NCBI GenBank assembly: GCA_036405135.1
Contig: DASWYF010000048.1
Coordinates: 1-64,000, forward strand
Reading direction: 5' to 3'
Source: Verrucomicrobiia bacterium
Lineage (GTDB): Bacteria; Verrucomicrobiota; Verrucomicrobiia; Limisphaerales; JAEYXS01
Length of the DNA stretch: 64,000 nucleotides
Both the position numbers and the translations under genes were made by a program. Below are positions 1 through 64,000 of this stretch, piece after piece; position 1 is the stretch's first letter, and each line of letters opens with the position of its first letter. A model generated the notes under the pieces. That model had not been told where the DNA came from and did not search any database. It saw nothing but the letters and a program-made list of their open reading frames with translations.

Positions 1-50
1 TCCTGCTCGATCTCCCGTAAGGTCAAAGGCCGCTTGGGTTCTGGCTTCAT
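1..50 (-). CDS. Partial gene, 5' end only, function unknown
   Basis: An ATG on the minus strand at 50 opens a frame that runs off the left edge of the window and starts MKPEPKRPLTLREIEQ. An AAAGGA Shine-Dalgarno sits about 6 bases upstream, which is why I accept this short piece as a real start. It lies downstream of the LptF/G permease gene in the same direction, so the two may be cotranscribed. Sixteen residues are too few to name a family. Confidence 0.4.
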   Translation of the reverse strand, partial: MKPEPKRPLTLREIEQ

Positions 51-188
51 CCGTGTTCCTTTGGTTCGTGGTTGCCCCTTTGCACCCAGGATCGGAACCG
101 TTACCAACTCATTATGGGGGCAGTGTCAAGATGCGCCCGGAAGCCTCTGAAACCCCAAATTTAGAGATTGGCCTGCCAGTGCAACCGG

Positions 189-1307
189 CTACTTCTGTCG
201 CCAAGTCATCCATAGCCCTAGGAACGCAAAAAAAACATTCGGACCCCAAGCAGCGAGGATTGCCGGCAGGCGACCGCTCGTGCCCATGGCCATGCCGAAG
301 CGTTGCATGACATAGAAGGCAAAGAAAATGATGATGCTGCTGGCCACACCACCGAAGACATTGCGGCGACCTGTCACAGCTCCGAAGGGAAGCGCGATAA
401 AAATAGCTACCAAGCAGGTCCAAGGCGCTGCGAGCCGTGTGTGCAGGCGAGTCAGCAATTTGGCTTTCGTGTCCGGTGCCATATCCGGATGCATGTGGAT
501 GTAGTCCCGCATTTCTTCCAGTGAAAGATAACCGGCTTTCGAGGCTTTCACCGCGCTGAGGCTGTTGCTCACTTTTACTTCGCTGCGGATACTGGAGGGC
601 GTCTCGGTGAAGAGCGGCATCTCCATGCGATTCGTCACCGTTTTGTTTTCTGGCGCTGATTCCGAAGAGATGAAAACCATCTGGAGTACATTGGTGAAAA
701 CCCAGGTATTCCCAGTAAAACCACCGCTCTTGCTGATGATCACCTGACGCGTGCCATCGGGCAGATTCCATGTAACCTGCGCATCGCGGAAGGCACCACT
801 CTCAAGGTGATATTGGCTGATGTTCCACGTGCGGCCTTCACGCGGATTTCGGAAATTAAAATTCCTAAGCACCTTGTTATCTGAGGTTGTGCCCTTCTTG
901 TTCCGCACCAGCAATTCTTCCGCTTTCTCGTTCGTATTCTTGAGCCACACGTCATTCAACACAAAGAGGGCGACACTGAAAAATATGCCCACCAAAAAAT
1001 ACGGCACACTCAGACGCCAAAGGCTAATGCCTGCCGCCCGCATGGCCACCAATTCCGAATGCCGAGCGAGGTTTGTGAGTGTGTAGAGCAGTCCGAGCAA
1101 CAGACCGACCGGCACAATCACCAGCAGCAAGTCAGGTAACCGATAGGCGTAGTAGAGTAGCAAGGAAACCCCGCCCAGACCCACCTCACGGTAGTCGGAA
1201 AGGTTGCTGATGAGGTCGAATGCGATCCAAAAAACCAGAAATGCACCCAGGCAATAGCTGAGCGGCACGGCCAATTCACGCAGGAGATAACGGTCCAATA
1301 AACGCAT
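189..1307 (-). CDS. LptF/LptG family permease (lipopolysaccharide export)
   Basis: A 372-residue inner-membrane protein of the YjgP/YjgQ family. In this family LptF and LptG form the transmembrane part of the LptB2FG ABC exporter that lifts lipopolysaccharide out of the inner membrane. Three transmembrane segments lie in the first 120 residues, then a large periplasmic domain to about residue 285, then three more near the C-terminus. The conserved cytoplasmic stretch RHSELVAMRAAGIS follows the second segment. I chose the ATG at 1307, which begins MRLLDRYLLREL as family members do, over a TTG 60 bases upstream. LptF and LptG are too alike to tell apart by eye. A single copy here implies that its partner lies elsewhere. 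Confidence 0.88.
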   Translation of the reverse strand: MRLLDRYLLRELAVPLSYCLGAFLVFWIAFDLISNLSDYREVGLGGVSLLLYYAYRLPDLLLVIVPVGLLLGLLYTLTNLARHSELVAMRAAGISLWRLSVPYFLVGIFFSVALFVLNDVWLKNTNEKAEELLVRNKKGTTSDNKVLRNFNFRNPREGRTWNISQYHLESGAFRDAQVTWNLPDGTRQVIISKSGGFTGNTWVFTNVLQMVFISSESAPENKTVTNRMEMPLFTETPSSIRSEVKVSNSLSAVKASKAGYLSLEEMRDYIHMHPDMAPDTKAKLLTRLHTRLAAPWTCLVAIFIALPFGAVTGRRNVFGGVASSIIIFFAFYVMQRFGMAMGTSGRLPAILAAWGPNVFFAFLGLWMTWRQK

Positions 1308-1502
1308 CGACCCTTGGACACTAGACAAGGCAAAGCGTCGAAGCAAGCGCGCCCGAGCGAATACCAAGCTTTGAATAGCTGATTAATTTAAATCATAAAT
1401 TATTTATGGATAGGCAGTTGCGATTTTATAAATCCAAAAAACAAAAATTTCTACTTGCGCAAAGTTTAAATATACATAATCTCGACCAAATTAATGTAGT
1501 AT

Positions 1503-1694
1503 ATGAATCAACGCCCGACATCAAACAACGACGCAGCAGTGAATTCTGAAGAGGATTGGCTGGCTGTGGTTCGCCAAAAGGTGTCTGCTCTACGCTTCGG
1601 GGTGGTGCAGGTGGTGGTTCATGAATGTCGCGTCGTGCAGATCGAATGCACTGAGAAGGTGCGTCTCGATAAGCCCGGTCGCGATACGGAATAG
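1503..1694 (+). CDS. YezD-like small protein (DUF2292)
   Basis: A 63-residue protein whose core, LRFGVVQVVVHECRVVQI followed by ECTEKVRL, matches the short YezD/DUF2292 family. Members have no proven biochemical function. The N-terminal third is polar and poorly conserved. It is transcribed divergently from the LptF/G gene across about 195 bases of AT-rich DNA that probably holds both promoters. No clear Shine-Dalgarno precedes the ATG. The family match is by motif only, but the motif is distinctive. Confidence 0.7.
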   Translation: MNQRPTSNNDAAVNSEEDWLAVVRQKVSALRFGVVQVVVHECRVVQIECTEKVRLDKPGRDTE

Positions 1695-1786
1695 ACCACA
1701 TTGATACGCGACCCGGCTGCGGGCGCATTTATTTAACCGGTTTCTCTCACCAGACCGCTGGAGGAAGGCCATGAATATGAAATTGC

Positions 1787-2695
1787 ATGGATCCTCTAGT
1801 AATTCGGTCTCGCGACGTCTCCCGGCGTCCTTACGGTTTTACCCTCATTGAACTGCTCGTTGTCATCGCCATTATCGCGATCTTGGCCGGCATGCTTCTG
1901 CCCGCTCTGGCCAAGGCCAAGACGAAGGCACTTACGACGAAATGCTTGAGCAATCTCAAGCACGTTGGCCTTGGCATTCAGATGTACGTGGATGATCAGA
2001 AAGACAAGCTGCCGTATCAGGGCATCCGTCTGGTGCAGCAAGGCAACTGGCACTGGAGTTGGGATGACGTGATCAATCAGTATCTCGGTGGCAACTGGAG
2101 CGAAGATGACAAGCGCAAGAATCACATCCCTTTCGCGCAACGCATCCCGGCCTTGCTGTGCCCTTCGGATAAATTGCCTCTGGATGGCTTTCCGCTCGGC
2201 TTCCGTCGCAGTTACGCCATGGCCATGCATAACAACGGTCAGCTCACCATCGGGCCTCAGGCGCCTTATGCAGCCGACTGGCCACCGAATCCCGTGAACC
2301 GCACTGGCGTGGGGCTCGGCTGGGATTGGCAGGATGCGACGATGAATTCTTGGGACACACGTGACAGCAAGGAAAACGGTTACCCGCGTCATCAAAAAGC
2401 GGTCCGCACTGCGATTGTCTACGCTCCGTCTGAAACGCTCATCATCACGGAACGCACACACCCCAATAATGTATTGGGAAATCAGAACCAGTCGGGTATC
2501 CCGCACGCTGGGCCGAACCAGTTTCTGCCTTCCGCCCAGAACTCAGAGACAGCCCCGAACTTCCACAACGACGGTTTCAACTTCCTCTTCGTAGACGGAC
2601 ATGCAGAGAACCTGTTGCCAGAGAAAACTCTGGGTGAAACCAACACAGTGCTCCAACGCCAGACCGGTTACTGGACCATCAACTCAAAGGATTAA
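1787..2695 (+). CDS. Type II secretion-like pseudopilin with H-X9-DG tail
   Basis: A 302-residue prepilin-type protein. Residues 18-30 are [13 protein letters not shown], the N-methylation and cleavage segment with the conserved glutamate at +5. The C-terminus carries the H-X9-DG motif ([13 protein letters not shown]) typical of the large DUF1559-like pseudopilin families of Planctomycetes and Verrucomicrobia. It should be processed by a prepilin peptidase and sit in or across the inner membrane. The start is doubtful. The ATG at 1787 has no ribosome site, while a strong GGAGG at about 1760-1764 serves an ATG at 1771 in another frame (see findings). A lipoprotein gene follows after 3 bases. 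Confidence 0.85.
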
Positions 2696-2698
2696 TTC

Positions 2699-3196
2699 AT
2701 GAAATACCAATACCTCTCACTCGGTGCCCTCGCATTGCTCTTGGTCGGCTGCTCTGCGGAAGATCAGGATGAACTTCCGATCGCCACCCCCGCTGCTTCT
2801 TCAATTGAAGCAAGTGGGTCCGGCACCAGAGCGACAACGACCGTAGCATCTTATGCGGTAGATGCGTTTCTGGCGGCACCCACGGCAACCGTGGTTGAAC
2901 AAGTCCCGGTTGTAACGGACGCAGAAGAGAAAATCGCCTTGGCGGATTATACCGAAAAAGTTTACCTGCGCTGGAATGCCGCGCTCACTACGTATCGGCA
3001 GAAGCAAAGCCGTTGGCCGGCGTCATTGCATGAATTGCAGCAGGCGCATCCAGAACTGGCATCCTTCCAGCCCCCGCGCGGCTTTGTGCTGAACCTGGAC
3101 AAAAAGGCGGATGAGATCTATCTCACACGCGTGGCGCATCAAGTCACGGCCGTGACCCCTCCGCCAAACCTGCCTCCCTCTTTGAATATCCCTTAG
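2699..3196 (+). CDS. Putative lipoprotein, function unknown
   Basis: A 165-residue protein with a lipoprotein signal. MKYQYLSLGALALLLVGC ends in an LVGC lipobox with Cys18. After a low-complexity Ser/Thr/Ala region, residues 80-150 form a helical segment containing YRQKQSRWPASLHELQ, which resembles the tail of pseudopilin-associated proteins. The gene starts 3 bases after the pseudopilin stop, so the two are almost certainly cotranscribed and may act together at the cell surface. I know no named family for it. Confidence 0.7.
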   Translation: MKYQYLSLGALALLLVGCSAEDQDELPIATPAASSIEASGSGTRATTTVASYAVDAFLAAPTATVVEQVPVVTDAEEKIALADYTEKVYLRWNAALTTYRQKQSRWPASLHELQQAHPELASFQPPRGFVLNLDKKADEIYLTRVAHQVTAVTPPPNLPPSLNIP

Positions 3197-3259
3197 TTCT
3201 ATAGCGGGCGGAACCTAACTTGCATCTCACATCGTCTGGACTTTAGAATCCAAGGCGGT

Positions 3260-4300
3260 GTGAGATTTTTTCTTACCAATAAACTGCCGGTGGTAGCTGG
3301 GGCGACTCTTCTGCTTTGTGCAGCGGGGTGTGATCCCAAGCCCTCGCCTGTATCTGTGCCTGCCACCAACGCGTTGCCGTCTGTGGCGTCCACCCAATCT
3401 GCCGCTGAGCAGGAATGGCTGGCGCAGGCGGAAGCGGGTGATGGCGAAGCGCAGTTCCGGTTGGGCTTGCTGTATCTGAACAGCATGGATAGCCCGACGG
3501 ATGTCGCTACTGCGACCGAACGCTTTCGCGCTGCCGCCACGGCATTCCTCGCCACGAACAAGACCGGCATGGCTACCATCCCTCATGCTGCGCCCGATGC
3601 CAGCAAAGCGATGAAATGGCTGTCACGCGCCGCTGAGCAAGGACACAAGTATGCCCAACCGCTGCTGGCAGACCAATATCGCTCCGGCAAAGGCGGGCAA
3701 AAGAACATGCCGGAAGCGATCCGGTGGTATAAGGCTTCAGCGGAAAACGGCAACGAATGGTCTGCGTATGAGCTCGCGATGATCTATGTGAATGGCGAGA
3801 GCGGTGTGACCAAAGACGCGCTCGAAGGCGCGAAGTGGTATAAGCAGGCGGCGGAAGCAGGTATCGTCTGGGCTCAATACGAACTCGCGACACTCTACGA
3901 CAAGAGCAATCTGTTGCCGCATGATTTCAAACAGGCGGCGTATTGGTATGAAAAAGCCGCTGCTCAGGATCACGACTGGGCGGAGTATGGCCTGGCCTAT
4001 CTGTATTATACCGGACGCGGAGTGGAGAAAGATTACGCGACCGCCATGAAATGGTTCCAACTCGCAGCCGAACGCGGCAATCCCGAGTCCCAATACATGG
4101 TGGGTTACATGCTGAGTGAAGGGCTGGGTTGCGAGCGCAATAATTTTGAAGCGGGCAAATGGCTTTTCCTTGCGGTAAAGACACAAGGCAAGCCGCACCA
4201 TCATGAACACTGGCTCCTCGTCCGCAGCCGTCTTACGGAGAAAGAGCTTACATTGATCCAGCTGCATGCTGCCGAGTTCAAGCCGAAGAAAAAGGTTTAA
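3260..4300 (+). CDS. Sel1-repeat lipoprotein
   Basis: A 346-residue protein that starts at GTG and has a lipoprotein signal ending AAGC with Cys24. The rest consists of roughly six Sel1-like (TPR-type) helical repeats, each with the A-x-K/R-W-Y/L-x-x-A-A-E-x-G pattern, for example AMKWLSRAAEQGHKYAQ and AIRWYKASAENGNEWSA. Such solenoids usually act as protein-binding scaffolds. It follows the lipoprotein gene by 63 bases in the same direction and converges with the GspF-like gene, the two stops lying 4 bases apart. The partner protein is unknown. Confidence 0.8.
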   Translation: MRFFLTNKLPVVAGATLLLCAAGCDPKPSPVSVPATNALPSVASTQSAAEQEWLAQAEAGDGEAQFRLGLLYLNSMDSPTDVATATERFRAAATAFLATNKTGMATIPHAAPDASKAMKWLSRAAEQGHKYAQPLLADQYRSGKGGQKNMPEAIRWYKASAENGNEWSAYELAMIYVNGESGVTKDALEGAKWYKQAAEAGIVWAQYELATLYDKSNLLPHDFKQAAYWYEKAAAQDHDWAEYGLAYLYYTGRGVEKDYATAMKWFQLAAERGNPESQYMVGYMLSEGLGCERNNFEAGKWLFLAVKTQGKPHHHEHWLLVRSRLTEKELTLIQLHAAEFKPKKKV

Positions 4301-4304
4301 ACGT

Positions 4305-5585
4305 TCATTCGGTTGAGCGCTTGCCAAAATCACCATCGATCAAGCTGGTGATCGGAAGAAACAGCGCGATGACGATCGTTCCGACGATCACAGCGAGTAT
4401 CACGATGAGGATGGGCTCCAGCAGGGAAGATAATGCAGCGATGATATTATCCGCATCCTGTTCCGCGTTATCTGCGATGCGTAAGAGCATCTCGGGCAAT
4501 GCGCCGGTCTGCTCGCCCACATCCATCAAGCCCACCACAATGGGTGGAAATATTCGAGCAGTGCGCAGAGGCGTGGTGAGAGATTCCCCTTCACGCACGC
4601 TTTGATGTACGGAGTCGATGGCGTCCGCCAAGACTTGGTTCCCCGCTACTTCGCGCACGATGGCCAGTGCTTGCAGGATCGGCACACCACTCGCGATCAA
4701 AGTTCCCAGTGTGCGTGTGAACCGCACCAGAGCCAGCTTGCGCAAGAGATTCCCCAGCACCGGAAGATTCCAGCGCCGGCGGTCCCACCAGCGGCCTACC
4801 ACGGGTAATTTGCGCAGCAGCGAGAGCGCGATCCAGAAACCGATGGCAGAAACCAGAATGGTCAGGAAATGCTTTTGAAACCGGGCTGACATGTCGAAGA
4901 CCATTTGCGTGAATGCCGGAAAGGGTTTGCCCTCCATCAGGTCGGTGAAGACGGTCTGGAACTTGGGGATCACGAAATGCATCAAGCCCGCCACGATGCC
5001 GAAAGCTACAAGTAATACGGAGACAGGATAGAACATCGCGGCGATGACGCGGCCCTTGATACGTTCGGCCTTCTCCAAGAAATCGGCGAGCCGGTTCAGC
5101 ACCAGCTCCAGCACACCGCCGAGTTCACCGGCCTTCACCATGTTCACGTAGAGTTTGTCGAAGGTCTTGGGATGCCGCGCCAGTGCTTCGCTGAAGGTGT
5201 TGCCGCTTTCTATGTCGGCAGCGATTTCGTGCAGCATCCTAAGCGTGGATTTATCCTCCTCCTGTTCCTGCAAGAGCCGGAAGGCGCGCAAGAGCGGCAT
5301 GCCGGCGTCTAGCATCGTCGCGAGTTGTCGGGTGAGGGTGGCAAGTTGTTTCGGCTTTACCTTCTTGGAGCCGAAGGAGAGCGCACTTAATCGGGCGAAG
5401 CGGTTGGTGGGCTTGCCGGATGAGGCCATGGTTTTCTTGCCGTCGGATTTGGCCTCAGTGACTTTGGTGGGGAACCAGCCCATCTCCTTTAATCGCGACA
5501 CGGCCTCCAGTGAATTGGCGGCATCCAGTTGTCCCTTGTTTTCCCGGCCCTTGGCGTCCAGTGCCACGTAAGCAAAACGACTCAT
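4305..5585 (-). CDS. Type II secretion system F family protein (GspF/PilC-like)
   Basis: A 426-residue polytopic membrane protein. It has the duplicated T2SSF domain of GspF/PilC, the inner-membrane platform of type II secretion and type IV pilus machines. The first copy begins around LTRQLATMLDAGMPLLRAFR and the second around FTRTLGTLIASGVPILQAL. Hydrophobic segments lie near residues 190-215 and 240-260 and at the C-terminus (ILAVIVGTIVIALFLP). I start it at the ATG at 5585 (MSRFAYVALDAKGREN), the usual family N-terminus, not 90 bases upstream. No GspE/PilB ATPase is adjacent. Confidence 0.9.
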   Translation of the reverse strand: MSRFAYVALDAKGRENKGQLDAANSLEAVSRLKEMGWFPTKVTEAKSDGKKTMASSGKPTNRFARLSALSFGSKKVKPKQLATLTRQLATMLDAGMPLLRAFRLLQEQEEDKSTLRMLHEIAADIESGNTFSEALARHPKTFDKLYVNMVKAGELGGVLELVLNRLADFLEKAERIKGRVIAAMFYPVSVLLVAFGIVAGLMHFVIPKFQTVFTDLMEGKPFPAFTQMVFDMSARFQKHFLTILVSAIGFWIALSLLRKLPVVGRWWDRRRWNLPVLGNLLRKLALVRFTRTLGTLIASGVPILQALAIVREVAGNQVLADAIDSVHQSVREGESLTTPLRTARIFPPIVVGLMDVGEQTGALPEMLLRIADNAEQDADNIIAALSSLLEPILIVILAVIVGTIVIALFLPITSLIDGDFGKRSTE

Positions 5586-5712
5586 AGACTTACATGTTGA
5601 TGGTTGTGTGACTGTAGAGGATAGACAGGGCAACGGCAAAGTGCTCACGCTATGGACGCGTTCCTCCGTTGCCACAGCCGCCGGTTCCGCTTACAACCTC
5701 CGGCCACCGGGC

Positions 5713-6738
5713 ATGTCATCCGCACGCACTACCGAGATTTTGCCGACGCATACGCCAGCGCTGTTTCAAGCAGCAGTGAAGCGCGCTGCGGATCTTTTAC
5801 GTGCCGGTGAGGTGGTGGTGCTGCCTACGGAAACGGTTTACGGATTGGCAGCCAACGCCCTGAATCCGACCGCTGTTCAGCGCATCTACGAGATTAAAGG
5901 CCGCCCCTCACATAATCCTATCATCGTTCATGTGGCTGGTCGGGTGATGGCTCAGGAATGTGCCGCTCACTGGCCTAAAGAGGCAGAACAGCTCGCAGAA
6001 GCCTTTTGGCCGGGTCCTTTAACGATAGTTCTCCCTCGAAAGCCCGTTGTTCCAGATATTGTGACGGCAGGTGGCGATACAGTGGGTTTGCGTTGGCCCA
6101 GCCATCCGTTCATCCAAGAGGTGATCAAGCTGTGCGGTTTCCCTTTGGCGGCACCGAGCGCAAATCTCTCCAACCAGCTTTCTCCTACCAATGCCCAGCA
6201 TGTGGCCAAGCAATTGGCCGGTAAAGTGCAACTTATCGTGGATGGCGGGCAGGCGCAGGTAGGCATTGAATCCACCGTCATCGACCTCGTGAGCCAGCCT
6301 CCCCGGGTTTTGCGACATGGGATGATCCATTCGGAATCGTTGCTGGCCGTCACCGGCGCTTTGGCGGGCGAGAAAGCGATGGTCAGCGGTGAAGTCTTGC
6401 GTAGTCCTGGCATGCTCCAGAAGCATTATTCGCCCAAGGCACGGCTCATCATCAGCGAGTGGACGGACGCTGCGCAACTGCTTGGGGATTTGGCCGGAGC
6501 GAAGGCGCATCTGCCTACCACCCATGTCATCAGCCACACGCGCATACCGTTGCATGCGGATCTGGCGAATGTCAGCGTCATCCCGCACGATGCCGAGGCG
6601 TTTGCCCGCGCCATCTACGGGGAATTGCACCGGTGTGATGAGGAAGGGGCCAGTCTGATCGTAGTAGAAGCCGTTCCGCCTACCGCAGAGTGGCAAGGTA
6701 TCGCGGATCGATTGCGGCGGGCCTCAGTCCCAGCCTGA
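5713..6738 (+). CDS. L-threonylcarbamoyladenylate synthase (TsaC/Sua5 family)
   Basis: A 341-residue enzyme of the Sua5/YciO/YrdC family. It makes threonylcarbamoyl-AMP from threonine, bicarbonate and ATP, the first step of t6A37 modification of ANN-decoding tRNAs. The YrdC domain shows PTETVYGLAANAL, KGRPSHNPIIVHV and the SANLS segment. Residues after about 215 form the extra Sua5 C-terminal domain, so this is the long Sua5 form rather than short TsaC. I chose the ATG at 5713 over one 105 bases upstream that would add an unconserved extension overlapping the divergent promoter region. Confidence 0.9.
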   Translation: MSSARTTEILPTHTPALFQAAVKRAADLLRAGEVVVLPTETVYGLAANALNPTAVQRIYEIKGRPSHNPIIVHVAGRVMAQECAAHWPKEAEQLAEAFWPGPLTIVLPRKPVVPDIVTAGGDTVGLRWPSHPFIQEVIKLCGFPLAAPSANLSNQLSPTNAQHVAKQLAGKVQLIVDGGQAQVGIESTVIDLVSQPPRVLRHGMIHSESLLAVTGALAGEKAMVSGEVLRSPGMLQKHYSPKARLIISEWTDAAQLLGDLAGAKAHLPTTHVISHTRIPLHADLANVSVIPHDAEAFARAIYGELHRCDEEGASLIVVEAVPPTAEWQGIADRLRRASVPA

Positions 6739-6842
6739 AAAAGTAACTCAGCTACGGCTTGAAAGTTGTGGGATTTCCCGCAACCTTTGGCGGCATCAAC
6801 TGTTTAACTCCCGGACAATCGGGAACATTTTTTAACGAAATC

Positions 6843-8366
6843 ATGGGAATGGCGCATTTTTTGAAGGCGACACGTCGTTTAGTGCCGGTCTTGGGCCTTG
6901 GCGCGCTGTTTTCTGTGACGGCGTCTGTGGGCGCACAAACATCACCAGCCACCACGCCTGTTCGCCCCTTCAGCCTGGCCGAGTGCATAGAGATGGCGCT
7001 GGCGCACAATCTGGACATCCGCATCGAGCAGGAAAACCCTCGGATGGCGCGCTTCACCTTGGATGGCGACTACGCCGCATGGGATCCCACCCTCAGAACC
7101 CAGCTCTCGCACGATTTCAATTCCTCCCCTGGTGGAACGGATTCGGTTGGTCTCATACGGCCCAACCGGGAGATCAACAGTGAAGCCGGCAGTGTCGGGC
7201 TGACCGGTGCCTTGCCCACCGGCATGACCTACGATCTGGCCGCGAATGGAAGGTTTCAGGATAACAATAACATCAGCTCCGAGTACGGCAGCGGTGTCGA
7301 GATCACGGTCACACAGCCTTTGCTCAAGAACATGTGGATCGATAATGCCCGGCGCACGATTCTGCTGAACCGCCGCAATCTCCGCCGCTCGGAACTCGGC
7401 GTCAGCCTGCAAGCGATGACCGTCGTTTCCCAAGTAGAGCAGGCCTATTACGACCTGATCTTCAGTGAAGAAAATCTCAAAGTACAGCAATCGGCCTTGG
7501 AGCTCGCCCAGCGGCTTTTGTCCGAGAATAAAAAACGTGTCGAAGTCGGCGCACTGGCACCTCTGGATGAGAAGCAGGCCGAATCGCAGGTTTCCGCCCG
7601 TCAGGCTGATCTGATCACGGCGCAACGCCAGCTCGCCGATCAGCAGAACGCACTCAAGAAATTGCTGACGGATGATTTCAGCGCCTGGCGCACAATCTAC
7701 ATCAAGCCCACGGAAAAACTGTTGCCCTTGCCGCAGACGTTCGATCTGCAGGAGAGCTGGCGCACGGGCATCGAGATGCGCCCCGATCTCGAGCAACAAC
7801 GCATCGACCTGGAAAAACAGAACATCGAACTGCGCTATACGCGGAACCAGTTGTTCCCCGCCCTCGACCTCTTCGGCAGCTTCGGCCAGAACGGCTTGGG
7901 CCCGAACTTCGGCAATGTCACCCGGGACATAGAAGCCGGAGAAAACCCCACCCACGGCTACGGTATCCGGTTGACCATCCCCTTGGGAAATCGCGCAGCC
8001 CGCAGCGATTACAACAACGCCAAGAGCCGGAAAGAACAGCTCCTCCTGCAATTCAAGAAACTTGAGCAGACGACCATCGTGAACATCGACAACGCGGTGC
8101 GTCTGGCACAGTCCAACTACGAGCAGATCGAGTCCACCCGCAAAGCCCGCGAATACGCCGAGGCCGCGCTGGATGCCGAGCAAAAGAAGCTCGCCAACGG
8201 CAAGAGCACGAGCTTCGTGGTGCTGCAATTGCAACGCGACCTCACCTCCGCCCGCTCCGCCGAGATCCGCGCGCTGGCCGATTACAACAAAGCACTCTCC
8301 CAACTCTCCCTGAACGAAGGCACCACACTCCAGCGCAACAAGCTGGAAGTGAAAGTGGAGAGATAG
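6843..8366 (+). CDS. TolC-family outer membrane efflux protein
   Basis: A 507-residue protein with a Sec signal ending VGAQ and two TolC/OEP repeats. Each has long coiled-coil helices rich in Ala, Gln, Leu and Glu, for example VEQAYYDLIFSEENLKVQQ and the segment that ends SYEQIESTRKAREYAEAALD. TolC proteins form trimeric outer-membrane channels that dock to RND or ABC exporters. No exporter or membrane-fusion gene is adjacent, so its partner is unknown. The start is the ATG at 6843; a TTG 84 bases upstream would delay the signal peptide. It converges with the LysR gene, with 5 bases between the stops. Confidence 0.88.
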   Translation: MGMAHFLKATRRLVPVLGLGALFSVTASVGAQTSPATTPVRPFSLAECIEMALAHNLDIRIEQENPRMARFTLDGDYAAWDPTLRTQLSHDFNSSPGGTDSVGLIRPNREINSEAGSVGLTGALPTGMTYDLAANGRFQDNNNISSEYGSGVEITVTQPLLKNMWIDNARRTILLNRRNLRRSELGVSLQAMTVVSQVEQAYYDLIFSEENLKVQQSALELAQRLLSENKKRVEVGALAPLDEKQAESQVSARQADLITAQRQLADQQNALKKLLTDDFSAWRTIYIKPTEKLLPLPQTFDLQESWRTGIEMRPDLEQQRIDLEKQNIELRYTRNQLFPALDLFGSFGQNGLGPNFGNVTRDIEAGENPTHGYGIRLTIPLGNRAARSDYNNAKSRKEQLLLQFKKLEQTTIVNIDNAVRLAQSNYEQIESTRKAREYAEAALDAEQKKLANGKSTSFVVLQLQRDLTSARSAEIRALADYNKALSQLSLNEGTTLQRNKLEVKVER

Positions 8367-8371
8367 AGGGT

Positions 8372-9292
8372 TTACTTGCCTTTGGTTTTCACCGCCCGGA
8401 GATTCTTGGCTGCCTGACGCAACATCTCGCAGAATTTCTCGCCTGCGGGTGTCACGTCTCCCTTCGTCGCACGAGCGATACCCACGCTATGGAACTCCGT
8501 CACTCCGGCGAGCGGACGATAGAGCAGGCGCTTGCCCGCCACCTGTTTGAACAGCTCGCTCACGATGGCTACGTTATTGCCACCCTCCAATTCCGTGAGC
8601 ATGGAGGTGGAGCCATCGCACTCCACAGCGATGCGCGGCCTTACCTTCGCTTCGCTGAACATGCGATCCAGATGGCGGTAATACTCGGTGTATTCGCGAC
8701 GGATCAAACCGACGAGCGGTTGTGTAGCCACCTCCGTCAGTGAAATGGATTTCTTGCGCGTGAAGGGATGCCCAGCGGACATCGCGAGACAGAACGAATA
8801 GCGTAGCAACTCCTCGAACTCGATGCCTTTGATGGCTTCTTCCGCATTCGCCACGGTGATCGCCAGTTCCAGCGTGCCATCTTGCAAGCGGACCATCAGC
8901 TCATCACTGCCGAGATCATGCAGGACGATGCGCACTCGCGGAGCCGCCTTCTTGAACGCCGCCAGCGCAGGCGGAAGCAATTCCACGGAGGGCGAGGGCG
9001 CATAACCGATGTGCAGCTCACCGTATTCACCACGCGCAAGGGCACGAACTTTTTCCACCGATTCTTCAGTGCGCTTGAGGATTTCACGGACTTCTTCGAG
9101 AAAAAGTTTCCCCTCCGCCGTAAGTGTCACCCCGCGCGGACTACGTCGCAACAAGTCCACGCCGAGTTCGTCTTCGAGGTCTTGCACCTGACGGCCGAGC
9201 GCGGGCTGGGCCACGCGCAGTTGCGCGGCCGCCTTAGTGAGGTTTTGCACCTCAGCCACCGCCACGAAATATCGGAGATGTCGCAATTCCAT
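8372..9292 (-). CDS. LysR-family transcriptional regulator
   Basis: A 306-residue LysR-type regulator. The N-terminal winged helix-turn-helix begins MELRHLRYFVAVAEVQNLTK and continues ALGRQVQDLEDELGVDLL, both near consensus. An effector-binding domain of the type 2 periplasmic fold follows from about residue 90. It begins 3 bases after the stop of the upstream Sel1-repeat gene, so the two are likely one transcript. That is unusual, since LysR genes normally face their target. Effector and targets cannot be read from the sequence. Confidence 0.9.
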   Translation of the reverse strand: MELRHLRYFVAVAEVQNLTKAAAQLRVAQPALGRQVQDLEDELGVDLLRRSPRGVTLTAEGKLFLEEVREILKRTEESVEKVRALARGEYGELHIGYAPSPSVELLPPALAAFKKAAPRVRIVLHDLGSDELMVRLQDGTLELAITVANAEEAIKGIEFEELLRYSFCLAMSAGHPFTRKKSISLTEVATQPLVGLIRREYTEYYRHLDRMFSEAKVRPRIAVECDGSTSMLTELEGGNNVAIVSELFKQVAGKRLLYRPLAGVTEFHSVGIARATKGDVTPAGEKFCEMLRQAAKNLRAVKTKGK

Positions 9293-9295
9293 AAA

Positions 9296-10993
9296 CTAGG
9301 ATTCTTTCCTTTGATGAAGTGCGAGCAATTGAATCGCCTCAGCATTTCCTTGGTCAGCAGCCCGTTGTAACCATTGGATACCTTGCGCCAAATCCTTCGT
9401 CACACCTTGCCCATTGATCAGCAATACACCCAAACTTTTCTGTGCTATCGCCACATTTTTCTCCGCCGCTTTGCGATACCACTTCACAGCTTCACTGAAA
9501 TCCTGCTCTACCCCTTTACCGGTTTCATAGGCATCACCCAGGTTGTTCTCACAAATCGCATGGCCTTGGTCGGCGCCTTTCCTGAACCACTGGATGGCAA
9601 CTGCAAGATTTTGAGCCACGCCGATGCCTTGATAGTAATGATGGCCCAGGTTGCACTGTGCTCCGGCGTGTCCGGCAGCAGCAGCTAGCGTATACCATTT
9701 GATCGCCTCCTTTAGATCTTGGGGCACACCCAATCCTTGGCTGAGCATCATGGCATAGTTATATTGGGCGACTGCATAACCTCCTCTGGCGGCTGATTGA
9801 TACAAGGAAGCAGCTTTGGCGTGATCTTGAGACACACCCAGCCCATGGCGATACAATACCCCCAGATTATTGATAGCGATCAGGTTCTTTTTCTCTGCGG
9901 CTAGGGAATAAAGTTCGGCTGCGCGCTTATGATCACGCTCAACACCAAGCCCGTCATGAAACATTATACCCAGATTGCCCAATGCAGATGCATCGCCTTG
10001 CTTGGCTGCCAGCTCGTAGTATTCACGAGCTTTCGCGTGATCTTGCGGCACCCCCTGACCCATTTGATACATAAAACCCAGATTACGCTGAGCATCTGCA
10101 TATCCCTGTTCACTGGCTGCACGATACCAATGCGCCGCCAGCGTAAGGTCCTTTGGAATCATGATCCCTTTGGTGTAGGTATCCCCTAAGAGAAATTGTG
10201 CGCGGTCCAATCCCCCTTCAGCGGCTTGCTGCAACCAGTAGAACGCTTTTTTAAAATCTTTCCGGCTGGTGTATCTGCGGGCCAGATCACATTGGGCATT
10301 CGTATCTCCATCTTTAGCCTTCGCCTTAACGACCGCATCGCTTTCGAGCATGATAGCGGGCAGGAATGATTGAGCTGCGGGCGATGCCGGTTTTGCTTCC
10401 GGCTTTATCGGCTCACGATCAAATGGATACTTCCGCGTCTCGGCGATATAGCGTACTTCAAGCCCCACTCGTTTTCCATAAGCCAATAGTTCGAAGACAG
10501 GATGCGTGCCATCGCCAAATCCAGAACTGGCGAACGGCATGATGGGCGTTTTGGTTTTTCCTTTGGCGAGAACACCGCAGCACTTCGCTTTCTCTACCGC
10601 TGCCCGGATCTTCTCCAGCACGGCGTCCTCGTCTTCGCCAAATGCTTGGATGAATTTCTCGCACTCACAGAAGCCTGTCGTTCCGGTATCGGTCCACGTT
10701 TCGCCGATTTGCTGGCCTAATACCGAAGCCGCACCTGACCTGATGACGCGCACGGCAGAGACACGTTTATCGCCTCCATAATCTGCTCCTTGGACGAGAA
10801 ACTGATATGGGCCGGATGGCAGATCAATCAACAGGCCATCCGATGCCAAGGGCGCAAAATCCGAATCCACGATGAGCATCTGGCTGCCAGTCAGCTCGTA
10901 ATCACACAGTAGCAGCCATTCGCTGAATACACCCGGCATATCCTTTTTGGCGGTGATCTTTTTGGCCGGTTTAAAATAATCCTTCGGTGTCAT
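9296..10993 (-). CDS. DUF4241-like domain fused to a Sel1-repeat solenoid
   Basis: A 565-residue protein without a signal peptide. Residues 1-190 resemble DUF4241: LPSGPYQFLV, KRVSAVRVI, WTDTGTTGFCE, and the SGFGDGTHPVFE signature near the end. From about residue 225 there are some ten Sel1 repeats of 36 residues ending in G-x-G-V-x-x-D, such as AKAREYYELAAKQGDASAL. DUF4241 is often found among polymorphic-toxin immunity proteins, but nothing toxin-like is near. The ATG at 10993 has an AGGAG Shine-Dalgarno 6 bases upstream, which decides the start. LysR follows immediately. The DUF4241 assignment is from motifs only. Confidence 0.75.
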   Translation of the reverse strand: MTPKDYFKPAKKITAKKDMPGVFSEWLLLCDYELTGSQMLIVDSDFAPLASDGLLIDLPSGPYQFLVQGADYGGDKRVSAVRVIRSGAASVLGQQIGETWTDTGTTGFCECEKFIQAFGEDEDAVLEKIRAAVEKAKCCGVLAKGKTKTPIMPFASSGFGDGTHPVFELLAYGKRVGLEVRYIAETRKYPFDREPIKPEAKPASPAAQSFLPAIMLESDAVVKAKAKDGDTNAQCDLARRYTSRKDFKKAFYWLQQAAEGGLDRAQFLLGDTYTKGIMIPKDLTLAAHWYRAASEQGYADAQRNLGFMYQMGQGVPQDHAKAREYYELAAKQGDASALGNLGIMFHDGLGVERDHKRAAELYSLAAEKKNLIAINNLGVLYRHGLGVSQDHAKAASLYQSAARGGYAVAQYNYAMMLSQGLGVPQDLKEAIKWYTLAAAAGHAGAQCNLGHHYYQGIGVAQNLAVAIQWFRKGADQGHAICENNLGDAYETGKGVEQDFSEAVKWYRKAAEKNVAIAQKSLGVLLINGQGVTKDLAQGIQWLQRAADQGNAEAIQLLALHQRKES

Positions 10994-11180
10994 GCTAGCT
11001 CCTGAATGTGTCTGCCAGATGACAAAGCACTCCCCGCCCCTTATCAAGTTCATTATGCCTAAAAAGCATGACAGCGCAAGGAACGTGGTATTGGGAGAAT
11101 TCACCGGGAGCGAGTAAACCTATTGGCAGATGAACGACGGGTTCAACGAACAATAAAACTTAAATAGAAAACAAAACATC

Positions 11181-11936
11181 ATGAACACGAACAACAGCAA
11201 GAAACTGGCAGGCAAAGCGGCATTGGTCACGGGCGGTTCCCGCAGCATCGGCAAGGCGATCGCCCTCCGCCTCGCGGCGGATGGTGCCGCAGTGGCCATC
11301 ACTTACAGCGCATCCTCCACCAAGGCGGACGAAGTGGTGCGGGAAATCGAAGCTGCAGGTGGCAAGGCCCTCGCCATCAAGGCGGATGCGGCGGATGAAG
11401 CGGCAGTTCGCCTCGCCGTGGCCAAGACCATCGGCGCCTTCGGCAGCATCGACATCCTCGTGAACAACGCGGGCATCGCTGCGATGGCGCCTATTGAACA
11501 GTTCTCCATGGAAGACTTCGACAAATTGATCGCAGTGAATGTGCGCGGCTTATTCGTGGCCACGCAGGAAGCGGCACGTCACATGAAGGAAGGTGGACGC
11601 ATCATCCACATCGGCAGCACGAATGCCGAGCGCATGACCTTCGCCGGAGGTGCAGCTTACGCGCTCACGAAAGGTGCCGTAGCGAGCTTCACCAAGGGTG
11701 CCTCGCGTGATCTCGGCCCGCGCGGCATCACGGTGAACAACGTGCAACCTGGCCCGATCGATACGGACATGAACCCGGCGGACAGCGAATTCGCCAAGGG
11801 CCTCACCCAACAACTCGCCTTGCAACGGTACGGTCATGTCGAAGAGATCGCGAACTTCGTGGCCTTCCTCGCCAGCCCGGAAGCGAGCTACATCACCGGC
11901 GCGAACTTGCTCGCGGATGGTGGGTATGCGGCGTGA
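11181..11936 (+). CDS. Short-chain dehydrogenase/reductase (FabG-like)
   Basis: A 251-residue classical SDR enzyme. The NAD(P)-binding motif TGGSRSIG is at residues 17-24 and NNAG at 95-98. The catalytic residues are Ser146, Tyr160 and Lys164 (YALTK). The C-terminus ends ITGANLLADGGYAA, as in 3-oxoacyl-ACP reductase-like proteins. The substrate is not evident. There is no fatty-acid gene nearby, so a general ketone or alcohol oxidoreductase is as likely as a FabG role. A terminator-like hairpin follows at 11970. Confidence 0.88.
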   Translation: MNTNNSKKLAGKAALVTGGSRSIGKAIALRLAADGAAVAITYSASSTKADEVVREIEAAGGKALAIKADAADEAAVRLAVAKTIGAFGSIDILVNNAGIAAMAPIEQFSMEDFDKLIAVNVRGLFVATQEAARHMKEGGRIIHIGSTNAERMTFAGGAAYALTKGAVASFTKGASRDLGPRGITVNNVQPGPIDTDMNPADSEFAKGLTQQLALQRYGHVEEIANFVAFLASPEASYITGANLLADGGYAA

Positions 11937-11969
11937 GTAATGGAATGACGGTGGAAAAAATACAACCTG

Positions 11970-12002
11970 AATGCGGCCAAGTATCTTGGCCGCATTTCTC
12001 TT
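11970..12002 (+). terminator. Probable terminator of the SDR gene
   Basis: A perfect 12-base stem (AATGCGGCCAAG against CTTGGCCGCATT) with a 3-base loop sits 33 bases after the SDR stop and is followed by a short T-rich stretch. It fits a factor-independent terminator, although the T-tract is weak. Confidence 0.55.
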
Positions 12003-12022
12003 GTGGATACAAAACGGTAACC

Positions 12023-12409
12023 GGAGCGCGGTTCCGCATGCAGGACCGCCTAAATATCTCTCAGCACGGCCTAGAGGCGGTCATGAACTTTGAGTGGCAT
12101 AAAACAAAGCTGGTTGGCCCAAAGGGCCAAAAGATTCCAGCCCAAGGCAGATCGTTCGCGGTCTGCCTTGGGTTGAAGCGCGCAGAGGAGAGCGGCCTGA
12201 AAGGCCGCCAGAGGGTCTGGTGTCCTTACAGGACACACTGGTTTTAACGCGACAATCCAGGGCAAGGGCCGCTTAGGTGCGGCCCTTGCCCTGGGCTGGA
12301 ATCTCTTGGCCCTTTGGGCCACAGCATTAACGCATGGTTGGTTTCTCTTCATTCATTACTTGTTAACAAAGTTCAAGAGAGACTCTAGGCGGCTTAAAAG
12401 CCACGCTCC
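12023..12409. repeat. Composite palindromic repeat (family A shell, family B core)
   Basis: The 520-base gap between the SDR gene and the helicase is mostly structured repeat. The outer shell starts GGAGCGCGG at 12023 and ends CCACGCTCC at 12409, the same inverted ends as the elements at 32009 and 33759. Nested inside are 29-base arms at 12116-12144 and 12292-12320 that are inverted complements with one mismatch. Between them are four perfect hairpins, among them GCGGCCTGAAAGGCCGC, GTGTCCTTACAGGACAC and a stem of GGGCAAGGGCCGC type. I see no gene in it. Confidence 0.75.
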
Positions 12410-12455
12410 TCCTGAATTGACTTCATGGCATTTCAGCCGTTGCTTACCACCACGT

Positions 12456-15251
12456 ATGGCATTGCCCGGTTTATCAGCATCGCCAGTTACAGAGTGGTTC
12501 GCCCGGACTTACGGGAAGCCCACTCCTGTGCAGGCGCAGGCGTGGCCGGTGATCGCGGCGGGGAAGAATGCGTTGCTGATTTCGCCGACGGGGACGGGCA
12601 AGACGTTGGCGGCGTTTCTCGCGGCGTTGCATGAGCTGGCGGCGATGGCGGAGCGTGGCACCTTGGAGAACCGCATCTATCTGCTCTATATCTCGCCGTT
12701 GCGCGCGCTGGGTTATGATTTGGAGAAAAATCTGCAAGCGCCGTTGCAAGCCATCTACGGCGAGAAATCTCCCATCCGCGTCGGTCTGCGCTCCGGCGAT
12801 ACTTCTTCCGCCGATCGCCAGAAGCAATTCACCAAGCCACCGCACATCCTGCTTACCACACCCGAAAGCCTGTGCCTGCTCATGAGCCAGGAGAAGTGGT
12901 TGCCCGTGCTGGATGGTGTGCGCTGGGTGATCGTGGATGAGATCCATGCCCTCGCCGAAAACAAACGCGGCGCGCATCTGAGTTTGAGTTTGGAACGACT
13001 CGATGCGCTGGTGAGAAGTTCCAAGTTTAAGGTTCAAGGTTCAAAGTCGGGGGAACCTGGCGGGCTAATGAAGGGTACGGGTAGCTTGTTAGTTGATGTG
13101 CCTAGTGCAAGCGCCTCGACTGCCGGCTGGAATCCGGCAGCACATTGTGTTCAGCGCATCGGCCTCTCCGCCACCGTCGCGCCTTTGGATGAGGTCACAA
13201 AGTTTCTCGTCGGCACGAATGGACAATGCGAGATCATTGATGCGAGTGCGGAGAAGCGTATTGATCTGAAGGTCTATACGCCGTTGGCAAAGAATCCGTA
13301 TCCGGTCGCAGGCTTCACGGGAGAACGGCTCATCAAGGAACTCGGGCGATTGGTCGTCGCCAATCGCACCACGTTGATCTTTACAAACACGCGGTCGGGT
13401 GCGGAATCGGCGACGTTTTGGTTGAAGGATGCGTTGCCGGAATTAGCGGATCAGGTCGAGTGTCACCACGCCTCGCTGGATCGCGATGTGCGGCAGCAGA
13501 CGGAAGACCGCTTGAAGCGTGGTGAACTTCGCGCTGTGGTTTGTTCCACTAGTCTGGAGCTGGGCATCGACATTGGCTCTATTGATCTCGTCGTGATGCT
13601 CGCGACCCCGAAGGGCGTGAGCAAGGCGCTGCAACGCACCGGTCGCGCCGGGCATAATATCCACTCCATCAGTCGAGGCCTATTGATGGCCACGAATATC
13701 AATGACCTCATCGAGTGTTGCGCCACGGCCTTGCTCGCCCGTACGCGGCATCTGGATAATGTGCGATTACCCATCGAGCCACTCGATGTGCTCGCGCAAC
13801 ATCTGGTGAGTATGGGCTGCATCGCCAAGTGGTCACGCACCGACGCACTGGCGTTGATTCGTCGCGCTTACATTTATCGTCATCTGAGCGAAAGTGATTT
13901 CAATGACGTGCTGGATTACCTCGCCGGTGGCGGCAAATCCCTGCGCAAGCAATACGCGGAATTGTTCGGCAAGATATATTTGGACGATAACGGCTTCGAG
14001 ACGCGCCAAGGCGTCGTGCGACGTGACTTCCTGCAAAACGTGGGTGTCATTCCGAGCGAAGGCACGGTGACCATCCGCTTGAAGAATCGCGTGCTGGGCA
14101 GCGTGGAGGAGTCGTTCATCCGGCAGTTGAAGCCGGGGGATGTCTTCATGATCGCTGGTCGCGCGGTGCAGTTGGAGAAGGTCGGTTGGATGGAGTGTTT
14201 CGTGCAGCGTGCCGATCACGCCACGCCCACTATCCCGCGCTGGAACGCGAACAAGATGCCGCTGAGCAATCGCGTGGCGCAGGAGATCATGGGCTTCCGC
14301 GCGGAACTGCGTAAGCGCTTGGAAGCGGGTGGCGAATCGGACATTGAGCCGTGGATTGCTGAACGGTTGGATTGCGGTGCGAACAACGCGCGGATCATCG
14401 GGAAGATGTATCGCGCTCAACATGCCTTGTCCGAGATACCCACGGCGGATTTTCTTTTGGTGGAGGAACTGCTCTCGAACAAGGACGAAGAGACAGTCCT
14501 TACCGCCGAGACTGCCCAGGCCAAACGTCCGCGTGGTCGGGGCAAACCGCGACCGGTTTGGGTGCCCGCACGGCATTATTTCATCCACTCACTCATCGGG
14601 CGCTCGGCGAATGATGCGTTATCCCGAGTCGTCGCCCAGCGGCTCAGCCGTTTGCGCGGCGGGAATGCCGTGGCCACGCCAGATGACTACGGGTTCGTCC
14701 TCACCGTCACTCCGGAGCAGCATTTCACCCTCGAAGAACTGCCGAGCTTGCTAACGCCTGAGGGCTTCGAGGCCGATTTGGATGAATCCCTGAAACGCTC
14801 GGCCCTCCTGCAATACCACTTCCGCAATGCCGCGCAGACCGGCCTGATGGTTTATCGGAACTTCTTTGGCGAACAAAAGTCCGTCCGCAAGCTACATTTT
14901 TCGGCGGAAGTCATCTTCAACGTCTTGCAACAGTATGAGCCGGACCATGTTCTGATGCGGGAAGCCCGCAGCGATGTGCGTCATACCTTCCTAGATGTCG
15001 CCGGAGCGGAAGCCTTCTTGGCGCGCGCGGCCCATCTGCCGAAACGCCTCCATGCCGTGGACCGTGTGCCGCCTTTGTCCTTCGCCATGTATGCCACGAA
15101 GATCAAGGAAGCCCTGCTGGTGGAAGATCCGGCGGCGACAATGGAGCGGCTTTATAATCTTTGGTGGACTAAAATCGAGGGACACGCAGGGGAAACATCG
15201 AACACCGAACATCCAACTCCCAACATCGAGAGGAAAAGTCAGAAGGAATAA
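12456..15251 (+). CDS. Lhr-like DEAD/DEAH-box superfamily 2 helicase
   Basis: A 931-residue helicase of the Lhr group, implicated in DNA repair. Walker A is SPTGTGKT near residue 44, the DExH box is VDEIHAL, motif III is LSATVAPLDE, and motif VI includes ALQRTGRAGH. The C-terminal half matches the Lhr winged-helix and beta-barrel region (GVIPSEGTVTIRLKNRVLGS). I start at the ATG at 12456, where family homology begins; an upstream in-frame ATG lies in repeat DNA. Residues about 188-231 and the last 20 residues look like dispersed repeats translated in frame (see findings). It is shorter than full-length Lhr. Confidence 0.88.
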   Translation: MALPGLSASPVTEWFARTYGKPTPVQAQAWPVIAAGKNALLISPTGTGKTLAAFLAALHELAAMAERGTLENRIYLLYISPLRALGYDLEKNLQAPLQAIYGEKSPIRVGLRSGDTSSADRQKQFTKPPHILLTTPESLCLLMSQEKWLPVLDGVRWVIVDEIHALAENKRGAHLSLSLERLDALVRSSKFKVQGSKSGEPGGLMKGTGSLLVDVPSASASTAGWNPAAHCVQRIGLSATVAPLDEVTKFLVGTNGQCEIIDASAEKRIDLKVYTPLAKNPYPVAGFTGERLIKELGRLVVANRTTLIFTNTRSGAESATFWLKDALPELADQVECHHASLDRDVRQQTEDRLKRGELRAVVCSTSLELGIDIGSIDLVVMLATPKGVSKALQRTGRAGHNIHSISRGLLMATNINDLIECCATALLARTRHLDNVRLPIEPLDVLAQHLVSMGCIAKWSRTDALALIRRAYIYRHLSESDFNDVLDYLAGGGKSLRKQYAELFGKIYLDDNGFETRQGVVRRDFLQNVGVIPSEGTVTIRLKNRVLGSVEESFIRQLKPGDVFMIAGRAVQLEKVGWMECFVQRADHATPTIPRWNANKMPLSNRVAQEIMGFRAELRKRLEAGGESDIEPWIAERLDCGANNARIIGKMYRAQHALSEIPTADFLLVEELLSNKDEETVLTAETAQAKRPRGRGKPRPVWVPARHYFIHSLIGRSANDALSRVVAQRLSRLRGGNAVATPDDYGFVLTVTPEQHFTLEELPSLLTPEGFEADLDESLKRSALLQYHFRNAAQTGLMVYRNFFGEQKSVRKLHFSAEVIFNVLQQYEPDHVLMREARSDVRHTFLDVAGAEAFLARAAHLPKRLHAVDRVPPLSFAMYATKIKEALLVEDPAATMERLYNLWWTKIEGHAGETSNTEHPTPNIERKSQKE
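13017..13150. repeat. Repeat DNA inserted in frame within the helicase gene
   Basis: This stretch interrupts otherwise conserved helicase sequence between LERLDALVR and IGLSATVAP. It begins with GTTCAAG-like direct repeats and ends with a hairpin, CTGCCGG at 13120 and CCGGCAG at 13134, followed by CACATTG. The same hairpin and tail recur at 23674-23703, at the end of modC. The insertion keeps the reading frame. Confidence 0.6.
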
Positions 15252-15372
15252 GCCCAACTCATTGCCGTGGAGCAAAAAACGCCGAAAAATCTCCCCGGTC
15301 CATGGCTTGACGGTATTTGCGCCTATGGAGTAACTTGCCCAATTAGCGCGATGCGCTAGTGTTAGCCGTTGT

Positions 15373-16005
15373 ATGAACAATTTTTTGATACCTCACGTCA
15401 TCGAGCAGACCGGTCGCGGAGAACGCGGCTACGATATCTATTCCCGCCTGCTGGTTGACCGTATCGTTTTCCTCGGAACACCCGTTGATGACATGGTGGC
15501 GAACGTCATCATCGCCCAGCTCCTGTTCCTCCAGATGACGGACCCGAAGAAGGACGTGCATTTGTACATCAATTCTCCCGGTGGCAGCGTCACGGCTGGT
15601 CTCGCCATCTATGACACGATGCAGTTCCTCACCTGCGATGTGAACACGTATTGCATCGGTCAGGCGGCCAGCATGGGCGCAGTTCTCCTGTGCGGCGGCA
15701 CGAAGGGCAAACGTTTCGCCCTGCCGAACGCGAACATCATGATCCATCAGGTCCTCGGCGGCGCCGAAGGCCAGGCGAGCGATGTCGAGATCCGGGTGAA
15801 GTACATGCTCAAGCTGAAAGAGCGCTTGAACACGATCATCTCCAAGCACAGCGGTCAGACGTATGACGTGGTGGAACGCGCGTGCGATCGCGATAATTTC
15901 ATGAGCGCGGAAGAGGCGAAGAAATTCGGTCTCGTGGACGAAGTCGTCGTCTCCCGCAAGGAAGTGCCCGGCATGCCGGACAAGACTTCCGTCGTCACCA
16001 ATTGA
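15373..16005 (+). CDS. clpP: ATP-dependent Clp protease proteolytic subunit ClpP
   Basis: A 210-residue ClpP. The catalytic triad is visible: Ser100 in GQAASMGA, His125 in NIMIHQ and Asp174 in [11 protein letters not shown]. Fourteen subunits form the barrel that degrades proteins fed in by ClpX or ClpA. The length and the [16 protein letters not shown] segment are typical. The gene clpX starts 18 bases downstream, so the protease and its unfoldase are made from one transcript. Trigger factor, often upstream in other bacteria, is absent; the Lhr-like helicase is there instead. Confidence 0.97.
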
Positions 16006-16023
16006 TTTAACATGTAACAACAG

Positions 16024-17328
16024 ATGGCCCGGCCAACCAACCTGACCTTGTGCAGCTTCTGCGGGAAATCCCACGCGGAAGTGAAAAAGCTCATCGCGGG
16101 CCCGGGCGTTTACATCTGTGACAGTTGCATCCTCGTCTGCAAGAACGTCCTCGATAAGGAGATGCAGGCGGAGGTGAAGCGTGCGCAACCGCGCGTGCGC
16201 ATCCCCAAGCCGTCCGACATCAAAGCGGAGCTGGATATCCATTGCATAGGTCAGGATATCGCCAAGAAGACTTTGGCCGTGGCGGTGCATAATCATTACA
16301 AGCGCGTGATGCATGAGCAGAACGCCGCACCGGCGGAGAATGGCGAGACGCCGTTCCCGCAGATGATCAGCACACCGCATTCGGAGGTGGAGATCGAGAA
16401 GAGCAACATCCTGCTCATCGGTCCCACGGGCTCCGGCAAGACTTTGCTCGCCCGCTCACTCGCTCGTATCCTTGACGTGCCGTTCGCGATCGCGGATGCC
16501 ACGACGCTCACGGAAGCCGGTTACGTGGGTGAAGACGTGGAGAACATCATCCTGCGACTGCTCCAGAATGCGGATTACGATGTGAAACGCGCGCAGATGG
16601 GCATCGTTTACATCGACGAAATCGACAAGATCGCGCGCAAGACGGAGAACGTCTCCATCACTCGCGATGTCTCCGGTGAAGGCGTGCAACAGGCGCTCCT
16701 GAAGATTTTGGAAGGCACCATCTGCAATGTGCCTCCGCAAGGCGGTCGCAAACATCCCCAGCAGGAGTACATCCGCGTGGATACCACGAACATCCTGTTC
16801 ATCTGCGGTGGTGCGTTCGTGGGCTTGGAGAAGAATGTGCAACGGCGCGTGGGTAAGCGCGTGCTTGGTTTCGGCGATGCCAAGGAAGCCACGACCATCG
16901 CTCCTGAAGATCGCACGACGATCATGCAGATGATCGAGCCGGAAGATTTGCTGAGCTACGGTTACATCCCGGAATTCATCGGCCGCCTGCCGATGCTCAC
17001 CGTGCTGGAAGAGCTGACCGAAGATCAGATGATGACCATCCTCACCGAGACAAAGAACGCGCTGACCAAGCAGTTCGCAAAGCTCCTGGCGATGGAAGGC
17101 GTCGAACTCGAATTTTCCTGCGATGCCCTGCAGGAGCTGGCCGCACAGGCCATCAAGAAGGGCACTGGTGCCCGCGCCCTCCGCGGTCTGCTGGAAAAGC
17201 TCATGCTGGATGTGATGTATGACATCCCCGGCAGCGAGGACATCCTCAACGTCAAGATCACCCGTGCTGTGGTGCTGGGCAAGAGCAAGCCCATCATCCG
17301 GCGGAAACAGGACCAGGCAGCAGCCTGA
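16024..17328 (+). CDS. clpX: ATP-dependent Clp protease ATPase subunit ClpX
   Basis: A 434-residue AAA+ unfoldase that recognises tagged substrates and threads them into ClpP. The N-terminal zinc-binding domain has Cys10, Cys13, Cys32 and Cys35. Walker A is GPTGSGKT (residues 133-140), the pore-loop region includes GYVGEDVE, and Walker B is [11 protein letters not shown]. Sensor and C-terminal AAA regions are complete. It lies directly after clpP in the same direction. A GC-rich hairpin follows the stop, before the aminotransferase gene. Confidence 0.97.
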
Positions 17329-17330
17329 TT

Positions 17331-17374
17331 CGCGCGGGTTGCCCGGTGATTCACCGACGGGCGCCCGCCCCAAG
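17331..17374 (+). other. GC-rich hairpin between clpX and the aminotransferase gene
   Basis: An interrupted stem pairs GCGGG with CCCGC, GCCCG with CGGGC, and GGTGA with TCACC across the 54-base gap. It lacks a T-tract, so it is more likely an RNA-processing or partial-termination structure than a classic terminator. The function is inferred from structure alone. Confidence 0.35.
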
Positions 17375-17382
17375 GTATTCCC

Positions 17383-18564
17383 ATGTCGCAACCACTAGAC
17401 ACCAAGCAGTTCATCGCGAAGCATGTCAGCGCCATTCCGCGCTCCGGCATCCGCGAATTCTTCGACATCGTCCAAAACACCAAGGGCGTCATCTCCCTCG
17501 GCGTCGGTGAACCCGACTTCGTGACGCCGTGGCACATTCGTGAGGCCGCCATCTACGCCTTGGAACGCGGCCGCACCACCTACACGTCGAACTTGGGATT
17601 GCTGAAATTGCGCGAGGCCATCGCAGCCACTGTGGAAAAGCAGTTCAAGGTCACCTACGATCCGAAGACGCAGATTCTCATCACCGTGGGCGTGAGTGAA
17701 GCCTTGGATATCGCCTTGCGCGCGCTGCTGAATCCCGGCGATGAAGTGATCTATCACGAGCCGTGCTACGTGAGCTATTCACCGAGCGTGGCACTTACGC
17801 ACGCTGTACCTGTGGCGGTGAACTGCCGCGCGGAAGACGGTTTCGCGCTCACAGCAGAAGCGATCGCGAAGGCCATCACACCGAAGTCCAAGGTACTGAT
17901 GCTGAACTTCCCGACGAATCCGACGGGCGGCACGATGACACGTTCCGAATTGCTGAAGATCGCGGAGCTCGCGCACAAGCATAACCTCATCGTCATCACG
18001 GATGAGATCTATTCTGAGCTCACGTTCGAGGGTGAGCACGTCAGCATCGCGTCCCTGCCCGGCATGCGCGAACGCACGATCTTCCTGCACGGTTTCTCGA
18101 AGGCGTATGCGATGACCGGCTTCCGCATCGGCTACGCGTGCGGTCCCACGGATCTCATCGAGGCCATGATGAAGATCCACCAGTACTCCATGCTCTGCGC
18201 GAGCATCATCAGCCAGGAAGCTGCGCTCGAGGCGTTGCTGCATGGCGAGCCAGACACCATCGAGATGCGCGAGCACTATCGTCTTCGCCGCAATTTCATC
18301 GTGAACGCGCTGAACAACATGGGCCTGAAATGCCATTTGCCGCGCGGCTCGTTCTACGCCTTTCCGTGCATCCAATCCACAGGTCTGAGCTCGAAAGAGT
18401 TCGCCGTGAAATTGCTGGAGCAAGAGAAAGTGGCGTGCGTGCCTGGTGGCGCTTTCGGTGCGAGTGGTGAAGGCTTCCTGCGCTGCTGTTTCGCGACGGC
18501 GTTCGACCAGATCGAGATCGCCGCCGAACGCATGGCGCGTTTTGTGAAGAAAAATTCGCGGTAA
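17383..18564 (+). CDS. Class I/II pyridoxal-phosphate aminotransferase
   Basis: A 393-residue fold-type I aminotransferase. The PLP lysine is Lys240 in HGFSKAYAMTGFRIGY, with Asn179 (FPTNPTGG), Asp207 and Tyr210 as the usual cofactor contacts. The sequence groups with aspartate/aromatic aminotransferases of the AT-I type (ISLGVGEPDFVTP, TYTSNLGLLKLREAI). The amino donor cannot be settled by eye. It follows clpX by 54 bases in the same direction, but no functional link to Clp is implied. Confidence 0.9.
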   Translation: MSQPLDTKQFIAKHVSAIPRSGIREFFDIVQNTKGVISLGVGEPDFVTPWHIREAAIYALERGRTTYTSNLGLLKLREAIAATVEKQFKVTYDPKTQILITVGVSEALDIALRALLNPGDEVIYHEPCYVSYSPSVALTHAVPVAVNCRAEDGFALTAEAIAKAITPKSKVLMLNFPTNPTGGTMTRSELLKIAELAHKHNLIVITDEIYSELTFEGEHVSIASLPGMRERTIFLHGFSKAYAMTGFRIGYACGPTDLIEAMMKIHQYSMLCASIISQEAALEALLHGEPDTIEMREHYRLRRNFIVNALNNMGLKCHLPRGSFYAFPCIQSTGLSSKEFAVKLLEQEKVACVPGGAFGASGEGFLRCCFATAFDQIEIAAERMARFVKKNSR

Positions 18565-18688
18565 AACTATCAGATGCTTTGCAGGAATGAGGCCATGAAA
18601 ATTTGGTGATATGAGAAGCGAATGCTATCCCAAGAGCATGAGGTAGCGATTGATGAAGTCTGGCCTGACCGGATTTTCTGAGAGAGCG

Positions 18689-20254
18689 TCAGTCAATCAT
18701 TTCACCGAGTTCTTGAACCTCATTTTCTGAAAGTGCCCGATTGTAAATGCGCAGGTCATCCACCTTACCCTGGAACCCATTTGCACCTTCTACGTTCCCC
18801 AGCCGCAAAGGCGAATTGATGTAAGAAAGAACCGAAGGCCCATTTGTTTGAGCTGATTTCAGCCCGTTGATATAGGTGACATAGGTAGAACCTTGCTTGG
18901 TCAAAACAAAGTGATACCAGGAATTGGTTGAATATGCCCACGAAGTTCGCGCGGCCAAAGTCTCGACAGTAGGATTGTTGTTCACCAAAAAGGACAACTC
19001 ACCTGGATTAGAACGGTACAGCCAGATCCACTTCAATTGATTACCTCCGCCATTGCTTCGTCCAAAGAAATGTTTTTCGCCCGCAGTCCCTTGAAACTGA
19101 AGCCACATGCTGATGGTGAATTCCAAGTTGATTTCGTCGGCAAGGGTGGCTCGGGGCAGTTCCAGGCGGCTGACCACCCCATCGAAGAACGCGGCTCGAT
19201 TGGGTCGTCCAAGCCGGTCCGGAACCAAACTTACCCCGTTGGCAGTGGCATTTTGCCCGTATATGGATTCAAGAGCGGGATCTCCGTTGAAACTATATTG
19301 GGCCACCAGATTTTGCCCCAGTTTCACCGGATTATAATTATGCAAGGCCTTCACTTCCGTGGCCGAAAGTGCGCGATTGTATATGCGGATATCATCCAGC
19401 GTTCCTTGAAACCAATTGGCGTTTTCTACCTGACCAATTGTAAACGATGAAAACGACGTGCTGCTTGGGACAGCATATCGTACATCGCTGACCAACCGGC
19501 CATTGATGTAAGTTTTGTAATCTTCGCCGGTTCTGGTGTGGGCGACATGCATCCAGACATTCGAGGCAAACATCCACGCACCTGCAGCATTGGCAGCGGC
19601 GCTGCCGCTGGAAGAATTCAGATTCAGAAGAAAACCCGCGCTCATGTCATGACGGATGATCCACTTGCCCATGTTCCCCGGGCCATCGCTTTTTCCGAAG
19701 AGATGAACCGAGGGTTGCTGGACCTCAAAATTCACCCAATAAGCCACAGTGAAATCACCCGCAGCCAGCATTTGCTGCTGTGAGTGTGGAATTAAAATAT
19801 ACTGGTCTATGCCGTTGAAATGGTAAGCCCCATACAAATTTCCAAACCGGTCTTTGGTTGGGATGGCTCCCAAAACGATGCCGTCATTCTCATATTCAGT
19901 GGCGTCGTTGGCATTACCATCCAAACGGTAATGTGCCACCATCCCGGCATCGATGTCATGTTCGACCGCACGGAAAAATCCGCTGTTCACCCCTTCGATT
20001 CTCTGGAAAAAAGACTGTACCGTCCCGTCACCGCTGATCACGCCAGTGATATCATACCAGGTGGGGTTCTCTAGCGTAGTCGTAGATTGAATCACATAAT
20101 GACGGTTTGGATTTGTTTCCAAACGAACAGCGACCGCAGGAGAAACTGCCACTTCCGGCCCCGTGGCAGCAGGAGCAGAACGGGGGACACCGGGAAATAT
20201 GGCCGCCAACAAAACAAGGAATACCAAACGTTTCGAAAATTTTGGAGAAAACAT
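18689..20254 (-). CDS. Secreted protein with two LamG/concanavalin-like domains
   Basis: A 521-residue secreted protein with a Sec signal (FLVLLAAIFPGVPRSAPA). A beta-rich segment with YVIQSTTTLENPTWYDI follows, a type common in Verrucomicrobia. Two LamG-type lectin-fold domains come next, beginning near VAHYRLDGNANDAT and VAQYSFNGDPALES. Each ends with the same DD-I/L-RIYNRALS signature. It probably binds carbohydrate or cell-surface material. The ATG at 20254 has an AGGAG ribosome site 8 bases upstream, which fixes the start. It lies 56 bases after glpD in the same direction. Confidence 0.85.
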   Translation of the reverse strand: MFSPKFSKRLVFLVLLAAIFPGVPRSAPAATGPEVAVSPAVAVRLETNPNRHYVIQSTTTLENPTWYDITGVISGDGTVQSFFQRIEGVNSGFFRAVEHDIDAGMVAHYRLDGNANDATEYENDGIVLGAIPTKDRFGNLYGAYHFNGIDQYILIPHSQQQMLAAGDFTVAYWVNFEVQQPSVHLFGKSDGPGNMGKWIIRHDMSAGFLLNLNSSSGSAAANAAGAWMFASNVWMHVAHTRTGEDYKTYINGRLVSDVRYAVPSSTSFSSFTIGQVENANWFQGTLDDIRIYNRALSATEVKALHNYNPVKLGQNLVAQYSFNGDPALESIYGQNATANGVSLVPDRLGRPNRAAFFDGVVSRLELPRATLADEINLEFTISMWLQFQGTAGEKHFFGRSNGGGNQLKWIWLYRSNPGELSFLVNNNPTVETLAARTSWAYSTNSWYHFVLTKQGSTYVTYINGLKSAQTNGPSVLSYINSPLRLGNVEGANGFQGKVDDLRIYNRALSENEVQELGEMID

Positions 20255-20310
20255 GCTATTGCTCCTGTAAAATCCAGCAACAGCCTGCCTGCCAAGCCTC
20301 ATGTTGCCAA

Positions 20311-21894
20311 TCAAATATCTCCATCGCTTGCAAACTGGCCCGCTAGGTAGAGTTTTGCCACTGACTCGAACTCTTTGATTTGCTCGGCAGCCCACGCATC
20401 ATCTTTGCCCAATTCCTTTTGCATAAGGGTTGCAACGCGTGGCGCACATTCCATCGCAGCAGCGGCATCTAATAGCAACCCACGCAAACGGCGACTCAGG
20501 ACATCTTCCACGGTGCGGGCCATTTCTTCACGGGCAGCCCAGAGGACTTCGCCCACGCGATAGGGCAGGCGCGGGTGGAGCCGCTCCAGGCCATCAGGCA
20601 GTTCGCGAGCAACTTTATCCACGGAGAGATCGAAGCTGCCATAGACAGAGGACCACTCGTTGTGATTCTTAGCCGGAGCGCTGCCGTGCAGGCGCAATTC
20701 GCGCGTGCGACATGGCTTCGGATCCAAGTGCGCGACTTCGATGGCGCGATTCACCGTATCCTCCGCCATCTTGCGATACGTGGTCCATTTGCCACCGGTG
20801 ATCGTGATGAGGCCAGAGTCAGAGACCAAGATGGTGTGATCGCGAGCGAGCTTCGAGGTGATGGAGCTATCACCCGCTTTCACCAACGGACGCAAGCCCG
20901 TGAAGACGCTGCGGACATCGGCACGCGTGGGTTTACGGGTGAGATAGCGCGCACCGTAATCGAGCAGGTAAGCGATCTCTTCCTCCAATGGACGCGGTTC
21001 CAGTTCTGCCTGTGGACGTGGTGTATCGGTGGTGCCGAGCAAGAGGCTACCGTGCCAAGGGATAGCGAAGAGCACACGACCATCATCTGTCTTCGGCACC
21101 ATGAGCGCTGTGTCAGCGGAGAGAAAGGAGGCATCGAGCACCAAATGAATGCCTTGGCTCACGGCGAGCATGGGCTTCACAGCGGTATCATCCATGCGGC
21201 GGATATCATCGGTGAAAATGCCGGTGGCGTTGATGACGATCTTCGCGCGCAGTTCATAGACGCATCCAGCCTCGACGTCTTCCGCGATGACACCAGCCAC
21301 GCGGTTTTTCTCTTTGATGAGCTTCACCACGCGCATGTAGTTCAACGCGACACCGCCGCAGTCGGGAATCGTTTGCGCGATCGCCAGAGCAAGTCGTGCA
21401 TCATCGAACTGGCCGTCGAAATATTGGACGCCGCCTTGGAGTCCTTGCGGATTGATTCCCGGCAATTTCTCGCAGACCTTATCATTACCGAGCCATTGCG
21501 TGGCACCGATGCCCAAGCTACCGGCGAGCTTGTCGTAAACCGTAAGCCCGATGCCGTAGTAAGGTTTCTCCCACCATTGATACGCGGGCACGATGAACGG
21601 CAGCGGATGCACGAGATGCGGTGCATTGCGCAGCAGCAAGCCGCGCTCATGCAGGGACTCGCGCACCAGTGAGACATTACCCTGCTTCAGATAACGAAAC
21701 CCGCCGTGGATGAGTTTCGTGCTGCGGCTGGAAGTGGCCTTAGCGAAATCGCTCTGCTCAAGAAGAACTGTGCGATAGCCACGTGATGCGGCATCGAGTG
21801 CCGTGCCCAAGCCCGTCGCGCCACCGCCGATGACGATGATGTCCCAAGCATTGGGCTCTGCGGCAAGGCGGGCAAGTTGAGTGGCGCGATTCAC
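20311..21894 (-). CDS. glpD: Glycerol-3-phosphate dehydrogenase (FAD, GlpD type)
   Basis: A 527-residue flavoprotein that oxidises sn-glycerol 3-phosphate to dihydroxyacetone phosphate at the membrane and passes electrons to quinone. The FAD-binding motif IIVIGGGATGLGTALDAASRG starts near residue 19. SSRSTKLIHGGFRYL and ITGGKWTTYRKMAED are both diagnostic of GlpD. The C-terminal helical domain is present. It is downstream of glpK by 140 bases in the same direction, which forms the standard glycerol route. Confidence 0.95.
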   Translation of the reverse strand: MNRATQLARLAAEPNAWDIIVIGGGATGLGTALDAASRGYRTVLLEQSDFAKATSSRSTKLIHGGFRYLKQGNVSLVRESLHERGLLLRNAPHLVHPLPFIVPAYQWWEKPYYGIGLTVYDKLAGSLGIGATQWLGNDKVCEKLPGINPQGLQGGVQYFDGQFDDARLALAIAQTIPDCGGVALNYMRVVKLIKEKNRVAGVIAEDVEAGCVYELRAKIVINATGIFTDDIRRMDDTAVKPMLAVSQGIHLVLDASFLSADTALMVPKTDDGRVLFAIPWHGSLLLGTTDTPRPQAELEPRPLEEEIAYLLDYGARYLTRKPTRADVRSVFTGLRPLVKAGDSSITSKLARDHTILVSDSGLITITGGKWTTYRKMAEDTVNRAIEVAHLDPKPCRTRELRLHGSAPAKNHNEWSSVYGSFDLSVDKVARELPDGLERLHPRLPYRVGEVLWAAREEMARTVEDVLSRRLRGLLLDAAAAMECAPRVATLMQKELGKDDAWAAEQIKEFESVAKLYLAGQFASDGDI

Positions 21895-22034
21895 TGGGAA
21901 ATTTTAGCCACGGATCAACACAGACGAAACACAGATAGGGTTAAGACGCGCTGGCCTAGTCTGTGAGGTTTGAATGCTCATGCAGCATCAAGTGTATCAC
22001 ACACGCTCGTAAATCGTATTTCCGAAATCGTAAA

Positions 22035-23519
22035 TCAGGATTCTTCCCATTTCTCGGCGCGGGACAGGGCTTTGTTCCAGCCGGTGAGAAGTTTCTTATG
22101 TTGCGCGGGTTTCATGGTGGATTTGAAACGGCGATCGGCCTGCCATTGGGAGGCGATGGCATCGACGCTCTTCCAGTATCCCACAGCTAGACCTGCAAGA
22201 TACGCGGCACCGAGCGCAGTGGTCTCCGTCACCTTCGGGCGTGTCACAGGGACTTTCAGGATGTCTGACTGAAATTGCATGAGCAGGTTATTCGCACATG
22301 CGCCGCCGTCCACGCGCAGTTCCTTCAGCTTCACTTTCGCATCGGCTTCCATCGCGTGGAGCACGTCTTGCACTTGATAGGCGATACCTTCGAGTGCTGC
22401 CCGGGCAATCTGTGGGCGACCCGACCCACGGGTAAGTCCCACAAGTGTGCCACGCGCATATTGATCCCAATGCGGTGCGCCGAGTCCGGCAAAGGCAGGC
22501 ACGAGATAGACACCGCCGTTATCTTCCGCTTGTGCGGCGAGAGCTTCCACCTCACTGGAGGAGCGGATGATGCCGAGGCCATCGCGCAACCATTGCACCA
22601 CGGCACCGGCGATGAAGATGCTGCCTTCTAGCGCGTATTCGGTCTTGTTGCCGATCTTCCACGCGACAGTGGTGAGCAGATTATTCTTCGAAGAGATTGG
22701 TTTCGTGCCCGTGTTCATCAGCATGAAGCAACCGGTGCCATACGTGTTCTTCACCATGCCGGGCTTCGTGCAGACTTGGCCGAAGAGCGCGGCTTGTTGA
22801 TCGCCCGCGATACCTGCGATGGGAATGGGCGTGCCGAAAATATTCGTCTCTCCATACACCTCACTGCTGCTGCGCACTTCGGGAAGCATCGCGCGAGGGA
22901 TGCCGAATAACTTCAGGAGCTCTTCATCCCAATCCCCTTTGTGGATGTTATAGAGCATGGTGCGTGAAGCATTGCTCACATCGGTGACATGGGCGCGTGT
23001 GCTGGTGAGATTCCATGTGAGCCACGTATCGATGGTGCCAAAGGCGAGTTCGCCTCGCTTGGCTTTCTCCAGTGCACCGGGGACATTCTTCAAGAGCCAT
23101 TGCAATTTCGTGCCGGAGAAATAGGCGTCCACCACGAGGCCGGTCTTCTTCTTGATCATCGGCGCGAGTTTGCGCTTCTTTAACTGGTCACAAACTTTCG
23201 AGGTGCGGCGATCCTGCCACACGATCGCGTTATGGATCGGTTGGCCGGAGGCCTTGTCCCACACCACGGTGGTCTCGCGCTGATTCGTGATGCCGATGGC
23301 GACGACATCGCGCGCGGTGAGGCCAGCCTTTAATATCGCTTCCGCAGCCACGTTTGATTGCGTGGCCCAGATCTCGCGCGGGTCATGCTCCACCCAGCCC
23401 GGCTTAGGGAAGATCTGGCGGAACTCTTGTTGCGCCACGGAGACGATAGCGCCGCGATTATCAAAAACGATGGCGCGCGAACTGGTGGTGCCCTGATCCA
23501 ATGCGAGAACGTATTTCAT
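22035..23519 (-). CDS. glpK: Glycerol kinase
   Basis: A 494-residue FGGY-family kinase that phosphorylates glycerol with ATP to sn-glycerol 3-phosphate, the substrate of GlpD. Diagnostic segments are [15 protein letters not shown] at the N-terminus, [26 protein letters not shown], and [20 protein letters not shown] start at the ATG at 23519, 69 bases inside the longest frame, because [16 protein letters not shown] is the family N-terminus. No glycerol facilitator gene is nearby. Confidence 0.96.
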
Positions 23520-23671
23520 GCGATGAAGCGGAGATAGTGGTTCGCGCTCTATTTCGCACGAAAGCGGAGGATGTGCAAAGATAAACAAGAACTAGTTGTT
23601 CGCTGTGACCGGTTGGAATGCCAAATACTTCAAGACACCTGAACGGTTACTGTTGCCATGCGAACGCTCCT

Positions 23672-24352
23672 TTACTGCCGGCAAGATGCCGGCAGCACAT
23701 TGGCTGTTGGTCCGCGTGCCGTGATCTTGCCGTCTTCCAACTGGATGACTTCATCACAGAGTTCGCGGACTTCTGCGGCATCGTGCGAGACGTAGAGCAT
23801 GAGGACGTGAAACTCGTCACGGATGCGTTTAAGGAAGGGCAACACGCGGGCTTTCAAGCGGGCATCCAGGCTGGAGAGCGGTTCATCGAGGAGCAGAAGC
23901 TTGGGGGCCGTGGCAAGCGCACGAGCGAGGGCGACGCGTTGTTTTTCGCCACCGGAAAGTTGATTTACACCCCGTGTGAGCAAAGGGGCGATCTCTAAGA
24001 CTTCGATTATGTGATCCAGTTTGAAGAGGCCATCCACATTCGCACGCAAACCGTAGCGCACGTTTTCATTTACGGTGAGATGGGGGAAGAGTGCGAGATC
24101 TTGCGGGACGTAGCCGATGGCGCGTTGCTCAGGTGGGATGTGCAGGCGCGCTTGCGTATCGGTCAAGGTGCGCTCGCCGAGAATGATCTGAGCGGAAGCG
24201 GGGCGGCGCAGTCCAGCGATGACATCGAGCAGTGAGGTCTTGCCCGCACCCGAGGGGCCGAAGAGCGCGGTGATTGGCGCGGTGAGTTCAGCATCCACCT
24301 CGAGCGTGAGGCGGTCCAAAGGCAGGAGGACTTGGCGCAGAGAGAGCTTCAT
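23672..24352 (-). CDS. modC: Molybdate ABC transporter ATP-binding protein, short form without TOBE domain
   Basis: A 226-residue ABC ATPase. Walker A is GPSGAGKT (residues 32-39), the signature is LSGGEKQRVALARA, and Walker B runs into LLLLDEPLSSLDARLK. It would power ModB. Typical ModC is about 350 residues with a C-terminal TOBE/molbindin domain. This one ends right after the nucleotide-binding domain, and its last eight residues are encoded by a repeat hairpin. Its ATG overlaps the modB stop as ATGA, so translation is coupled. Family placement relies mainly on the modA-modB context. Confidence 0.85.
   Translation of the reverse strand: MKLSLRQVLLPLDRLTLEVDAELTAPITALFGPSGAGKTSLLDVIAGLRRPASAQIILGERTLTDTQARLHIPPEQRAIGYVPQDLALFPHLTVNENVRYGLRANVDGLFKLDHIIEVLEIAPLLTRGVNQLSGGEKQRVALARALATAPKLLLLDEPLSSLDARLKARVLPFLKRIRDEFHVLMLYVSHDAAEVRELCDEVIQLEDGKITARGPTANVLPASCRQ
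23674..23703. repeat. CTGCCGGC hairpin repeat at the end of modC
   Basis: A stem of CTGCCGGCA and TGCCGGCAG with a 3-base loop is followed by CACATTG. The same unit with a different loop lies at 13119-13147 inside the helicase gene, in the same orientation. Here it encodes the last codons of modC and directly precedes its stop. Confidence 0.6.
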
Positions 24353-25038
24353 GAGCGTTTCTCCTTTTCCCGGCGCAGGAGCCATTCACTCGTCCATACT
24401 GCGGCGAAGGCCATCGTCACGGAGAAGCCGAGCATGGTCCACGCGGCGCGATCATCGCCAAGTTGAACGGATTGATAGATGGAGAGCGAAATCGTTGTCG
24501 TCTCACCAGCGATATTACCGGCGACCATAATGGTCGCGCCGAATTCGCCGAGCGCACGGGCGAAACCGAGCAGCACACCGGCAAGGATTCCTCGCATTGC
24601 GAGTGGCGCGGTGATGGTGAAGAAAACACGCCAGCCGTTCGCGCCGAGTGTGCGGGCGATCTGTTCCAATCGTGGGTTCACACCTTCCATCGCGGCACGT
24701 GCGGAACGTACGAAGAGCGGGAAGGACATGACCATGAGGGAGAGCAGCACGGCTTTCCACGTGAAGATGATCTCCAGATGCAGATTGTTCTCGAGGAAAG
24801 AACCGAGCGGGCCGCGTCTGCCGAAAAGTTTTAACAGGATGAGACCTGTGGCCACGGGTGGAATCACCAGCGGCAACGAGATCAGTGTTTCAACAATGCT
24901 CTTCCCCGGCCAATCACGTCGTGCGAGCAGCCATGCGATGGCCAGACCGGGCGGAATGATGAGCAGCGTGGCGAGGGCGGAAGCCCACGCGGTGAACCAG
25001 ATGATCTGCCATGCTTCGCCCGTCATGCTCACGAACAC
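24349..25038 (-). CDS. modB: Molybdate ABC transporter permease
   Basis: A 229-residue inner-membrane permease with five or six transmembrane helices. The conserved EAA loop reads ARTLGANGWRVFFTITAPL, and FARALGEFGATIMVAGN is nearly identical across ModB proteins. A GTG at 25038 with an AGGA ribosome site 4 bases upstream is taken as the start; an ATG 12 bases further in is also possible. It overlaps modC by 4 bases and follows modA by 172 bases, which hold a dispersed repeat. Confidence 0.93.
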   Translation of the reverse strand: MFVSMTGEAWQIIWFTAWASALATLLIIPPGLAIAWLLARRDWPGKSIVETLISLPLVIPPVATGLILLKLFGRRGPLGSFLENNLHLEIIFTWKAVLLSLMVMSFPLFVRSARAAMEGVNPRLEQIARTLGANGWRVFFTITAPLAMRGILAGVLLGFARALGEFGATIMVAGNIAGETTTISLSIYQSVQLGDDRAAWTMLGFSVTMAFAAVWTSEWLLRREKEKRS

Positions 25039-25117
25039 GGTTTCCTGAGATGGGGTTCAGGTCAAGCAGATGGAGGGGATTTGTGTGCGAGAACGATTAA
25101 AGTGATTGCACTCTTGG

Positions 25118-25168
25118 CTCGCTCACCCCTCACCCCCGCCCTCTCCCCGTTGAGGGGCGAGGGAGAAC
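25118..25168. repeat. Dispersed CTCACCCC/CCCTCTCC repeat between modA and modB
   Basis: A C-rich segment starting GCTCACCCCTCACCCCCGCC and ending in a short CTCTCCCC/GGGGCGAG hairpin. A related copy in the opposite orientation lies at 49282-49328. It separates modA from modB without a gene. Confidence 0.55.
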
Positions 25169-25210
25169 ATTTGTCTCCGCTAACAGTATCAACGTGATTT
25201 GGCGTGCGAA

Positions 25211-25999
25211 TCATGGTTGCACGATGAAGCCGTATTTCAGGAAGATTTTCTGGGCGGCTTCGTTTTCCAGATATTTCTGAAAAGTCTTGGCGAGATCGGG
25301 TTGCTTGGCTTCTATCAGCACGGCCATGGGGTAGCTGATCGCAGGTCCTTCGTCGCGAGGGATTTCATAGGCGACTCTGATTTTCTTCGAGATGGCGGCG
25401 TCCGTTTTATAAACGATGCCAGCCCGTACATTCCCGGATTCCACGGCAGCTAAAGCGGCTCGAACATTTTCTGTAGGGACTACTTTTGGTTCAATAGCCG
25501 CCCAGAGGTTTAATTTGGTAAGGTATTCCTTGGCATATATCCCAGCGGGCACAGTTTTAGGATCAGCAAGCGCAATGCGTGTCACTTTGGCTTCTGCAAG
25601 ATCGGCGGCTTTCGAGATATACGTAAAGCTGTCATCTGGCACTACGATGACGAGCGCGTTCGAGAGCTTGCTCTTGCGCGTCTCTTTCATGATGAGCGCT
25701 TTTTTATCGAGTGCGTCCATCTTCGCTTCATCGGCCGAGAAGAAGAAATCTGCGGGAGCGCCTTCTTCGATCTGGCGGGCGAGGGTGCTGGACGCACCGA
25801 AGTTGAAGACCACTTTGTCCGCGCCTTTCTGCTGCGCTTCAAAACCCGTCGCAATTTCTTTCAAGGCATCGGTCAGGCTCGCAGCGGCGAAAACGCGTAA
25901 GGTTTCTGCCTGAACTGCTGTGCTGGCAGCCAGCGTGAGCAAAGCCAGAAGCATTGAAACCCTTCGCTTCAGGCGATGAGAAATAATCGGAGGCGTCAT
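25211..25999 (-). CDS. modA: Molybdate ABC transporter substrate-binding protein
   Basis: A 262-residue periplasmic binding protein with a signal peptide (LKRRVSMLLALLTLAASTAVQA). ModA landmarks are LRVFAAASLTDALKEIA, FNFGASSTLARQIEEGAPADFFFSA in sections, and NVRAALAAVESGNVRAGIVY. It captures molybdate or tungstate for ModBC. I chose the ATG at 25999. Longer starts would run back through the ModE operator at 26022-26045, while a later ATG would lose the basic region of the signal. Confidence 0.94.
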   Translation of the reverse strand: MTPPIISHRLKRRVSMLLALLTLAASTAVQAETLRVFAAASLTDALKEIATGFEAQQKGADKVVFNFGASSTLARQIEEGAPADFFFSADEAKMDALDKKALIMKETRKSKLSNALVIVVPDDSFTYISKAADLAEAKVTRIALADPKTVPAGIYAKEYLTKLNLWAAIEPKVVPTENVRAALAAVESGNVRAGIVYKTDAAISKKIRVAYEIPRDEGPAISYPMAVLIEAKQPDLAKTFQKYLENEAAQKIFLKYGFIVQP

Positions 26000-26021
26000 C
26001 TTATGGAGATTAGGCTGCATA

Positions 26022-26045
26022 CGATATATTCTGTCAAATATATCG
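26022..26045. promoter_or_regulatory. ModE operator upstream of modA
   Basis: Nine-base perfect inverted arms, CGATATATT and AATATATCG, are separated by six bases. Length, spacing and the TATAT core match the ModE box known from E. coli modA, where ModE with molybdate represses transcription. It lies 22 bases before the chosen modA start and just after the end of the modE-like gene, so modA-modB-modC are expected to be repressed when molybdate is plentiful. Confidence 0.8.
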
Positions 26046-26082
26046 AGACAATAACTCTTGGGCCGTGAGATTCCCGGGAAGT

Positions 26083-26433
26083 TCAACGCAGAAACTGGAG
26101 CAGCGCGGCAGATTCTTTAGTGGTGGCTTTCGCAGACTTCGCTTCGAGGTTACGAAAGCACTTGAGCACTTTTAGGCCAAACTCTGTGACAGCAGCGCCA
26201 CCATGCTTCTCTCCACCGCGATTTTTCTCTACCACCGGTTCGCGGAAACATTCGTTCATCACTTTGATCAAAGACCATGCACGCATGTAGGAGAGATCCA
26301 ATTCACGCGCTGCTTCCGCGATGGAGCCGGTTTCGATGATGGCTTCGAGCAAGTCAGCTTTGCCGGGGCCGAACGCGATCTGCTCATCGCGCATGAGGCG
26401 GTAGCGGGGCTTCAGACTTTTGCGCGTGGCCAT
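26083..26433 (-). CDS. ModE-type winged-helix repressor without molbindin domain
   Basis: A 116-residue protein corresponding to the N-terminal DNA-binding domain of ModE: KADLLEAIIETGSIAEAARE, LSYMRAWSLIKVMNECF, and the wing EKNRGGEKHGGAAVTEFG. The paired molybdate-binding Mop domains of full ModE (about 260 residues) are missing, so sensing must occur otherwise or through another protein. It lies between comM (9 bases upstream) and the operator and modA (84 bases downstream), all in one direction. Confidence 0.88.
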   Translation of the reverse strand: MATRKSLKPRYRLMRDEQIAFGPGKADLLEAIIETGSIAEAARELDLSYMRAWSLIKVMNECFREPVVEKNRGGEKHGGAAVTEFGLKVLKCFRNLEAKSAKATTKESAALLQFLR

Positions 26434-26442
26434 AATGTTGTG

Positions 26443-27969
26443 TTAAGTCCACAACTGCCGATCGAGTGAACGGAACTGGATGGCCTCACCGAGGTGATCG
26501 CTCTGGATATTCTCCGTGCCCGCGAGATCGGCGATGGTGCGCGCGACTTTCAGGATGCGATCGTAAGCGCGGGCGCTGAGATTCATATCACTCATCGCGA
26601 GTTGGAGCATGTCACGCGCCTGGTCATCGAGCGCGCAATACGCTTTCAATTCCTTGCTGCCCATGCGCGCATTGCACGTGAGCTTGGGTTTGCTCGCGAA
26701 ACGTTTTAGCTGCACCTGCCGCGCGGCCATCACACGTTCACGGATCACAGCCGAGCTTTCGCCGGGCTTGCCATTCGTCATCTCCTGAAATTTCACCTGC
26801 GGCACTTCTACATGGATATCGATGCGATCGAGCAACGGGCCAGAGATGCGGTTCAGATAATTTTGGATATCGCGTGGCGAGCTTCTCGATTCAGCAGGCA
26901 TTTTTCCATCCGGAGTCGGATTCATCGCCGCAATGAGCATGAATTGAGATGGAAAGGTCATCGTGCCGGCGGCCCGTGAGATGGTGACTTTGCCTTCTTC
27001 GAGCGGTTGGCGCATCGTCTCGAGCGCGCTGCGTTTAAATTCCGGCAATTCATCCAGGAACAACACGCCGTGATGCGCGATGGAGATCTCGCCCGGCGTG
27101 GGGTTCATGCTACCTCCGAGCAAGCCCGCATCACTCGCGGTATGATGCGGTGAGCGAAAGGGACGTCGCGTGACGAGCGCCTGACCGGCATTCAACAGGC
27201 CGACGATGCTGTGGATCTTCGTCGTCTCCAGCGCTTCATCGAGCGTGAGCGGCGGAAGAATCGTGGGCAGACGTTTCGCAAGCATGGACTTGCCAGTACC
27301 AGGTGGGCCGATGAGCAGAAGATTATGGCCACCAGCGGCTGCGATCTCGAGGGCGCGCTTCACGGTCTCCTGCCCTTTTACCTCGCTGAAATCGACATCG
27401 TCATCGTGCGGCTGATCGAAGATGCCGTTCACATCCACGCGCAAGGGGGCGATCTTCACTTCGCCTTCGAGGAAACCGACGGCTTCGCGGAGATTGCGAA
27501 CGGGGATGACGTTCAAGCCCTTCACCACGGCAGCTTCGGGCGCGTTATCCACGGGGACAAGGATACCGGCCTTACCTTCAGCCTTCGCGCGGAGGGCCAT
27601 GGCGAGGACGCCTTTCACGGGACGGACGGCGCCAGTAAGAGCGAGTTCACCGGTGAGGACGAAGTTCTCGAGCTGGTCGCTGGCGAACTGTTCACTTGCG
27701 GCGAGCATGCCGACGGCTATGGGGAGATCGAAGCTGGGGCCTTCCTTCCGCACATCGGCAGGAGCGAGATTGATGGTCGTGCGGCCCATGAGGAACTTGA
27801 AACCGGAATTCGTCATGGCGGTGCCGACGCGGTCAATGGACTCGCGGACAGCGGCATCAGGCAGGCCGACGATGACAATCTTGAGGTCGCCAAATGCGCT
27901 GTTCACTTCGACTTCCACGGGATAGGCGTCGATTCCTTGAACAGAGGCTGAACTGACCTTGGCGAGCAT
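26443..27969 (-). CDS. comM: YifB/ComM-family Mg-chelatase-like AAA ATPase
   Basis: A 508-residue protein. The N-terminal domain (KIVIVGLPDAAVRESIDRV) is a Lon-protease-like fold. The central AAA module has Walker A GPPGTGKSMLAKRLP and Walker B GVLFLDELPEF. A C-terminal Mg-chelatase-related domain includes SARAYDRILKVARTIADL. ComM homologues are hexameric helicases that help branch migration during natural transformation. The name follows that family. It heads the run that continues into the mod genes, but shared function is unlikely. Confidence 0.92.
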   Translation of the reverse strand: MLAKVSSASVQGIDAYPVEVEVNSAFGDLKIVIVGLPDAAVRESIDRVGTAMTNSGFKFLMGRTTINLAPADVRKEGPSFDLPIAVGMLAASEQFASDQLENFVLTGELALTGAVRPVKGVLAMALRAKAEGKAGILVPVDNAPEAAVVKGLNVIPVRNLREAVGFLEGEVKIAPLRVDVNGIFDQPHDDDVDFSEVKGQETVKRALEIAAAGGHNLLLIGPPGTGKSMLAKRLPTILPPLTLDEALETTKIHSIVGLLNAGQALVTRRPFRSPHHTASDAGLLGGSMNPTPGEISIAHHGVLFLDELPEFKRSALETMRQPLEEGKVTISRAAGTMTFPSQFMLIAAMNPTPDGKMPAESRSSPRDIQNYLNRISGPLLDRIDIHVEVPQVKFQEMTNGKPGESSAVIRERVMAARQVQLKRFASKPKLTCNARMGSKELKAYCALDDQARDMLQLAMSDMNLSARAYDRILKVARTIADLAGTENIQSDHLGEAIQFRSLDRQLWT

Positions 27970-28269
27970 GGGAGTGTTATGCTGGAGGGGCGGATTCCGT
28001 GCAAGCGCGGAAGAACCAGTTTCATGTTTTTGCTCTACGTGTTTTAAAAAGATTGAGAAAGAGACTATAACGTTAATCTTCTCTTGGGCGGAAGCGGATG
28101 AAACTGCCGAGTATAGTATGTAAAATACTAATTATTAAATATTTACACAATAAAATGTCGCGTCTGTGAAATATTTTAAAATTCATGCTTTTCACAAGTT
28201 TGACTGGCATTTTTTTGGCTATCTAAACGATTGGCGATGGCAAAAATCATGCGTTTTGCAGGTTAGAGA
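27970..28269 (+). promoter_or_regulatory. AT-rich intergenic region with probable divergent promoters
   Basis: These 300 bases between the divergent comM and DUF1499 genes hold no gene. The middle (about 28100-28200) is strongly AT-rich. A TTGACT followed 16 bases later by TCTAAA near 28200-28230 could be the promoter of the DUF1499 gene, but the -10 is poor. Confidence 0.3.
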
Positions 28270-28746
28270 ATGAGTGGAAGTGAGGTAGCTATGGCTTGGA
28301 CATTCTTTGGATTGATCATGGGCTTGATTGCCCTGCGATTAATGGTGATGGCGGTTTCGCCCCGGGCTATACGGGTGCGGCCTGTGAATGGGAAGCTGCA
28401 GACGTGTCCAATGCGGAAGACTTGCGTGAGCAGCCAGGCGGAGGAACAGATGCAGAAGGTGGAGCCTATTTATTATAATGGTCCGATTGAAGAGGCTAAA
28501 GTGCGGCTCCGTATGGCGGTAGATAGATTACCGGGGACTACCGTTTTGGCGGATGACAAGGTTTACCTACACGCGGAATTCGAGAGCTTGGTGTTCGGGT
28601 TCATGAGCGATATGGAGTTTCTGGTGGATGATAATCGGAAGATCATACATGTGCGGTCGGCTTCGCGGGTAGGGTATTCGGATATGGGCGCGAACCGGCG
28701 TCGGGTGGAAGCAGTGCGGCGGTTGTTCAAGACGATGGCGGCGTGA
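28270..28746 (+). CDS. DUF1499 family protein with N-terminal membrane helix
   Basis: A 158-residue protein. One hydrophobic helix (WTFFGLIMGLIALRLMVMAV) is followed by the DUF1499 domain: CPMRKTCVSSQAE, then FGFMSDMEFLVDD, then HVRSASRVGYSDMGANRRRVE. The family has no established activity. It may start instead at the second ATG, seven codons later. It faces away from comM and is followed by the parS block, into which it would transcribe. Confidence 0.82.
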   Translation: MSGSEVAMAWTFFGLIMGLIALRLMVMAVSPRAIRVRPVNGKLQTCPMRKTCVSSQAEEQMQKVEPIYYNGPIEEAKVRLRMAVDRLPGTTVLADDKVYLHAEFESLVFGFMSDMEFLVDDNRKIIHVRSASRVGYSDMGANRRRVEAVRRLFKTMAA

Positions 28747-28751
28747 GGGAG

Positions 28752-28954
28752 TTAAACCAACGGAGACACGGAGAGCACTGAGGCTAAGACAAATCTGACT
28801 TTAGCTATTCCATACATGAACAATCTCCTCCTCATTCGTTTGATCCCATTCGGTTGAAACTTTCCCCTCCCTCCGTACTCTCTGTGACTCCGTAGTTGGT
28901 TATTTCCACCTCGCCACCTCGGCGGCTAGGCTCGAATGTTCCACGTGGAACATT
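28752..28954. repeat. parS module 1 (duplicated unit)
   Basis: This unit of about 200 bases consists of a GGAGACACGGAGAG arm, a central part with CATTCGTTTGATCCCATTC and GGTTGAAA, the partly complementary arm CTCTGTGACTCCGTAG, and then a parS-type site. The unit at 29308-29495 has the same order and clear base identity. It holds no gene. Confidence 0.6.
28937..28952. other. parS-type centromere site 1
   Basis: The perfect 16-base palindrome TGTTCCACGTGGAACA matches the chromosomal parS consensus bound by ParB. The symmetry extends two bases each side (AA/TT). It is one of four such sites within 2 kb. Confidence 0.82.
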
Positions 28955-28994
28955 AAGATGCGAAATATTCATGCGGTTGGGGGAAGGGGTGTGC

Positions 28995-29063
28995 GGGGAC
29001 TTGTGGACACATCCAGTAACCAAGGGATTATGAGTCCCCTCCTCTAACCGCTGATCTATCCCC
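28995..29063 (-). pseudogene. Degenerate tRNA-like sequence (CAT anticodon)
   Basis: Read on the minus strand, 69 bases approximate a cloverleaf. An acceptor GGGGA pairs with TCCCC, a D-arm-like GATCAGCGGTTAGAGG follows, then a good anticodon arm GGGGA-CTCATAA-TCCCT with CAT, and a short TGGA/TCCA arm that lacks the TTC loop. The D-stem is mispaired and the T-arm is wrong, so I read it as an eroded tRNA, not a functional one. Confidence 0.4.
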
Positions 29064-29120
29064 TAGCTGTGGGGTGAGACTTGAAAGGGGATTTTTAGCC
29101 GAATTGGGATTGGGCTGGCG

Positions 29121-29190
29121 GCTGGTAAAATCGCGTGAGGGCGACACGAGGATTTTCAATCCTCTGGGCTACCAACTGAGATTTGAGTTG
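29121..29190 (-). pseudogene. Degenerate tRNA-Phe-like sequence (GAA anticodon)
   Basis: On the minus strand the D-arm CTCAGTTGGTAG is followed by the anticodon arm AGGAT-TGAAAAT-CCT and CGTGTCG, which matches bacterial tRNA-Phe through the variable loop. The T-arm and acceptor no longer pair. It lies between two CAT-type fragments. Confidence 0.4.
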
Positions 29191-29199
29191 TGGCTCGTT

Positions 29200-29235
29200 G
29201 GTTACCCGAGGGATTATGAGTCCCCTGCTCTATCC
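29200..29235 (-). pseudogene. Second CAT-type tRNA fragment
   Basis: It shares 17 identical bases (GGGATTATGAGTCCCCT on the plus strand, 29210-29226) with the fragment at 29024-29040. It keeps only part of the D-arm (GATAGAGCA) and the anticodon arm. A short inverted copy of its edge, ATAATCCCTCGG, follows at about 29262. Confidence 0.35.
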
Positions 29236-29281
29236 TTTGGGTAGTTTGAGACGGCGTTTCTATAATCCCTCGGATGGAGAA

Positions 29282-29297
29282 TGTTCCGCGTGGAACA
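29282..29297. other. parS-type site 2 (one mismatch)
   Basis: TGTTCCGCGTGGAACA differs from the perfect palindrome at one central base (A to G). It lies between the tRNA-like remnants and parS module 2. Confidence 0.6.
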
Positions 29298-29307
29298 TTC
29301 AGAGGGA

Positions 29308-29495
29308 GGTTTACCACGGAGATACGGAGAGGAAGATGCCGAATCTCCTGATCCGAATCTAGTCAATCCTCTTTCATTCGTTGACCCCATTCGGTTGAAA
29401 AAATCCCCTCCCGAGTCCTCCGTGTCTCCGTGGTTGGCTAGTTCTGCCTCCCTATCTCGGTGGCTACGGAAGGAATGTTCCACGTGGAACATTCC
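29308..29495. repeat. parS module 2 (duplicated unit)
   Basis: The second copy of the unit at 28752 has a CCACGGAGATACGGAGAG arm, the shared CCCATTCGGTTGAAA centre, a CTCCGTGTCTCCGTGG arm and a terminal parS site. The arms are better complementary here than in module 1. Confidence 0.6.
29476..29491. other. parS-type site 3
   Basis: TGTTCCACGTGGAACA again, embedded in a 24-base perfect palindrome from 29472 to 29495, the most extended of the four. It lies 37 bases beyond the mnmG stop. Confidence 0.82.
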
Positions 29496-29532
29496 GTTCC
29501 CTTTCGAGCCGGGCCGGAGGCCGGCGCTCCAC

Positions 29533-31593
29533 TTACAGATCCCCGCAGCAGGAGTTGTGGCCGGTGGGGCCGTCGAAGTGTTCGGCGGCGCCGCAAGCGT
29601 TGTCGTCGTCTGAGGAGCGGGAACTCGCTGGGGCGGTGACGGGGGCGATGGGGGAAACTGGAACCGGGATGCCGGATTCGAATCCGCCGTTGCCGGGGTT
29701 GCCGTTGCCGCGCTTCATGGCGACCATGAGCAGGGTGACATCCGCCGGGGAGATGCCAGAGATGCGGAGGGCTTGGCCGAGGGTGGCGGGTTGAATCTTC
29801 GTCAGCTTCTGGCGCGCCTCGGTGCGGAGGCTGGGAATCTTCGCGTAGTCCAGCCATGGCGGGATCTGCTTATCCTCCATGGTGCGGAACTTGGCGACCT
29901 CTTCCTCCTGGCGCTCGATGTAGCCAGAGTACTTATGAAGGATATCGATTTGCTCCAGGACGTGCGTGCTGAGGGCGGTGTTCTGGTTCGCGGCGGGCAA
30001 GTCTTTATAGGTCACCTCGGGGCGGAGAAGCATTTGGGATAGGGTAAGCGTGCCGACGCGCACGGACTTCAAGCGCGTCATCTCTTCCTCAATCGTCTGT
30101 TGCTTGGAGACAAATTTATCGTAGTTCCGCTTCGGCAAGAGGCCGATGTCGTAGCCGAGCTGGGAGAGGCGGGCATCGCAGTTATCTTGGCGCAGGAGCA
30201 GGCGATACTCGGCACGGGAGGTGAACATGCGATAGGGCTCCGTGGTGCCTTTCGTGACGAGATCATCGATCAACACGCCGATGTAAGCCTGGTCACGGCG
30301 GAGGACGATCGGTTCCTTGCTCTGGACACGTCGGGCGGCATTGATACCCGCCATAAGTCCTTGCGCCCCAGCCTCTTCATAACCGGACGTGCCATTGATT
30401 TGACCCGCAAGAAACAGGTTCCGGCACACCTTGGTTTCCAGTGAAGGATGGAGCTGCGTGGGATAGGAAAAGTCGTATTCCACGGCGTAGGCGGGGCGGA
30501 GAATCTCGGCGTTTTCGCAGCCGATGATGGACTTCACCATCTCCACCTGCACCTCGAAAGGCAGGCAGGTGGAGAAGCCGTTCACGTAGATTTCGTCCGT
30601 GCTGATGCCCTCGGGCTCGAGGAAAATCTGGTGCCGTTCCTTCTCGGCGAAGCGCACAATCTTATCCTCGATGGACGGGCAATAGCGCGGGCCGACGCCT
30701 TCGATCACGCCGGAATACATCGGGGACTTGTGCAGGTTCGCGCGGATCAGCTCGGCGGTTTTATCCGAGGTGTAGGTGATGAAACAATTCATCTGCCCGT
30801 TGATGCGGTCGAGGATGGAGCCGGGCGGATACTTGCCCTGCGAATGGCCGATGTCGCGCGGGTTGATGCCGGAATGTTCCACGTGGAACAAATCGTCCTT
30901 CCAATAGGTGAAGTACGGCACCGGCTCATCGCCGTCCTGTTTCTCGGTCTTCGTGAAATCAATCGTGCGGCTGAGGAGACGAGGCGGGGTGCCGGTCTTG
31001 AGGCGACCGAGTTCCACGCCGATTTCCTTCAGCGAACCGGACAGACCCATCGCCGCCGCTTCACCGGCGCGACCACCCTGTTGCTGGGTACTGCCGATGT
31101 GCATGAGCCCGCGCAGGAACGTGCCCGTGGTGATGATCACCGTCTTGCCGAGATACTGCACGCCGAGGGTCGTCTCCACGCCATAGACCTCACCATCGCG
31201 GAAAAGGAGCTTCGCGGCCTGGCCCTGCTTGATGTCCAGATTCTCCTGCCGCTCGCAGATCCACTTCATGCGGAACTGGTAGGCCTTCTTATCGCACTGC
31301 GCCCGAGGTGCCCAGACGGATGGGCCCTTCTTGGTGTTGAGCATGCGGAACTGCAGGCCCGTCATGTCCGTGCACTTGCCCATCTCGCCGCCGAGGGCAT
31401 CGATCTCGCGTGTGAGATGCCCCTTGGCCAAGCCACCGATGGCCGGGTTGCAAGACATCTGGCCGATGGTATCGGCATTGATCGTGAGCATGAGCGTGCT
31501 CGCCCCCATGCGCGCCGCCGCGAGGGCAGCCTCAACGCCGGCATGACCGGACCCCACCACAATCACCTCAAACTGACGCGGATAGACGAACAT
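29533..31593 (-). CDS. mnmG: tRNA uridine-5-carboxymethylaminomethyl modification enzyme MnmG (GidA)
   Basis: A 686-residue FAD protein that works with MnmE to modify U34 of several tRNAs. FAD-binding VVGSGHAGVEAALAAARMG is at the N-terminus. SCNPAIGGLAKGHLTREIDA, SPMYSGVIEGVGPRYCPSIE and GTSGYEEAGAQGLMAG are family hallmarks. Two oddities stand out. A loop containing FHVEHSGINPRD is encoded by a parS-type site at 30875. A low-complexity tail of about 35 residues (PVSPIAPVTAPASSRSSDDD) extends past the usual end. MnmG genes often sit near oriC. Confidence 0.96.
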   Translation of the reverse strand: MFVYPRQFEVIVVGSGHAGVEAALAAARMGASTLMLTINADTIGQMSCNPAIGGLAKGHLTREIDALGGEMGKCTDMTGLQFRMLNTKKGPSVWAPRAQCDKKAYQFRMKWICERQENLDIKQGQAAKLLFRDGEVYGVETTLGVQYLGKTVIITTGTFLRGLMHIGSTQQQGGRAGEAAAMGLSGSLKEIGVELGRLKTGTPPRLLSRTIDFTKTEKQDGDEPVPYFTYWKDDLFHVEHSGINPRDIGHSQGKYPPGSILDRINGQMNCFITYTSDKTAELIRANLHKSPMYSGVIEGVGPRYCPSIEDKIVRFAEKERHQIFLEPEGISTDEIYVNGFSTCLPFEVQVEMVKSIIGCENAEILRPAYAVEYDFSYPTQLHPSLETKVCRNLFLAGQINGTSGYEEAGAQGLMAGINAARRVQSKEPIVLRRDQAYIGVLIDDLVTKGTTEPYRMFTSRAEYRLLLRQDNCDARLSQLGYDIGLLPKRNYDKFVSKQQTIEEEMTRLKSVRVGTLTLSQMLLRPEVTYKDLPAANQNTALSTHVLEQIDILHKYSGYIERQEEEVAKFRTMEDKQIPPWLDYAKIPSLRTEARQKLTKIQPATLGQALRISGISPADVTLLMVAMKRGNGNPGNGGFESGIPVPVSPIAPVTAPASSRSSDDDNACGAAEHFDGPTGHNSCCGDL
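30875..30890. other. parS-type site 4, inside mnmG
   Basis: TGTTCCACGTGGAACA within the coding sequence, translated on the minus strand as part of LFHVEHSG. The protein sequence on both sides is conserved, and the segment itself looks like a surface-loop insertion. Confidence 0.78.
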
Positions 31594-31636
31594 TTTTAAA
31601 CTCGTAAACCGTTAATTAGTAATTAGTTACAACTAA

Positions 31637-31885
31637 TCAACTAGCGTTTTTAATACGCCATAATATTCCAACCACCAAGGCCAACAAAATCAGCACGCCC
31701 CCGACGATGCGCAAGAGACGAATGACTCCGTTCGAGTCCGTCTTATATTCCTTCGCGGGCTGTTTGGACCATGCGGGTTGCGGCGGCTTCATACCGATCT
31801 CACTCACTACCTCGCCTACGCGCGGCGCCAAAACAATCATCGCCACGCCAATCAGCAACAGCAAACTGACGACCAGTGCTTTCAT
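31637..31885 (-). CDS. Small two-helix membrane protein, function unknown
   Basis: An 82-residue protein with two transmembrane helices (MKALVVSLLLLIGVAMIVLA and IVGGVLILLALVVGILW) joined by a short polar, proline-rich loop. I do not recognise a family. It lies 43 bases upstream of mnmG in the same direction. The ATG at 31885 is preferred because the 12 residues before it are unlike a signal. No strong ribosome site is visible. Confidence 0.55.
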   Translation of the reverse strand: MKALVVSLLLLIGVAMIVLAPRVGEVVSEIGMKPPQPAWSKQPAKEYKTDSNGVIRLLRIVGGVLILLALVVGILWRIKNAS

Positions 31886-32008
31886 AATATCGCTCTGACT
31901 TAACTGACGAGGCGAGGACACCGTATCATAGCGGGCAAGTAGAGGGAAACTAGGAAAAGGAAGAGCGGCTTGACGCGAATTGCGCGAATGGGGCGAAACC
32001 GGAGCAAG

Positions 32009-32114
32009 GGAGCGCGGGTTTTAACCCGCCTAAACGTGCGACAACTCCAACGCGTTGAAATAAACCTACATCGTTTGATGTGCGAATATTTAGGCGGCAT
32101 GAATGCCGCGCTCC
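32009..32114. repeat. Family A palindromic repeat, copy 2
   Basis: The element begins GGAGCGCGG and ends CCGCGCTCC. Inside are the hairpins GCGGGTTTTAACCCGC (32014) and GCGGCATGAATGCCGC (32094) and a core ACTCCAACGCGTTGAAAT. It occupies the gap between the small membrane protein gene and the YkgJ gene. The remainder of that gap (31886-32292) shows no gene. Confidence 0.7.
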
Positions 32115-32292
32115 TAGTTTGCGTAGCGAACACCAGTGAGTAGACGTGGGTTTCAACCCGCAGCCCCGCGCCTCAGAAATAATTTCGTCACGCATCAACG
32201 GTTGATTTAATAAGGTCGAAAAAGTCCAATAGGACTAAGATGGACAAACCGATTTAATTCAAGCATACCATACTACCGCTTAGGAATGAGAA

Positions 32293-32952
32293 ATGAACCC
32301 CACTGAAGAACTGCTTTCGAACCTCAAAGGCGATTCAACCCAAGCAGGAGTTCGACTTGCTACGCGGCAGTATTTTGTTGCGGCGGATGCCAACGCAGAA
32401 GGCTTCTTGAAAACCAAAAAGCTAACTTTGGCTTGTAGACAAGGTTGTGCGCTGTGTTGTGTCCTACGTGTCCATGTTAGGGCCCATGAAGTTTTTGCTG
32501 TTGCAGATTTCATCGGAGAAAAATTCTCTGCGAAACAGCGAGAAGAATTACTCGCCCGCTTGGAAGTACACGTGAAAAGGATTGCTCCACTGACTCGAGC
32601 ACAGCACGAAACTACAAATGTGGTATGTCCTCTGCTTGTAGATTCGGTTTGTTCTGTTTACCCAGTGCGCCCATTTGCTTGCCGAGGGCATCATTCAAAT
32701 GATTTATCAGCATGCCAATATTCATATGACCATCCGGAAGACGATACTTTTCCTGGAGCACGTAATGCTGACTATTTCGCGTTGTGGGAAACAATGACTG
32801 TTTACGGCAATGCGGCATTCAAGGAAGCTGGTTTTGACTCTTGTGTTTATGAGTTCGGGTCAGCACTTCTTGCTGCTTTGCGAAATCCAGCTAGTGCTAG
32901 GCGTTGGAGAGACAGAAAGAATCCGCTATTGGGGGAGAATCAAGCCAAATAA
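32293..32952 (+). CDS. YkgJ-family cysteine-cluster protein
   Basis: A 219-residue protein with the YkgJ CxxCC pattern (RQGCALCCVLRVHV) and further cysteines in CPLLVDSVCSVYPVRPFACRG, matching the predicted Zn/Fe-chelating family. An AGGA ribosome site precedes the ATG by about 7 bases. Base composition and codon use look more AT-rich than in neighbouring genes, which may indicate recent acquisition. A GNAT gene follows after 17 bases. The function is not known for the family. Confidence 0.78.
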   Translation: MNPTEELLSNLKGDSTQAGVRLATRQYFVAADANAEGFLKTKKLTLACRQGCALCCVLRVHVRAHEVFAVADFIGEKFSAKQREELLARLEVHVKRIAPLTRAQHETTNVVCPLLVDSVCSVYPVRPFACRGHHSNDLSACQYSYDHPEDDTFPGARNADYFALWETMTVYGNAAFKEAGFDSCVYEFGSALLAALRNPASARRWRDRKNPLLGENQAK

Positions 32953-32969
32953 AAATTCACCCGAGTTTC

Positions 32970-33746
32970 GTGGAAACGAATTTAAAGACCGCTTTCATTG
33001 ATGCGATAGATGCTGGCCAGTCTCTGCCAGAGGCTCTGCGTGAGCACGTGGCGGAAGTTTCTGATTTGGAAGAGCATCAATTCGACAGATCGTATATCGA
33101 ATTTCTGGATGAGCAGATTGGTTTAAGCCCGCGCGGGCCAGAGTGGACGGAGAGATTGAAGCGGAGACGTGCGGCATTGTCCCCATATTGTGATGTTGTA
33201 TTGATTCGCGGAAATGTACGCACGCTTGAGCATGATTATTACGTGGAAATTTATCCGGAGACGAAAGCGGTGATTCATTGGGAGGATTATATCGCAAGCA
33301 TCAATTTTACATCTGTTATTTCCACAGACTTCGACACTCTCCTCGTTCTCCGCATCGCGGCGATGCGGGAGAGTTTGGAGCGGGTGGGGAGATTTGATCC
33401 GGAGCGGGCGCGGATTCGTTTGCAGAATTCTTTTTATCCGGAGCATACCCAGTTCATTTTGTGGGAAGGCGAGCGCGTGGGGTTCTACACGTTTCGACTG
33501 TTGGCGGATGGGTTTCATCTGGATCATCTGTATGTGCATCCGTCGCACCAATCGCGCGGGATCGGCTCGCAAGTGATGAAGCGGTTGATCGCACAGGCGG
33601 ATGCGGCGCAAAAAGCGATTCATGTGGGGGCGTTGCGCGGGAGTGAGTCGAACCGGTTTTATCAGCAGCATGGTTTCGTGCCGGTGCGTGAGGAGGAGTG
33701 GGATATCTATTATGTGCGTGAGTGTGGTGTGAAGCGTACGAACTAG
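32970..33746 (+). CDS. GNAT-family acetyltransferase with uncharacterised N-terminal domain
   Basis: A protein of about 258 residues. The C-terminal part has the GNAT fold: FHLDHLYVHPSHQSRGIGSQ contains the acetyl-CoA-binding R/Q-x-x-G-x-G/A signature, and SNRFYQQHGFVPV is the usual final strand-helix. The first 130 residues are not familiar. The start is uncertain. I use a GTG 17 bases after the YkgJ stop; a TTG 66 bases upstream would overlap that gene. The acceptor substrate is unknown. Confidence 0.78.
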   Translation: METNLKTAFIDAIDAGQSLPEALREHVAEVSDLEEHQFDRSYIEFLDEQIGLSPRGPEWTERLKRRRAALSPYCDVVLIRGNVRTLEHDYYVEIYPETKAVIHWEDYIASINFTSVISTDFDTLLVLRIAAMRESLERVGRFDPERARIRLQNSFYPEHTQFILWEGERVGFYTFRLLADGFHLDHLYVHPSHQSRGIGSQVMKRLIAQADAAQKAIHVGALRGSESNRFYQQHGFVPVREEEWDIYYVRECGVKRTN

Positions 33747-33758
33747 CACGAAGCGAAA

Positions 33759-33869
33759 GGAGCGCGGTCCCGCATGCGGGACCGCTTCAAGGTACGAAAA
33801 CTCGAACGCGTTAAAATCGGCAACGCCTTCTGATTCGCGAATGTTGATGCGGCATAAATGCCGCGCTCC
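33759..33869. repeat. Family A palindromic repeat, copy 3
   Basis: It has the same inverted ends as the element at 32009 (GGAGCGCGG and CCGCGCTCC), a hairpin GCGGTCCCGCATGCGGGACC-type stem at 33764-33785, the core ACTCGAACGCGTTAAAAT, and a final GCGGCATAAATGCCGC hairpin. The rest of the gap to 34064 has no visible gene. Confidence 0.7.
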
Positions 33870-34064
33870 TGTTTGGCGACGCAACCCGCTTTGGGGTTGG
33901 GGAAAAAATCAAAACGCGGTGACCCAACGTAGCTCCGCGAGAGTGTCGCAACGTTGGGCTTGGGGACGGAACGCCGTTGGCATTCTTCAGCTCATGATCT
34001 TGGTGAGATGATTTTGTTTGAAAGCGAGGAGTAGGCGATTTCTACTTTTGTCACAAGGGATTGT

Positions 34065-34412
34065 ATGAGCGATTCCGTTTACATCCTCGCGTTCTCAACG
34101 GCGAATTATGACGCGATGAAAAAGTTCTTCGCGGACTTGGGTTTCGCCATCGATGAAACGCGGAGTCAGCTGGCGCCTTTGTTTGAGAGCGGTCGCGCAG
34201 CATATGTGCGGCGCGGTGAATTGAATTTTAATCTGGAGGAAAGCAGCGCACCAGGACGCAAAGCGGATTTCAATCTGATGCTGTGCGATTATGATGACGC
34301 CGAGATCGCTCGCGTCAAAGCGCTCGGGTATCCGTATGAATATGGAGAATCTCTGTATGGTGAAACACACACGTTTCGTTCGCCAGATGGAGGGATCATC
34401 GTCATCACATAA
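34065..34412 (+). CDS. VOC-superfamily (glyoxalase/bleomycin-resistance-like) protein
   Basis: A 115-residue single-domain VOC protein. The pattern SVYILAFSTANYDAMKKFFADLGFAI, then FNLMLCDYDDAEIARVKALG, and the end THTFRSPDGGIIVIT, is the paired beta-alpha-beta-beta-beta fold. Metal ligands are not obvious, so catalytic activity is uncertain. It is the first of three tightly packed genes, the next start lying one base after this stop. Confidence 0.75.
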   Translation: MSDSVYILAFSTANYDAMKKFFADLGFAIDETRSQLAPLFESGRAAYVRRGELNFNLEESSAPGRKADFNLMLCDYDDAEIARVKALGYPYEYGESLYGETHTFRSPDGGIIVIT

Positions 34413-34413
34413 A

Positions 34414-34818
34414 ATGAAATCGCCCAATGGAAAATATGAGGTGGTGCCGAGCGGCTACAACGAGGTGCGCATGGGCACGCCATTGTATGGCAGTGTAAAA
34501 GTCTTGGGCACGTCGATGGATACAGCGGGTGAGTTTGGTGAGGTGATGGCGTTTAGTGCGGATTCGCGTTTTCTGGCGGTGGAGGAATTGGTGGATTCAT
34601 CGCAAGGGCCGAACACACACGCGGTGGTGTTTGATCTGGAGCGGAAGAGAAAGATCATCGTGCATGTGCAGAATCCCGGCATCATCAAGCGACTCGCTTG
34701 GTCGGCGGAAGGCTTGCTGACGATCGTGACCTGGTCGAACATGGGCGGTGAGCGAGAGTATCAGTGGCAGGCTCCCAAACCCGAAGCGCCGGGATGGTTT
34801 CAAACGATTTTAGAATGA
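34414..34818 (+). CDS. Conserved hypothetical protein in an operon with VOC and esterase genes
   Basis: A 134-residue protein, chosen to start at the ATG one base after the VOC stop (MKSPNGKYEVVPSGYNEVRM). The beta-rich segments EVMAFSADSRFLAVEELVDS and IIKRLAWSAEGLLTIVTW look like two blades of a beta-propeller, too few for a complete one. I know no family. Its stop overlaps the next start as ATGA, so expression is coupled to the esterase. Confidence 0.6.
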   Translation: MKSPNGKYEVVPSGYNEVRMGTPLYGSVKVLGTSMDTAGEFGEVMAFSADSRFLAVEELVDSSQGPNTHAVVFDLERKRKIIVHVQNPGIIKRLAWSAEGLLTIVTWSNMGGEREYQWQAPKPEAPGWFQTILE

Positions 34819-35507
34819 CTCAACACACGATCACCAGTGCCTCGGGCGAGTACACACGTACGTTGTGGCTCGTGCCGGGGCCGAGCGATGAAACGCATCC
34901 TTTGTGCGTGATCCTCGATGCAGAGATCTATCTGGGGAACATGAAAGCCCTGCCAGTCCTCACGGAATTGATGAGCAGCGGCGCGATCCCACAGATGACG
35001 TGTGTGTTTGTCTCGCACGTGAACATGGAAGCGCGGCACGCGAATTTCACGTGTGATGATGTTTATACAAAATTCATCGCGGAAGAAGTGGTGGCGTGGG
35101 CGAAGGCGCGGAATGCGAAGATCGAAACGGGCGATCACTTGATCTGCGGCGTGAGCTTGAGCGGTTTGGCGAGTGCGTATGCGGTGTTAAAATTTCCGAC
35201 GGTGTTTTCGCGGGCGTTGTGTCAGTCAGGTTCCTTCTGGTGGTTGCAGGGCAAGCAACTGGATTGGCCGCGCACGAACGGAAAATTCTGGCTCAGCGTG
35301 GGGGATAAGGAAACAGCGAAGGGATTGACGCATGCACCAAGCGGCTTACGGCAGGAGATCACGCAGATCGAGGGGGTGCAAAACGGCGCGCGGCTTTTGG
35401 AATCACTGGGCGGCACGGTGACATACAGCCTGCATGAAGGGGCTCATGCCACGGGCCCATGGCGGGAGGAACTGCCGAAGGCGTTGGGGTGGTTGATGGG
35501 GAAATAA
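34815..35507 (+). CDS. Esterase D/Fes-like alpha/beta hydrolase
   Basis: A 230-residue alpha/beta hydrolase of the putative-esterase group. The nucleophile elbow is GVSLSGLASAYA, the oxyanion region includes PLCVILDAEIYLGN, and the histidine near the end is in HEGAHATGPWREEL. No signal peptide is present, so it is cytoplasmic. It overlaps the upstream gene by 4 bases (ATGA). The substrate is unknown. Iron-siderophore esterases share this fold, but no siderophore genes are nearby. Confidence 0.8.
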   Translation: MTQHTITSASGEYTRTLWLVPGPSDETHPLCVILDAEIYLGNMKALPVLTELMSSGAIPQMTCVFVSHVNMEARHANFTCDDVYTKFIAEEVVAWAKARNAKIETGDHLICGVSLSGLASAYAVLKFPTVFSRALCQSGSFWWLQGKQLDWPRTNGKFWLSVGDKETAKGLTHAPSGLRQEITQIEGVQNGARLLESLGGTVTYSLHEGAHATGPWREELPKALGWLMGK

Positions 35508-35538
35508 GTTTCGAGTTTCTGGTCTCAGGTTTCAGGTC
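35506..35538. repeat. Dispersed repeat (AGTTTC/CAGGTTTC type)
   Basis: A 33-base stretch of AGTTTC and CAGGTTTC words overlaps the esterase stop. Its inverted counterpart, with four or five differences, lies at 49819-49851. Confidence 0.5.
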
Positions 35539-35650
35539 ATTTGCGCTTGAGTGCGAAGATGGTTTTCGCGCCCTCGGGATCAAGGGGAAGCAACGGAAAC
35601 TGGCAAGGGCTGGAGAGGACTCTCGCCCTACCGGGATAAAGGAGAAATTA

Positions 35651-36247
35651 TTACTGCACCACTAAAGCGCAGTCGCCGTGGTGCGGCTCTTTAGTGAGGC
35701 ACTCGCGGAGGTATTCCACGATCTGATCATTGAGCTCCTGGCAGCGACCGGTCCACCGCCGCGCGCCGACGAGTTGCTTCACGCAACTGCGCAGGCCGGT
35801 GAAACAGATGACGTTCGGCGTCTTCACCAGCAGTTGCTCCATCTCCTTGCGGAGACAGGGGAAAAAATTGAGCTCGAACCCTTTGCCGGAATCATACGCA
35901 AGCCGGCGCAGATCACTGCGGACGATGTTGCCTTGAGGTTGCGCAGATTGTTTGGAAGCGGCGACAGTTCCTCCGGTCTTGGCGGAAATGTCGTGGTTCA
36001 CGGCGAGACCGAAGCTCTGGAGCACATGCTCGAGCGCCTCGGAGAATTCCGTGATGGAGACGTATTCACGACCTTGCTCGTGCTTGAAGTAATGCAGCAC
36101 GGCGGCGGCCGCGTGGCGGATGACATCGGGATCGAGATCATTCGCCGCATCGCCGATGAGTTCCACCGTCACCTGCTCGACCGAGCAGGGGATGGAGTCA
36201 CCGTTGGCGAGTTTAAAGACCAGGCAATCGGAACGTAGCTGTATCAT
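35651..36247 (-). CDS. Conserved hypothetical protein overlapping nrdR
   Basis: A 198-residue protein without a signal peptide. A GGAGGT ribosome site 5 bases before the ATG at 36247 lies inside the end of nrdR, so the genes overlap by 35 bases. Visible segments are CLVFKLANGDSIPCSVEQVTVELIG, AAAAVLHYFKHEQGREYVSI and HALLMARK-free helical sequence. The second is reminiscent of the ATP-cone region of ribonucleotide reductase regulators, but I cannot assign it. The overlap suggests that it acts with NrdR or its regulon. Confidence 0.65.
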   Translation of the reverse strand: MIQLRSDCLVFKLANGDSIPCSVEQVTVELIGDAANDLDPDVIRHAAAAVLHYFKHEQGREYVSITEFSEALEHVLQSFGLAVNHDISAKTGGTVAASKQSAQPQGNIVRSDLRRLAYDSGKGFELNFFPCLRKEMEQLLVKTPNVICFTGLRSCVKQLVGARRWTGRCQELNDQIVEYLRECLTKEPHHGDCALVVQ

Positions 36248-36698
36248 GTCGCACCTCCAATTTTTTAACGGCCTGAACGAAATCCGTGGCTTCCTGAAAT
36301 CCACGGTAAACACTGGCAAAGCGTACGTAGGCCACGTGGTCGAGCTCGCGCAATCCTTCCATCACCCGCTCACCCACGGCCATGGACGGCACCTCATGCT
36401 CATACTTGTCCGTGATATCCTCGGCGATGCGATCCACTAAGGCCTCGATTTTGTCTGAGGGCACGGCCAATTTCCGGCATGCCATTTGGATGCCGGAGAA
36501 GAGCTTCTCCCGGGAGAACTCTTCGCGACGCCCATCGTGCTTGATCACCATGAGCCGGGCGCGTTCGATCTCCTCGTAGGTAGTGAAGCGGTGTCCGCAG
36601 CCAAGACATTCGCGGCGTCGGCGGATAGTAGAGCCTTCGCGGGAGGACCGCGAATCAATCACCTTATCTTCTTGGACGGCGCACTTCGGACAGCGCAT
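36213..36698 (-). CDS. nrdR: Transcriptional repressor NrdR
   Basis: A 161-residue repressor of ribonucleotide reductase genes. The N-terminal zinc ribbon has Cys3, Cys6, Cys31 and Cys34 (MRCPKC, CLGC), and the ATP-cone that senses ATP/dATP spans about residues 49-139 (VIKHDGRREEFSREKLFSGI). Family members bind paired NrdR boxes before nrd operons. No ribonucleotide reductase gene is in the window. It overlaps the next gene by 35 bases. Confidence 0.95.
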   Translation of the reverse strand: MRCPKCAVQEDKVIDSRSSREGSTIRRRRECLGCGHRFTTYEEIERARLMVIKHDGRREEFSREKLFSGIQMACRKLAVPSDKIEALVDRIAEDITDKYEHEVPSMAVGERVMEGLRELDHVAYVRFASVYRGFQEATDFVQAVKKLEVRHDTATFRLPGL

Positions 36699-36924
36699 AA
36701 CACTACTCGGCTACTACCACCACTTCTGAATGTGGTAATGCAGAGGTAGCACACTAAATGTTGGGGCGTCAATGGGTAAGTCTCATTTTGACCAATCTAA
36801 CGTTATTGTAAAGCAGCTCCCACCCTCTTTTGTTCAACTTCTGTTCAAGGCTACCTAGCCCTCACCGCTAGAGGACTTTGCCTTTATTGCCACAAGTTGT
36901 CTTTTTTTGCTACAGTCGAGTTGG

Positions 36925-37638
36925 ATGTGGCGAGTACGTATCATTATCGCTCTCTGTCTGCTGTTTGGATCACCTGTTTTTGCCATTGTGCTGGACTGGT
37001 CGGCAGTCACTTGGACACCAGGTTCGCTTAGTCAGTCTTACGATGTAGATTCGGACGGATTTAACGACATCATGGTAAGCTTTAGTGGAAGCACTTCTTC
37101 CTTGGCGAGCGGTTCGCCAGCCATCGCCGCATCGGCCTTGGAGGCAAATCTGGATTTTTCCAACACGTCCAGCACTATCACCGTGACCATCACGTTCCTG
37201 AATACGCCCGTGACTGGGGTATCCTTCTCGCTCTATGACATTGATGCAGACCGGAAAGGCAACAGCTCGAACTTCGCCTACCAAGATCTGCTCTCCGGTA
37301 TAAGCGCCACAGGTGAGAAGGGTTCCGTGACACCGGTTGTTACGGTTGGAAGCTCTGTCAGCTATAACAATGGAGTTGCTCAAGGTGAAGACACGGTCGC
37401 CCCGGGTTCAAGTGCGGGCGATGTGAATATTACATTCACAAATGAGATAAGCAGCATCCAATTCACCTATGGCAGCTCCGGGAACATCGCGGGCAACAAT
37501 CCAGACGCGCAAGAATTCGGCATATCGAAAGTTTCTTTCCGCAAGGTGCCGGAAGTAGGCGTGGCACCGATTGCCGCCGGGCTGTGCGCCGCTTTCGCGC
37601 TATTGAAGGCACCCTTGCGGCGTCTGTTCAGGAGATAG
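36925..37638 (+). CDS. Secreted protein with PEP-CTERM-like C-terminus
   Basis: A 237-residue exported protein. The signal peptide is VRIIIALCLLFGSPVFA. The mature part is Ser/Thr/Gly-rich and beta-predicted, including the segment VTGVSFSLYDIDADRKGN known from PEP-CTERM secreted proteins. The end, VPEVGVAPIAAGLCAAFALL plus a basic RRLFRR tail, resembles a PEP-CTERM sorting signal with a hydrophobic helix and Arg-rich finish. In other bacteria such tails are cut by exosortase. No exosortase is visible here. Confidence 0.7.
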   Translation: MWRVRIIIALCLLFGSPVFAIVLDWSAVTWTPGSLSQSYDVDSDGFNDIMVSFSGSTSSLASGSPAIAASALEANLDFSNTSSTITVTITFLNTPVTGVSFSLYDIDADRKGNSSNFAYQDLLSGISATGEKGSVTPVVTVGSSVSYNNGVAQGEDTVAPGSSAGDVNITFTNEISSIQFTYGSSGNIAGNNPDAQEFGISKVSFRKVPEVGVAPIAAGLCAAFALLKAPLRRLFRR

Positions 37639-37698
37639 CGAACGTTGTTCCGTTCTGTGCGGCTTGACCCTGCGGCCTTGAGGCTTAATCATAGCGGC

Positions 37699-38916
37699 AT
37701 GTTCCAACGTGTTTTTTGCCCGACTGCCATCGCCGCTTTGGCCTTGGTCACAAGTGTTTCTGCTGCCGACAAGAAAAGCTCCTTTGAACGCATCCAAGTA
37801 ACGGATGTGTTCTGGTCCGAGGGCGCGCATTACGGAGATTTTAACAAGGACGGCAAGATGGACATCTGCGCCGGGCCATACTGGTATGCGGGTCCGGACT
37901 TCAAGCAGCGTCACGAATACACGAAGCCGCCGGAGAAAAATTACGATGGAGCCAAGAGCTACTCGGATTACTTCCTGAGCTACGCGTATGATTTCGATAA
38001 TGACGGTTGGACGGACATCCTCGTCTATTCCTGGCCGGGCAAGGACACCTCGTGGTATCGCAATCCGCAGAACAAGGGCGGCGAGTGGGTGAAGAGCGTG
38101 ATCTTCGACGTGACGGATGGTGAATCACCTGACTTCGCGGATGTGACGGGTGATGGCAAACCAGAGATCCTCGCTTACACCGGCGGGCAACTGGGCTTCG
38201 CGGAGATCGATTGGAAGAATCCTACGGCCAAGGCGAAGTTCTGGCCCATCTCGGCGAAGGACGATAAAAAATATTTCCGCTATTACCACGGCTACGGCGC
38301 AGGTGACATCAATGGCGACGACAAGGCGGACATCCTGGACAAAGAAGGCTGGTTCGAGCAGCCGAAGGATTTCCGTAAAGGCGAGCAGTGGACGCAGCAC
38401 AAGTTCAACTTCGTGCCCACCGGCATGCGCGGCGGCGCGCAGATGCTTTGCTACGATGTGAATGGTGACAAACTGAACGATGTGATCACGAGCTGGGACG
38501 GTCACGGCTATGGCCTCGCGTGGTATGAGCAGGTGCGTGAGAACGGCCAGATCAGCTTCAAGGAACACATCCTCGTGAACACGAAGGAAACGGATAATCC
38601 GCAAGGCGTGAAATTCACCCAGATCCACGCACTCGTGGCAGCGGATATGAACGGCGACGGCTTGAAAGATTTCGTCACCGGCAAACGCTTCTGGGCGCAT
38701 GGCCCGGGCAAAGACGCGGAACCGGATGCGGCAGCGGTTATCTATTGGTTCGAGCTGAAGCGCAAGGGCAAGACCGCGGAGTTCATCCCGCACCTCGTGG
38801 ATGACAATTCCGGCGTGGGCACACAGATCACCGTGGGCGATCTGAACGGAGACAAGAAGATGGATGTGCTCTCCAGTAACAAGAAGGGCGTGCACGTGTT
38901 CCTGCAGAAGAAGTGA
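37699..38916 (+). CDS. Secreted FG-GAP/VCBS-repeat protein
   Basis: A 405-residue secreted protein with a signal peptide ending VSAA. It contains a series of FG-GAP/VCBS-like repeats with calcium-binding D-x-D/N-x-D-G loops: DFNKDGKMDI, DFDNDGWTDI, DVTGDGKPEI, DINGDDKADI, DMNGDGLKDF and DLNGDKKMDV. These make a beta-propeller, often used for carbohydrate or protein binding outside the cell. It follows the PEP-CTERM-like gene by 60 bases and may share its transcript. Confidence 0.85.
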   Translation: MFQRVFCPTAIAALALVTSVSAADKKSSFERIQVTDVFWSEGAHYGDFNKDGKMDICAGPYWYAGPDFKQRHEYTKPPEKNYDGAKSYSDYFLSYAYDFDNDGWTDILVYSWPGKDTSWYRNPQNKGGEWVKSVIFDVTDGESPDFADVTGDGKPEILAYTGGQLGFAEIDWKNPTAKAKFWPISAKDDKKYFRYYHGYGAGDINGDDKADILDKEGWFEQPKDFRKGEQWTQHKFNFVPTGMRGGAQMLCYDVNGDKLNDVITSWDGHGYGLAWYEQVRENGQISFKEHILVNTKETDNPQGVKFTQIHALVAADMNGDGLKDFVTGKRFWAHGPGKDAEPDAAAVIYWFELKRKGKTAEFIPHLVDDNSGVGTQITVGDLNGDKKMDVLSSNKKGVHVFLQKK

Positions 38917-38968
38917 GCGCGCTTCCGCGCCTGCGCCATAAGTACGAGGACAAACATGCGGAACATGC

Positions 38969-40438
38969 TCATGGGGTCGTGAGTTTTTCCCATGTCCGTT
39001 CCAGTTTTTCCTTTGCTTCCATGAGCCACGGAACCTGGCCTTGTTTGATGGTAAGGTTCTCCTGGTCAACGTAGAACGAACCGGGTGCGCCGCATAATCT
39101 GGCGTAATCCTCCAGCACATCTGCCGCTGTGGCATTGGTAAAAAAGCGAGGATAGGCGGCGGAAGGAGCCGAGCAAGGTGAGGTCCACTGCATGTCCAGT
39201 TGTGTGATGAGCAGGACGTAAACAAGTTGTTCCGAGTTGTTGTGAAACTGCAGATACGGCGCACGCACGGCAAAGAGGTTTTGCACCGGTTCATCAGGCA
39301 GACCGGGCAAGCCAGGCAAACGGATCACGACCCGATGAAGCCCTCCGTACTTCATGATGCGCACCGTCCTGATTTCTTCGAGACGTGCCTCCACTGTCTC
39401 GATGATGTCACTATAAACCCCTCCAGAACCGCTGTGGGTGATCCGTTTTCCGCTGCCATCCAGATAGATAAGTTCAAAGAGTTTGTCGCTCGGTGCATGG
39501 GAAGGGTGGTATAGCAGAATGCTTTGCGGGTGGGATAAAGGAACAGGTGATGGAGCAGGAATCTCTACCATGTCTTTGTTGTAGATACGCGAACCACCAC
39601 CGCTGTCATTGGCTGCGTGGATCAGATCATACCGTACATTATCCACGTAGAAGGTCATGTTCCTTTGGAACGGGATTTCCATCTCTTGCACCATTCCTAC
39701 GGCCAGATCGAAAACCAGATCGACAGATGTCGAATGCCAGAGGTGAGGGGCGGTCCCGAACCAGTAGCCTTCGGTGGTGAACCGGTTAACGGTAAAAACA
39801 TTGATGGATGCCTGTGTTTGCGCGTCATACAGGCCGGTTCGCAACATCCGCCAAGTGCCACCAGTTATCTCCAGATCAAAACGGAAGGATGGCCGGTTGT
39901 TCTGCAACTCGACGAGCCGATCTGTGGATTGCGAGAATGCCAGTTGCGTCTCGGCTTCCGAGAGCGGACGCAAGTCCGGATGATAAAACTGGGCAGGAGC
40001 GTTACGGTGGGTTGATCCGCGTACCCGAGCCAGAGGTGAAGGATCCCAAGCATGCCCGATCCGCTTCAATCGCAATGAAACGTCATCCAGTTTGATGGTC
40101 TGTCCGCCTTCCAGCCGATGCACGGTGTAAGGCGGAGTCACGATTTCCCGGACTGAGGATGAGGGATACTTGATCGTGATCCGGCCTGAATTGGTGATGA
40201 TGGTAAAAACAGGCGGAGGGATGGTTTTGGGATCGGGCTTCAGCGAGGATTTTGGTGGATCAATTTTTCCCGCATAATCACTCCCCTTCCTCACTGCATC
40301 CGGCGGACTGTAGAAAGGCGGCAAAGCCGTCACCGCCAGGTAGACGATGACGAGAGCGGACAAGAGCAAGCAGGCGACTCCGGTAAACAAGGGCCAGCGT
40401 CTCGGCCGCCTTGCTGGAATCGGGTGCGTGGTTTCCAT
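38969..40438 (-). CDS. Membrane-anchored hypothetical protein, paralogue A
   Basis: A 489-residue protein with one N-terminal transmembrane helix (LFTGVACLLLSALVIVYLAV) and a large extracytoplasmic part. Its paralogue is the frameshifted gene at 53334. The shared landmarks are PPFYSPPDAVRK / PAYYSPAAQVRK, LRLKRIGHAW / FRLKRIGTAW, and YPRFFTNATAADVLEDYA / YPRWFTNATPVEVLEDYA. I recognise no family. It follows the ECF sigma operon by about 100 bases in the same direction, so it may be part of that regulon. The ATG at 40438 is preferred to an upstream TTG. Confidence 0.65.
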   Translation of the reverse strand: METTHPIPARRPRRWPLFTGVACLLLSALVIVYLAVTALPPFYSPPDAVRKGSDYAGKIDPPKSSLKPDPKTIPPPVFTIITNSGRITIKYPSSSVREIVTPPYTVHRLEGGQTIKLDDVSLRLKRIGHAWDPSPLARVRGSTHRNAPAQFYHPDLRPLSEAETQLAFSQSTDRLVELQNNRPSFRFDLEITGGTWRMLRTGLYDAQTQASINVFTVNRFTTEGYWFGTAPHLWHSTSVDLVFDLAVGMVQEMEIPFQRNMTFYVDNVRYDLIHAANDSGGGSRIYNKDMVEIPAPSPVPLSHPQSILLYHPSHAPSDKLFELIYLDGSGKRITHSGSGGVYSDIIETVEARLEEIRTVRIMKYGGLHRVVIRLPGLPGLPDEPVQNLFAVRAPYLQFHNNSEQLVYVLLITQLDMQWTSPCSAPSAAYPRFFTNATAADVLEDYARLCGAPGSFYVDQENLTIKQGQVPWLMEAKEKLERTWEKLTTP

Positions 40439-40538
40439 GGATGCGGCACAGCATGGTCCAACGGGCTTCCGATTCAAGTCGCAGTTAGACCTGGTAAAAC
40501 TGATTCACGCAGCCGAAGACAGACGATTGCCCGGCAGG

Positions 40539-40937
40539 CTACAGACGGGGATTTTTGGTTTCCTTGCGTCGATCCTCGAGATGTTTGCTGATGTCTTCTT
40601 TCAGCTTCCCGAACTCCGCCTTTTGCTCGGCGGTCAGTTCTTTCTCTACCTCCACATTCGCGCGGCGGATCACTTCGAAGACATCGTGCAGCGTATCCCG
40701 GCGGATTCCGCGCAGCTCCTCACCTGCCAGTTCAAACGTAGGCCGGAGCTTCTGCTCCTGTTCTGGAGTCAGCTTGAGCCGTTTCTTGTAGAGACGATAC
40801 GTGGCCACCGGCCAGTTGTCGTTTTCGCGGGCGATCTTTTTGACGGCCGCCACGGTCAGCACAGCGCCTGTTACCATGCCGACGACAAAAAGTGCGATCA
40901 GCAAAGCTGCGATCTTCCAATGGCGTAAAAAACTCAT
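40539..40937 (-). CDS. Spy/CpxP-like membrane-anchored protein
   Basis: A 132-residue protein: one N-terminal transmembrane helix (IAALLIALFVVGMVTGAVLTV), then a charged helical domain with LKLTPEQEQKLRPTFE and LTAEQKAEFGKLKED. The repeated L-T-x-E-Q-x-x-K motif is typical of Spy/CpxP and periplasmic heavy-metal-sensor proteins. Its ATG overlaps the stop of the upstream gene as ATGA, so it is coupled to the sigma-factor operon and may modulate it from the periplasm. Confidence 0.75.
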   Translation of the reverse strand: MSFLRHWKIAALLIALFVVGMVTGAVLTVAAVKKIARENDNWPVATYRLYKKRLKLTPEQEQKLRPTFELAGEELRGIRRDTLHDVFEVIRRANVEVEKELTAEQKAEFGKLKEDISKHLEDRRKETKNPRL

Positions 40938-41227
40938 GGCTCCAAGACTGATCCCAAGACGCTATCCGTCATTCGCACCATGTCCTGACTGTCGCTGGCG
41001 ATGGCCGAGTAACCGAAACCGACCGTCACCAGCATGATGGCCAAAGCCACACCGAGGAAGCGCAGGGAAAGCTTTTCCCAGATGACTTCGAGCGAAGGGG
41101 CGTTTGTCTTGGGCCAGTTCGCTACCACACGCGTGGCAAAGCCCAGCGGCATCTCCGGCTCGGCGGCTTTTGGAGCCTGCCGGGCCAGCTTCACCAGCTT
41201 TTCCCAGTTCTCTTTTTCTGCACTCAT
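40934..41227 (-). CDS. Putative anti-sigma factor, single-pass membrane protein
   Basis: A 97-residue protein. The cytoplasmic N-terminus (NWEKLVKLARQAPKAAEPEM and PLGFATRVVANW) is followed by one transmembrane helix (FLGVALAIMLVTVGFGYSAI). Its position, 4 bases after the ECF sigma gene, and its topology fit an anti-sigma factor. The zinc HxxxCxxC motif of classic ZAS anti-sigmas is absent, so the role is inferred from context. Confidence 0.6.
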   Translation of the reverse strand: MSAEKENWEKLVKLARQAPKAAEPEMPLGFATRVVANWPKTNAPSLEVIWEKLSLRFLGVALAIMLVTVGFGYSAIASDSQDMVRMTDSVLGSVLEP

Positions 41228-41231
41228 GACT

Positions 41232-41819
41232 TCACTTCTTTTTACCCCGCTCGAGCTCGGCGAGATGTTTTCGCAATTTTGCCCGTGCCCGGAAAGCCCG
41301 GACTTTCACCATTGAGGCACCCCAACCCGTCAGTTCGCTGATCTCGGCCACCGACTTCTCTTCCAAGTCCAGCAACTGGATCACCAAACGGTCTTCGGGC
41401 CCCAGACAATCGAGCAGTTTGCCCACCAGTTCATTCGCCGCCATCGTCTGCGATGGATGCGGTTCGTTCTCGCTCTGGATCACCGCGTCCAGCACTTCCG
41501 CTTCCGTCTCGTTCAAGTCCGCCCAGCGGAGTTCCGGTCGCCGCTTATGGAATCGCAACGAATCCAGACACGTGCTCACCGCCACCCGCGATACCCAATG
41601 CTCGAAGGGCACTGCCCCGCGATACTGGTCCAGATTCGCGAACATCTTCAAAAAAATCTCTTGGGCCAGATCTTCTTCCGCCATCCGACGAGGCAGGTGC
41701 GCCCGCACGATCTTGATCACCAAGGGATAAAGATGCGCCACCAACTGTCGCGCGGCCTCTTCATCCCTCGCCCGGACACGCTGGAGGCAGGCCGCTATAT
41801 CTAGCGTCTCATCAGCCAT
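41232..41819 (-). CDS. ECF-family RNA polymerase sigma factor
   Basis: A 195-residue extracytoplasmic-function sigma factor. Region 2 is RMAEEDLAQEIFLKMFANLDQY with YRGAVPFEHWVSRVAVSTCLD. Region 4 is LGPEDRLVIQLLDLEEKSVAEISELTG in sections, with the recognition helix VKVRAFRARAKLRK. There is no region 3. It heads an operon with a membrane protein and a Spy-like protein, the usual layout for envelope-stress control. Target promoters cannot be assigned here. Confidence 0.93.
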   Translation of the reverse strand: MADETLDIAACLQRVRARDEEAARQLVAHLYPLVIKIVRAHLPRRMAEEDLAQEIFLKMFANLDQYRGAVPFEHWVSRVAVSTCLDSLRFHKRRPELRWADLNETEAEVLDAVIQSENEPHPSQTMAANELVGKLLDCLGPEDRLVIQLLDLEEKSVAEISELTGWGASMVKVRAFRARAKLRKHLAELERGKKK

Positions 41820-41977
41820 ATGCGACCTGTCCCAAGCATGTGCCCATAAGAAATGACGTCTCTCCGGCGGGGCGGTTACGGGGAAAGTTTGATGGAAAAG
41901 CGCAAAGCGTCAATGGAGCGGTGATAAACCATCCTCGGTAGAACGGCGCAATGTCCGGAAAGTTCGGCCTTTTCTAC

Positions 41978-42646
41978 CTACCTCTTCTGCAAAAGCTCCG
42001 CCAAGTAACTGCCCGGCTGGAGAGCCATCGGTTTCCGATCCCGATAAATTTCGATCTCCTTGCCCACCAAGATCACATCCGTGCCTGCCGGTAAACCGAG
42101 ATACGGCACCATGCGAAAACCATGACGCAACGCCGCTTCATAGAGCGACACCTTGCGCAACTCCTCCACCACGCTGTGATTGTGCGTCTGGTCCAGGCAA
42201 CCGAAGAACCAGCCCGAATCCTTCTCCACCGGTTCCGAGCGGCTGAAGAACAGCGGCTTCTCGATGGAGAACCGCGAACAGATGATCGCAGACGTTTGTA
42301 ACGATGGGATCGTTAGCTCCTCTTTCACCCCAATGCTTTCCGCGATGGATTTCTGGATGAACAGATGCTGCAAGCTCTGCGAAACACCCGGCACGAACTG
42401 GATCGGTGAACTGGAGAAATCGGGTTCAGAGAAGGATAGATAATTATCCACTTCTGGCATCACCTTCAGGATGCTCCAGCCGAGCTGCACATGCTGACCC
42501 GGCGCGAATACCTTGCCCGCTTGCACAGACGATTCCAGCCAGTCGATGAACCAGCGCGTCGTCCCCGCCTGCACCAGCACATCATCGCACTCGATCAAAA
42601 ATTCTTTGTGCCCGAATTCACCGCACCGTGTCGTTTTCGTAAGCAT
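41978..42646 (-). CDS. DUF2185/Imm33-like domain protein
   Basis: A 222-residue cytoplasmic protein. The C-terminal 75 residues carry DSGWFFGCLDQTHNH, LRKVSLYEAALRH and YLGLPAGTDVILVGKEIEIY, resembling DUF2185, a domain also seen among immunity-type proteins. The N-terminal 140 residues are unfamiliar. I chose the ATG at 42646. It starts 92 bases from the divergent STAS-like gene. No toxin gene is adjacent. The domain call rests on motif resemblance only. Confidence 0.55.
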   Translation of the reverse strand: MLTKTTRCGEFGHKEFLIECDDVLVQAGTTRWFIDWLESSVQAGKVFAPGQHVQLGWSILKVMPEVDNYLSFSEPDFSSSPIQFVPGVSQSLQHLFIQKSIAESIGVKEELTIPSLQTSAIICSRFSIEKPLFFSRSEPVEKDSGWFFGCLDQTHNHSVVEELRKVSLYEAALRHGFRMVPYLGLPAGTDVILVGKEIEIYRDRKPMALQPGSYLAELLQKR

Positions 42647-42738
42647 GTCGATTGTCTGCAAGCATACTGAAACCTGCCCGGGCATACAGTCATTTGCATT
42701 CTTCCCATTGCGGACCAATCTTTCAGGCGATTATCGCT

Positions 42739-43179
42739 ATGCACATACTTTCTCCATTGCGCCCTGGCGGCAGTGAAGCACGGTTTTACCAAGGCCGCCA
42801 CGCCAGTCTCACCATCGAGCGTCCTGCTAGTGATGTCGTCGTGCTGCGCTTTACGGGCCGTGATGTCGGCGAGTTTGGCGATACACCCTTTCGCGAACTG
42901 GAGCGAACCATCGGTGAAGTGCTGATGGTGGAGATCTTCGTGGATGCCCGCACAACCGCCGGTGCGTCTCTTGATGTCAGTGCGGACTGGGCGCAGTGGA
43001 TGATCACGCATCGTGACCGCATCCGCCGCTTGAACATCCTGTGTGGTTCCCGCTTCATCGAATTGACGGCGGGCTTCGTGCAACGATTCACCCAATTCGG
43101 TTCACGGATGCGAATTTACACGGAGGCAGCGGCGTTTGATGAGGCGTTGGGGCAAACAGGGAAAAGGGGACTAAGTTAG
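42739..43179 (+). CDS. STAS-like / SpoIIAA-like small protein
   Basis: A 146-residue protein with alternating strands and helices: ASDVVVLRFTGRDVGEFG, VLMVEIFVDARTTAGASLDV, then a helix and IRRLNILCGSRFIELTAGFVQRF in sections. This resembles the STAS/SpoIIAA-like fold used in anti-sigma antagonists and signalling, although no phosphorylatable serine motif is clear. It is divergent from the DUF2185-like gene. The fold call is tentative. Confidence 0.5.
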   Translation: MHILSPLRPGGSEARFYQGRHASLTIERPASDVVVLRFTGRDVGEFGDTPFRELERTIGEVLMVEIFVDARTTAGASLDVSADWAQWMITHRDRIRRLNILCGSRFIELTAGFVQRFTQFGSRMRIYTEAAAFDEALGQTGKRGLS

Positions 43180-43251
43180 CGCGTTCTAACGAACGTGGTC
43201 ACGATCCAAACGGTTGCCGCCTGACATCAGCCGGCCCTACCCCGCGAAAGC

Positions 43252-43278
43252 AAAAAGGCGGCTGAATAATCAGCCGCC
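43252..43278 (-). terminator. Factor-independent terminator of pgi
   Basis: On the minus strand a 9-base perfect stem (GGCGGCTGA and TCAGCCGCC) with a 4-base loop is followed at once by five T. It lies 42 bases after the pgi stop and has the form of an intrinsic terminator. Confidence 0.85.
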
Positions 43279-43319
43279 TTGATTTGTAAAATTGCACCTT
43301 TGTGGTCGGCTTCTTCTCC

Positions 43320-44915
43320 TTACGCCAGCAGATAGGTAGAAGCAAACGGTGTCGCGCCAGTGGTCTTGCGGATGCTGCGTTCGGGATTCGCGGCGAGATG
43401 TTCCACGATGTGGAAGACGGTCTCGATGTCGTTCTGCGCGCTGATGCCTTCCGCAAGCTGCTGCACGGTCCAGCCTTTGCCGCGGTTATCCATGAAGTAT
43501 TGGATGAGCTTCGTCTGGATGTTCAGCACAGCGGTCGCGGCTTTCTTGCCGGATTCCACGCCTGGCTGGTGGTAGGCGTTGATGTTTGCGAGCGTGGCGT
43601 AGTAGCCGACAGCTCGTTCATACAGCGCGATGAGCACACCGATGCTGAAGGCCGAGCAATCCTTCACGGTGAGTGTGATGGATTCGCGGTCTTTCTCGAA
43701 GAGCGCGGTGCGCGTGCCGAGCAGGAAGCCTTGCAGATAATCACCTGACGTCACGTTCGGCTCCACGAAGAGGGATTGGCCATCGCGATCTTTCAGCACT
43801 TGCACGAAGGTCACGAAGAAATTGTGACGGCCGTCGCGAAGCTGTTGCACATACGCGTGCTGATCGGTGGAACCTTTGTTGCCATACACGGCGATGCCCT
43901 GGTTCACGACTTTGCCATTGAGATCATGCTCCTTGCCGAGCGATTCCATGATGAGCTGTTGCAGATACTTGGAGAACAGCTCGAGACGGTCCTTGTAAGG
44001 CAGGATGACCATGTCCTTCGTCGTGGCACCGGTGTCGATGTATTTCCAGATGAGCGCGAGTTGCGCGGCGGGATTCGCCTTCACATCGGTGGAGCGGGTG
44101 ACGGTATCGCAAGCCTTGGCACCGGCGAGGAGGCCATCGATATCGAGGCCTTGCAGTGCGGCGGGCAAAAGGCCCACGGCAGAAAGCTCGCTCGTGCGGC
44201 CGCCCACCCAATCCCACATGGGGAAGCGGCGCAGCCAGTAACCATTCGTGGCGACTTTATCGAGTTCCGAGCCGACACCCGTGACGGCCACGGCGTGGTC
44301 TTCAAATTTCAATCCCGCACGGGTGTAAGCTGCGCGCGCCTCGGACATGCCGTTGCGCGTTTCCTTGGTGCCGCCTGATTTCGAGATGACGACGGCGAGC
44401 GTCTGACCGAGCTGGCCATCGAGTTGCGCGAGGACTTTGTCGATGCCATCGGGATCGGTGTTATCGAAGAAGAACGGGCGCAGTTTGTCGGCCTTCGGCT
44501 GGCTGAGGGCGTTGGCGACGAATTGCGGTCCGAGCGCGGAACCGCCGATGCCGATGATGAGCACGTTCTTGAACGCACCATTGGCACCGCGCGTTTCACC
44601 GCGATGAACGACCCCGGCGAAATCTTTCACGGCCTTGAGCGTGTCATCGATCTCCTTCTTCAACTCGGCGTTCGGCGCGAGATCGGAATTGCGCAGCCAG
44701 TAGTGACCCACCATGCGCTTCTCATCGGGATTGGCAATGGCGCCTTTCTCGAGTTCTGCCATCGCTTTGAAAGCGCCTTGGATGGGCGCGCTCATGCGGG
44801 AGAAATAATCGTCCGCAAAGTTCATGCGGCTCAGATCGAGGGAGAGGCCGATGCTGGGAAACTCTGTGTAATGCTGCTGGAAACGCTGCCAAAGCTGCTC
44901 GTTCGTCTTGTTCAT
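43320..44915 (-). CDS. pgi: Glucose-6-phosphate isomerase
   Basis: A 531-residue glycolytic isomerase that interconverts glucose 6-phosphate and fructose 6-phosphate. SIS-type sugar-phosphate motifs are visible: [37 protein letters not shown] and [13 protein letters not shown], plus [15 protein letters not shown] with the catalytic histidine. The ATG at 44915 begins [12 protein letters not shown]; longer frames run into a repeat. A terminator follows at 43252. It is transcribed divergently from lemA. Confidence 0.95.
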
Positions 44916-44998
44916 AGCGATAAAGATGAGGCGAGCATACGCCTGCTTCTGCCCGGACGAAACAACGAAGTTTTCACGGAAATCATGAATGGTTTTAC

Positions 44999-45125
44999 AA
45001 CCACAGATGGACACAGATACACACAGATTGGGGAAATCTCTTAGCAGAAAGGAGAAAAACTACGGTTCGCTCAAGGTTGCTTAATAGACTGCTTTATCTG
45101 TGTTAATCTGTGTCCATCTGTGGTT
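44999..45125. repeat. 20-base perfect inverted repeat (CACAGATGGACACAGAT type)
   Basis: Arms at 44999-45018 and 45106-45125 are exact inverted complements (AACCACAGATGGACACAGAT). The 87 bases between them carry ACACAGATT and TTAATCTGTG extensions. The element fills most of the gap between pgi and lemA. Related words occur at about 21906, in front of glpD. Confidence 0.65.
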
Positions 45126-45201
45126 AACCCATTCCAAACGTGCCCAAGTCTTGTAGTCCGGTCATGGTTGCATCTGTGGTGTGTTCCGCTAAAGTGCGGT
45201 C

Positions 45202-45774
45202 ATGGTAGCGTTATTAATAGCCTTGGGAGTGTTGCTGGGCATCGCCCTCATCATCGGACTTTACATCATGGGCGTTTACAATGGGCTCGTGAAACTGCGA
45301 CAGGCCGTGCGCAATGCGTGGTCGCAGATCGATGTGCAGCTCAAGCGCCGCCATGACCTGATCCCGAATCTGGTCAACACGGTGAAAGGCTACGCCACAC
45401 ACGAAAAGTCCACGCTGGACGCCGTGATCAGTGCTCGGGCGAAAGCTACGAGCGTGAATGTCACCGCTGGCACGGCCGAGCGGATGAAGGCAGAAGGGGA
45501 GCTTAGCTCCGCGCTGTCACGCTTGCTGATGGTCACGGAGAATTATCCGGCGCTGAAGGCGGACAAGCAGTTCATCATGCTCCAGGAAGAGCTGACCAGC
45601 ACGGAGAACCGCGTGGCCTTTGCCCGCCAGTATTACAATGACAGCGCGCAACAGCATAACGTGGCGGTGCAGACCTTTCCGGCGGTGCTGATCGCGGGCA
45701 TGCTGGGCTTCAAGGAAGAGCCGTTCTTCGAAGCGCCTGCTGAGGCGAAGAACGCGCCGACAGTGCAGTTCTAA
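45202..45774 (+). CDS. LemA family protein
   Basis: A 190-residue membrane-anchored protein: an N-terminal transmembrane helix (LGVLLGIALIIGLYIMGVYN), then the helical LemA domain with QAVRNAWSQIDVQLKRRHDL, IPNLVNTVKGYATHE and TENRVAFARQYYNDSAQQHN. LemA proteins are widespread; proposed roles involve envelope organisation or peptide display, none proven generally. A strong terminator follows. No membrane protease or TPM-domain gene, often a neighbour, is present. Confidence 0.92.
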   Translation: MVALLIALGVLLGIALIIGLYIMGVYNGLVKLRQAVRNAWSQIDVQLKRRHDLIPNLVNTVKGYATHEKSTLDAVISARAKATSVNVTAGTAERMKAEGELSSALSRLLMVTENYPALKADKQFIMLQEELTSTENRVAFARQYYNDSAQQHNVAVQTFPAVLIAGMLGFKEEPFFEAPAEAKNAPTVQF

Positions 45775-45800
45775 TTGGTACGGAATGATTTTCATCAAGA

Positions 45801-45833
45801 GCGTTGAAGGCGTTATGCCTTCAACGCTTTTTT
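45801..45833 (+). terminator. Factor-independent terminator of lemA
   Basis: An 11-base perfect stem (GCGTTGAAGGC and GCCTTCAACGC) with a 5-base loop is followed directly by six T, 26 bases after the lemA stop. Confidence 0.9.
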
Positions 45834-45843
45834 GTTTTCTATG

Positions 45844-46016
45844 GCCCGGAGGGCCAAAAGATTCTTAGCAGCGGCTTTTAAGCCGCTGTGCAGCACGAGT
45901 AAAACACGGTCACGTAGTGACCGAAGATGGGTTGTCTCTTGCGTCGCTAACGCGACGCTTACTCATTAATGATAGAGTCGGCGGCTTGAAAAGCCGCCGC
46001 TAAGAATCTTTCGTGC
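45844..46016. repeat. Family B multi-hairpin palindromic element, copy 2
   Basis: It begins GGCCCGGAGGGCCAAAAGAT, like the left arm at 12116. The outer arms include AAGATTCTTAGC (45858-45869) and its exact complement at 45999-46010. Between them are hairpins: CAGCGGCTTTTAAGCCGCTG (45869), CGGTCACGTAGTGACCG (45907), GCGTCGCTAACGCGACGC (45941), and GGCGGCTTGAAAAGCCGCC (45980). It fills the 390-base gap after lemA, with no gene. Confidence 0.7.
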
Positions 46017-46164
46017 CTAGAGGCGCGGAATGCTTTGAGATCAAATACTTTGAAGACTTCCACTCCACACTCAGTCTGAATCTCAGACGCTGGTAAAGCG
46101 TTGGGGAACTTCTTCCCCGTTTTCCGCTTGCCTGCCGGCGTTGTTTTGAAAGTAAATCCACACC

Positions 46165-47136
46165 ATGAAAGCCCGCCTTCTTCTTGCCTTAACTGCACTC
46201 ATCGCCTGTTCCTTCACCGCTGCTGCCGCTGATCTGCGTCTCGGCATCGTCGGCACGGACACCTCGCATGTGCCTTCTTTCACCAAGATCCTGAACGATC
46301 CCAAAGCCAAGGATCATGTGGAGGGTGCGAAGGTCGTGGCCGCCTTCAAGGGCGGCAGCAAGGACATCACGAACAGCTGGATGCGCGTGGACAAATACGC
46401 GGATGAGATCTCTACCCAATACGGTGTGAAGATCTACGACAGCATCGAGGAACTCTGCAAGAACGTGGACGCGGTATTGCTCGAGAGCCTTGATGGCCGC
46501 CCGCACCTCGCCCAGGCCACGCCAGTCATCAAGGCGGGCAAACCCCTTTTCATCGACAAGCCGATGGCGGCTTCCTTGAAGGATGCCTTGGCCATCTTTG
46601 AACTGGCCAAGAAACACAAGGTGCCGGTGTTCAGCGCGTCCTCGTTGCGTTTCGGCAAGGAGACCATCGCCGTGCGCAATGGCAGCGTCGGCAAGGTGCA
46701 GAGCGCAGAAACGACCAGCCCAGCGCACATTGATTCTACACATCCTGATCTTTTCTGGTATGGCATCCATGGCGTGGAATCCCTCTTCACGGTGATGGGC
46801 ACCGGTTGCGAAACCGTAGAGCGCACCACCACGGCCGATGGCAAGATCCAGGTGACCGGCACGTGGAAGGGTGGTCGCAAAGGCACCTTCACGGAGAGCA
46901 AGGCTTACGGCGGCAAAGCCATCGGTGAAAAAGGCGAGAGCCCCGTGGGTAAATATGATGGCTACGCCGCGCTCGTGAAGGAGATCGTGCCCTTCTTCCA
47001 GACTGGCAAAGCACCCGTCCCGATGGAAGAGACGATCGAGATTCTGGCCTTCATGGAAGCTGCAGATGCCAGCAAGGCCGCCGGTGGCAAGCCGGTGAAG
47101 ATCGCGGACATCATCAAGGCGGCGAAGAAGAAGTGA
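46165..47136 (+). CDS. Secreted Gfo/Idh/MocA-family oxidoreductase-like protein
   Basis: A 323-residue protein with a Sec signal (LLLALTALIACSFTAAAA), then the NAD(P)-binding Rossmann fold of Gfo/Idh/MocA proteins: LRLGIVGTDTSHVPSF, NVDAVLLESLDGRPH, and GKPLFIDKPMAASLKDA containing the conserved lysine of the EKP-like motif. Export of this fold is common in Planctomycetes and Verrucomicrobia and is thought to serve sugar conversion outside the cytoplasm. The substrate is unknown. Confidence 0.86.
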   Translation: MKARLLLALTALIACSFTAAAADLRLGIVGTDTSHVPSFTKILNDPKAKDHVEGAKVVAAFKGGSKDITNSWMRVDKYADEISTQYGVKIYDSIEELCKNVDAVLLESLDGRPHLAQATPVIKAGKPLFIDKPMAASLKDALAIFELAKKHKVPVFSASSLRFGKETIAVRNGSVGKVQSAETTSPAHIDSTHPDLFWYGIHGVESLFTVMGTGCETVERTTTADGKIQVTGTWKGGRKGTFTESKAYGGKAIGEKGESPVGKYDGYAALVKEIVPFFQTGKAPVPMEETIEILAFMEAADASKAAGGKPVKIADIIKAAKKK

Positions 47137-47221
47137 GCGGTTTTTCCCGATTGGGGCACTGAAAATCCACACTTGCCAAATGGGCGGGCTTATGGCTTCT
47201 TTGCTGCCCCTGTTCGTGAAG

Positions 47222-47297
47222 TGCGCGGTTAGCTCAGTGGTAGAGCATCACCTTGACACGGTGGGGGTCACAGGTTCGAACCCTGTATCGCGCACCA
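47222..47297 (+). tRNA. tRNA-Val (GAC)
   Basis: A complete cloverleaf of 76 bases including encoded CCA. The acceptor TGCGCGG pairs with TCGCGCA, the D-arm is AGCTCAGTGGTAGAGC, the anticodon loop TTGACAC carries GAC, and the T-arm CAGGTTCGAACCCTG is perfect. It lies between the Gfo/Idh/MocA gene and ffh. Confidence 0.95.
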
Positions 47298-47345
47298 TTT
47301 CCATTTCTTAGCACGCAAATCCTGAAGGCGTTTACCAGGCGGGCA

Positions 47346-48695
47346 TTACCGGAAACCACCGGCACCCGGCGGCAATTTGCCACCCATCTTGCCGATCATC
47401 TTCTGGAACTTGCCCATCTTCTTCAGCATCGCTTGCATCTGCGTGAAGCGTTGCAACATGCTGTTCACCTCCGCCACGGAAACGCCACTGCCCTTCGCGA
47501 TGCGTTGACGCCGGCGCGCATTGAGGATTTGCGGATGGCGACGTTCCTTCAACGTCATCGCGCAAATCATGCCCTCCATGCGGCGGAACTCTTTTTCACT
47601 CTTCGAGAGGTCCGCACCCTTCACCATGTCTGCGCCACCGGGCAGAAGTCCCACGAGCGATTCCAGCGAACCCATCTTTTTCATCTGGCGAAGCTGATCC
47701 AGGAAGTCTTCGAGCGTGAACTCGCCCTTCCGCATCTTCTCTTCCAGCTTCTTCGCCTCGGCTTCATCAATGGCTTCCGCTGCTTTCTCCACGAGTGACA
47801 CCACGTCACCCATGCCCAAGATGCGCGATGCCATACGTTCCGGATGGAACGGCTCGAAATCATCTAGCTTCTCACCCACGCCCGCGAATTTGATCGGCTT
47901 GCCCGTGACGGACTTGAGGCTCAGCGCCGCACCGCCGCGCGCATCACCGTCCAACTTCGTGAGGATCGCCCCCGTGATGTTCAACGCCTTGTCGAAGTGC
48001 GTCGCCACATTCACGGCTTCCTGGCCGGTCGCGGCATCCAGGACGAGGAGAATCTCCTGCGGCTTGATCAGATCGCGCAACTTCACCAGCTCCTGCACCA
48101 GCGGTTCATCGATCTGCAAACGGCCCGCCGTATCGAAGATCAGCGTGTTGCGATTATTCGCTTTCGCGAATTCCAGCGCACCTTTCGCGATCTTCTGTAC
48201 ATCCGTCTCACCGCGCATCAGGAACACCGGGATGTCCAATTGCTTGCCGAGCGTCTCGAGCTGATCCATCGCCGCCGGACGATACACGTCGCACGCTACG
48301 AGGAGGGGCAGTCGCGCCTGCTTCACGAGCAGTTTCGCGAGCTTGCCGCTGGAAGTCGTTTTGCCTGAGCCATGCAGACCCACCATCATGATGTTGGCGG
48401 GATTGCCGCTGATATTCAGGCCGGCGTTCGTATCGCCGAGCAGCGTCACCATCTCATCATGGATGAGCTTGATGATCTGCTGGCCGGGCTGGACGCTCTG
48501 GATGACCTGCTGGCCGATGGCCTTCTCCTTCACCGATTCGATGAAGTCCTTGGCCACCTTGAAGTTCACGTCGGCGTCGAGCAACGCCATACGTACATCG
48601 CGGAGGGAATCGGAGACATTGGACTCCGAGATCTTGCCCATGCCGCGCAGGTTGCGAAAAACATTCTGCAGTTTGCCGGTCAACGAATCGAACAT
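47346..48695 (-). CDS. ffh: Signal recognition particle protein Ffh (SRP54)
   Basis: A 449-residue GTPase that binds signal sequences of nascent membrane proteins and, with 4.5S RNA and FtsY, delivers ribosomes to the translocon. The G1 loop is GLHGSGKTTSSGKLA, followed by VACDVYRPAAMDQL, DTAGRLQID and TKLDGDARGGAALS. The C-terminal M domain is methionine-rich (RRRQRIAKGSGVSVAEVN and MQAMLKKMGKFQKMIGKMGG). The ATG at 48695 (MFDSLTGKLQNVF) is the family start. It is divergent from tRNA-Tyr. Confidence 0.97.
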   Translation of the reverse strand: MFDSLTGKLQNVFRNLRGMGKISESNVSDSLRDVRMALLDADVNFKVAKDFIESVKEKAIGQQVIQSVQPGQQIIKLIHDEMVTLLGDTNAGLNISGNPANIMMVGLHGSGKTTSSGKLAKLLVKQARLPLLVACDVYRPAAMDQLETLGKQLDIPVFLMRGETDVQKIAKGALEFAKANNRNTLIFDTAGRLQIDEPLVQELVKLRDLIKPQEILLVLDAATGQEAVNVATHFDKALNITGAILTKLDGDARGGAALSLKSVTGKPIKFAGVGEKLDDFEPFHPERMASRILGMGDVVSLVEKAAEAIDEAEAKKLEEKMRKGEFTLEDFLDQLRQMKKMGSLESLVGLLPGGADMVKGADLSKSEKEFRRMEGMICAMTLKERRHPQILNARRRQRIAKGSGVSVAEVNSMLQRFTQMQAMLKKMGKFQKMIGKMGGKLPPGAGGFR

Positions 48696-48787
48696 GGGGG
48701 CGAAAATAGGGGAGGAACGACGGGTTGACAAGCGCGCGGGTGTTTGGCTTAATTCGCGTCCCCTCGCAACAGGGGACAGATTGGCAC

Positions 48788-48873
48788 GGTAGAATACCCA
48801 AGTGGCCAACGGGGGCAGACTGTAAATCTGCTGGCTCACGCCTTCGATGGTTCGAATCCATCTTCTACCACCA
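48788..48873 (+). tRNA. tRNA-Tyr (GTA)
   Basis: A class II tRNA of 86 bases with encoded CCA. The acceptor GGTAGAA pairs with TTCTACC, the anticodon arm CAGACTGTAAATCTG carries GTA, a long variable arm follows (GGCTCACGCC), and the T-arm GATGGTTCGAATCCATC is perfect. Confidence 0.95.
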
Positions 48874-50028
48874 CTCTCCTTCTACGTATCCGCCGAGTTA
48901 ACGAGGCGGAACAGATTTTCGTCCAGTCGTAGCCATGGTCGTAAGACCGCGCTAACCAAACCTTGAGGCTCAGATCCGCCAATAGCAGAAACATGGAAAC
49001 CTAAGCGCTTCCGATAAACGCCCTCTTCATAACTCATACTTCATACATTCCCCCGAAGTGGCTTTCTGCTTGGTTTGCTCCGCCCGGCAACCCGTTCAAG
49101 GCGTCCTGTGCTACGGCACTCTAGCCTCCGGCCTCAACCTCCCAAACCCAACCCTCGCCAGCCACTCCACGCCAATAAATCGTAATCGTCCTCGATTCCT
49201 AAAAACCTCAGACTCAAAACGCCGACCATCAGCAGAAACGCAGCCGAAGAACAGAGAATGCCCGTCTAGGCACGTTGCCTCTTCTCCCTCTCCTCTAACG
49301 AGGAGAGGGCTGGGGTGAGGAGTGAGCGCGCCGAGCGTCATTAATACGCCCAGCGCCTTCCCTTTCTTCATTCACCATTCTTACTTCTGCGTTCCTTAAA
49401 AGGAACTATGTCAAAGAGCAATGAAACCACCCGACCCCTGTGAGGCATCGTGTTCTCCCCCTCTACGATTGAGAGTTCAAATTCAGCAAGTGTCCAAGAC
49501 CCGGCTGGTTCCGCAGTGAGTACTAGAGATTCCCCGACCTCATTCTTGGTCAGCGTCCCTTTCCCCCTCCAGCTTACGAGCCCCAATCCACACGCCCGAC
49601 ACACCCACAGATCCTACCCTGAACCCGGTGGGGCAAAGCTGCCGCTTTGCCCTAACTAATTCCCCACAACTGCCCCACCGAACTTCAGCAGAGACCCCGA
49701 AGCAAGAATCGCACTTCGCCCCTCTCACCTCGCACGTCTCCATGATGCTTCCATAAGGAATTGCCAAACGATTCCAACGAACCATTGGGGGGAGGATTTT
49801 TGAACTTTCCCTGTCCCTGACCTGAAACATTAGACCAGAAACCTGAAACTTCTCTTTGCCCCTTCCTTTACCAGCAGCGAGCTGCCAGCGGGGAAAAGAA
49901 TATCAAAATCTCCGCAACTGACAATCATATTATCTGAAATTGATTTTCATTTTATCTAATCAATTGCAGCCCAACAAATTCCCGATGCAAATTTCTGACC
50001 GCGGAAAGCCCGCCAGTGTGACCTGCCA
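48874..50028. other. Long intergenic region with dispersed repeats and no convincing gene
   Basis: These 1.15 kb between tRNA-Tyr and the ankyrin gene contain only short frames with no ribosome sites or recognisable motifs. Visible items are an inverted copy of the CTCACCCC/CCCTCTCC repeat at 49282-49328 (first copy at 25118), the AGTTTC-type repeat at 49819-49851 (first copy at 35506), and an AT-rich tract at about 49900-49980. The segment looks like decayed or repeat-derived DNA. Confidence 0.6.
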
Positions 50029-51903
50029 CTAATCCCACCACAAAAAGAACTGCTTCGCTTTCTTCAACTGCGTCGCCGCATTTGCCACTGTCCCCGCCCC
50101 TTGATCCACAAAATCCGGACACAGATCATAAAATAGCTGCGCCACCTTCTTGCTGTTCTTTAAGGCTTCCGTGAAACGCCCCGCGATGAAATCTGCACCC
50201 GCTCCCGTTATCACAAACGGAAACTCCAGCTCGATCTCCTGCAATCGCCGAATGATTGCCGAGTTCGTCAGCGAATCGTTCGGCGCACTCGTCTGCATGA
50301 ACGCTACCGCCTTCGCCCATGAATTCGTCGGCAACAACCCCAACCGCGTGCGATCATGATCCAGCGCCAGCAAGTAGACTCCTTTGCATCGTAGCGTGAA
50401 CTGCTCTTTGATGAGCAGCTCATCGATCGCTTCTTTCGAAGCCGCTAGGGAAACTCCTCCCGCCCGATCATCGAAAACCGGTTTCGGCTCCGCCTTCAAC
50501 TTCTTGGCCAAACGCGCCACGTGCTCTTGAAATTTCGGTGCTGTTGCTGCCTCGCTGAAATCAGGTGGCGCTGGCTCCTTGGCTGGTGCTCCTCTGAACA
50601 CTTCCTTCATCTCCTCCTGGATCACCGGCAGCATCTTTTCCAGTTTGTATGATTCCGCCAGGATGTTCTTGCCGCGCCGGTCATTCAGGTTGGGATTCGC
50701 CCCTTTGCGGATCAGCCACCGTACCAACTCCTCATCCTCCAAATAAACCGCCTTGCTCAAAAAACAATCTCCGTCATTCGACTCTTCTGCTCCCAAATTC
50801 GGATCAGCCCCGTGCTCTACCATCACCCTGATAGCCCTCGCTTCTTCCTCCTCATTACTTATCATGGAAAGAATCATCCCTCCTTGATACATTCGCACAT
50901 TAGGATTCTTCACCTTAAGATACATCGGTTCGACCTCTTTCCACGGCTTCTTCTCTTCCAAAGCCTCGATGACCGGCAACCAGTCCAGATTCACCTCATC
51001 CGATCCCGCCTTGCGAAGAATATTGATCACCGCCGTCCGGTCCGGTGGTGCCGCCATGGCAAACATCAACGGGGACCAACCCGATGGCGTGCGTGCGTTC
51101 ACATCCGCTCCCGCTTTGAGGATCAATTCCACTATCTCATCGGCATGCTTGTTTGTGCGCAAGGTCGAAGAACCCACCAGCCGTGGATCATCCTGATATT
51201 GCGCCATGTCTTTGATGTCGATCTGCTCCAGCTTCCCACCCTCCGTCGCCTTCATCAGGGCTGTGCATCCCGTATCATCCCGCAGATGTACATTCGCCTT
51301 GGCCTCCAGCAACGCCTTCACGATGCCGATCTTCCCATGTGCCGCTGCTTCCATGAGATAACTCTCTTGAAAATTAGGATCCTGATAATCCGGATCGGCT
51401 CCCATCCCCAAAAGCAACCGCGCGATTTCCACTCTATTGTTCATCACCGCTCCACCCATCGCTGTGAAACCGTCCTTGTGCCCATTCGGATTCGCTCCGC
51501 TCTCCAGCAGCGTTTGCACCAACTTAGCATCTCCTTTGCCTACCGCCACCCTCAACGCCGTATCTCCACCTGACTTCGAATTCACCTTGGCCCCCGCCGC
51601 GATCAATGCCCTCACCACCTCATGATGCTTCCCACGGATCGCATGATGCAGCGGTGTCTCCCCACCGCCCTCGCTCGGCATGATGAAGCGGTCCTTCGCC
51701 TTGTGATCCGCCCCCGCCGCCAGCAGCTGCTTCACGATCTCCAGATGTCCCCCCATCGCCGCATGCATCAAAGGCGTTCGGTTGGAATACCCTTCTTTAT
51801 CTTCGTGCTTGGCGTTAACATTGGCTCCTTGGGCGATGAGTTCCTTCACTTGTCCCGCATCCCCAGCATTGATGGCGACCACCAGTTGCTCGTCATTGTT
51901 CAT
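50029..51903 (-). CDS. Ankyrin-repeat protein with C-terminal DUF4253 domain
   Basis: A 624-residue cytoplasmic protein. The first 330 residues hold about eight ankyrin repeats with the TPLMHAA-GGH-EIVKQLLAAGAD pattern, and two or three more follow to about residue 430. The last 130 residues match DUF4253: LLPTNSWAKAVAFMQ, LEFPFVITGAGADFIAGRF, YDLCPDFVDQGAGTV and the terminal FFLWWD. DUF4253 is linked in other genomes to immunity-type proteins. The ATG at 51903 begins MNNDEQLVVAINAGD. Repeat-binding specificity is unknown. Confidence 0.85.
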   Translation of the reverse strand: MNNDEQLVVAINAGDAGQVKELIAQGANVNAKHEDKEGYSNRTPLMHAAMGGHLEIVKQLLAAGADHKAKDRFIMPSEGGGETPLHHAIRGKHHEVVRALIAAGAKVNSKSGGDTALRVAVGKGDAKLVQTLLESGANPNGHKDGFTAMGGAVMNNRVEIARLLLGMGADPDYQDPNFQESYLMEAAAHGKIGIVKALLEAKANVHLRDDTGCTALMKATEGGKLEQIDIKDMAQYQDDPRLVGSSTLRTNKHADEIVELILKAGADVNARTPSGWSPLMFAMAAPPDRTAVINILRKAGSDEVNLDWLPVIEALEEKKPWKEVEPMYLKVKNPNVRMYQGGMILSMISNEEEEARAIRVMVEHGADPNLGAEESNDGDCFLSKAVYLEDEELVRWLIRKGANPNLNDRRGKNILAESYKLEKMLPVIQEEMKEVFRGAPAKEPAPPDFSEAATAPKFQEHVARLAKKLKAEPKPVFDDRAGGVSLAASKEAIDELLIKEQFTLRCKGVYLLALDHDRTRLGLLPTNSWAKAVAFMQTSAPNDSLTNSAIIRRLQEIELEFPFVITGAGADFIAGRFTEALKNSKKVAQLFYDLCPDFVDQGAGTVANAATQLKKAKQFFLWWD

Positions 51904-52222
51904 GGCTGAACCCCTAACTCGCAGAATCAGCCACCACAAACAAGCACATTCCCCGTTCTAGAAGCGGTTTCATGGTGGATTGGCTTACAACTTAAAACGC
52001 TTTTCCCAAAACTTTTCCGCTCCGTCATATGACCGTAACTCATCCCCGCCACCTTTTTCCCGCGAACTATCGAACTTCGCGGACCTCTTGAGCTACCCGC
52101 CCACGGTCCGCCCGTTCATCAAGGAGTGTGATTCATTCAGTGCGGAAGGCCCGTCCCTCCGCACTGCCCTGTACGCGTCTCGCGAAGTGCAGAACTTTGA
52201 TTCGTCTCAGTGGTTTTCTCAT
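51904..52222. other. Intergenic region between ankyrin and HEAT-like genes
   Basis: No gene is visible. The stretch has the promoter region of the ankyrin gene and a hairpin of AGTGCGGA with TCCGCACT at 52139-52165. The hairpin lacks a T-tract on either strand. It may mark the end of the HEAT-like transcript. Confidence 0.35.
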
Positions 52223-53176
52223 TCACGGTTTGAGATGCACTCCTTCCACATCGATCTTTCGGATCACACTGATCACATAGTTTGACGCTGCCGAGTTCGT
52301 GAACGTTTGCGCAAAGCGAAGCAACTCTGGCACGACAGGCAGCGCATTAGTCCCTACGTTTTCAAAAGGGCCCATCCCGGAATGGCAGAGCGAAGCATCG
52401 CCCGGTCTTAGTTCCCGCAGCAGGATTTGCAACTCAGGTCCCGGCCCATTGATCCGCACGATCGTTTCCGCCAGCGTTGCCTGCAGTCCGCGGTTTTGGT
52501 TCATTGGATTGGCGAGACGCGCTTTAAGCTCCGGGACATATGCCTTGGCAGCCGGACCAAATTCACCGATCGTCCGGATATCCCTGAAATGATCGTGCAT
52601 CGCCTTGCTCTGAGCCGGGAAACCGCGCACCAAAGCAGGCAGTACCAGCTCCGGTTGCTTGCGGATGGTGCCGAGCAGATGAACCAGCCGTTCACGCTCC
52701 CTTTGATCGTTCGTGTTCAACCCCGCCAAAATTTCCGGGATCAACACTTCTGCCCCCGAACCGAATTCCATCAATAACCTCGCGGTGATCTCTTCCCGCA
52801 TTTGTTGATGGTTGAACCAGTAGACCGCCGAAGGATGATCAAACCGTTCCATGTACCAAGCCGTGATCTGGGAATCGCGGCGGCAATGCTCACGCCAGAG
52901 AAACCAGACCGCGTTGGTGCCGAACTGTTTCAAAGCCACCGTCGCCGGATCACGCGCGAACTCCTCCTCATTCATCACCCAGATGGCGTCCATGGATTTC
53001 ACCTCCGCATACCACTCCTCCATCGTCTTGCCCTGATACTTCGGCTGCATCGCATAACGAGCAGTCTTGATGCCCAGCACGATCAGACAAAGCAGAACAA
53101 ACATGGCGATGAACCGCCATAAAATCTTGCGGTTTGGCACGACCGGCATGCTTGTTGTGCTTGGGCTGGATGCCAT
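52223..53176 (-). CDS. Membrane-anchored HEAT-like repeat protein
   Basis: A 317-residue protein. One N-terminal transmembrane helix (IAMFVLLCLIVLGIKTARYA) is followed by YQGKTMEEWYAEV and a series of alpha-helical repeats with IPEILAGLNTND, VLPALVRGF, EFGPAAKAYVPELKARL and ALPVVPELLRFAQTF. These resemble HEAT repeats of the type common in Verrucomicrobia. The function is unknown. It is divergent from the frameshifted paralogue gene 157 bases away. Confidence 0.7.
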   Translation of the reverse strand: MASSPSTTSMPVVPNRKILWRFIAMFVLLCLIVLGIKTARYAMQPKYQGKTMEEWYAEVKSMDAIWVMNEEEFARDPATVALKQFGTNAVWFLWREHCRRDSQITAWYMERFDHPSAVYWFNHQQMREEITARLLMEFGSGAEVLIPEILAGLNTNDQRERERLVHLLGTIRKQPELVLPALVRGFPAQSKAMHDHFRDIRTIGEFGPAAKAYVPELKARLANPMNQNRGLQATLAETIVRINGPGPELQILLRELRPGDASLCHSGMGPFENVGTNALPVVPELLRFAQTFTNSAASNYVISVIRKIDVEGVHLKP

Positions 53177-53333
53177 ATCGGAACTAAGGAGTTTCTTGCT
53201 CTCGCCTTGTGGAAAGCATATTCGTGACTGGTGCCTAGGCGCAGAACCTACCGTGTGCCGTCTGCATAAGCCAGCGTGGAGCATCCGGCGTTCTTGAAAA
53301 TCCCTCTACCCTCCCTCACAATGCTCCCGACCC

Positions 53334-54819
53334 ATGGAAGACACCGGCCTATCATCCATCCGTCCCAGAAGTAAGCTCCGTCTCTTTTCTTTTGCTTGCT
53401 GGGGTGTGCTTTTCATCGTGGCGGGAGTGGCCATCTACCTCGTATTGACGGCGCGCCCCGCCTACTACAGCCCCGCCGCCCAAGTGCGGAAGAATGATGA
53501 CTATGAGAAGAAGCTGAAGCCTCTGCCCGTCCAGATGAAAGCAATTGTTGCATCTCCGGCCTCACCGCCAAACGTCACCCTCTCCACCAACCAGGGCGAA
53601 CTTCGCATCGAATATCCTGCCCAGAGTCAGGTCACCAGTGCTGTGCTTGATTTCACTGTACACCACGTCGATGGCGGGGCGATCGCCCGTCTGGGTGATA
53701 CCACCTTCCGGTTGAAACGCATCGGTACCGCTTGGGCACCGCCCGGCACCAACCACTCTTGGGGCACCTATTTGCCCGCACGGTTTTACGATGCCGACCT
53801 CAAGCCTTTGAGTGACGCCGATGTATCACCTGATCTGCCGAAGCAGTGGGAGCGGCAAATCCAGGTTCGCGACAACTATCCGCACTACCGCTTTGACTTT
53901 GAGATATTGGGTGGCGAGTGGAAAATGCTGAGTGCAAGTTTCCATGATGCGCGGACCCAGGCAACGCTCTCCTCCGGCTGGAGCGGCCAGGAATGGAAGC
54001 ACGGCTACAAATACGAAGCAGGGCTGCAGTTATGGCATCTTGCACCGGTGGATCTGATCGTGGATCTGGCCGCTGCCCCGGTGGAAATGGAAGAGATCGA
54101 GCCGCGCATGGGTGCCAGTTTCCAGGTCGGCGGCGCCTATTACCACCTTGTCTTCACCGGAGATGGTCTTTCCGGCGGTTCCTACGGCTCCGGCTCAGAT
54201 GGTAAAAAAGCGTATTTCAATCTGCCATTGAACCAGCCGAAACCGTCCTCAAAAAGAATGTGTCTTCATCTACCACTGCGATGTGTCTGCCTCGCATAGG
54301 CCCTTCGAGCTGGAATATCTGGATGCCGCCGGAAAGAAGATCGAGACCGCCGGCGGCGGCAGTTCCTCCAGCCAGATCATCCAAGGCCTGCGGGGTGATC
54401 TGGCAAATGTCCGAAAAATCCGCGTGCGCAAATTTCTCAGCGGCCATCGCGTGGTTCTCCATCTGCCGGGGCTTCCGGAACTGCCGCCGGGGAACCAGAA
54501 TGTGGACAACCTCTTCCGCGTCCGTGCGCCGATGCTGAAATTTGAGCGCGAGTATGAACAGGCGGAGTATATCCGGCGTATCACCCAGATGGACCTGGCC
54601 CACATCTCCACGCCTAATCTCCCGTCCGGCACCTATCCGCGCTGGTTCACCAACGCCACCCCCGTGGAAGTGCTGGAGGACTACGCCCTCATCATGGGTG
54701 TGCCGGGGCAGCTCTATGCCAACCCCGAAAAACTGGTGATTGAAAGAGGCCAGCTCCCTTGGCCGCTCGAACTGCGGGAGAAACTGCACAAACTGTGGGG
54801 AAAAATCACCGGTCCATGA
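53334..54819 (+). pseudogene. Frameshifted membrane-anchored paralogue of the 38969-40438 protein
   Basis: One gene split by a single-base shift near 54240. The first frame runs from 53334 with a transmembrane helix (GVLFIVAGVAIYLVLTA) and stops at 54299 after unrelated sequence. Shifting by one base at CCGAAACCG restores homology (FIYHCDVSASHRPFELEYLD against LLYHPSHAPSDKLFELIYLD in the paralogue) through to 54819. An extra A in that AAA run would explain it. It may be a recent pseudogene or a sequencing error. No other lesion is visible. Confidence 0.75.
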
Positions 54820-54877
54820 AATCTTTGATGCTCCGTGTCAGTGGACACCATGCCGCACCCTGCATTACATTCCCTCC

Positions 54878-55117
54878 ATGATCATCCGTTACTGGTGCCC
54901 AGGCTGTCACACCTTGCATGGAGAAGGTGCTGTGCGTCAGCCAGGTGTGCCTGGTGGTCCGGTCCGCTGTGCAGTCAGCGGCGCAGTGGTGACGTTACGT
55001 GGTGTGGCGGATGACCCAGATGACGTGGATTACGGCAAACCCCGCTGTCGCATCTGCCTCGCGGAAATCCAGACTCCGGCCGCACCCTGCCCGGAATGCG
55101 GCACACCACCCGTCTGA
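54878..55117 (+). CDS. Small zinc-ribbon protein
   Basis: A 79-residue protein starting MIIRYWCPGC. It has three or four pairs of cysteines: WCPGC, a lone C in VRCAVSG, PRCRICLAE and APCPECG, which suggests two zinc ribbons. No catalytic domain is present. It follows the frameshifted gene by 58 bases. The start is the ATG just before the first ribbon. The function is unknown. Confidence 0.6.
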   Translation: MIIRYWCPGCHTLHGEGAVRQPGVPGGPVRCAVSGAVVTLRGVADDPDDVDYGKPRCRICLAEIQTPAAPCPECGTPPV

Positions 55118-55123
55118 CATTTC

Positions 55124-56641
55124 TTACGGCTTCAGGAAAAACACATACGGATTATCCACGCGCCCGCCGCTGCTCACGATCACTGCGCGCCCACTGCCCG
55201 TCGTCCCCGCACTATTGATACCCACGATCGTGCTCTCCGTATTCACCGTCGTCAGCACGGGTGCACCATCTTTGCCAGCCGTTGCGGCTGTGAACTTCGT
55301 TTTATACGAAGTCACCGAATCCACAGAACTGATTGCGCCCGTCGCCTTGTGCGATGACGTCGTTTTGGAACCATTGTTCGTCAACTGTTGGGGCGCGCTC
55401 CAATTACCTTTTCCATCGAAGCGCGACATATACAGCTCCAGATCCTCCGGGTCATAACCGCCTGTTTCCGAGAACGCCGCCGTCAGCACGAGTTGCCCGC
55501 CCGCCAGCGTCGCCACCTGCCAGTTGGCCACCAAGCCCGGCCCGCTCTTCGGTGCGATGATGTTCACGAAATCGCCCAGCTCACCATCCGTGATCGGATA
55601 CGCCCGCACACATTGCTTCTCCGATTTCTCCGGCGCGCGGATCAGCCATTCCTTCCCGTTCGCATCCAGTGCGAGCACCGGCGGATTATTGAAGTTGTTA
55701 TACGTCTGATACTTTTCAAACATGTATAACGTGGAGAACTTCTTCCCGTCCCAATGCCGGATGCGATTTCCCGTCTGCTGATCAGACGGCCCGTCCTTGA
55801 TGCCTTGGTCCTCGCCCACGAAATGCGCGATCCCCTCCGCATCCACATAACCGCGCAGATTCATCAAGCCATCCTTCTTGGGCACCGTGTCCTCATACTT
55901 CACGTAAATACCCTTCTTGCTCATCTCCGCCTGCTCTTCCTTGGTCACAATGGGTGGCGGTATGAGTATATCCTTCACCACGCTGTTTGCGCCGTTCAAC
56001 GTCGCCTGCCGCACGAGCCCTGCGTAAGTCGCCGATCCCCAGCCCCGGATCTTGATACCTTCCTTCGTCATCTGGCCCCAGACGATGTGCGCGACACCCT
56101 TCGGGTCCACCGCTGCGAACCACGAATAAGAAGGCACTTTGTCATCACCAAGTGCTTTGCGATTAGACCAAGTGCCGCCCTCCAGGCAGCGGTAGACGAT
56201 CCGCCCGGCCGCATAACCTCCCGGCCCATCCAAAATCTCATTGGCCCCGATGTATTTCCACACGCAATAGATACGGCCCGCGCCATCCTGCACCAGCCGC
56301 ATGTAGCTCGCCGAATGCCCGGATTCATCATCGCTCAGGTTCTTCACCTCGCTCCACGTCTTGCCGTTATCCTTGCTCGTGCGGTAGTAGAGATACTCCG
56401 GCTTCCCGTAGGCGGGCCGCTCTGTATAGACGCTGTGGATTGTTCCATCCGCCCCCACCAGCACATCCGTGTAAGTCGCCAGCCCAGAGCTGGAGAGCTT
56501 CACCATCTTGTCCGCCGCTGCTGCAGCGGCACCACCGCCTCCTCCGCCCCCGGATGCAGCCGCATTGGCCGGTGAACGGTCACAACCCAGCAAGGTCAAG
56601 GCGAGGAAGGCAACGGCACAAGTCTTGGCAATGTATTTCAT
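55124..56641 (-). CDS. Sialidase-fold (BNR-like) lipoprotein
   Basis: A 505-residue lipoprotein. The signal MKYIAKTCAVAFLALTLLGC has an LLGC lipobox with Cys20, followed by a Gly/Ala-rich linker. The body has Asp-box-like repeats (SKDNGKTWSEVKNL, then GWGSATYAGLVRQ and FDGKGNWSAPQQL) and many IHSVY, AHIVWGQ and HFVGED strands, the six-bladed sialidase or exo-glycosidase propeller. Catalytic arginine residues are not certain, so it may bind rather than cleave sugars. Confidence 0.78.
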   Translation of the reverse strand: MKYIAKTCAVAFLALTLLGCDRSPANAAASGGGGGGGAAAAAADKMVKLSSSGLATYTDVLVGADGTIHSVYTERPAYGKPEYLYYRTSKDNGKTWSEVKNLSDDESGHSASYMRLVQDGAGRIYCVWKYIGANEILDGPGGYAAGRIVYRCLEGGTWSNRKALGDDKVPSYSWFAAVDPKGVAHIVWGQMTKEGIKIRGWGSATYAGLVRQATLNGANSVVKDILIPPPIVTKEEQAEMSKKGIYVKYEDTVPKKDGLMNLRGYVDAEGIAHFVGEDQGIKDGPSDQQTGNRIRHWDGKKFSTLYMFEKYQTYNNFNNPPVLALDANGKEWLIRAPEKSEKQCVRAYPITDGELGDFVNIIAPKSGPGLVANWQVATLAGGQLVLTAAFSETGGYDPEDLELYMSRFDGKGNWSAPQQLTNNGSKTTSSHKATGAISSVDSVTSYKTKFTAATAGKDGAPVLTTVNTESTIVGINSAGTTGSGRAVIVSSGGRVDNPYVFFLKP

Positions 56642-56842
56642 GGCGATAGGATGACGCGTATGTCAGCCTGAGCATTCATTGGCTGAACGCAGCCGTAGTT
56701 TTGCTTCGAAAACCTCTCTTGTCCATACTGTCGTGCCGGCAGAAATAGTTTCAGACTATCCTTTCTGATGAAAGGTTAGGAGTGTTTCTAGGAGGTCATC
56801 ACTTCCATTGCGTGTGGAGAGGTCCGGGGGTATCGTTCGCTT

Positions 56843-57253
56843 ATGTCGGATCTGACGCGCAAACCACCGGTCATCCCGGATGAAAACATTCCCGTGCATC
56901 ATGATGCCCGCGCCCCGCATCCAGAATCCACGGAATCGCCGGATGGCCGTAACTTCAAGCTGCACCCCTTGAGCGGTCTGTTGCTGATTACGCTGGATAA
57001 TCTATTCTGGGGCGCGGAAGCGATCTCGCTCGGGGTCGCCATTCCGGTGGTCGTCGTCTTGAGTTTTTCGATCACGCTGGTGGTGGTCACGTTCATCCAA
57101 AAATTTTTGGCGAAGAACACATTGGGGGTGAGCTTCACCAAGGCATTGTTTTGCGCGATCCTGGCCGGTATCCCCACCAGCATCATGGGGACGGCGTTTG
57201 GCGGGTTTGTCCTGCTCGCGTCGGGGTTGTCCGGATGGAAAAAGGGAAAGTGA
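56843..57253 (+). CDS. Hypothetical membrane protein
   Basis: A 136-residue protein with a polar, proline-rich N-terminus of 45 residues, then three hydrophobic stretches (ISLGVAIPVVVVLSFSITLV, ALFCAILAGIPTSIMG and FGGFVLLASGLSGW) predicted to cross the membrane. I do not recognise the family. It converges with the response regulator gene 56 bases downstream. No clear ribosome site is visible. Confidence 0.6.
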   Translation: MSDLTRKPPVIPDENIPVHHDARAPHPESTESPDGRNFKLHPLSGLLLITLDNLFWGAEAISLGVAIPVVVVLSFSITLVVVTFIQKFLAKNTLGVSFTKALFCAILAGIPTSIMGTAFGGFVLLASGLSGWKKGK

Positions 57254-57308
57254 GGCGCGGGATGACCGCTCGCTTCTCGCCCAATTCATTCGCCCGCCAA
57301 GCTAAAGG

Positions 57309-57995
57309 TCAGGCGCCTGCGGCCCCTTGGCCATCCACCCAGCGGACGGCATAGTGGATCAGCTCGGAGGCGGTCTTGAGGTCGAGCTTCTCCTTGATGT
57401 TCACGCGGTGGACCTCCACGGTCTTGATGCTGATGTGCAGTTCCGCCGCGATCTCACGCGTGCTGCGGCCCTGCCCGATGAGCTGGAACACCTCGAATTC
57501 GCGATCGCTTAACTTCTCCACGGGTGATGCGCTGCTGCGCCGGCCGGAGAACAGTTCCAAGATCTGCGCGGAAATATTTTGGCTCACGAAGATGCCGCCG
57601 CTCAGCACCTGCTGGATCGCGGTCATGAGTTTTTGGCTGCCTTCACCCTTCATCACGTAACCACGGCCGCCGGCGCGCAAGACGCGTTCGGCATAGATGG
57701 ATTCATCATGCATGGAGACGACGAGCACCGGCAGGCCGGGCTGGAGGGCGTGCAAGTCTTTGATGAGTTCCAGACCATTACGGCCGGGGAGGGAAATGTC
57801 TGCGATGACGAGATCCGGCTTGAGACGCATGGCCGCTTCGACAGCCTTTGAAGCACTCTCTGCTTCACCACATACCTCGAGCGTCTCATCTGTGCGCACA
57901 AGCAAGGCAAGGCCCTGACGCATGATCGGATGATCATCCACAATCAGGATTTTTTTCTTCGCCTTTTCAGCGGCGGCCTTCTTGCTTTTCTTCAT
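57309..57995 (-). CDS. NarL/LuxR-type response regulator
   Basis: A 228-residue two-component regulator. The receiver domain has acidic residues Asp20-Asp21, phospho-acceptor Asp66 (VIADISLPGRNG), the switch region VLVVSMHD and the lysine in GYVMKGEGS. The C-terminal LuxR HTH is LSDREFEVFQLIGQGRSTRE, followed by IAAELHISIKTVEVHRVNI. The ATG at 57995 has an AGGA site 7 bases upstream and is preferred to one 24 bases earlier. No histidine kinase is adjacent, so the partner is elsewhere. Confidence 0.92.
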   Translation of the reverse strand: MKKSKKAAAEKAKKKILIVDDHPIMRQGLALLVRTDETLEVCGEAESASKAVEAAMRLKPDLVIADISLPGRNGLELIKDLHALQPGLPVLVVSMHDESIYAERVLRAGGRGYVMKGEGSQKLMTAIQQVLSGGIFVSQNISAQILELFSGRRSSASPVEKLSDREFEVFQLIGQGRSTREIAAELHISIKTVEVHRVNIKEKLDLKTASELIHYAVRWVDGQGAAGA

Positions 57996-58253
57996 CGCGG
58001 ATTCCTGTTCGTGCTTCATGTAACTGCTTGAGGCCGGTTTGCATATCGGCATTTTTTGCACGAAGGTGCCTCACCATTTTAACATAGTGATGGCAACGGA
58101 ACGAGTATTAGAGGATTTCATCCGCGATGGCAAGTGCAGCGGTAGATGGGTACAAATAAGTGCTCCACCCCCTCCCTGCCATTTTAGCGGAGGAAGGAGT
58201 GGACCCTTTTGGCGTAGTGACAGGATTCTCTGTCTCCCGTCACACTAAATTCA

Positions 58254-59240
58254 TCAAACCGTCGGCAGATGCTCGCGGTATTGGGTGGGCGACTGGCCGA
58301 CGATGCGCTTGAATACGCGGTTGAAGTGCGTCAACGACTGGAAGCCGACTTCGTAAGCGATTTCACTCACCCGGAGGTTCGGATTAAGCAAGAGGTTCTT
58401 CGCCTTCTCGATGCGCACCCGGGAGACATAATCCGTGAAATTCAACCCCGTGTATTTCTTAAAGATCTTGCAGAAATAGAAAGTGCTCGTGTTCACCGAC
58501 TTCGCCACCTGGCCGAGCGTGATATCCTCAGCCTGATGCTCGTGGATGAATTCCTTGGCCTTGCGAATCACTGGTGGCTCGGCATTCGCCTGCTGCAGGG
58601 CGATCTGGTTGCAGACCATGCTCAGATGCTCGGCGAAGATGCGCAAGAGGCCGAGAACCGCTTCATATTGCTTGGGCGGAACGACTTTCGTGCTGAAATA
58701 GGCTTCGCGCAATTCACCCTGGTCCACGGAGACATTCCAAGTTTTGATCTGGTCGGAAGCCTTGTCGAACTGCGCTTCCGTGGGCTTGCGCTTCATGATC
58801 TGGCCGGTCTGGAGGAAACCGATGATTTGATCGCCCAGCTTCACTGGTACGGCACTGTCACTCAGGCCGAGGGCGCAATTCACCGTGGCGGGGCCATCAG
58901 CGGCCTTCTCCGTCAGCTCCTGCTGCGTTTGCATACAGGCGGCGCAGGAACGGCTGTGACCGGCCATCAGGGAACAGAAACCGTTCTCATGACGATGGCG
59001 ATAGAGGGGCAGTTGCCATGAATTCAGCGGTTGGAGCGTCATGGCCAGTCCCGTCGCGTCAGAAAAGGCGCGCTCATAATCCTGGTAGATCTGGGATTGC
59101 TGGAGGGCCTCAATCAGAAGTTTGTGCTGAGATTCGCTCAACGGAACTCCAGCCACGTTGGCGGGTGCGCCCAAACGACCGCCAGGCAGGGCAAGATTGG
59201 TTGCGATTTCGCGCTGATTGGTATGTTCTGTTGTTGCCAT
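58254..59240 (-). CDS. AraC-family regulator with PocR sensory domain
   Basis: A 328-residue regulator. Residues about 50-210 form a PocR-type ligand domain: WQLPLYRHRHENGFCSLMAG, SRSCAACMQTQQELTE and a cysteine in TVNCALGLSDSAVPV. Two AraC HTH motifs follow (DITLGQVAKSVNTSTFYFCK and VSEIAYEVGFQSLTHFNRVF). PocR domains bind small organic molecules such as 1,2-propanediol-like compounds; the ligand here is unknown. The ATG at 59240 is preceded by a region with palindromic TAAGGGA sites. Confidence 0.9.
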   Translation of the reverse strand: MATTEHTNQREIATNLALPGGRLGAPANVAGVPLSESQHKLLIEALQQSQIYQDYERAFSDATGLAMTLQPLNSWQLPLYRHRHENGFCSLMAGHSRSCAACMQTQQELTEKAADGPATVNCALGLSDSAVPVKLGDQIIGFLQTGQIMKRKPTEAQFDKASDQIKTWNVSVDQGELREAYFSTKVVPPKQYEAVLGLLRIFAEHLSMVCNQIALQQANAEPPVIRKAKEFIHEHQAEDITLGQVAKSVNTSTFYFCKIFKKYTGLNFTDYVSRVRIEKAKNLLLNPNLRVSEIAYEVGFQSLTHFNRVFKRIVGQSPTQYREHLPTV

Positions 59241-59311
59241 CACGAAACCAAATTTAGGGAATCCGCCAAAAAGCCGCAATTGGGCCACATCCTGAATTGT
59301 CCTATGGCATC

Positions 59312-59339
59312 TCCCTTACCCCACTAAGGGAATCCCTTA
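59312..59339. promoter_or_regulatory. Candidate operator with TAAGGGA/TCCCTTA repeats
   Basis: TCCCTTA at 59312, TAAGGGA at 59325 and TCCCTTA at 59333. The last two form a perfect 15-base palindrome with a one-base centre. They lie 72-99 bases upstream of the PocR-AraC start, suiting a regulator-binding site. The regulator is not known. Confidence 0.4.
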
Positions 59340-59551
59340 TATGACAATTAACGGTCACAACTAAAAATCATGATCCAGAAATACATCTATCAAAAAACGC
59401 CGCTTAATTCAATAAATCTGAGTTTTCAGCCTGTTTTAGTGAAATCCACCCCGGCATCTGACTAAAGCGCAATTTCAAAATCCGGCAATTCCTGTGTATG
59501 CGTATTTTGTTGAAAGCACTTTTCCAGCTCAGTTGCTGCAAGCAAGGGATG

Positions 59552-60025
59552 TTAAGTTTTCAAAAACTGCTGCCGCGTTTTCTGCAACCGCGCGATGACA
59601 ATTTCTGTCACACGCTTCATGATTTCATACCCTAGGGCAGGATCTTGCTCGCAACGCTCCCTTAGGCGAGTGCCGTAAAAGAAGATGGCATCCACCTGTG
59701 TTTTGGCTTCAGCTGAGAAATGCCAGTAATATGGCGGGAACAACCATGACCAGCCGAGAACATCGCCAGCAGCGAGAGTTTGGACGGGGACATGTTCATG
59801 CGGCGATCCTTCCGAAAACAATGTCACTTCTCCTGATTCCAGCAGGTAAAACCGGTTCGCGACATCGCCTTCTGCAAAGATCTTTTGTCCCGCGACAAAT
59901 GAGCAGGGCATGGCGCAATCTACTAATGCGAGCAGATGTGACTCGTTCATCCCTTTCAGAAAAGGATGCGCCCGTAAACGATTCATCAAATCCGTAGATC
60001 CGGTGTCCACAAGAGCTGTTTTCAT
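59552..60025 (-). CDS. Cyclic-nucleotide-binding domain protein
   Basis: A 157-residue protein built from one cNMP-binding domain (LKGMNESHLLALVDCAMPCS, VAGQKIFAEGDVANRFYLLE, GEVTLFSEGSPHE and LAAGDVLGWSW). There is no DNA-binding helix-turn-helix at the end, unlike CRP/FNR, so it probably acts as a sensory or regulatory partner. The phosphate-binding cassette RxA is not obvious, so the ligand is uncertain. The intergenic DNA on its downstream side is AT-rich. Confidence 0.82.
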   Translation of the reverse strand: MKTALVDTGSTDLMNRLRAHPFLKGMNESHLLALVDCAMPCSFVAGQKIFAEGDVANRFYLLESGEVTLFSEGSPHEHVPVQTLAAGDVLGWSWLFPPYYWHFSAEAKTQVDAIFFYGTRLRERCEQDPALGYEIMKRVTEIVIARLQKTRQQFLKT

Positions 60026-60248
60026 GGGGCAATTTCTACCGGATTAACTGCTCTTGCATCTCGTTCATTGCGAAATAACGGCTCGATTTTGCTATCCAGC
60101 AGCAAGAAATATTCGGCTTGGCAGAATTTCCCGTAAAATGTTTGGAACCAGCATATTAGCTCTTGTGCGAAATCACCCGTGCTCATTCGCTAACGCCACT
60201 TTCATTTGACACTTTCGCCCTTTTCCTGCCTAAGTGGATGCAGTTGAT

Positions 60249-60356
60249 ATGAACCGGGTAGCCGTAAAACAACAGAGCCAGTGCCTGACCTGCGGGACGA
60301 TGTCCCAGCAGGCCCGTCATTGGGCCGTTCTCGGCAACCCGGGAGTGAAGTTCTAA
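60249..60356 (+). CDS. Possible 35-residue peptide or structured small RNA
   Basis: A short frame, MNRVAVKQQSQCLTCGTM and onward, ending at 60356 with a CLTCG pair that could bind metal. The DNA also holds a hairpin of CCTGCGGGA and TCCCAGCAGG. A strong terminator follows 27 bases later, so some transcript ends here. No Shine-Dalgarno is visible. It could be a peptide gene, an sRNA or a leader for the gene at 60485. Confidence 0.35.
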   Translation: MNRVAVKQQSQCLTCGTMSQQARHWAVLGNPGVKF

Positions 60357-60382
60357 GAAACTAAGACAAACTAAGAATTTTC

Positions 60383-60423
60383 AAAAACCCACGGTTGCCA
60401 GAACAAAGGCACCGTGGGTTTTT
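60383..60423. terminator. Strong bidirectional terminator
   Basis: A 13-base perfect stem (AAAAACCCACGGT and ACCGTGGGTTTTT) with a 15-base loop has T-rich ends on both strands, so it can act in either direction. It separates the short frame at 60249 from the gene at 60485. Confidence 0.85.
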
Positions 60424-60484
60424 CATTTTTCCGTCTTGGGCTCAGCCCGGCGGGATGCAGTAACAGAAAGAAAAAAGTAGTAGT

Positions 60485-60838
60485 ATGAAAAATAGAAGTA
60501 ACATCAAACGGCTGGAGCCGAGGTTCGGACCTGACATCAGGTTCGCGCTGGAGCCCCGGACCACTCCCGAGGAACGGGAAAAGGAAAATGCGGAGTTCAC
60601 GCGGTTGCGCGAACGGTTGCTGACCGCTTTGCTGGCTCAGACACCGGATAGCACCTACCGGCGGGACTACATCGAGAATGCCATCGGAGAAGCCGAGGCA
60701 CTCGCCTGGGCCACGGCTCACCCGTTGCTGGTGTTCCCGGCCTTGGCCGAGGAAAAAGCCAATGAAGCCACTCAACGGGCCGAGCGGCAGGAAGGCATTC
60801 GCCGGAGAAGCGAAGGCCTTCTCCGCCGGGCCGCCTGA
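60485..60838 (+). CDS. Hypothetical protein, charged and helical
   Basis: A 117-residue protein starting MKNRSNIKRLEPRFGPDIRF. It is rich in Arg, Glu and Ala and probably mostly alpha-helical (PEEREKENAEFTRLRERLLT, ALAEEKANEATQRAERQ). No membrane segment or recognised domain is present. It lies between a terminator and the antiporter gene, 127 bases before the latter. Confidence 0.5.
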   Translation: MKNRSNIKRLEPRFGPDIRFALEPRTTPEEREKENAEFTRLRERLLTALLAQTPDSTYRRDYIENAIGEAEALAWATAHPLLVFPALAEEKANEATQRAERQEGIRRRSEGLLRRAA

Positions 60839-60965
60839 CTGAGGAAAGAACGCGTATGTCGCAATTTGCCCAATGCGTACGTCCGGTGACATTCGTATCA
60901 CGAATGCGTTTCAAACACTTTTCCCATTTGACGGTATGCGCGGTGCCCCGTAGCACTTCTCGCTC

Positions 60966-62414
60966 ATGGACGCGCATGCCGTAATCCAACCGAACCCGCT
61001 GATGATGCTGCCCTTCGCAGCATTGCTCGGCACCATTGCCCTTGGACCGCTCTTCTTTGCCAACTGGTGGGGCAAACACTATCCGAAAGTCGCCTATGCC
61101 CTCGGGGCCATCACGCTGCTATACTATTTCTTCGGTCTCCATGCCGGCACCCGCGTGCTGCATGTGGCGCAGGAGTATGTCAGCTTCATTGCCTTGATCG
61201 GTTCTCTCTACGTCGTCTCCGGCGGCATCCATATCTCGGTGAAAGGTGAGGCGACTCCCTTCGCCAATGTCGTCTTCCTCCTCGTCGGTGCCGTCATCGC
61301 GAATCTTCTGGGTACTACGGGCGCCTCCATGCTGCTTATCCGCCCGTGGATACGGATGAACAAATATCGCATCACCGCGCATCACATCGTCTTCTTCATC
61401 TTCATCGTGTCGAACGTCGGCGGCTGCCTCACGCCCATCGGCGATCCCCCGCTCTTCCTGGGGTATCTGAAAGGCGTCCCTTTCTGGTGGGTCACCGAAC
61501 ATTGCTGGCCCATGTGGCTCACTGGTATCGGTGTATTGCTTGCCATGTTCTTCGTGGCCGACACTTTGAACTATCGGAAAGCCCCCAAACCGGTGCGCGA
61601 GAAGCTGGCCGAGCCGCCGGACGCATGGAAGTTTGAGGGCACTTCAAATCTTGTTTTCCTCACCGTGATCCTGTGCGCTGTGTTCATCAACCATCCGCTG
61701 TTTCTCCGTGAAGCTCTGATGATCGGCGCGGCTGCTGGTTCCTATTACACGACCAAAAAGCATGTCCATGCGGCCAATGACTTCAATTTCCATCCCGTGC
61801 AGGAGGTCGCCATCCTCTTCATCGGCATCTTCGCCACCATGATGCCTGCCCTCGACTGGCTCGCCGCGAACACGAATGCCGAAGAAGTCGGCAAGCTCGG
61901 TCTCGCACTCAACCCTGCTTTCTTCTACTTTGGCTCCGGCATACTCTCCAGCGTGCTGGATAATGCGCCTACGTATCTCGCGTTCCTCAGCGCCGTCTTC
62001 GGTGCGTTCATTGATCCTCACACCATTGAGCAGATCCAGGCTTTCATCCAAAACGGCGGCGATCTCGCCACCCTCACAGGGCCTCACGCCGATCATATCC
62101 GGAACACCATCGCTGCATTGCAACAATACAAGCCCGAGTTGCTCGCTGCCAAAACCGTGAGCGTGGAACAAATCGAGATCGCCTACCTCCTCGGTAACGC
62201 GGAGCTGAACAAATACATCGTCTCCATCAGCATCGGTGCCGTCTTCTTCGGAGCGAACACCTACATCGGCAACGGTCCAAATTTCATGGTCAAAGCCATC
62301 GCGGATCAGCAAAAGGTCCACACCCCGAGTTTCCTCGGCTACGTCTTCAAATACAGCCTGCCCATCATGTTCCCGATGCTGCTGATCGTCTGGTTTTTCT
62401 TTTTTCGGAAATGA
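60966..62414 (+). CDS. Sodium:proton antiporter-like ion transporter (NhaD/ArsB superfamily)
   Basis: A 482-residue membrane protein with about 12 hydrophobic segments. Landmarks are LLGTTGASMLLIRPWIRMNK, SNVGGCLTPIGDPPLFLGYL and GILSSVLDNAPTYLAFLSAV, a duplicated helical-hairpin pattern found in the NhaD/CitMHS/ArsB ion transporters. Members annotated as Na+/H+ antiporters share these motifs. The ion is inferred from family only. A Fur-like palindrome and an AraC-type gene follow. Confidence 0.82.
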   Translation: MDAHAVIQPNPLMMLPFAALLGTIALGPLFFANWWGKHYPKVAYALGAITLLYYFFGLHAGTRVLHVAQEYVSFIALIGSLYVVSGGIHISVKGEATPFANVVFLLVGAVIANLLGTTGASMLLIRPWIRMNKYRITAHHIVFFIFIVSNVGGCLTPIGDPPLFLGYLKGVPFWWVTEHCWPMWLTGIGVLLAMFFVADTLNYRKAPKPVREKLAEPPDAWKFEGTSNLVFLTVILCAVFINHPLFLREALMIGAAAGSYYTTKKHVHAANDFNFHPVQEVAILFIGIFATMMPALDWLAANTNAEEVGKLGLALNPAFFYFGSGILSSVLDNAPTYLAFLSAVFGAFIDPHTIEQIQAFIQNGGDLATLTGPHADHIRNTIAALQQYKPELLAAKTVSVEQIEIAYLLGNAELNKYIVSISIGAVFFGANTYIGNGPNFMVKAIADQQKVHTPSFLGYVFKYSLPIMFPMLLIVWFFFFRK

Positions 62415-62493
62415 CCGCATTTACCCCCTGGATGAGTTGTCAGATTGCACACTAAGTGCAAAGTGCTCTATCATCCCGCTTGCAAACTCCTCA

Positions 62494-62518
62494 GTTAATG
62501 ATACTGAGTCTCATTAAC
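62494..62518. promoter_or_regulatory. Fur-box-like palindrome before the AraC-type gene
   Basis: GTTAATGA (62494-62501) and TCATTAAC (62511-62518) are perfect inverted arms nine bases apart, with TGAGTCTCATTA resembling half of the GATAATGATAATCATTATC Fur consensus. It lies 10 bases before the start codon of a PchR-like regulator. The position fits repression by an iron-responsive regulator, but this is inference. Confidence 0.5.
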
Positions 62519-62528
62519 GAAATCGTTG

Positions 62529-63503
62529 ATGGCTAAGAACGGTACCAGCGCCAGTGAAGGAAATCCCGCCAAGGGAGGCCCTGTCGTGTTTGCCGAAGCC
62601 ACCGCATGGCGGCCTGTAGGTTCAGGTTGGCAACCGCTCTTCGGCAGCTTCCAAGGCCTTGGTTTCAGTGTAGAATGGCATGATTTCACTAACAAAGAGG
62701 AACTGGACTGGTCTGCTAGTTTTCATCCGGATTGCATAGAGCTTTGCTTGAACTTGAGCGGCGAAGGTTTCGTCGAAGGCGGGGGTACGCGCTCTGACAT
62801 CGCACCCCTGAGCGTGGCGTTTTACCGGCAAGGTGAGGAGAGATTGATCGGTCGTCGTCTGGCCGGACAGCAACATCAGTTCCTTACAATTGAATTTTCC
62901 CGCACGTTCCTGCAAACGCACTTGGATGCTTTGGGGAAAAAATTGCATCCGCTCGTGCGGGCGTTCGTGGATGGCAAACCTTCACCTGTCGGTCCTGCCT
63001 TTCCGCAGCGGCTCACAGCGGCGCAGCAACAACTCGTGGAAGTCTTGCGCCAGCCGCCCGTCTTCGCTGCCGCGCAACCGCTCTGGTATCAGTGCAAGGT
63101 GCTGGAGATGGCGCTCACATTCTTCATGCAAGTGGTGGAGGAAAAAGAGCAGCCTGCCTCGCGTCAAAGCCGTACTGCGCAAGAACGCGTGGAGCAAGTC
63201 ATCTTCCTGTTACGCCAAGATTTGTGCGAGCCGCCTTCGCTCGAAGAACTCGGCAAGAAAATCGGCTGCAGCCCATTCTATCTCAGCCGCACTTTCTCCC
63301 AGGTCACCAGCCAGACCATCCCGCAATATCTCCGCCGTCTGCGCATGGAGAAGGCCGCAGAACTCCTGCAATCCGGTGAATACAACGTGACCGAGGCAGC
63401 GATGGAAGTGGGCTACAACAGCCCCAGCCATTTCAGCCAGGCCTTCCACGAAACCTACGGCTGCTGCCCGGGTCTTTATCCCCTCGGCGCCCGCCGCAAG
63501 TAG
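62529..63503 (+). CDS. PchR-like AraC-family transcriptional regulator
   Basis: A 324-residue AraC/XylS regulator. The C-terminal HTH pair is PSLEELGKKIGCSPFYLSRT and NVTEAAMEVGYNSPSHFSQA. The N-terminal domain shows DCIELCLNLSGEGFVEGGG and LAGQQHQFLTIEFS, resembling PchR-type siderophore-responsive regulators. The ATG at 62529 is one codon after a TTG. The Fur-like palindrome just upstream supports an iron-linked role, but no siderophore genes are in view. Confidence 0.85.
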   Translation: MAKNGTSASEGNPAKGGPVVFAEATAWRPVGSGWQPLFGSFQGLGFSVEWHDFTNKEELDWSASFHPDCIELCLNLSGEGFVEGGGTRSDIAPLSVAFYRQGEERLIGRRLAGQQHQFLTIEFSRTFLQTHLDALGKKLHPLVRAFVDGKPSPVGPAFPQRLTAAQQQLVEVLRQPPVFAAAQPLWYQCKVLEMALTFFMQVVEEKEQPASRQSRTAQERVEQVIFLLRQDLCEPPSLEELGKKIGCSPFYLSRTFSQVTSQTIPQYLRRLRMEKAAELLQSGEYNVTEAAMEVGYNSPSHFSQAFHETYGCCPGLYPLGARRK

Positions 63504-63758
63504 CGGAGCGTGCCCGCCTGCCCCGTACCAGTAGGTCGGGGTCCTCGGGCACAGCAACTTTCATTAGCAAAGGCGGCTCACTTATCGCCTGAATCTCCGC
63601 GCGAAACCTCTTTGCGTCTGCCTCAACAATTCTGAAAGCCGACTAAACCATTTCACCTTGCTGTGCCCGGGACGGGCACTCTCCACCCCGCAACCTCCCG
63701 ACGATTTTTGTCAACGCCGGGGCAGCGCGTTTTCCCCTGATGCGCTTTCTTATGTCTC
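63504..63758. other. Intergenic region with repeated GTGCCCG/CGGGCAC hairpins
   Basis: No gene is visible. GTGCCCG with CGGGCAC and CCCCG with CGGGG pair around 63511-63551, and a second compact GTGCCCGGGACGGGCAC is at about 63664. Neither has a T-tract. They are short palindromic words like the other dispersed repeats. Confidence 0.4.
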
Positions 63759-64000
63759 ATGTATTGCGTCAATCTGAATACCGGTGAGACGACCTTCCGC
63801 ACCGTCCGGCCCAAGGCCGGACATGTGGAACTCGTCGTCATGCCGGAGCATCAACCCTCCCTGCGCGTAGGCATGGAACTGCGCGATGGCGTCTGGGAGA
63901 CAGAAACGCATCTGCCCGCCGGCTGGCTCTTCTACGCCTTCGAAGTCGATGGCCGTCTCGACTGGGATCGCGACGCCAGCCGCCTTCGCACCCGCAGTGG
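63759..64000 (+). CDS. Partial gene, CBM48/AMPK-glycogen-binding-like N-terminus
   Basis: An ATG at 63759 opens a frame to the right edge of the window. The 80 residues seen begin MYCVNLNTGETTFRTVRPKA and continue with HVELVVMPEHQPSLRV, then DGVWETETHLPAGWLFYAFE and VDGRLDWD. The pattern of strand, x-DG-x-W-E, LP-G and YFVDG is that of E-set/CBM48 glycogen-binding domains found on branching enzymes and isoamylases. The rest of the protein is outside the window. Confidence 0.5.
   Translation, partial: MYCVNLNTGETTFRTVRPKAGHVELVVMPEHQPSLRVGMELRDGVWETETHLPAGWLFYAFEVDGRLDWDRDASRLRTRS

Follow-up and report, generated by a model that had tools for sequence, protein, structure and literature searches.

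The palindromic elements A and B are, with a probability of about 0.85, non-autonomous copies of Y1 (HUH) single-strand transposons that lack tnpA, a reading drawn from the close similarity of their ends to those of the tnpA units on contigs C33 and C20 of the same genome. Both lie in the window, i.e. the whole analysed stretch of 64,000 nucleotides, with which contig C48 of a draft genome of 5.8 Mb (G000) begins. The complete unit is a gene for a TnpA of 148-150 aa between two three-hairpin ends in inverted order; the copies in the window consist of two ends only, about 190-210 bp in all, with the gene missing. The elements belong to a real, structured and dispersed mobile-element family, a REPIN/REPtron variant on subclass 1.2 transposases, which is REPIN-like in its working and represents a new variant within the REP/REPIN-transposase kind rather than a new kind. 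An earlier sequence-only reading could name no repeat class for them; this view is not supported, the elements being REPIN/REPtron-like.

Anatomy of elements A and B

Re-reading of the sequence reproduced exactly the 29-base arms of element A, which are inverted complements with one mismatch (12116-12144 and 12292-12320). The four inner hairpins described earlier are all present, but the total is six, as the ends of the arms also fold into hairpins (Table 1). The second element of the same plan, formerly put near 45844-46016, was placed at 45842-46027 and likewise has six hairpins. The general plan is hp0 - GAnnn(n)[T/C]AG - hp1 - ~18 nt - hp2, followed by its mirror image. For B, the left half runs hp0 - AAAGATTC(N)TAGC - hp1 - ~18 nt - hp2 - AAGA, and the right half, after 1-22 nt, runs TCTT - hp3 - ~18 nt - hp4 - mirrored foot - hp0'. 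The foot sequence is A/T/C/GTAG in B, CCAG in A and GTAG in several relatives. Hairpins hp1 and hp4 stand in inverted order with TAG facing outward and are dispersed between genes, which is the layout of a REPIN.

Table 1. Features of elements A and B, in window coordinates
Feature	Position	Strand	Remarks
Element A, tnpA-less six-hairpin, subfamily A	12114..12321	.	
A outer left hairpin hp0 (TTGGCCCAAAGGGCCAA)	12114..12130	.	left arm 36/38 identical to C33 transposon left end
A motif GATTCCAG, 5' foot of hp1	12133..12140	+	counterpart of GAnnnTAG
A hairpin hp1	12141..12172	.	
A hairpin hp2 + CAGA	12192..12212	+	hairpin 12192-12208; 21/22 identical to C33 transposon end
A hairpin hp3 with mirrored TCTG	12216..12236	-	hairpin 12220-12236
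A hairpin hp4	12257..12294	.	
A mirrored foot motif CTGGAATC	12296..12303	-	right arm 33/35 identical to C33 transposon
A outer right hairpin hp0'	12307..12321	.	
Element B, tnpA-less six-hairpin, subfamily B	45842..46027	.	
B outer left hairpin hp0	45842..45856	.	
B foot motif GATTCTTAG	45860..45868	+	
B hairpin hp1	45869..45888	.	
B hairpin hp2 + AAGA	45907..45927	+	
B hairpin hp3 with mirrored TCTT	45937..45958	-	
B hairpin hp4	45979..45999	.	
B mirrored foot motif CTAAGAATC	46000..46008	-	right arm 44/50 identical to C20 transposon
B outer right hairpin hp0'	46012..46027	.	sequence unlike left hp0

The predicted RNA folds of both elements are highly stable (z = -12.6 for A and -7.2 for B), and 0 of 200 shuffles were equally stable in either case. 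When hairpin density was followed in 210-nt steps across the window, the A and B loci appeared as maxima with 4-5 hairpins; the 3000 sequences of a Markov null never had more than two comparable hairpins per 210 nt. Strong folding, and nothing else, speaks for palindromes arisen by chance or for RNA genes of an unrelated family. The shuffles and the Markov null argue against such an origin, as do the genome-wide family, its covariation and the same ends around a transposase gene; the number of copies and the transposon ends in common refute the explanation, which has a negligible probability. An Rfam covariance search of the window returned two tRNAs only and no family match for the elements, and a known structured RNA family was therefore rejected.

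The window also carries a second palindromic repeat (33757-33870, 31989-32133 and 12022-12049), with ends GGAGCGCGG...CCGCGCTCC and inner hairpins, of which a half-copy lies directly upstream of element A. A genome-wide search for the left-end hairpin of this repeat gave 4 matches at up to 3 mismatches, and the control gave 0.

Genome-wide family, covariation and retention

That only two copies exist, the outcome which would have spoken against the element, is contradicted by searches of the genome: the left-end motif common to A and B has 41 matches against 9 for the reversed-pattern control, the inner hairpin of B has 15 against 0, and that of A has 11 against 0. A covariance model built from 14 B copies gave 80 matches, which collapse to about 45 distinct places by hand count because the element is nearly symmetric, and 17 score above 110 bits; these family counts are lower bounds, only part of the candidates having been scored. 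The earlier description of a real palindromic repeat element is borne out. The family falls into subfamilies A and B, and element A itself reaches 67.6 bits with the B model, which indicates a common structure beyond the arm.

Among the 14 B copies, 96% of the cells are paired and 13 pairs have changed on both sides, a result reached by 0 of 500 shuffles, and slid-register controls gave 30-46% pairing. The outer hairpins are exchanged as whole units of the GGCCC, GTGCC, CTCGC and TTCGC types; those on the left and right are often unlike in sequence, yet both fold, suggesting that hairpin shape is kept and not repeat identity. The linkers of about 18 nt are nearly constant in length and free in sequence, and pairing of left with right linkers is no better within an element than between elements (permutation p = 0.58), which rules out an interior formed by one long stem. 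The inner hairpins are not the variable array that they had been taken for, as they are conserved within each subfamily and the truly variable parts are the linkers. Their description as unrelated in sequence holds between subfamilies and species, but within a subfamily they are conserved and covary position by position. The copies are not near-identical and their linkers are completely different; amplification is therefore mostly old.

Empty sites were sought with joined flanks as queries against the congeners G001 and G002. Neither congener has an element at the site of the C16 copy, and in G002 the C20:238292 site is empty as well, an insertion polymorphism between relatives; other element sites are shared. 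The empty sites could in principle be losses and not insertions. At both of them, the intergenic flanks have diverged too far for a target-site duplication or an exact junction to be resolved. At the site of the C20 B-type tnpA transposon, G001 retains a partial right end only (L177, against L047 in G000), which suggests decay or loss; this orthologous site thus gave no clean example of a short copy derived from a tnpA copy.

At three shared sites, the stems are identical at 232 of 236 positions (98%), the changes being two compensatory pairs only, and linkers plus loops are identical at 151 of 256 (59%), which indicates that stems are kept and spacers drift. Among 23 copies, the genes on either side are convergent for about 10, co-directional for about 10 and divergent for at most 1, these counts being approximate as the ORFs were taken mechanically. 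Conserved stems, this gene arrangement and the very stable RNA folds all accord with elements that now have a cellular function, either as structured 3' ends or as RNA (two-way terminators, protection of mRNA ends), their transposon origin being mere history. Such a role is compatible with a transposon origin and differs on what keeps the copies; it may be considered possible, though not likely, since the hairpins are followed by no U-tract of the kind seen in intrinsic terminators (by eye), no Rfam family matches, copies are absent at orthologous sites in the congeners, the linkers do not pair, and ordinary REPs have been reported with the same position bias (PMC3733652). Stem conservation favours a host role, but continued TnpA recognition, or conversion, would look alike and could also keep the stems; the strength with which these are conserved where sites are shared prompts one to ask what holds such repeats in place.

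Transposases of the same genome and known systems

The suggestion that a RAYT-type transposase should be looked for proved worthwhile, as Y1 transposases with the same ends are present among the 8 Y1_Tnp matches in the genome. A 150-aa Y1 gene on C33 is bracketed by A-type hairpin ends, and the Y1 gene on C20 by B-type ends. Besides the end identities listed in Table 1, A matches the C33 transposon at 27/35 positions at hp3 and B matches the C20 transposon at 30/33. The hp2 of B (CGGTCAC...) was not found at the ends of the C20 transposon, which makes the partner of B less exact than that of A. Both elements thus carry the ends of a tnpA-bearing copy and lack the gene, as is the case for non-autonomous copies. 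Several further Y1 genes of the genome are flanked by hairpin ends that have sequences of their own.

Dispersed, non-coding copies with long imperfect terminal inverted repeats would also be expected of a MITE derived from a DDE-type insertion sequence. However, the ends match those of Y1 transposons and a Y1 gene sits between such ends, the outer hairpins of the two sides both fold despite sequences that are often unlike, and no target duplication was seen at the two empty sites, all of which renders a DDE origin very improbable.

The transposases score 94-97 bits with the Pfam Y1_Tnp model (cut-off 23) and 66-81 bits with the NCBIfam IS200/IS605 model (cut-off 55), but at most 26 bits with the RAYT model (cut-off 80), and they have the motif Y---Q and not the class 2 motif Y---NP. 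Residues D54, H55, H57, W95, Q96, Y115, Q119 and H122 are invariant in 12 proteins, and H123 is nearly so. The motifs Y---Q--HH, WQ and D-H-u-H and the length of about 148-150 aa place these enzymes, by motif, in subclass 1.2; the nearest solved structures are those of the IS608 TnpA group. A rival reading takes the elements for REP doublets of the ordinary type (REPINs/BIMEs), mobilised by a class 2 RAYT; in its favour are the inverted doublets, the outward TAG foot, the intergenic position and the cognate Y1 genes, which follow the logic described for such systems (PMC3733652, PMC3116915, PMC8266576). This alternative is nevertheless improbable, as evident from the failed RAYT model, the passed IS200 model, the presence of three hairpins per end instead of one, and a foot in A and B of CAG/ATAG/TTAG rather than strict GTAG. 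Since the cognate transposases do not pass for class 2, the elements are not classed as RAYT-REPIN.

The Y1 transposases on C35 (L049) and C2 (L051) of the genome are closely similar to each other and have a different end type with longer interrupted hairpins and a GTAG foot. On C13 (139478-139756, L053), a long frame that resembles the PriA helicase contains, in frame, a Y1-type domain, which has the Y---NP-like motif YIQDNP and is bracketed by near-identical repeats of about 35 aa, as if a REP transposase had been inserted in frame.

Like A and B, REPINs/BIMEs with their RAYT are non-autonomous, intergenic inverted hairpin doublets with a 5' tetranucleotide foot (PMC3116915, PMC6006769, PMC8266576), and the C33 and C20 units resemble a REPtron, in which the cognate Y1 gene is flanked by the same hairpins. 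In the present family, by contrast, each end has three hairpins and not one REP, the outermost of the three lies beyond the TAG foot, and the transposase is IS200-like and of subclass 1.2 in place of class 2. TIRtrons/TIRYT also comprise Y1 genes with terminal inverted repeats, some double-palindromic, and dispersed TIR families, but are mostly of subclass 2.1 and have a TIR consensus, GGGGWSAS, that differs from the present motif (De Nocera et al. 2013, PMC3733652). TnpA-Y1 class 3, which reaches a high copy number in some genomes (about 600 in Solibacter) and occurs in Planctomycetes and Acidobacteria, similarly has several atypical hairpins per flank, but its motif is Y----Q and its reported foot CnGA, against Y---Q and [N]TAG here (PMC6006769). 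The IS200/IS605 elements (IS608, ISDra2) share the transposase family and subterminal hairpins with guide sequences; they have one subterminal hairpin per end, whereas here there are three and the ends mirror each other. To our knowledge, classical IS200/IS605 elements carry no long inverted repeats, and A and B depart from the classical form of one hairpin per end without terminal inverted repeats. A search of the open-licence literature on multi-hairpin Verrucomicrobia repeats or subclass 1.2 substrates yielded nothing beyond PMC3116915, PMC6006769, PMC8266576 and PMC3733652.

TnpA-REP and IS200/IS605 enzymes bind single-stranded DNA hairpins and cut them with the help of the 5'-foot tetranucleotide (PMC8266576). 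By analogy, when the DNA becomes single-stranded, e.g. on the lagging-strand template, TnpA would bind hp1/hp4 through the hairpin and its [N]TAG foot, the positional counterpart of the REP GTAG foot and of the IS200/IS605 guide tetranucleotide. It would then cut near the foot and move or copy the element in trans, with the C33 transposase probably acting on A and the C20 transposase on B, and the family may still be mobile; hp0 and hp2 may act as extra contacts or spacing devices. After settling, mostly between convergent or co-directional genes, many copies would have been kept, with stems conserved far better than linkers, and retained copies may have acquired a cellular role.

Related loci in other genomes and phyla

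When 40 genomes were searched with the B model, its own genome being counted, 17 showed the plan, built from different sequences. A scan of named genomes by transposase alignment gave 80 loci in Verrucomicrobiota, Planctomycetota, Acidobacteriota, Bacteroidota, Chloroflexota and others. The flanks were usable for 79 loci, and at 60 of these their inverted similarity exceeded that of all controls, reached by none of 395 shuffles and none of 189 distant flanks. With phyla taken from record titles, these positives make up 48 of 56 loci outside Bacteroidota and 12 of 23 within. Of 188 long hairpins, 61 have TAG at the 5' foot, usually in the context GAnnnTAG, as compared to 11 with the mirrored motif at the 3' foot.

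Subclass 1.2 was set apart in 2018 as having no IS properties; it was defined by Y---Q--HH, found mostly in Cyanobacteria and Bacteroidetes, generally without the typical terminal IS200 structures, and given 'no' in the REP column (Quentin et al. 2018, PMC6006769). The TnpAs described here agree with it in Y---Q--HH, the WQ motif, the length of about 148-150 aa and low copy number, and the scarcer Bacteroidota positives fit that description. They depart from it in that most loci outside Bacteroidota bear hairpin-bearing inverted ends and that gene-less copies exist. For subclass 1.2, the present elements provide candidate substrates, directly testable in vitro, which have a defined anatomy and a common foot motif and occur in Verrucomicrobiota, Planctomycetota, Acidobacteriota and others. 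They also tie IS200-type enzymes to a TAG foot like that of REPs, a link of relevance to the origin of REP systems. We tentatively suggest, as a conjecture that may well fail, that subclass 1.2 forms a REPtron lineage of its own that spans phyla and is marked by triple-hairpin ends and a GAnnnTAG code, the gene-less copies of which are host-adopted as conserved structures between genes, with all six stems under selection and drifting spacers.

The flanks of L211, from a Verrucomicrobiota MAG, match the flanks found in the congener G001, which assigns the genus of the window to Verrucomicrobiota. In Planctomycetes bacterium Pan216, the genome of which is complete, units of the hp1 type occur as inverted doublets 120 bp apart and in direct arrays, some of the doublets lying near a related transposase. 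The Pan216 loci L277 and L294 have direct arrays of triple-hairpin units with 95-bp and 154-bp spacing near a related transposase, and inverted doublets recur there about 635-815 bp apart. In a Thermoanaerobaculia MAG (L247) and a Planctomycetota MAG (L253), tandem hairpin units occupy the flanks adjoining the transposase, where the ends seem to multiply as blocks.

Follow-up and report, generated by a model that had tools for sequence, protein, structure and literature searches.

The parS site is a DNA landmark used by bacteria to separate copied chromosomes. The chromosomal parS consensus, of the Bacillus subtilis Spo0J type, is TGTTTCACGTGAAACA (PMC10197239, PMC2346475). According to the accessible parts of two reports, Thermus thermophilus HB27 has a single chromosomal parSc inside gidB, immediately upstream of parA (PMC4409726), and mycobacteria have parS at gidB and inside parA, with parA and parB near the origin (PMC2346475). 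The Thermus gidB and mycobacterial parA cases mean that parS within coding sequence is already known. In addition, the available text of a study of 12 mouse-gut bacteria, Akkermansia among them, places the origin by parS clusters and GC skew, and not always by dnaA (PMC10197239). The available portion of PMC13342612 contains nothing on parS location in Verrucomicrobiota. Among the matches listed in a search of open-access titles and abstract openings, no entry describes a parS located in mnmG, or one from Verrucomicrobiota.

The window, the whole 64-kb stretch of DNA analysed here, carries a cluster of parS-type sites in and beside mnmG (gidA). Judged from sequence, these are very probably chromosomal parS sites near the origin, kept inside mnmG in many Verrucomicrobiota, in a protein loop that would have grown to hold parS and whose site-encoded peptide would be its mere translation.

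Site cluster in the window and its genome

The original prediction described three perfect palindromes and one with a single mismatch within 2 kb (28937-30890), and all four positions are confirmed (Table 1). The site is a 16-bp palindrome of the TGTTNCACGTGNAACA type, with three exact copies and one copy with one mismatch. The three intergenic copies have in common a palindrome of about 22 bp, GAATGTTCCACGTGGAACATTC or near it. Beyond these four, no match to TGTTCCACGTGGAACA at up to 3 mismatches occurs in the 64-kb window, which had indeed been said to hold no other copy. Shuffled sequences gave a mean of 0.26 matches and at most 3, so that none of the 100 shuffles reached 4.

Table 1 Positions of the parS-type sites, their host gene and neighbouring features in the window
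Feature	Position	Strand	Remarks
AT-rich 200-bp window	28021..28220		68.5% A+T; second most AT-rich of the 301-kb contig; ~0.7 kb from the cluster
parS-type site, perfect TGTTCCACGTGGAACA	28937..28952		intergenic
parS-type site, one mismatch TGTTCCGCGTGGAACA	29282..29297		intergenic; A to G at base 7 of 16
parS-type site, perfect TGTTCCACGTGGAACA	29476..29491		intergenic; 41 bp beyond the mnmG stop
mnmG (gidA)	29533..31593	-	686 aa; TIGR00136, 826.9 bits (cut-off 524.85)
MnmG lineage-specific loop	30793..30912	-	residues 228-267 (40 residues); carries parS site
parS-type site, perfect TGTTCCACGTGGAACA	30875..30890		inside mnmG coding sequence; encodes FHVEH, MnmG residues 236-240

The genome of the window, that of a Limisphaerales-like member of Verrucomicrobiota, comprises 5.8 Mb in 52 contigs and is 97.8% complete, with the window located on contig C48 (301 kb). 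Genome-wide, five sites are found at no more than one mismatch, four of them within the 2 kb and the sole other at C13:240319. Allowing up to two mismatches yields eight places, three of which have exactly two, compared with two places for the reversed motif used as a control. The genome-wide count thus finds few, clustered copies, not an even spread, in line with the predicted assignment of the motif to the chromosomal parS consensus type and its near absence elsewhere.

Chance was also considered as the origin of the cluster. It is ruled out by the shuffles together with the reversed-motif controls in this genome and in 116 genomes of the order.

The MnmG loop

The in-gene site is hosted by the gene for the tRNA uridine-5-carboxymethylaminomethyl(34) synthesis enzyme. 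The loop that carries it is 31-69 residues long in 24 aligned in-phylum rows, compared with 12-14 residues in five outgroups, which are loci from other groups (L083, L085, L088-L090). In the alignment with solved MnmG sequences, this region is shortened in the 2zxh sequence, which we take to be A. aeolicus MnmG, and falls in a break between aligned stretches in 3cp2 and 3ces, presumably both E. coli MnmG. An AlphaFold2 model of MnmG built from 29 sequences has a mean pLDDT of 80.9 and a pTM of 0.84, with residues 237-244 below 50. The low predicted confidence of this segment fits a flexible loop, low confidence alone being no proof. Moreover, the site-bearing peptide shifts along the variable-length loop among relatives.

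ParB, ParA, dnaA and dnaN

The original prediction tied the parS assignment to the presence of a ParB homologue in the genome, and a canonical ParB of the Spo0J/ParB/Noc family is encoded there. It is the one protein over the family cut-off (C2:10143; TIGR00180, E 3.2e-55), its gene spans C2:9873-10850, and its sequence can be aligned to solved chains of ParB, Spo0J and Noc, at best over residues 61-271, including the GERRWRA stretch. In all seven genomes tested, a ParB exceeds the family cut-off. The neighbours of parB on C2 are presumably purA, uppS, def and a PfkB-type kinase gene, and no parA lies beside parB on that contig. The best match to the ParA family (PF13614) is a 273-aa frame at C40:16396. 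Four weaker PF13614 matches were found, one of them on C48 in a 750-aa open frame (C48:212939) outside the window. With the sole ParB match on C2 and the best ParA match on C40, the 64 kb contain neither parA nor parB, as had been noted.

The genes dnaA and dnaN are located at C13:53630 and C33:93004, and parS, parA, parB, dnaA and dnaN therefore occupy five different contigs. The dnaA contig has only a stray one-mismatch site, 187 kb from dnaA. The arrangement is not that of a canonical ParABS locus, in which a parA-parB operon lies beside parS; here the three are on three contigs, and they are also far apart in two single-contig relatives (G057 and G075).

A two-mismatch palindrome is found near dnaN, at C33:84524; the reversed control also gives 2 matches in the genome at up to two mismatches.

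The in-gene site in Verrucomicrobiota

The best relatives of the window's MnmG are labelled, among others, as Limisphaerales, Pedosphaera and Verrucomicrobia subdivision 3. Using six degenerate peptide patterns, 80 mnmG loci were found, and 75 of them were taken as Verrucomicrobiota, by database label or, for L050, by 72% identity; the five outgroup loci named above were left out of the in-phylum counts. An in-gene parS with no more than one mismatch is present in 74 of the 75 loci, a proportion that may be inflated because one pattern, YWKDDLFH, extends into the residues at the beginning of the site. The remaining locus, L082, has flanking copies and none inside mnmG. Nine of the 75 loci contain two or more in-gene copies, and 42 have flanking copies. 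All 46 out-of-gene copies at these loci lie within 1 kb of mnmG (1.03 Mb searched).

In the order sample, the site occurs at no more than one mismatch in 105 of 116 genomes, mostly once or twice per genome, and the reversed motif gives one match in each of 4. Among the 11 genomes without the site, 9 have no mnmG that could be found in the assembly, and the other two (G037 and G082) have an in-gene site with 2 and 3 mismatches. One genome from the window's genus (G001) has one one-mismatch site, and mnmG was not found in it. Thirty loci of the order sample were inspected. The in-gene site is directly visible in 25 of them; in four, the matched mnmG part lies beside the site and reaches or nears the end of the fetched stretch, and in one (L141) mnmG is absent from the fetched stretch.

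The phylum sample extends this picture. The exact site is lacking in 47 of 96 genomes, including all those sampled from families f57 and f62, and many lineages therefore have a different variant, a different location or no site at all. Thirty loci came from this sample, and 29 of them were examined, the remaining one being the window's own. All 29 contain mnmG, 39-55% identical to that of the window, and in 27 the exact in-gene site falls within the matched mnmG part; the order and phylum loci were chosen for carrying the motif, and these counts show the location of the site, not its frequency. The lack of parAB near the sites, as originally described, is also true of the two relatives in which it was tested; what the original prediction had missed is the recurrence of the in-gene copy across much of the phylum.

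Codon choice and reading frame

The loop stretches of the form FH[V/M]E[H/Q/L/N] number 84 in 76 genes, which are the 75 loci and the window. The exact parS codons TTC CAC GTG/ATG GAA are used in 79 of these 84 stretches, compared with 3.6 (sd 1.8) expected, a spread that is understated because the sites are related by descent. The expectation is based on the codon frequencies in these genes, 44-54% for each of TTC, CAC and GAA and 32% for GTG. Four genes whose tblastn range contains stop codons (L020, L043, L062 and L071) remain in the count. The codons of the flanking Y-[FW]-[ST]-[YF]-W residues are variable. The locus search probably leaves this result unaffected because the peptide patterns are degenerate.

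The wider phylum provides 39 exact in-gene sites, which are read in the FHVE frame in 28 cases, the CSTWN frame in 6 and the VPRGT frame in 5. Particularly, L243 has one copy in each of the three reading frames within one gene. Since the same bases occur in three frames, the peptide cannot be the selected unit in those loci. The codon choice and the independence of frame, both features of the sequences compared, point to selection on the DNA.

Position relative to the origin

The site is origin-proximal in relatives with the mnmG-linked copy. In the fully read 162 kb of G057 (4.89 Mb, single contig), the cumulative-skew minimum is at 2,725,713, with dnaN at 2,725,246 and parS at 2,750,117. In G075 (4.73 Mb, single contig), the minimum is at 3,714,156 (within 180 kb), dnaN at 3,717,550, and parS at 3,727,198 and 3,728,620. 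The gene dnaN is thus at the skew minimum or within 4 kb of it in both. Twenty sampled stretches from each chromosome show that the skew turns back roughly half a chromosome away, with exceptions in G057 (weakly positive at 0.25 Mb, near zero at 1.23 Mb) and larger ones in G075, where the skew is positive at 2.64 Mb and falls slightly below zero at 4.08 and 4.32 Mb. In G196 (3.88 Mb), from another class, parS (1.365 Mb) and dnaN (1.388 Mb) both lie in the interval of 1.36-1.43 Mb where the skew changes sign. The mnmG-linked parS therefore lies beside or within the GC-skew switch in all three single-contig relatives.

The linkage with dnaN was followed in 25 genomes, hand-picked mostly for long contigs. 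In 20 of them parS and dnaN share a contig, 2.7 to 118 kb apart; one of these distances (G157) spans the contig ends, circularity being assumed. In the other five, including the window's genome, the two are on different contigs. The remaining partners are distant from parS: dnaA by 1.17 Mb in G057 and 0.58 Mb in G075, parB by 1.29 and 0.41 Mb, and the best ParA by 2.28 and 0.72 Mb, respectively. The arrangement is also not that of a canonical dnaA-linked origin, with dnaA at the skew minimum; dnaA lies 1.15 Mb (G057) and 0.57 Mb (G075) from it. The predicted position near oriC is thus upheld in relatives, by the skew switch in three and, in 20 of 25 genomes, by a dnaN no more than 118 kb away. 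The window's own genome has a weak skew and a fragmented assembly; the minimum on C48 is at 76.7 kb, a deeper one is at 150 kb on C13, and no skew minimum is found at dnaN on C33.

DnaA boxes (TTATCCACA, at most one mismatch) form no notable cluster on C48, on C13 or in 20 kb around parS in two relatives, and the densest group there, at C48:300734 and distant from the parS sites, comprises three boxes in 400 bp. When wider stretches are considered, three boxes, one of them perfect, occur within 500 bp at the dnaN start in G075, and two just before dnaN in G196; the wider stretch of G057 and dnaN on C33 show no clustered boxes. The best groups of G075 and G196 include the dnaN start, which lends weak support to an origin there. 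The AT-rich stretch at 28021 is a candidate unwinding element, without a DnaA-box cluster, and is put forward as a lead. Gene order in the three origin regions reveals few shared neighbours, the surrounding genes being largely different.

In both single-contig relatives compared, dnaN adjoins a cysteine-desulfurase-like gene (named by eye). A glucose-6-phosphate isomerase gene immediately precedes mnmG in G057; in the window the two are ~12 kb apart.

Discussion

Our analysis probably reveals a chromosomal centromere, in many genomes the sole exact copy, that is kept in one housekeeping gene over much of a phylum. A variable protein loop would hold constant centromere DNA in any frame, with parA, parB and dnaA dispersed, and with dnaN and the parS-bearing mnmG marking the origin. 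As in other bacteria, the ParB of the window's genome would bind these sites, and bound ParB would slide as a CTP clamp and recruit ParA and SMC for origin segregation. The MnmG loop may have grown to hold parS, FHVE(H/Q), VPRGT or CSTWN being a translation of the DNA site only. An ancestral gid-parAB neighbourhood near the origin may have broken up, parA, parB and dnaA leaving while the site stayed with mnmG.

The high conservation of FHVEH among mnmG relatives could instead suggest that the peptide itself is functional in MnmG and that the in-gene site is its by-product, with an incidental likeness to parS. This reading is scarcely credible. The codons are almost fixed at parS, the same bases give VPRGT or CSTWN in other members, the position of the peptide shifts within a loop whose length varies, identical palindromes also occur beyond the gene, and the aligned solved MnmG sequences lack the peptide. 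The conserved peptide as the selected unit is ruled out by codon choice and the three-frame occurrence. A palindrome in and beside one gene might also be the operator of another DNA-binding protein, for example an mnmG repressor, and not a ParB site. We regard this as very improbable, given that the palindrome is of the exact chromosomal parS type and lies in mid-gene, not at the promoter alone, that a ParB is encoded in every genome tested, and that the site stays at mnmG and in the origin region amid otherwise largely different genes.

A further reading is compatible with a chromosomal parS in mnmG and goes beyond it: ParB spreading from the in-gene copy would also modulate mnmG transcription and tie translation to the cell cycle. 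The copy lies inside the gene in nearly all of the 75 loci, and for mycobacteria the accessible part of the report proposes that ParB bound at parS influences the expression of gidB and parA (PMC2346475), but L082 has flanking sites only, and we consider such regulation unlikely.

With the sites read as chromosomal parS, selection at the DNA level would shape a protein: the presence of a chromosome-segregation site in mnmG is apparently the reason why this housekeeping enzyme acquired a loop. Parallel to this, parS in mnmG together with dnaN would provide a simple genomic marker of the origin for many members of Verrucomicrobiota, in which dnaA can be a misleading guide, and such a marker is relevant to growth-rate estimates from metagenomes. 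The question raised is why mnmG retains parS after its partners left.

Compared with ParABS of the B. subtilis type, the window's system is alike in its 16-bp palindrome, its few clustered copies and the presence of ParB and ParA in the genome. It differs in that its motif is two symmetric substitutions away from TGTTTCACGTGAAACA, and in that the site does not have parA, parB and dnaA as neighbours. The parSc of T. thermophilus HB27, as far as the accessible text describes it, is likewise a chromosomal parS inside a gid gene, whereas here the gene is mnmG (gidA), the site lies in an expanded loop with no parAB nearby, and the arrangement recurs in many genomes across a phylum. Mycobacterial parS is similar in lying within or at coding sequence; theirs is coupled to gidB-parA-parB, and the available part of the report does not mention a dedicated loop (PMC2346475). 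The mouse-gut study has in common with ours the use of parS and GC skew as an origin marker, its accessible text not stating a relation between parS and mnmG (PMC10197239). The sites described here are of a known kind in an unusual and widespread place, and their frame-independent, loop-borne form was not seen in the open-access literature searched, as far as its accessible text extends.

Sequence features around the parS-type cluster

The spacer separating the intergenic parS-type sites (window 28760-29434) contains diverged repeats in both direct and inverted orientation, giving the region the look of a partial duplication. The neighboring AT-rich stretch ranks second in A+T among the 200-bp stretches of the 301-kb contig and is a candidate unwinding element. 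No DnaA-box cluster accompanies it.

Location of the sequence features
Feature	Position	Remark
Spacer repeat (example)	window 29017-29049 and 29203-29235	
Spacer repeat (example)	window 29313-29329 with 29418-29434	
AT-rich stretch, 200 bp	window 28021-28220	beside parS-type cluster
MnmG C-terminal extension, 56 residues (631-686)	window 29536-29703	
parS-like site, one mismatch	C13:240319 (= L094:10319), G000	between two ORFs
parS-like site, two mismatches, TGTTCCATATGGAACA	C33:84524, G000	perfectly palindromic
parS-like sites, one mismatch, L085	upstream of mnmG by 44 bp; downstream by 690 bp	

Related sites elsewhere in the genome

Genome-wide, the site on contig C13 is the sole one-mismatch parS-like site of G000 (the genome of the window) beyond the mnmG-linked cluster, and may represent a decoy or belong to a mobile element. 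The palindrome on contig C33 lies 8.5 kb from dnaN, a suggestive position, although two-mismatch sites occur in this genome at about chance level. The block around the C13 site has a strong GC skew and carries genes that, judged by eye, are of mobile or phage-derived look.

MnmG and its relatives

The C-terminal extension of MnmG has model confidence (pLDDT) <50, and it is matched in only some relatives. Eight records titled Akkermansia muciniphila (L024, L027, L039, L042, L043, L065, L071, and L087) encode MnmG 65-76% identical to the window's MnmG, which comes from a Limisphaerales-like genome, and these public titles may be wrong. Outside the phylum, parS-like sites flank mnmG on both sides in L085, a MAG titled Deltaproteobacteria, which suggests that the parS-mnmG link may predate Verrucomicrobiota.
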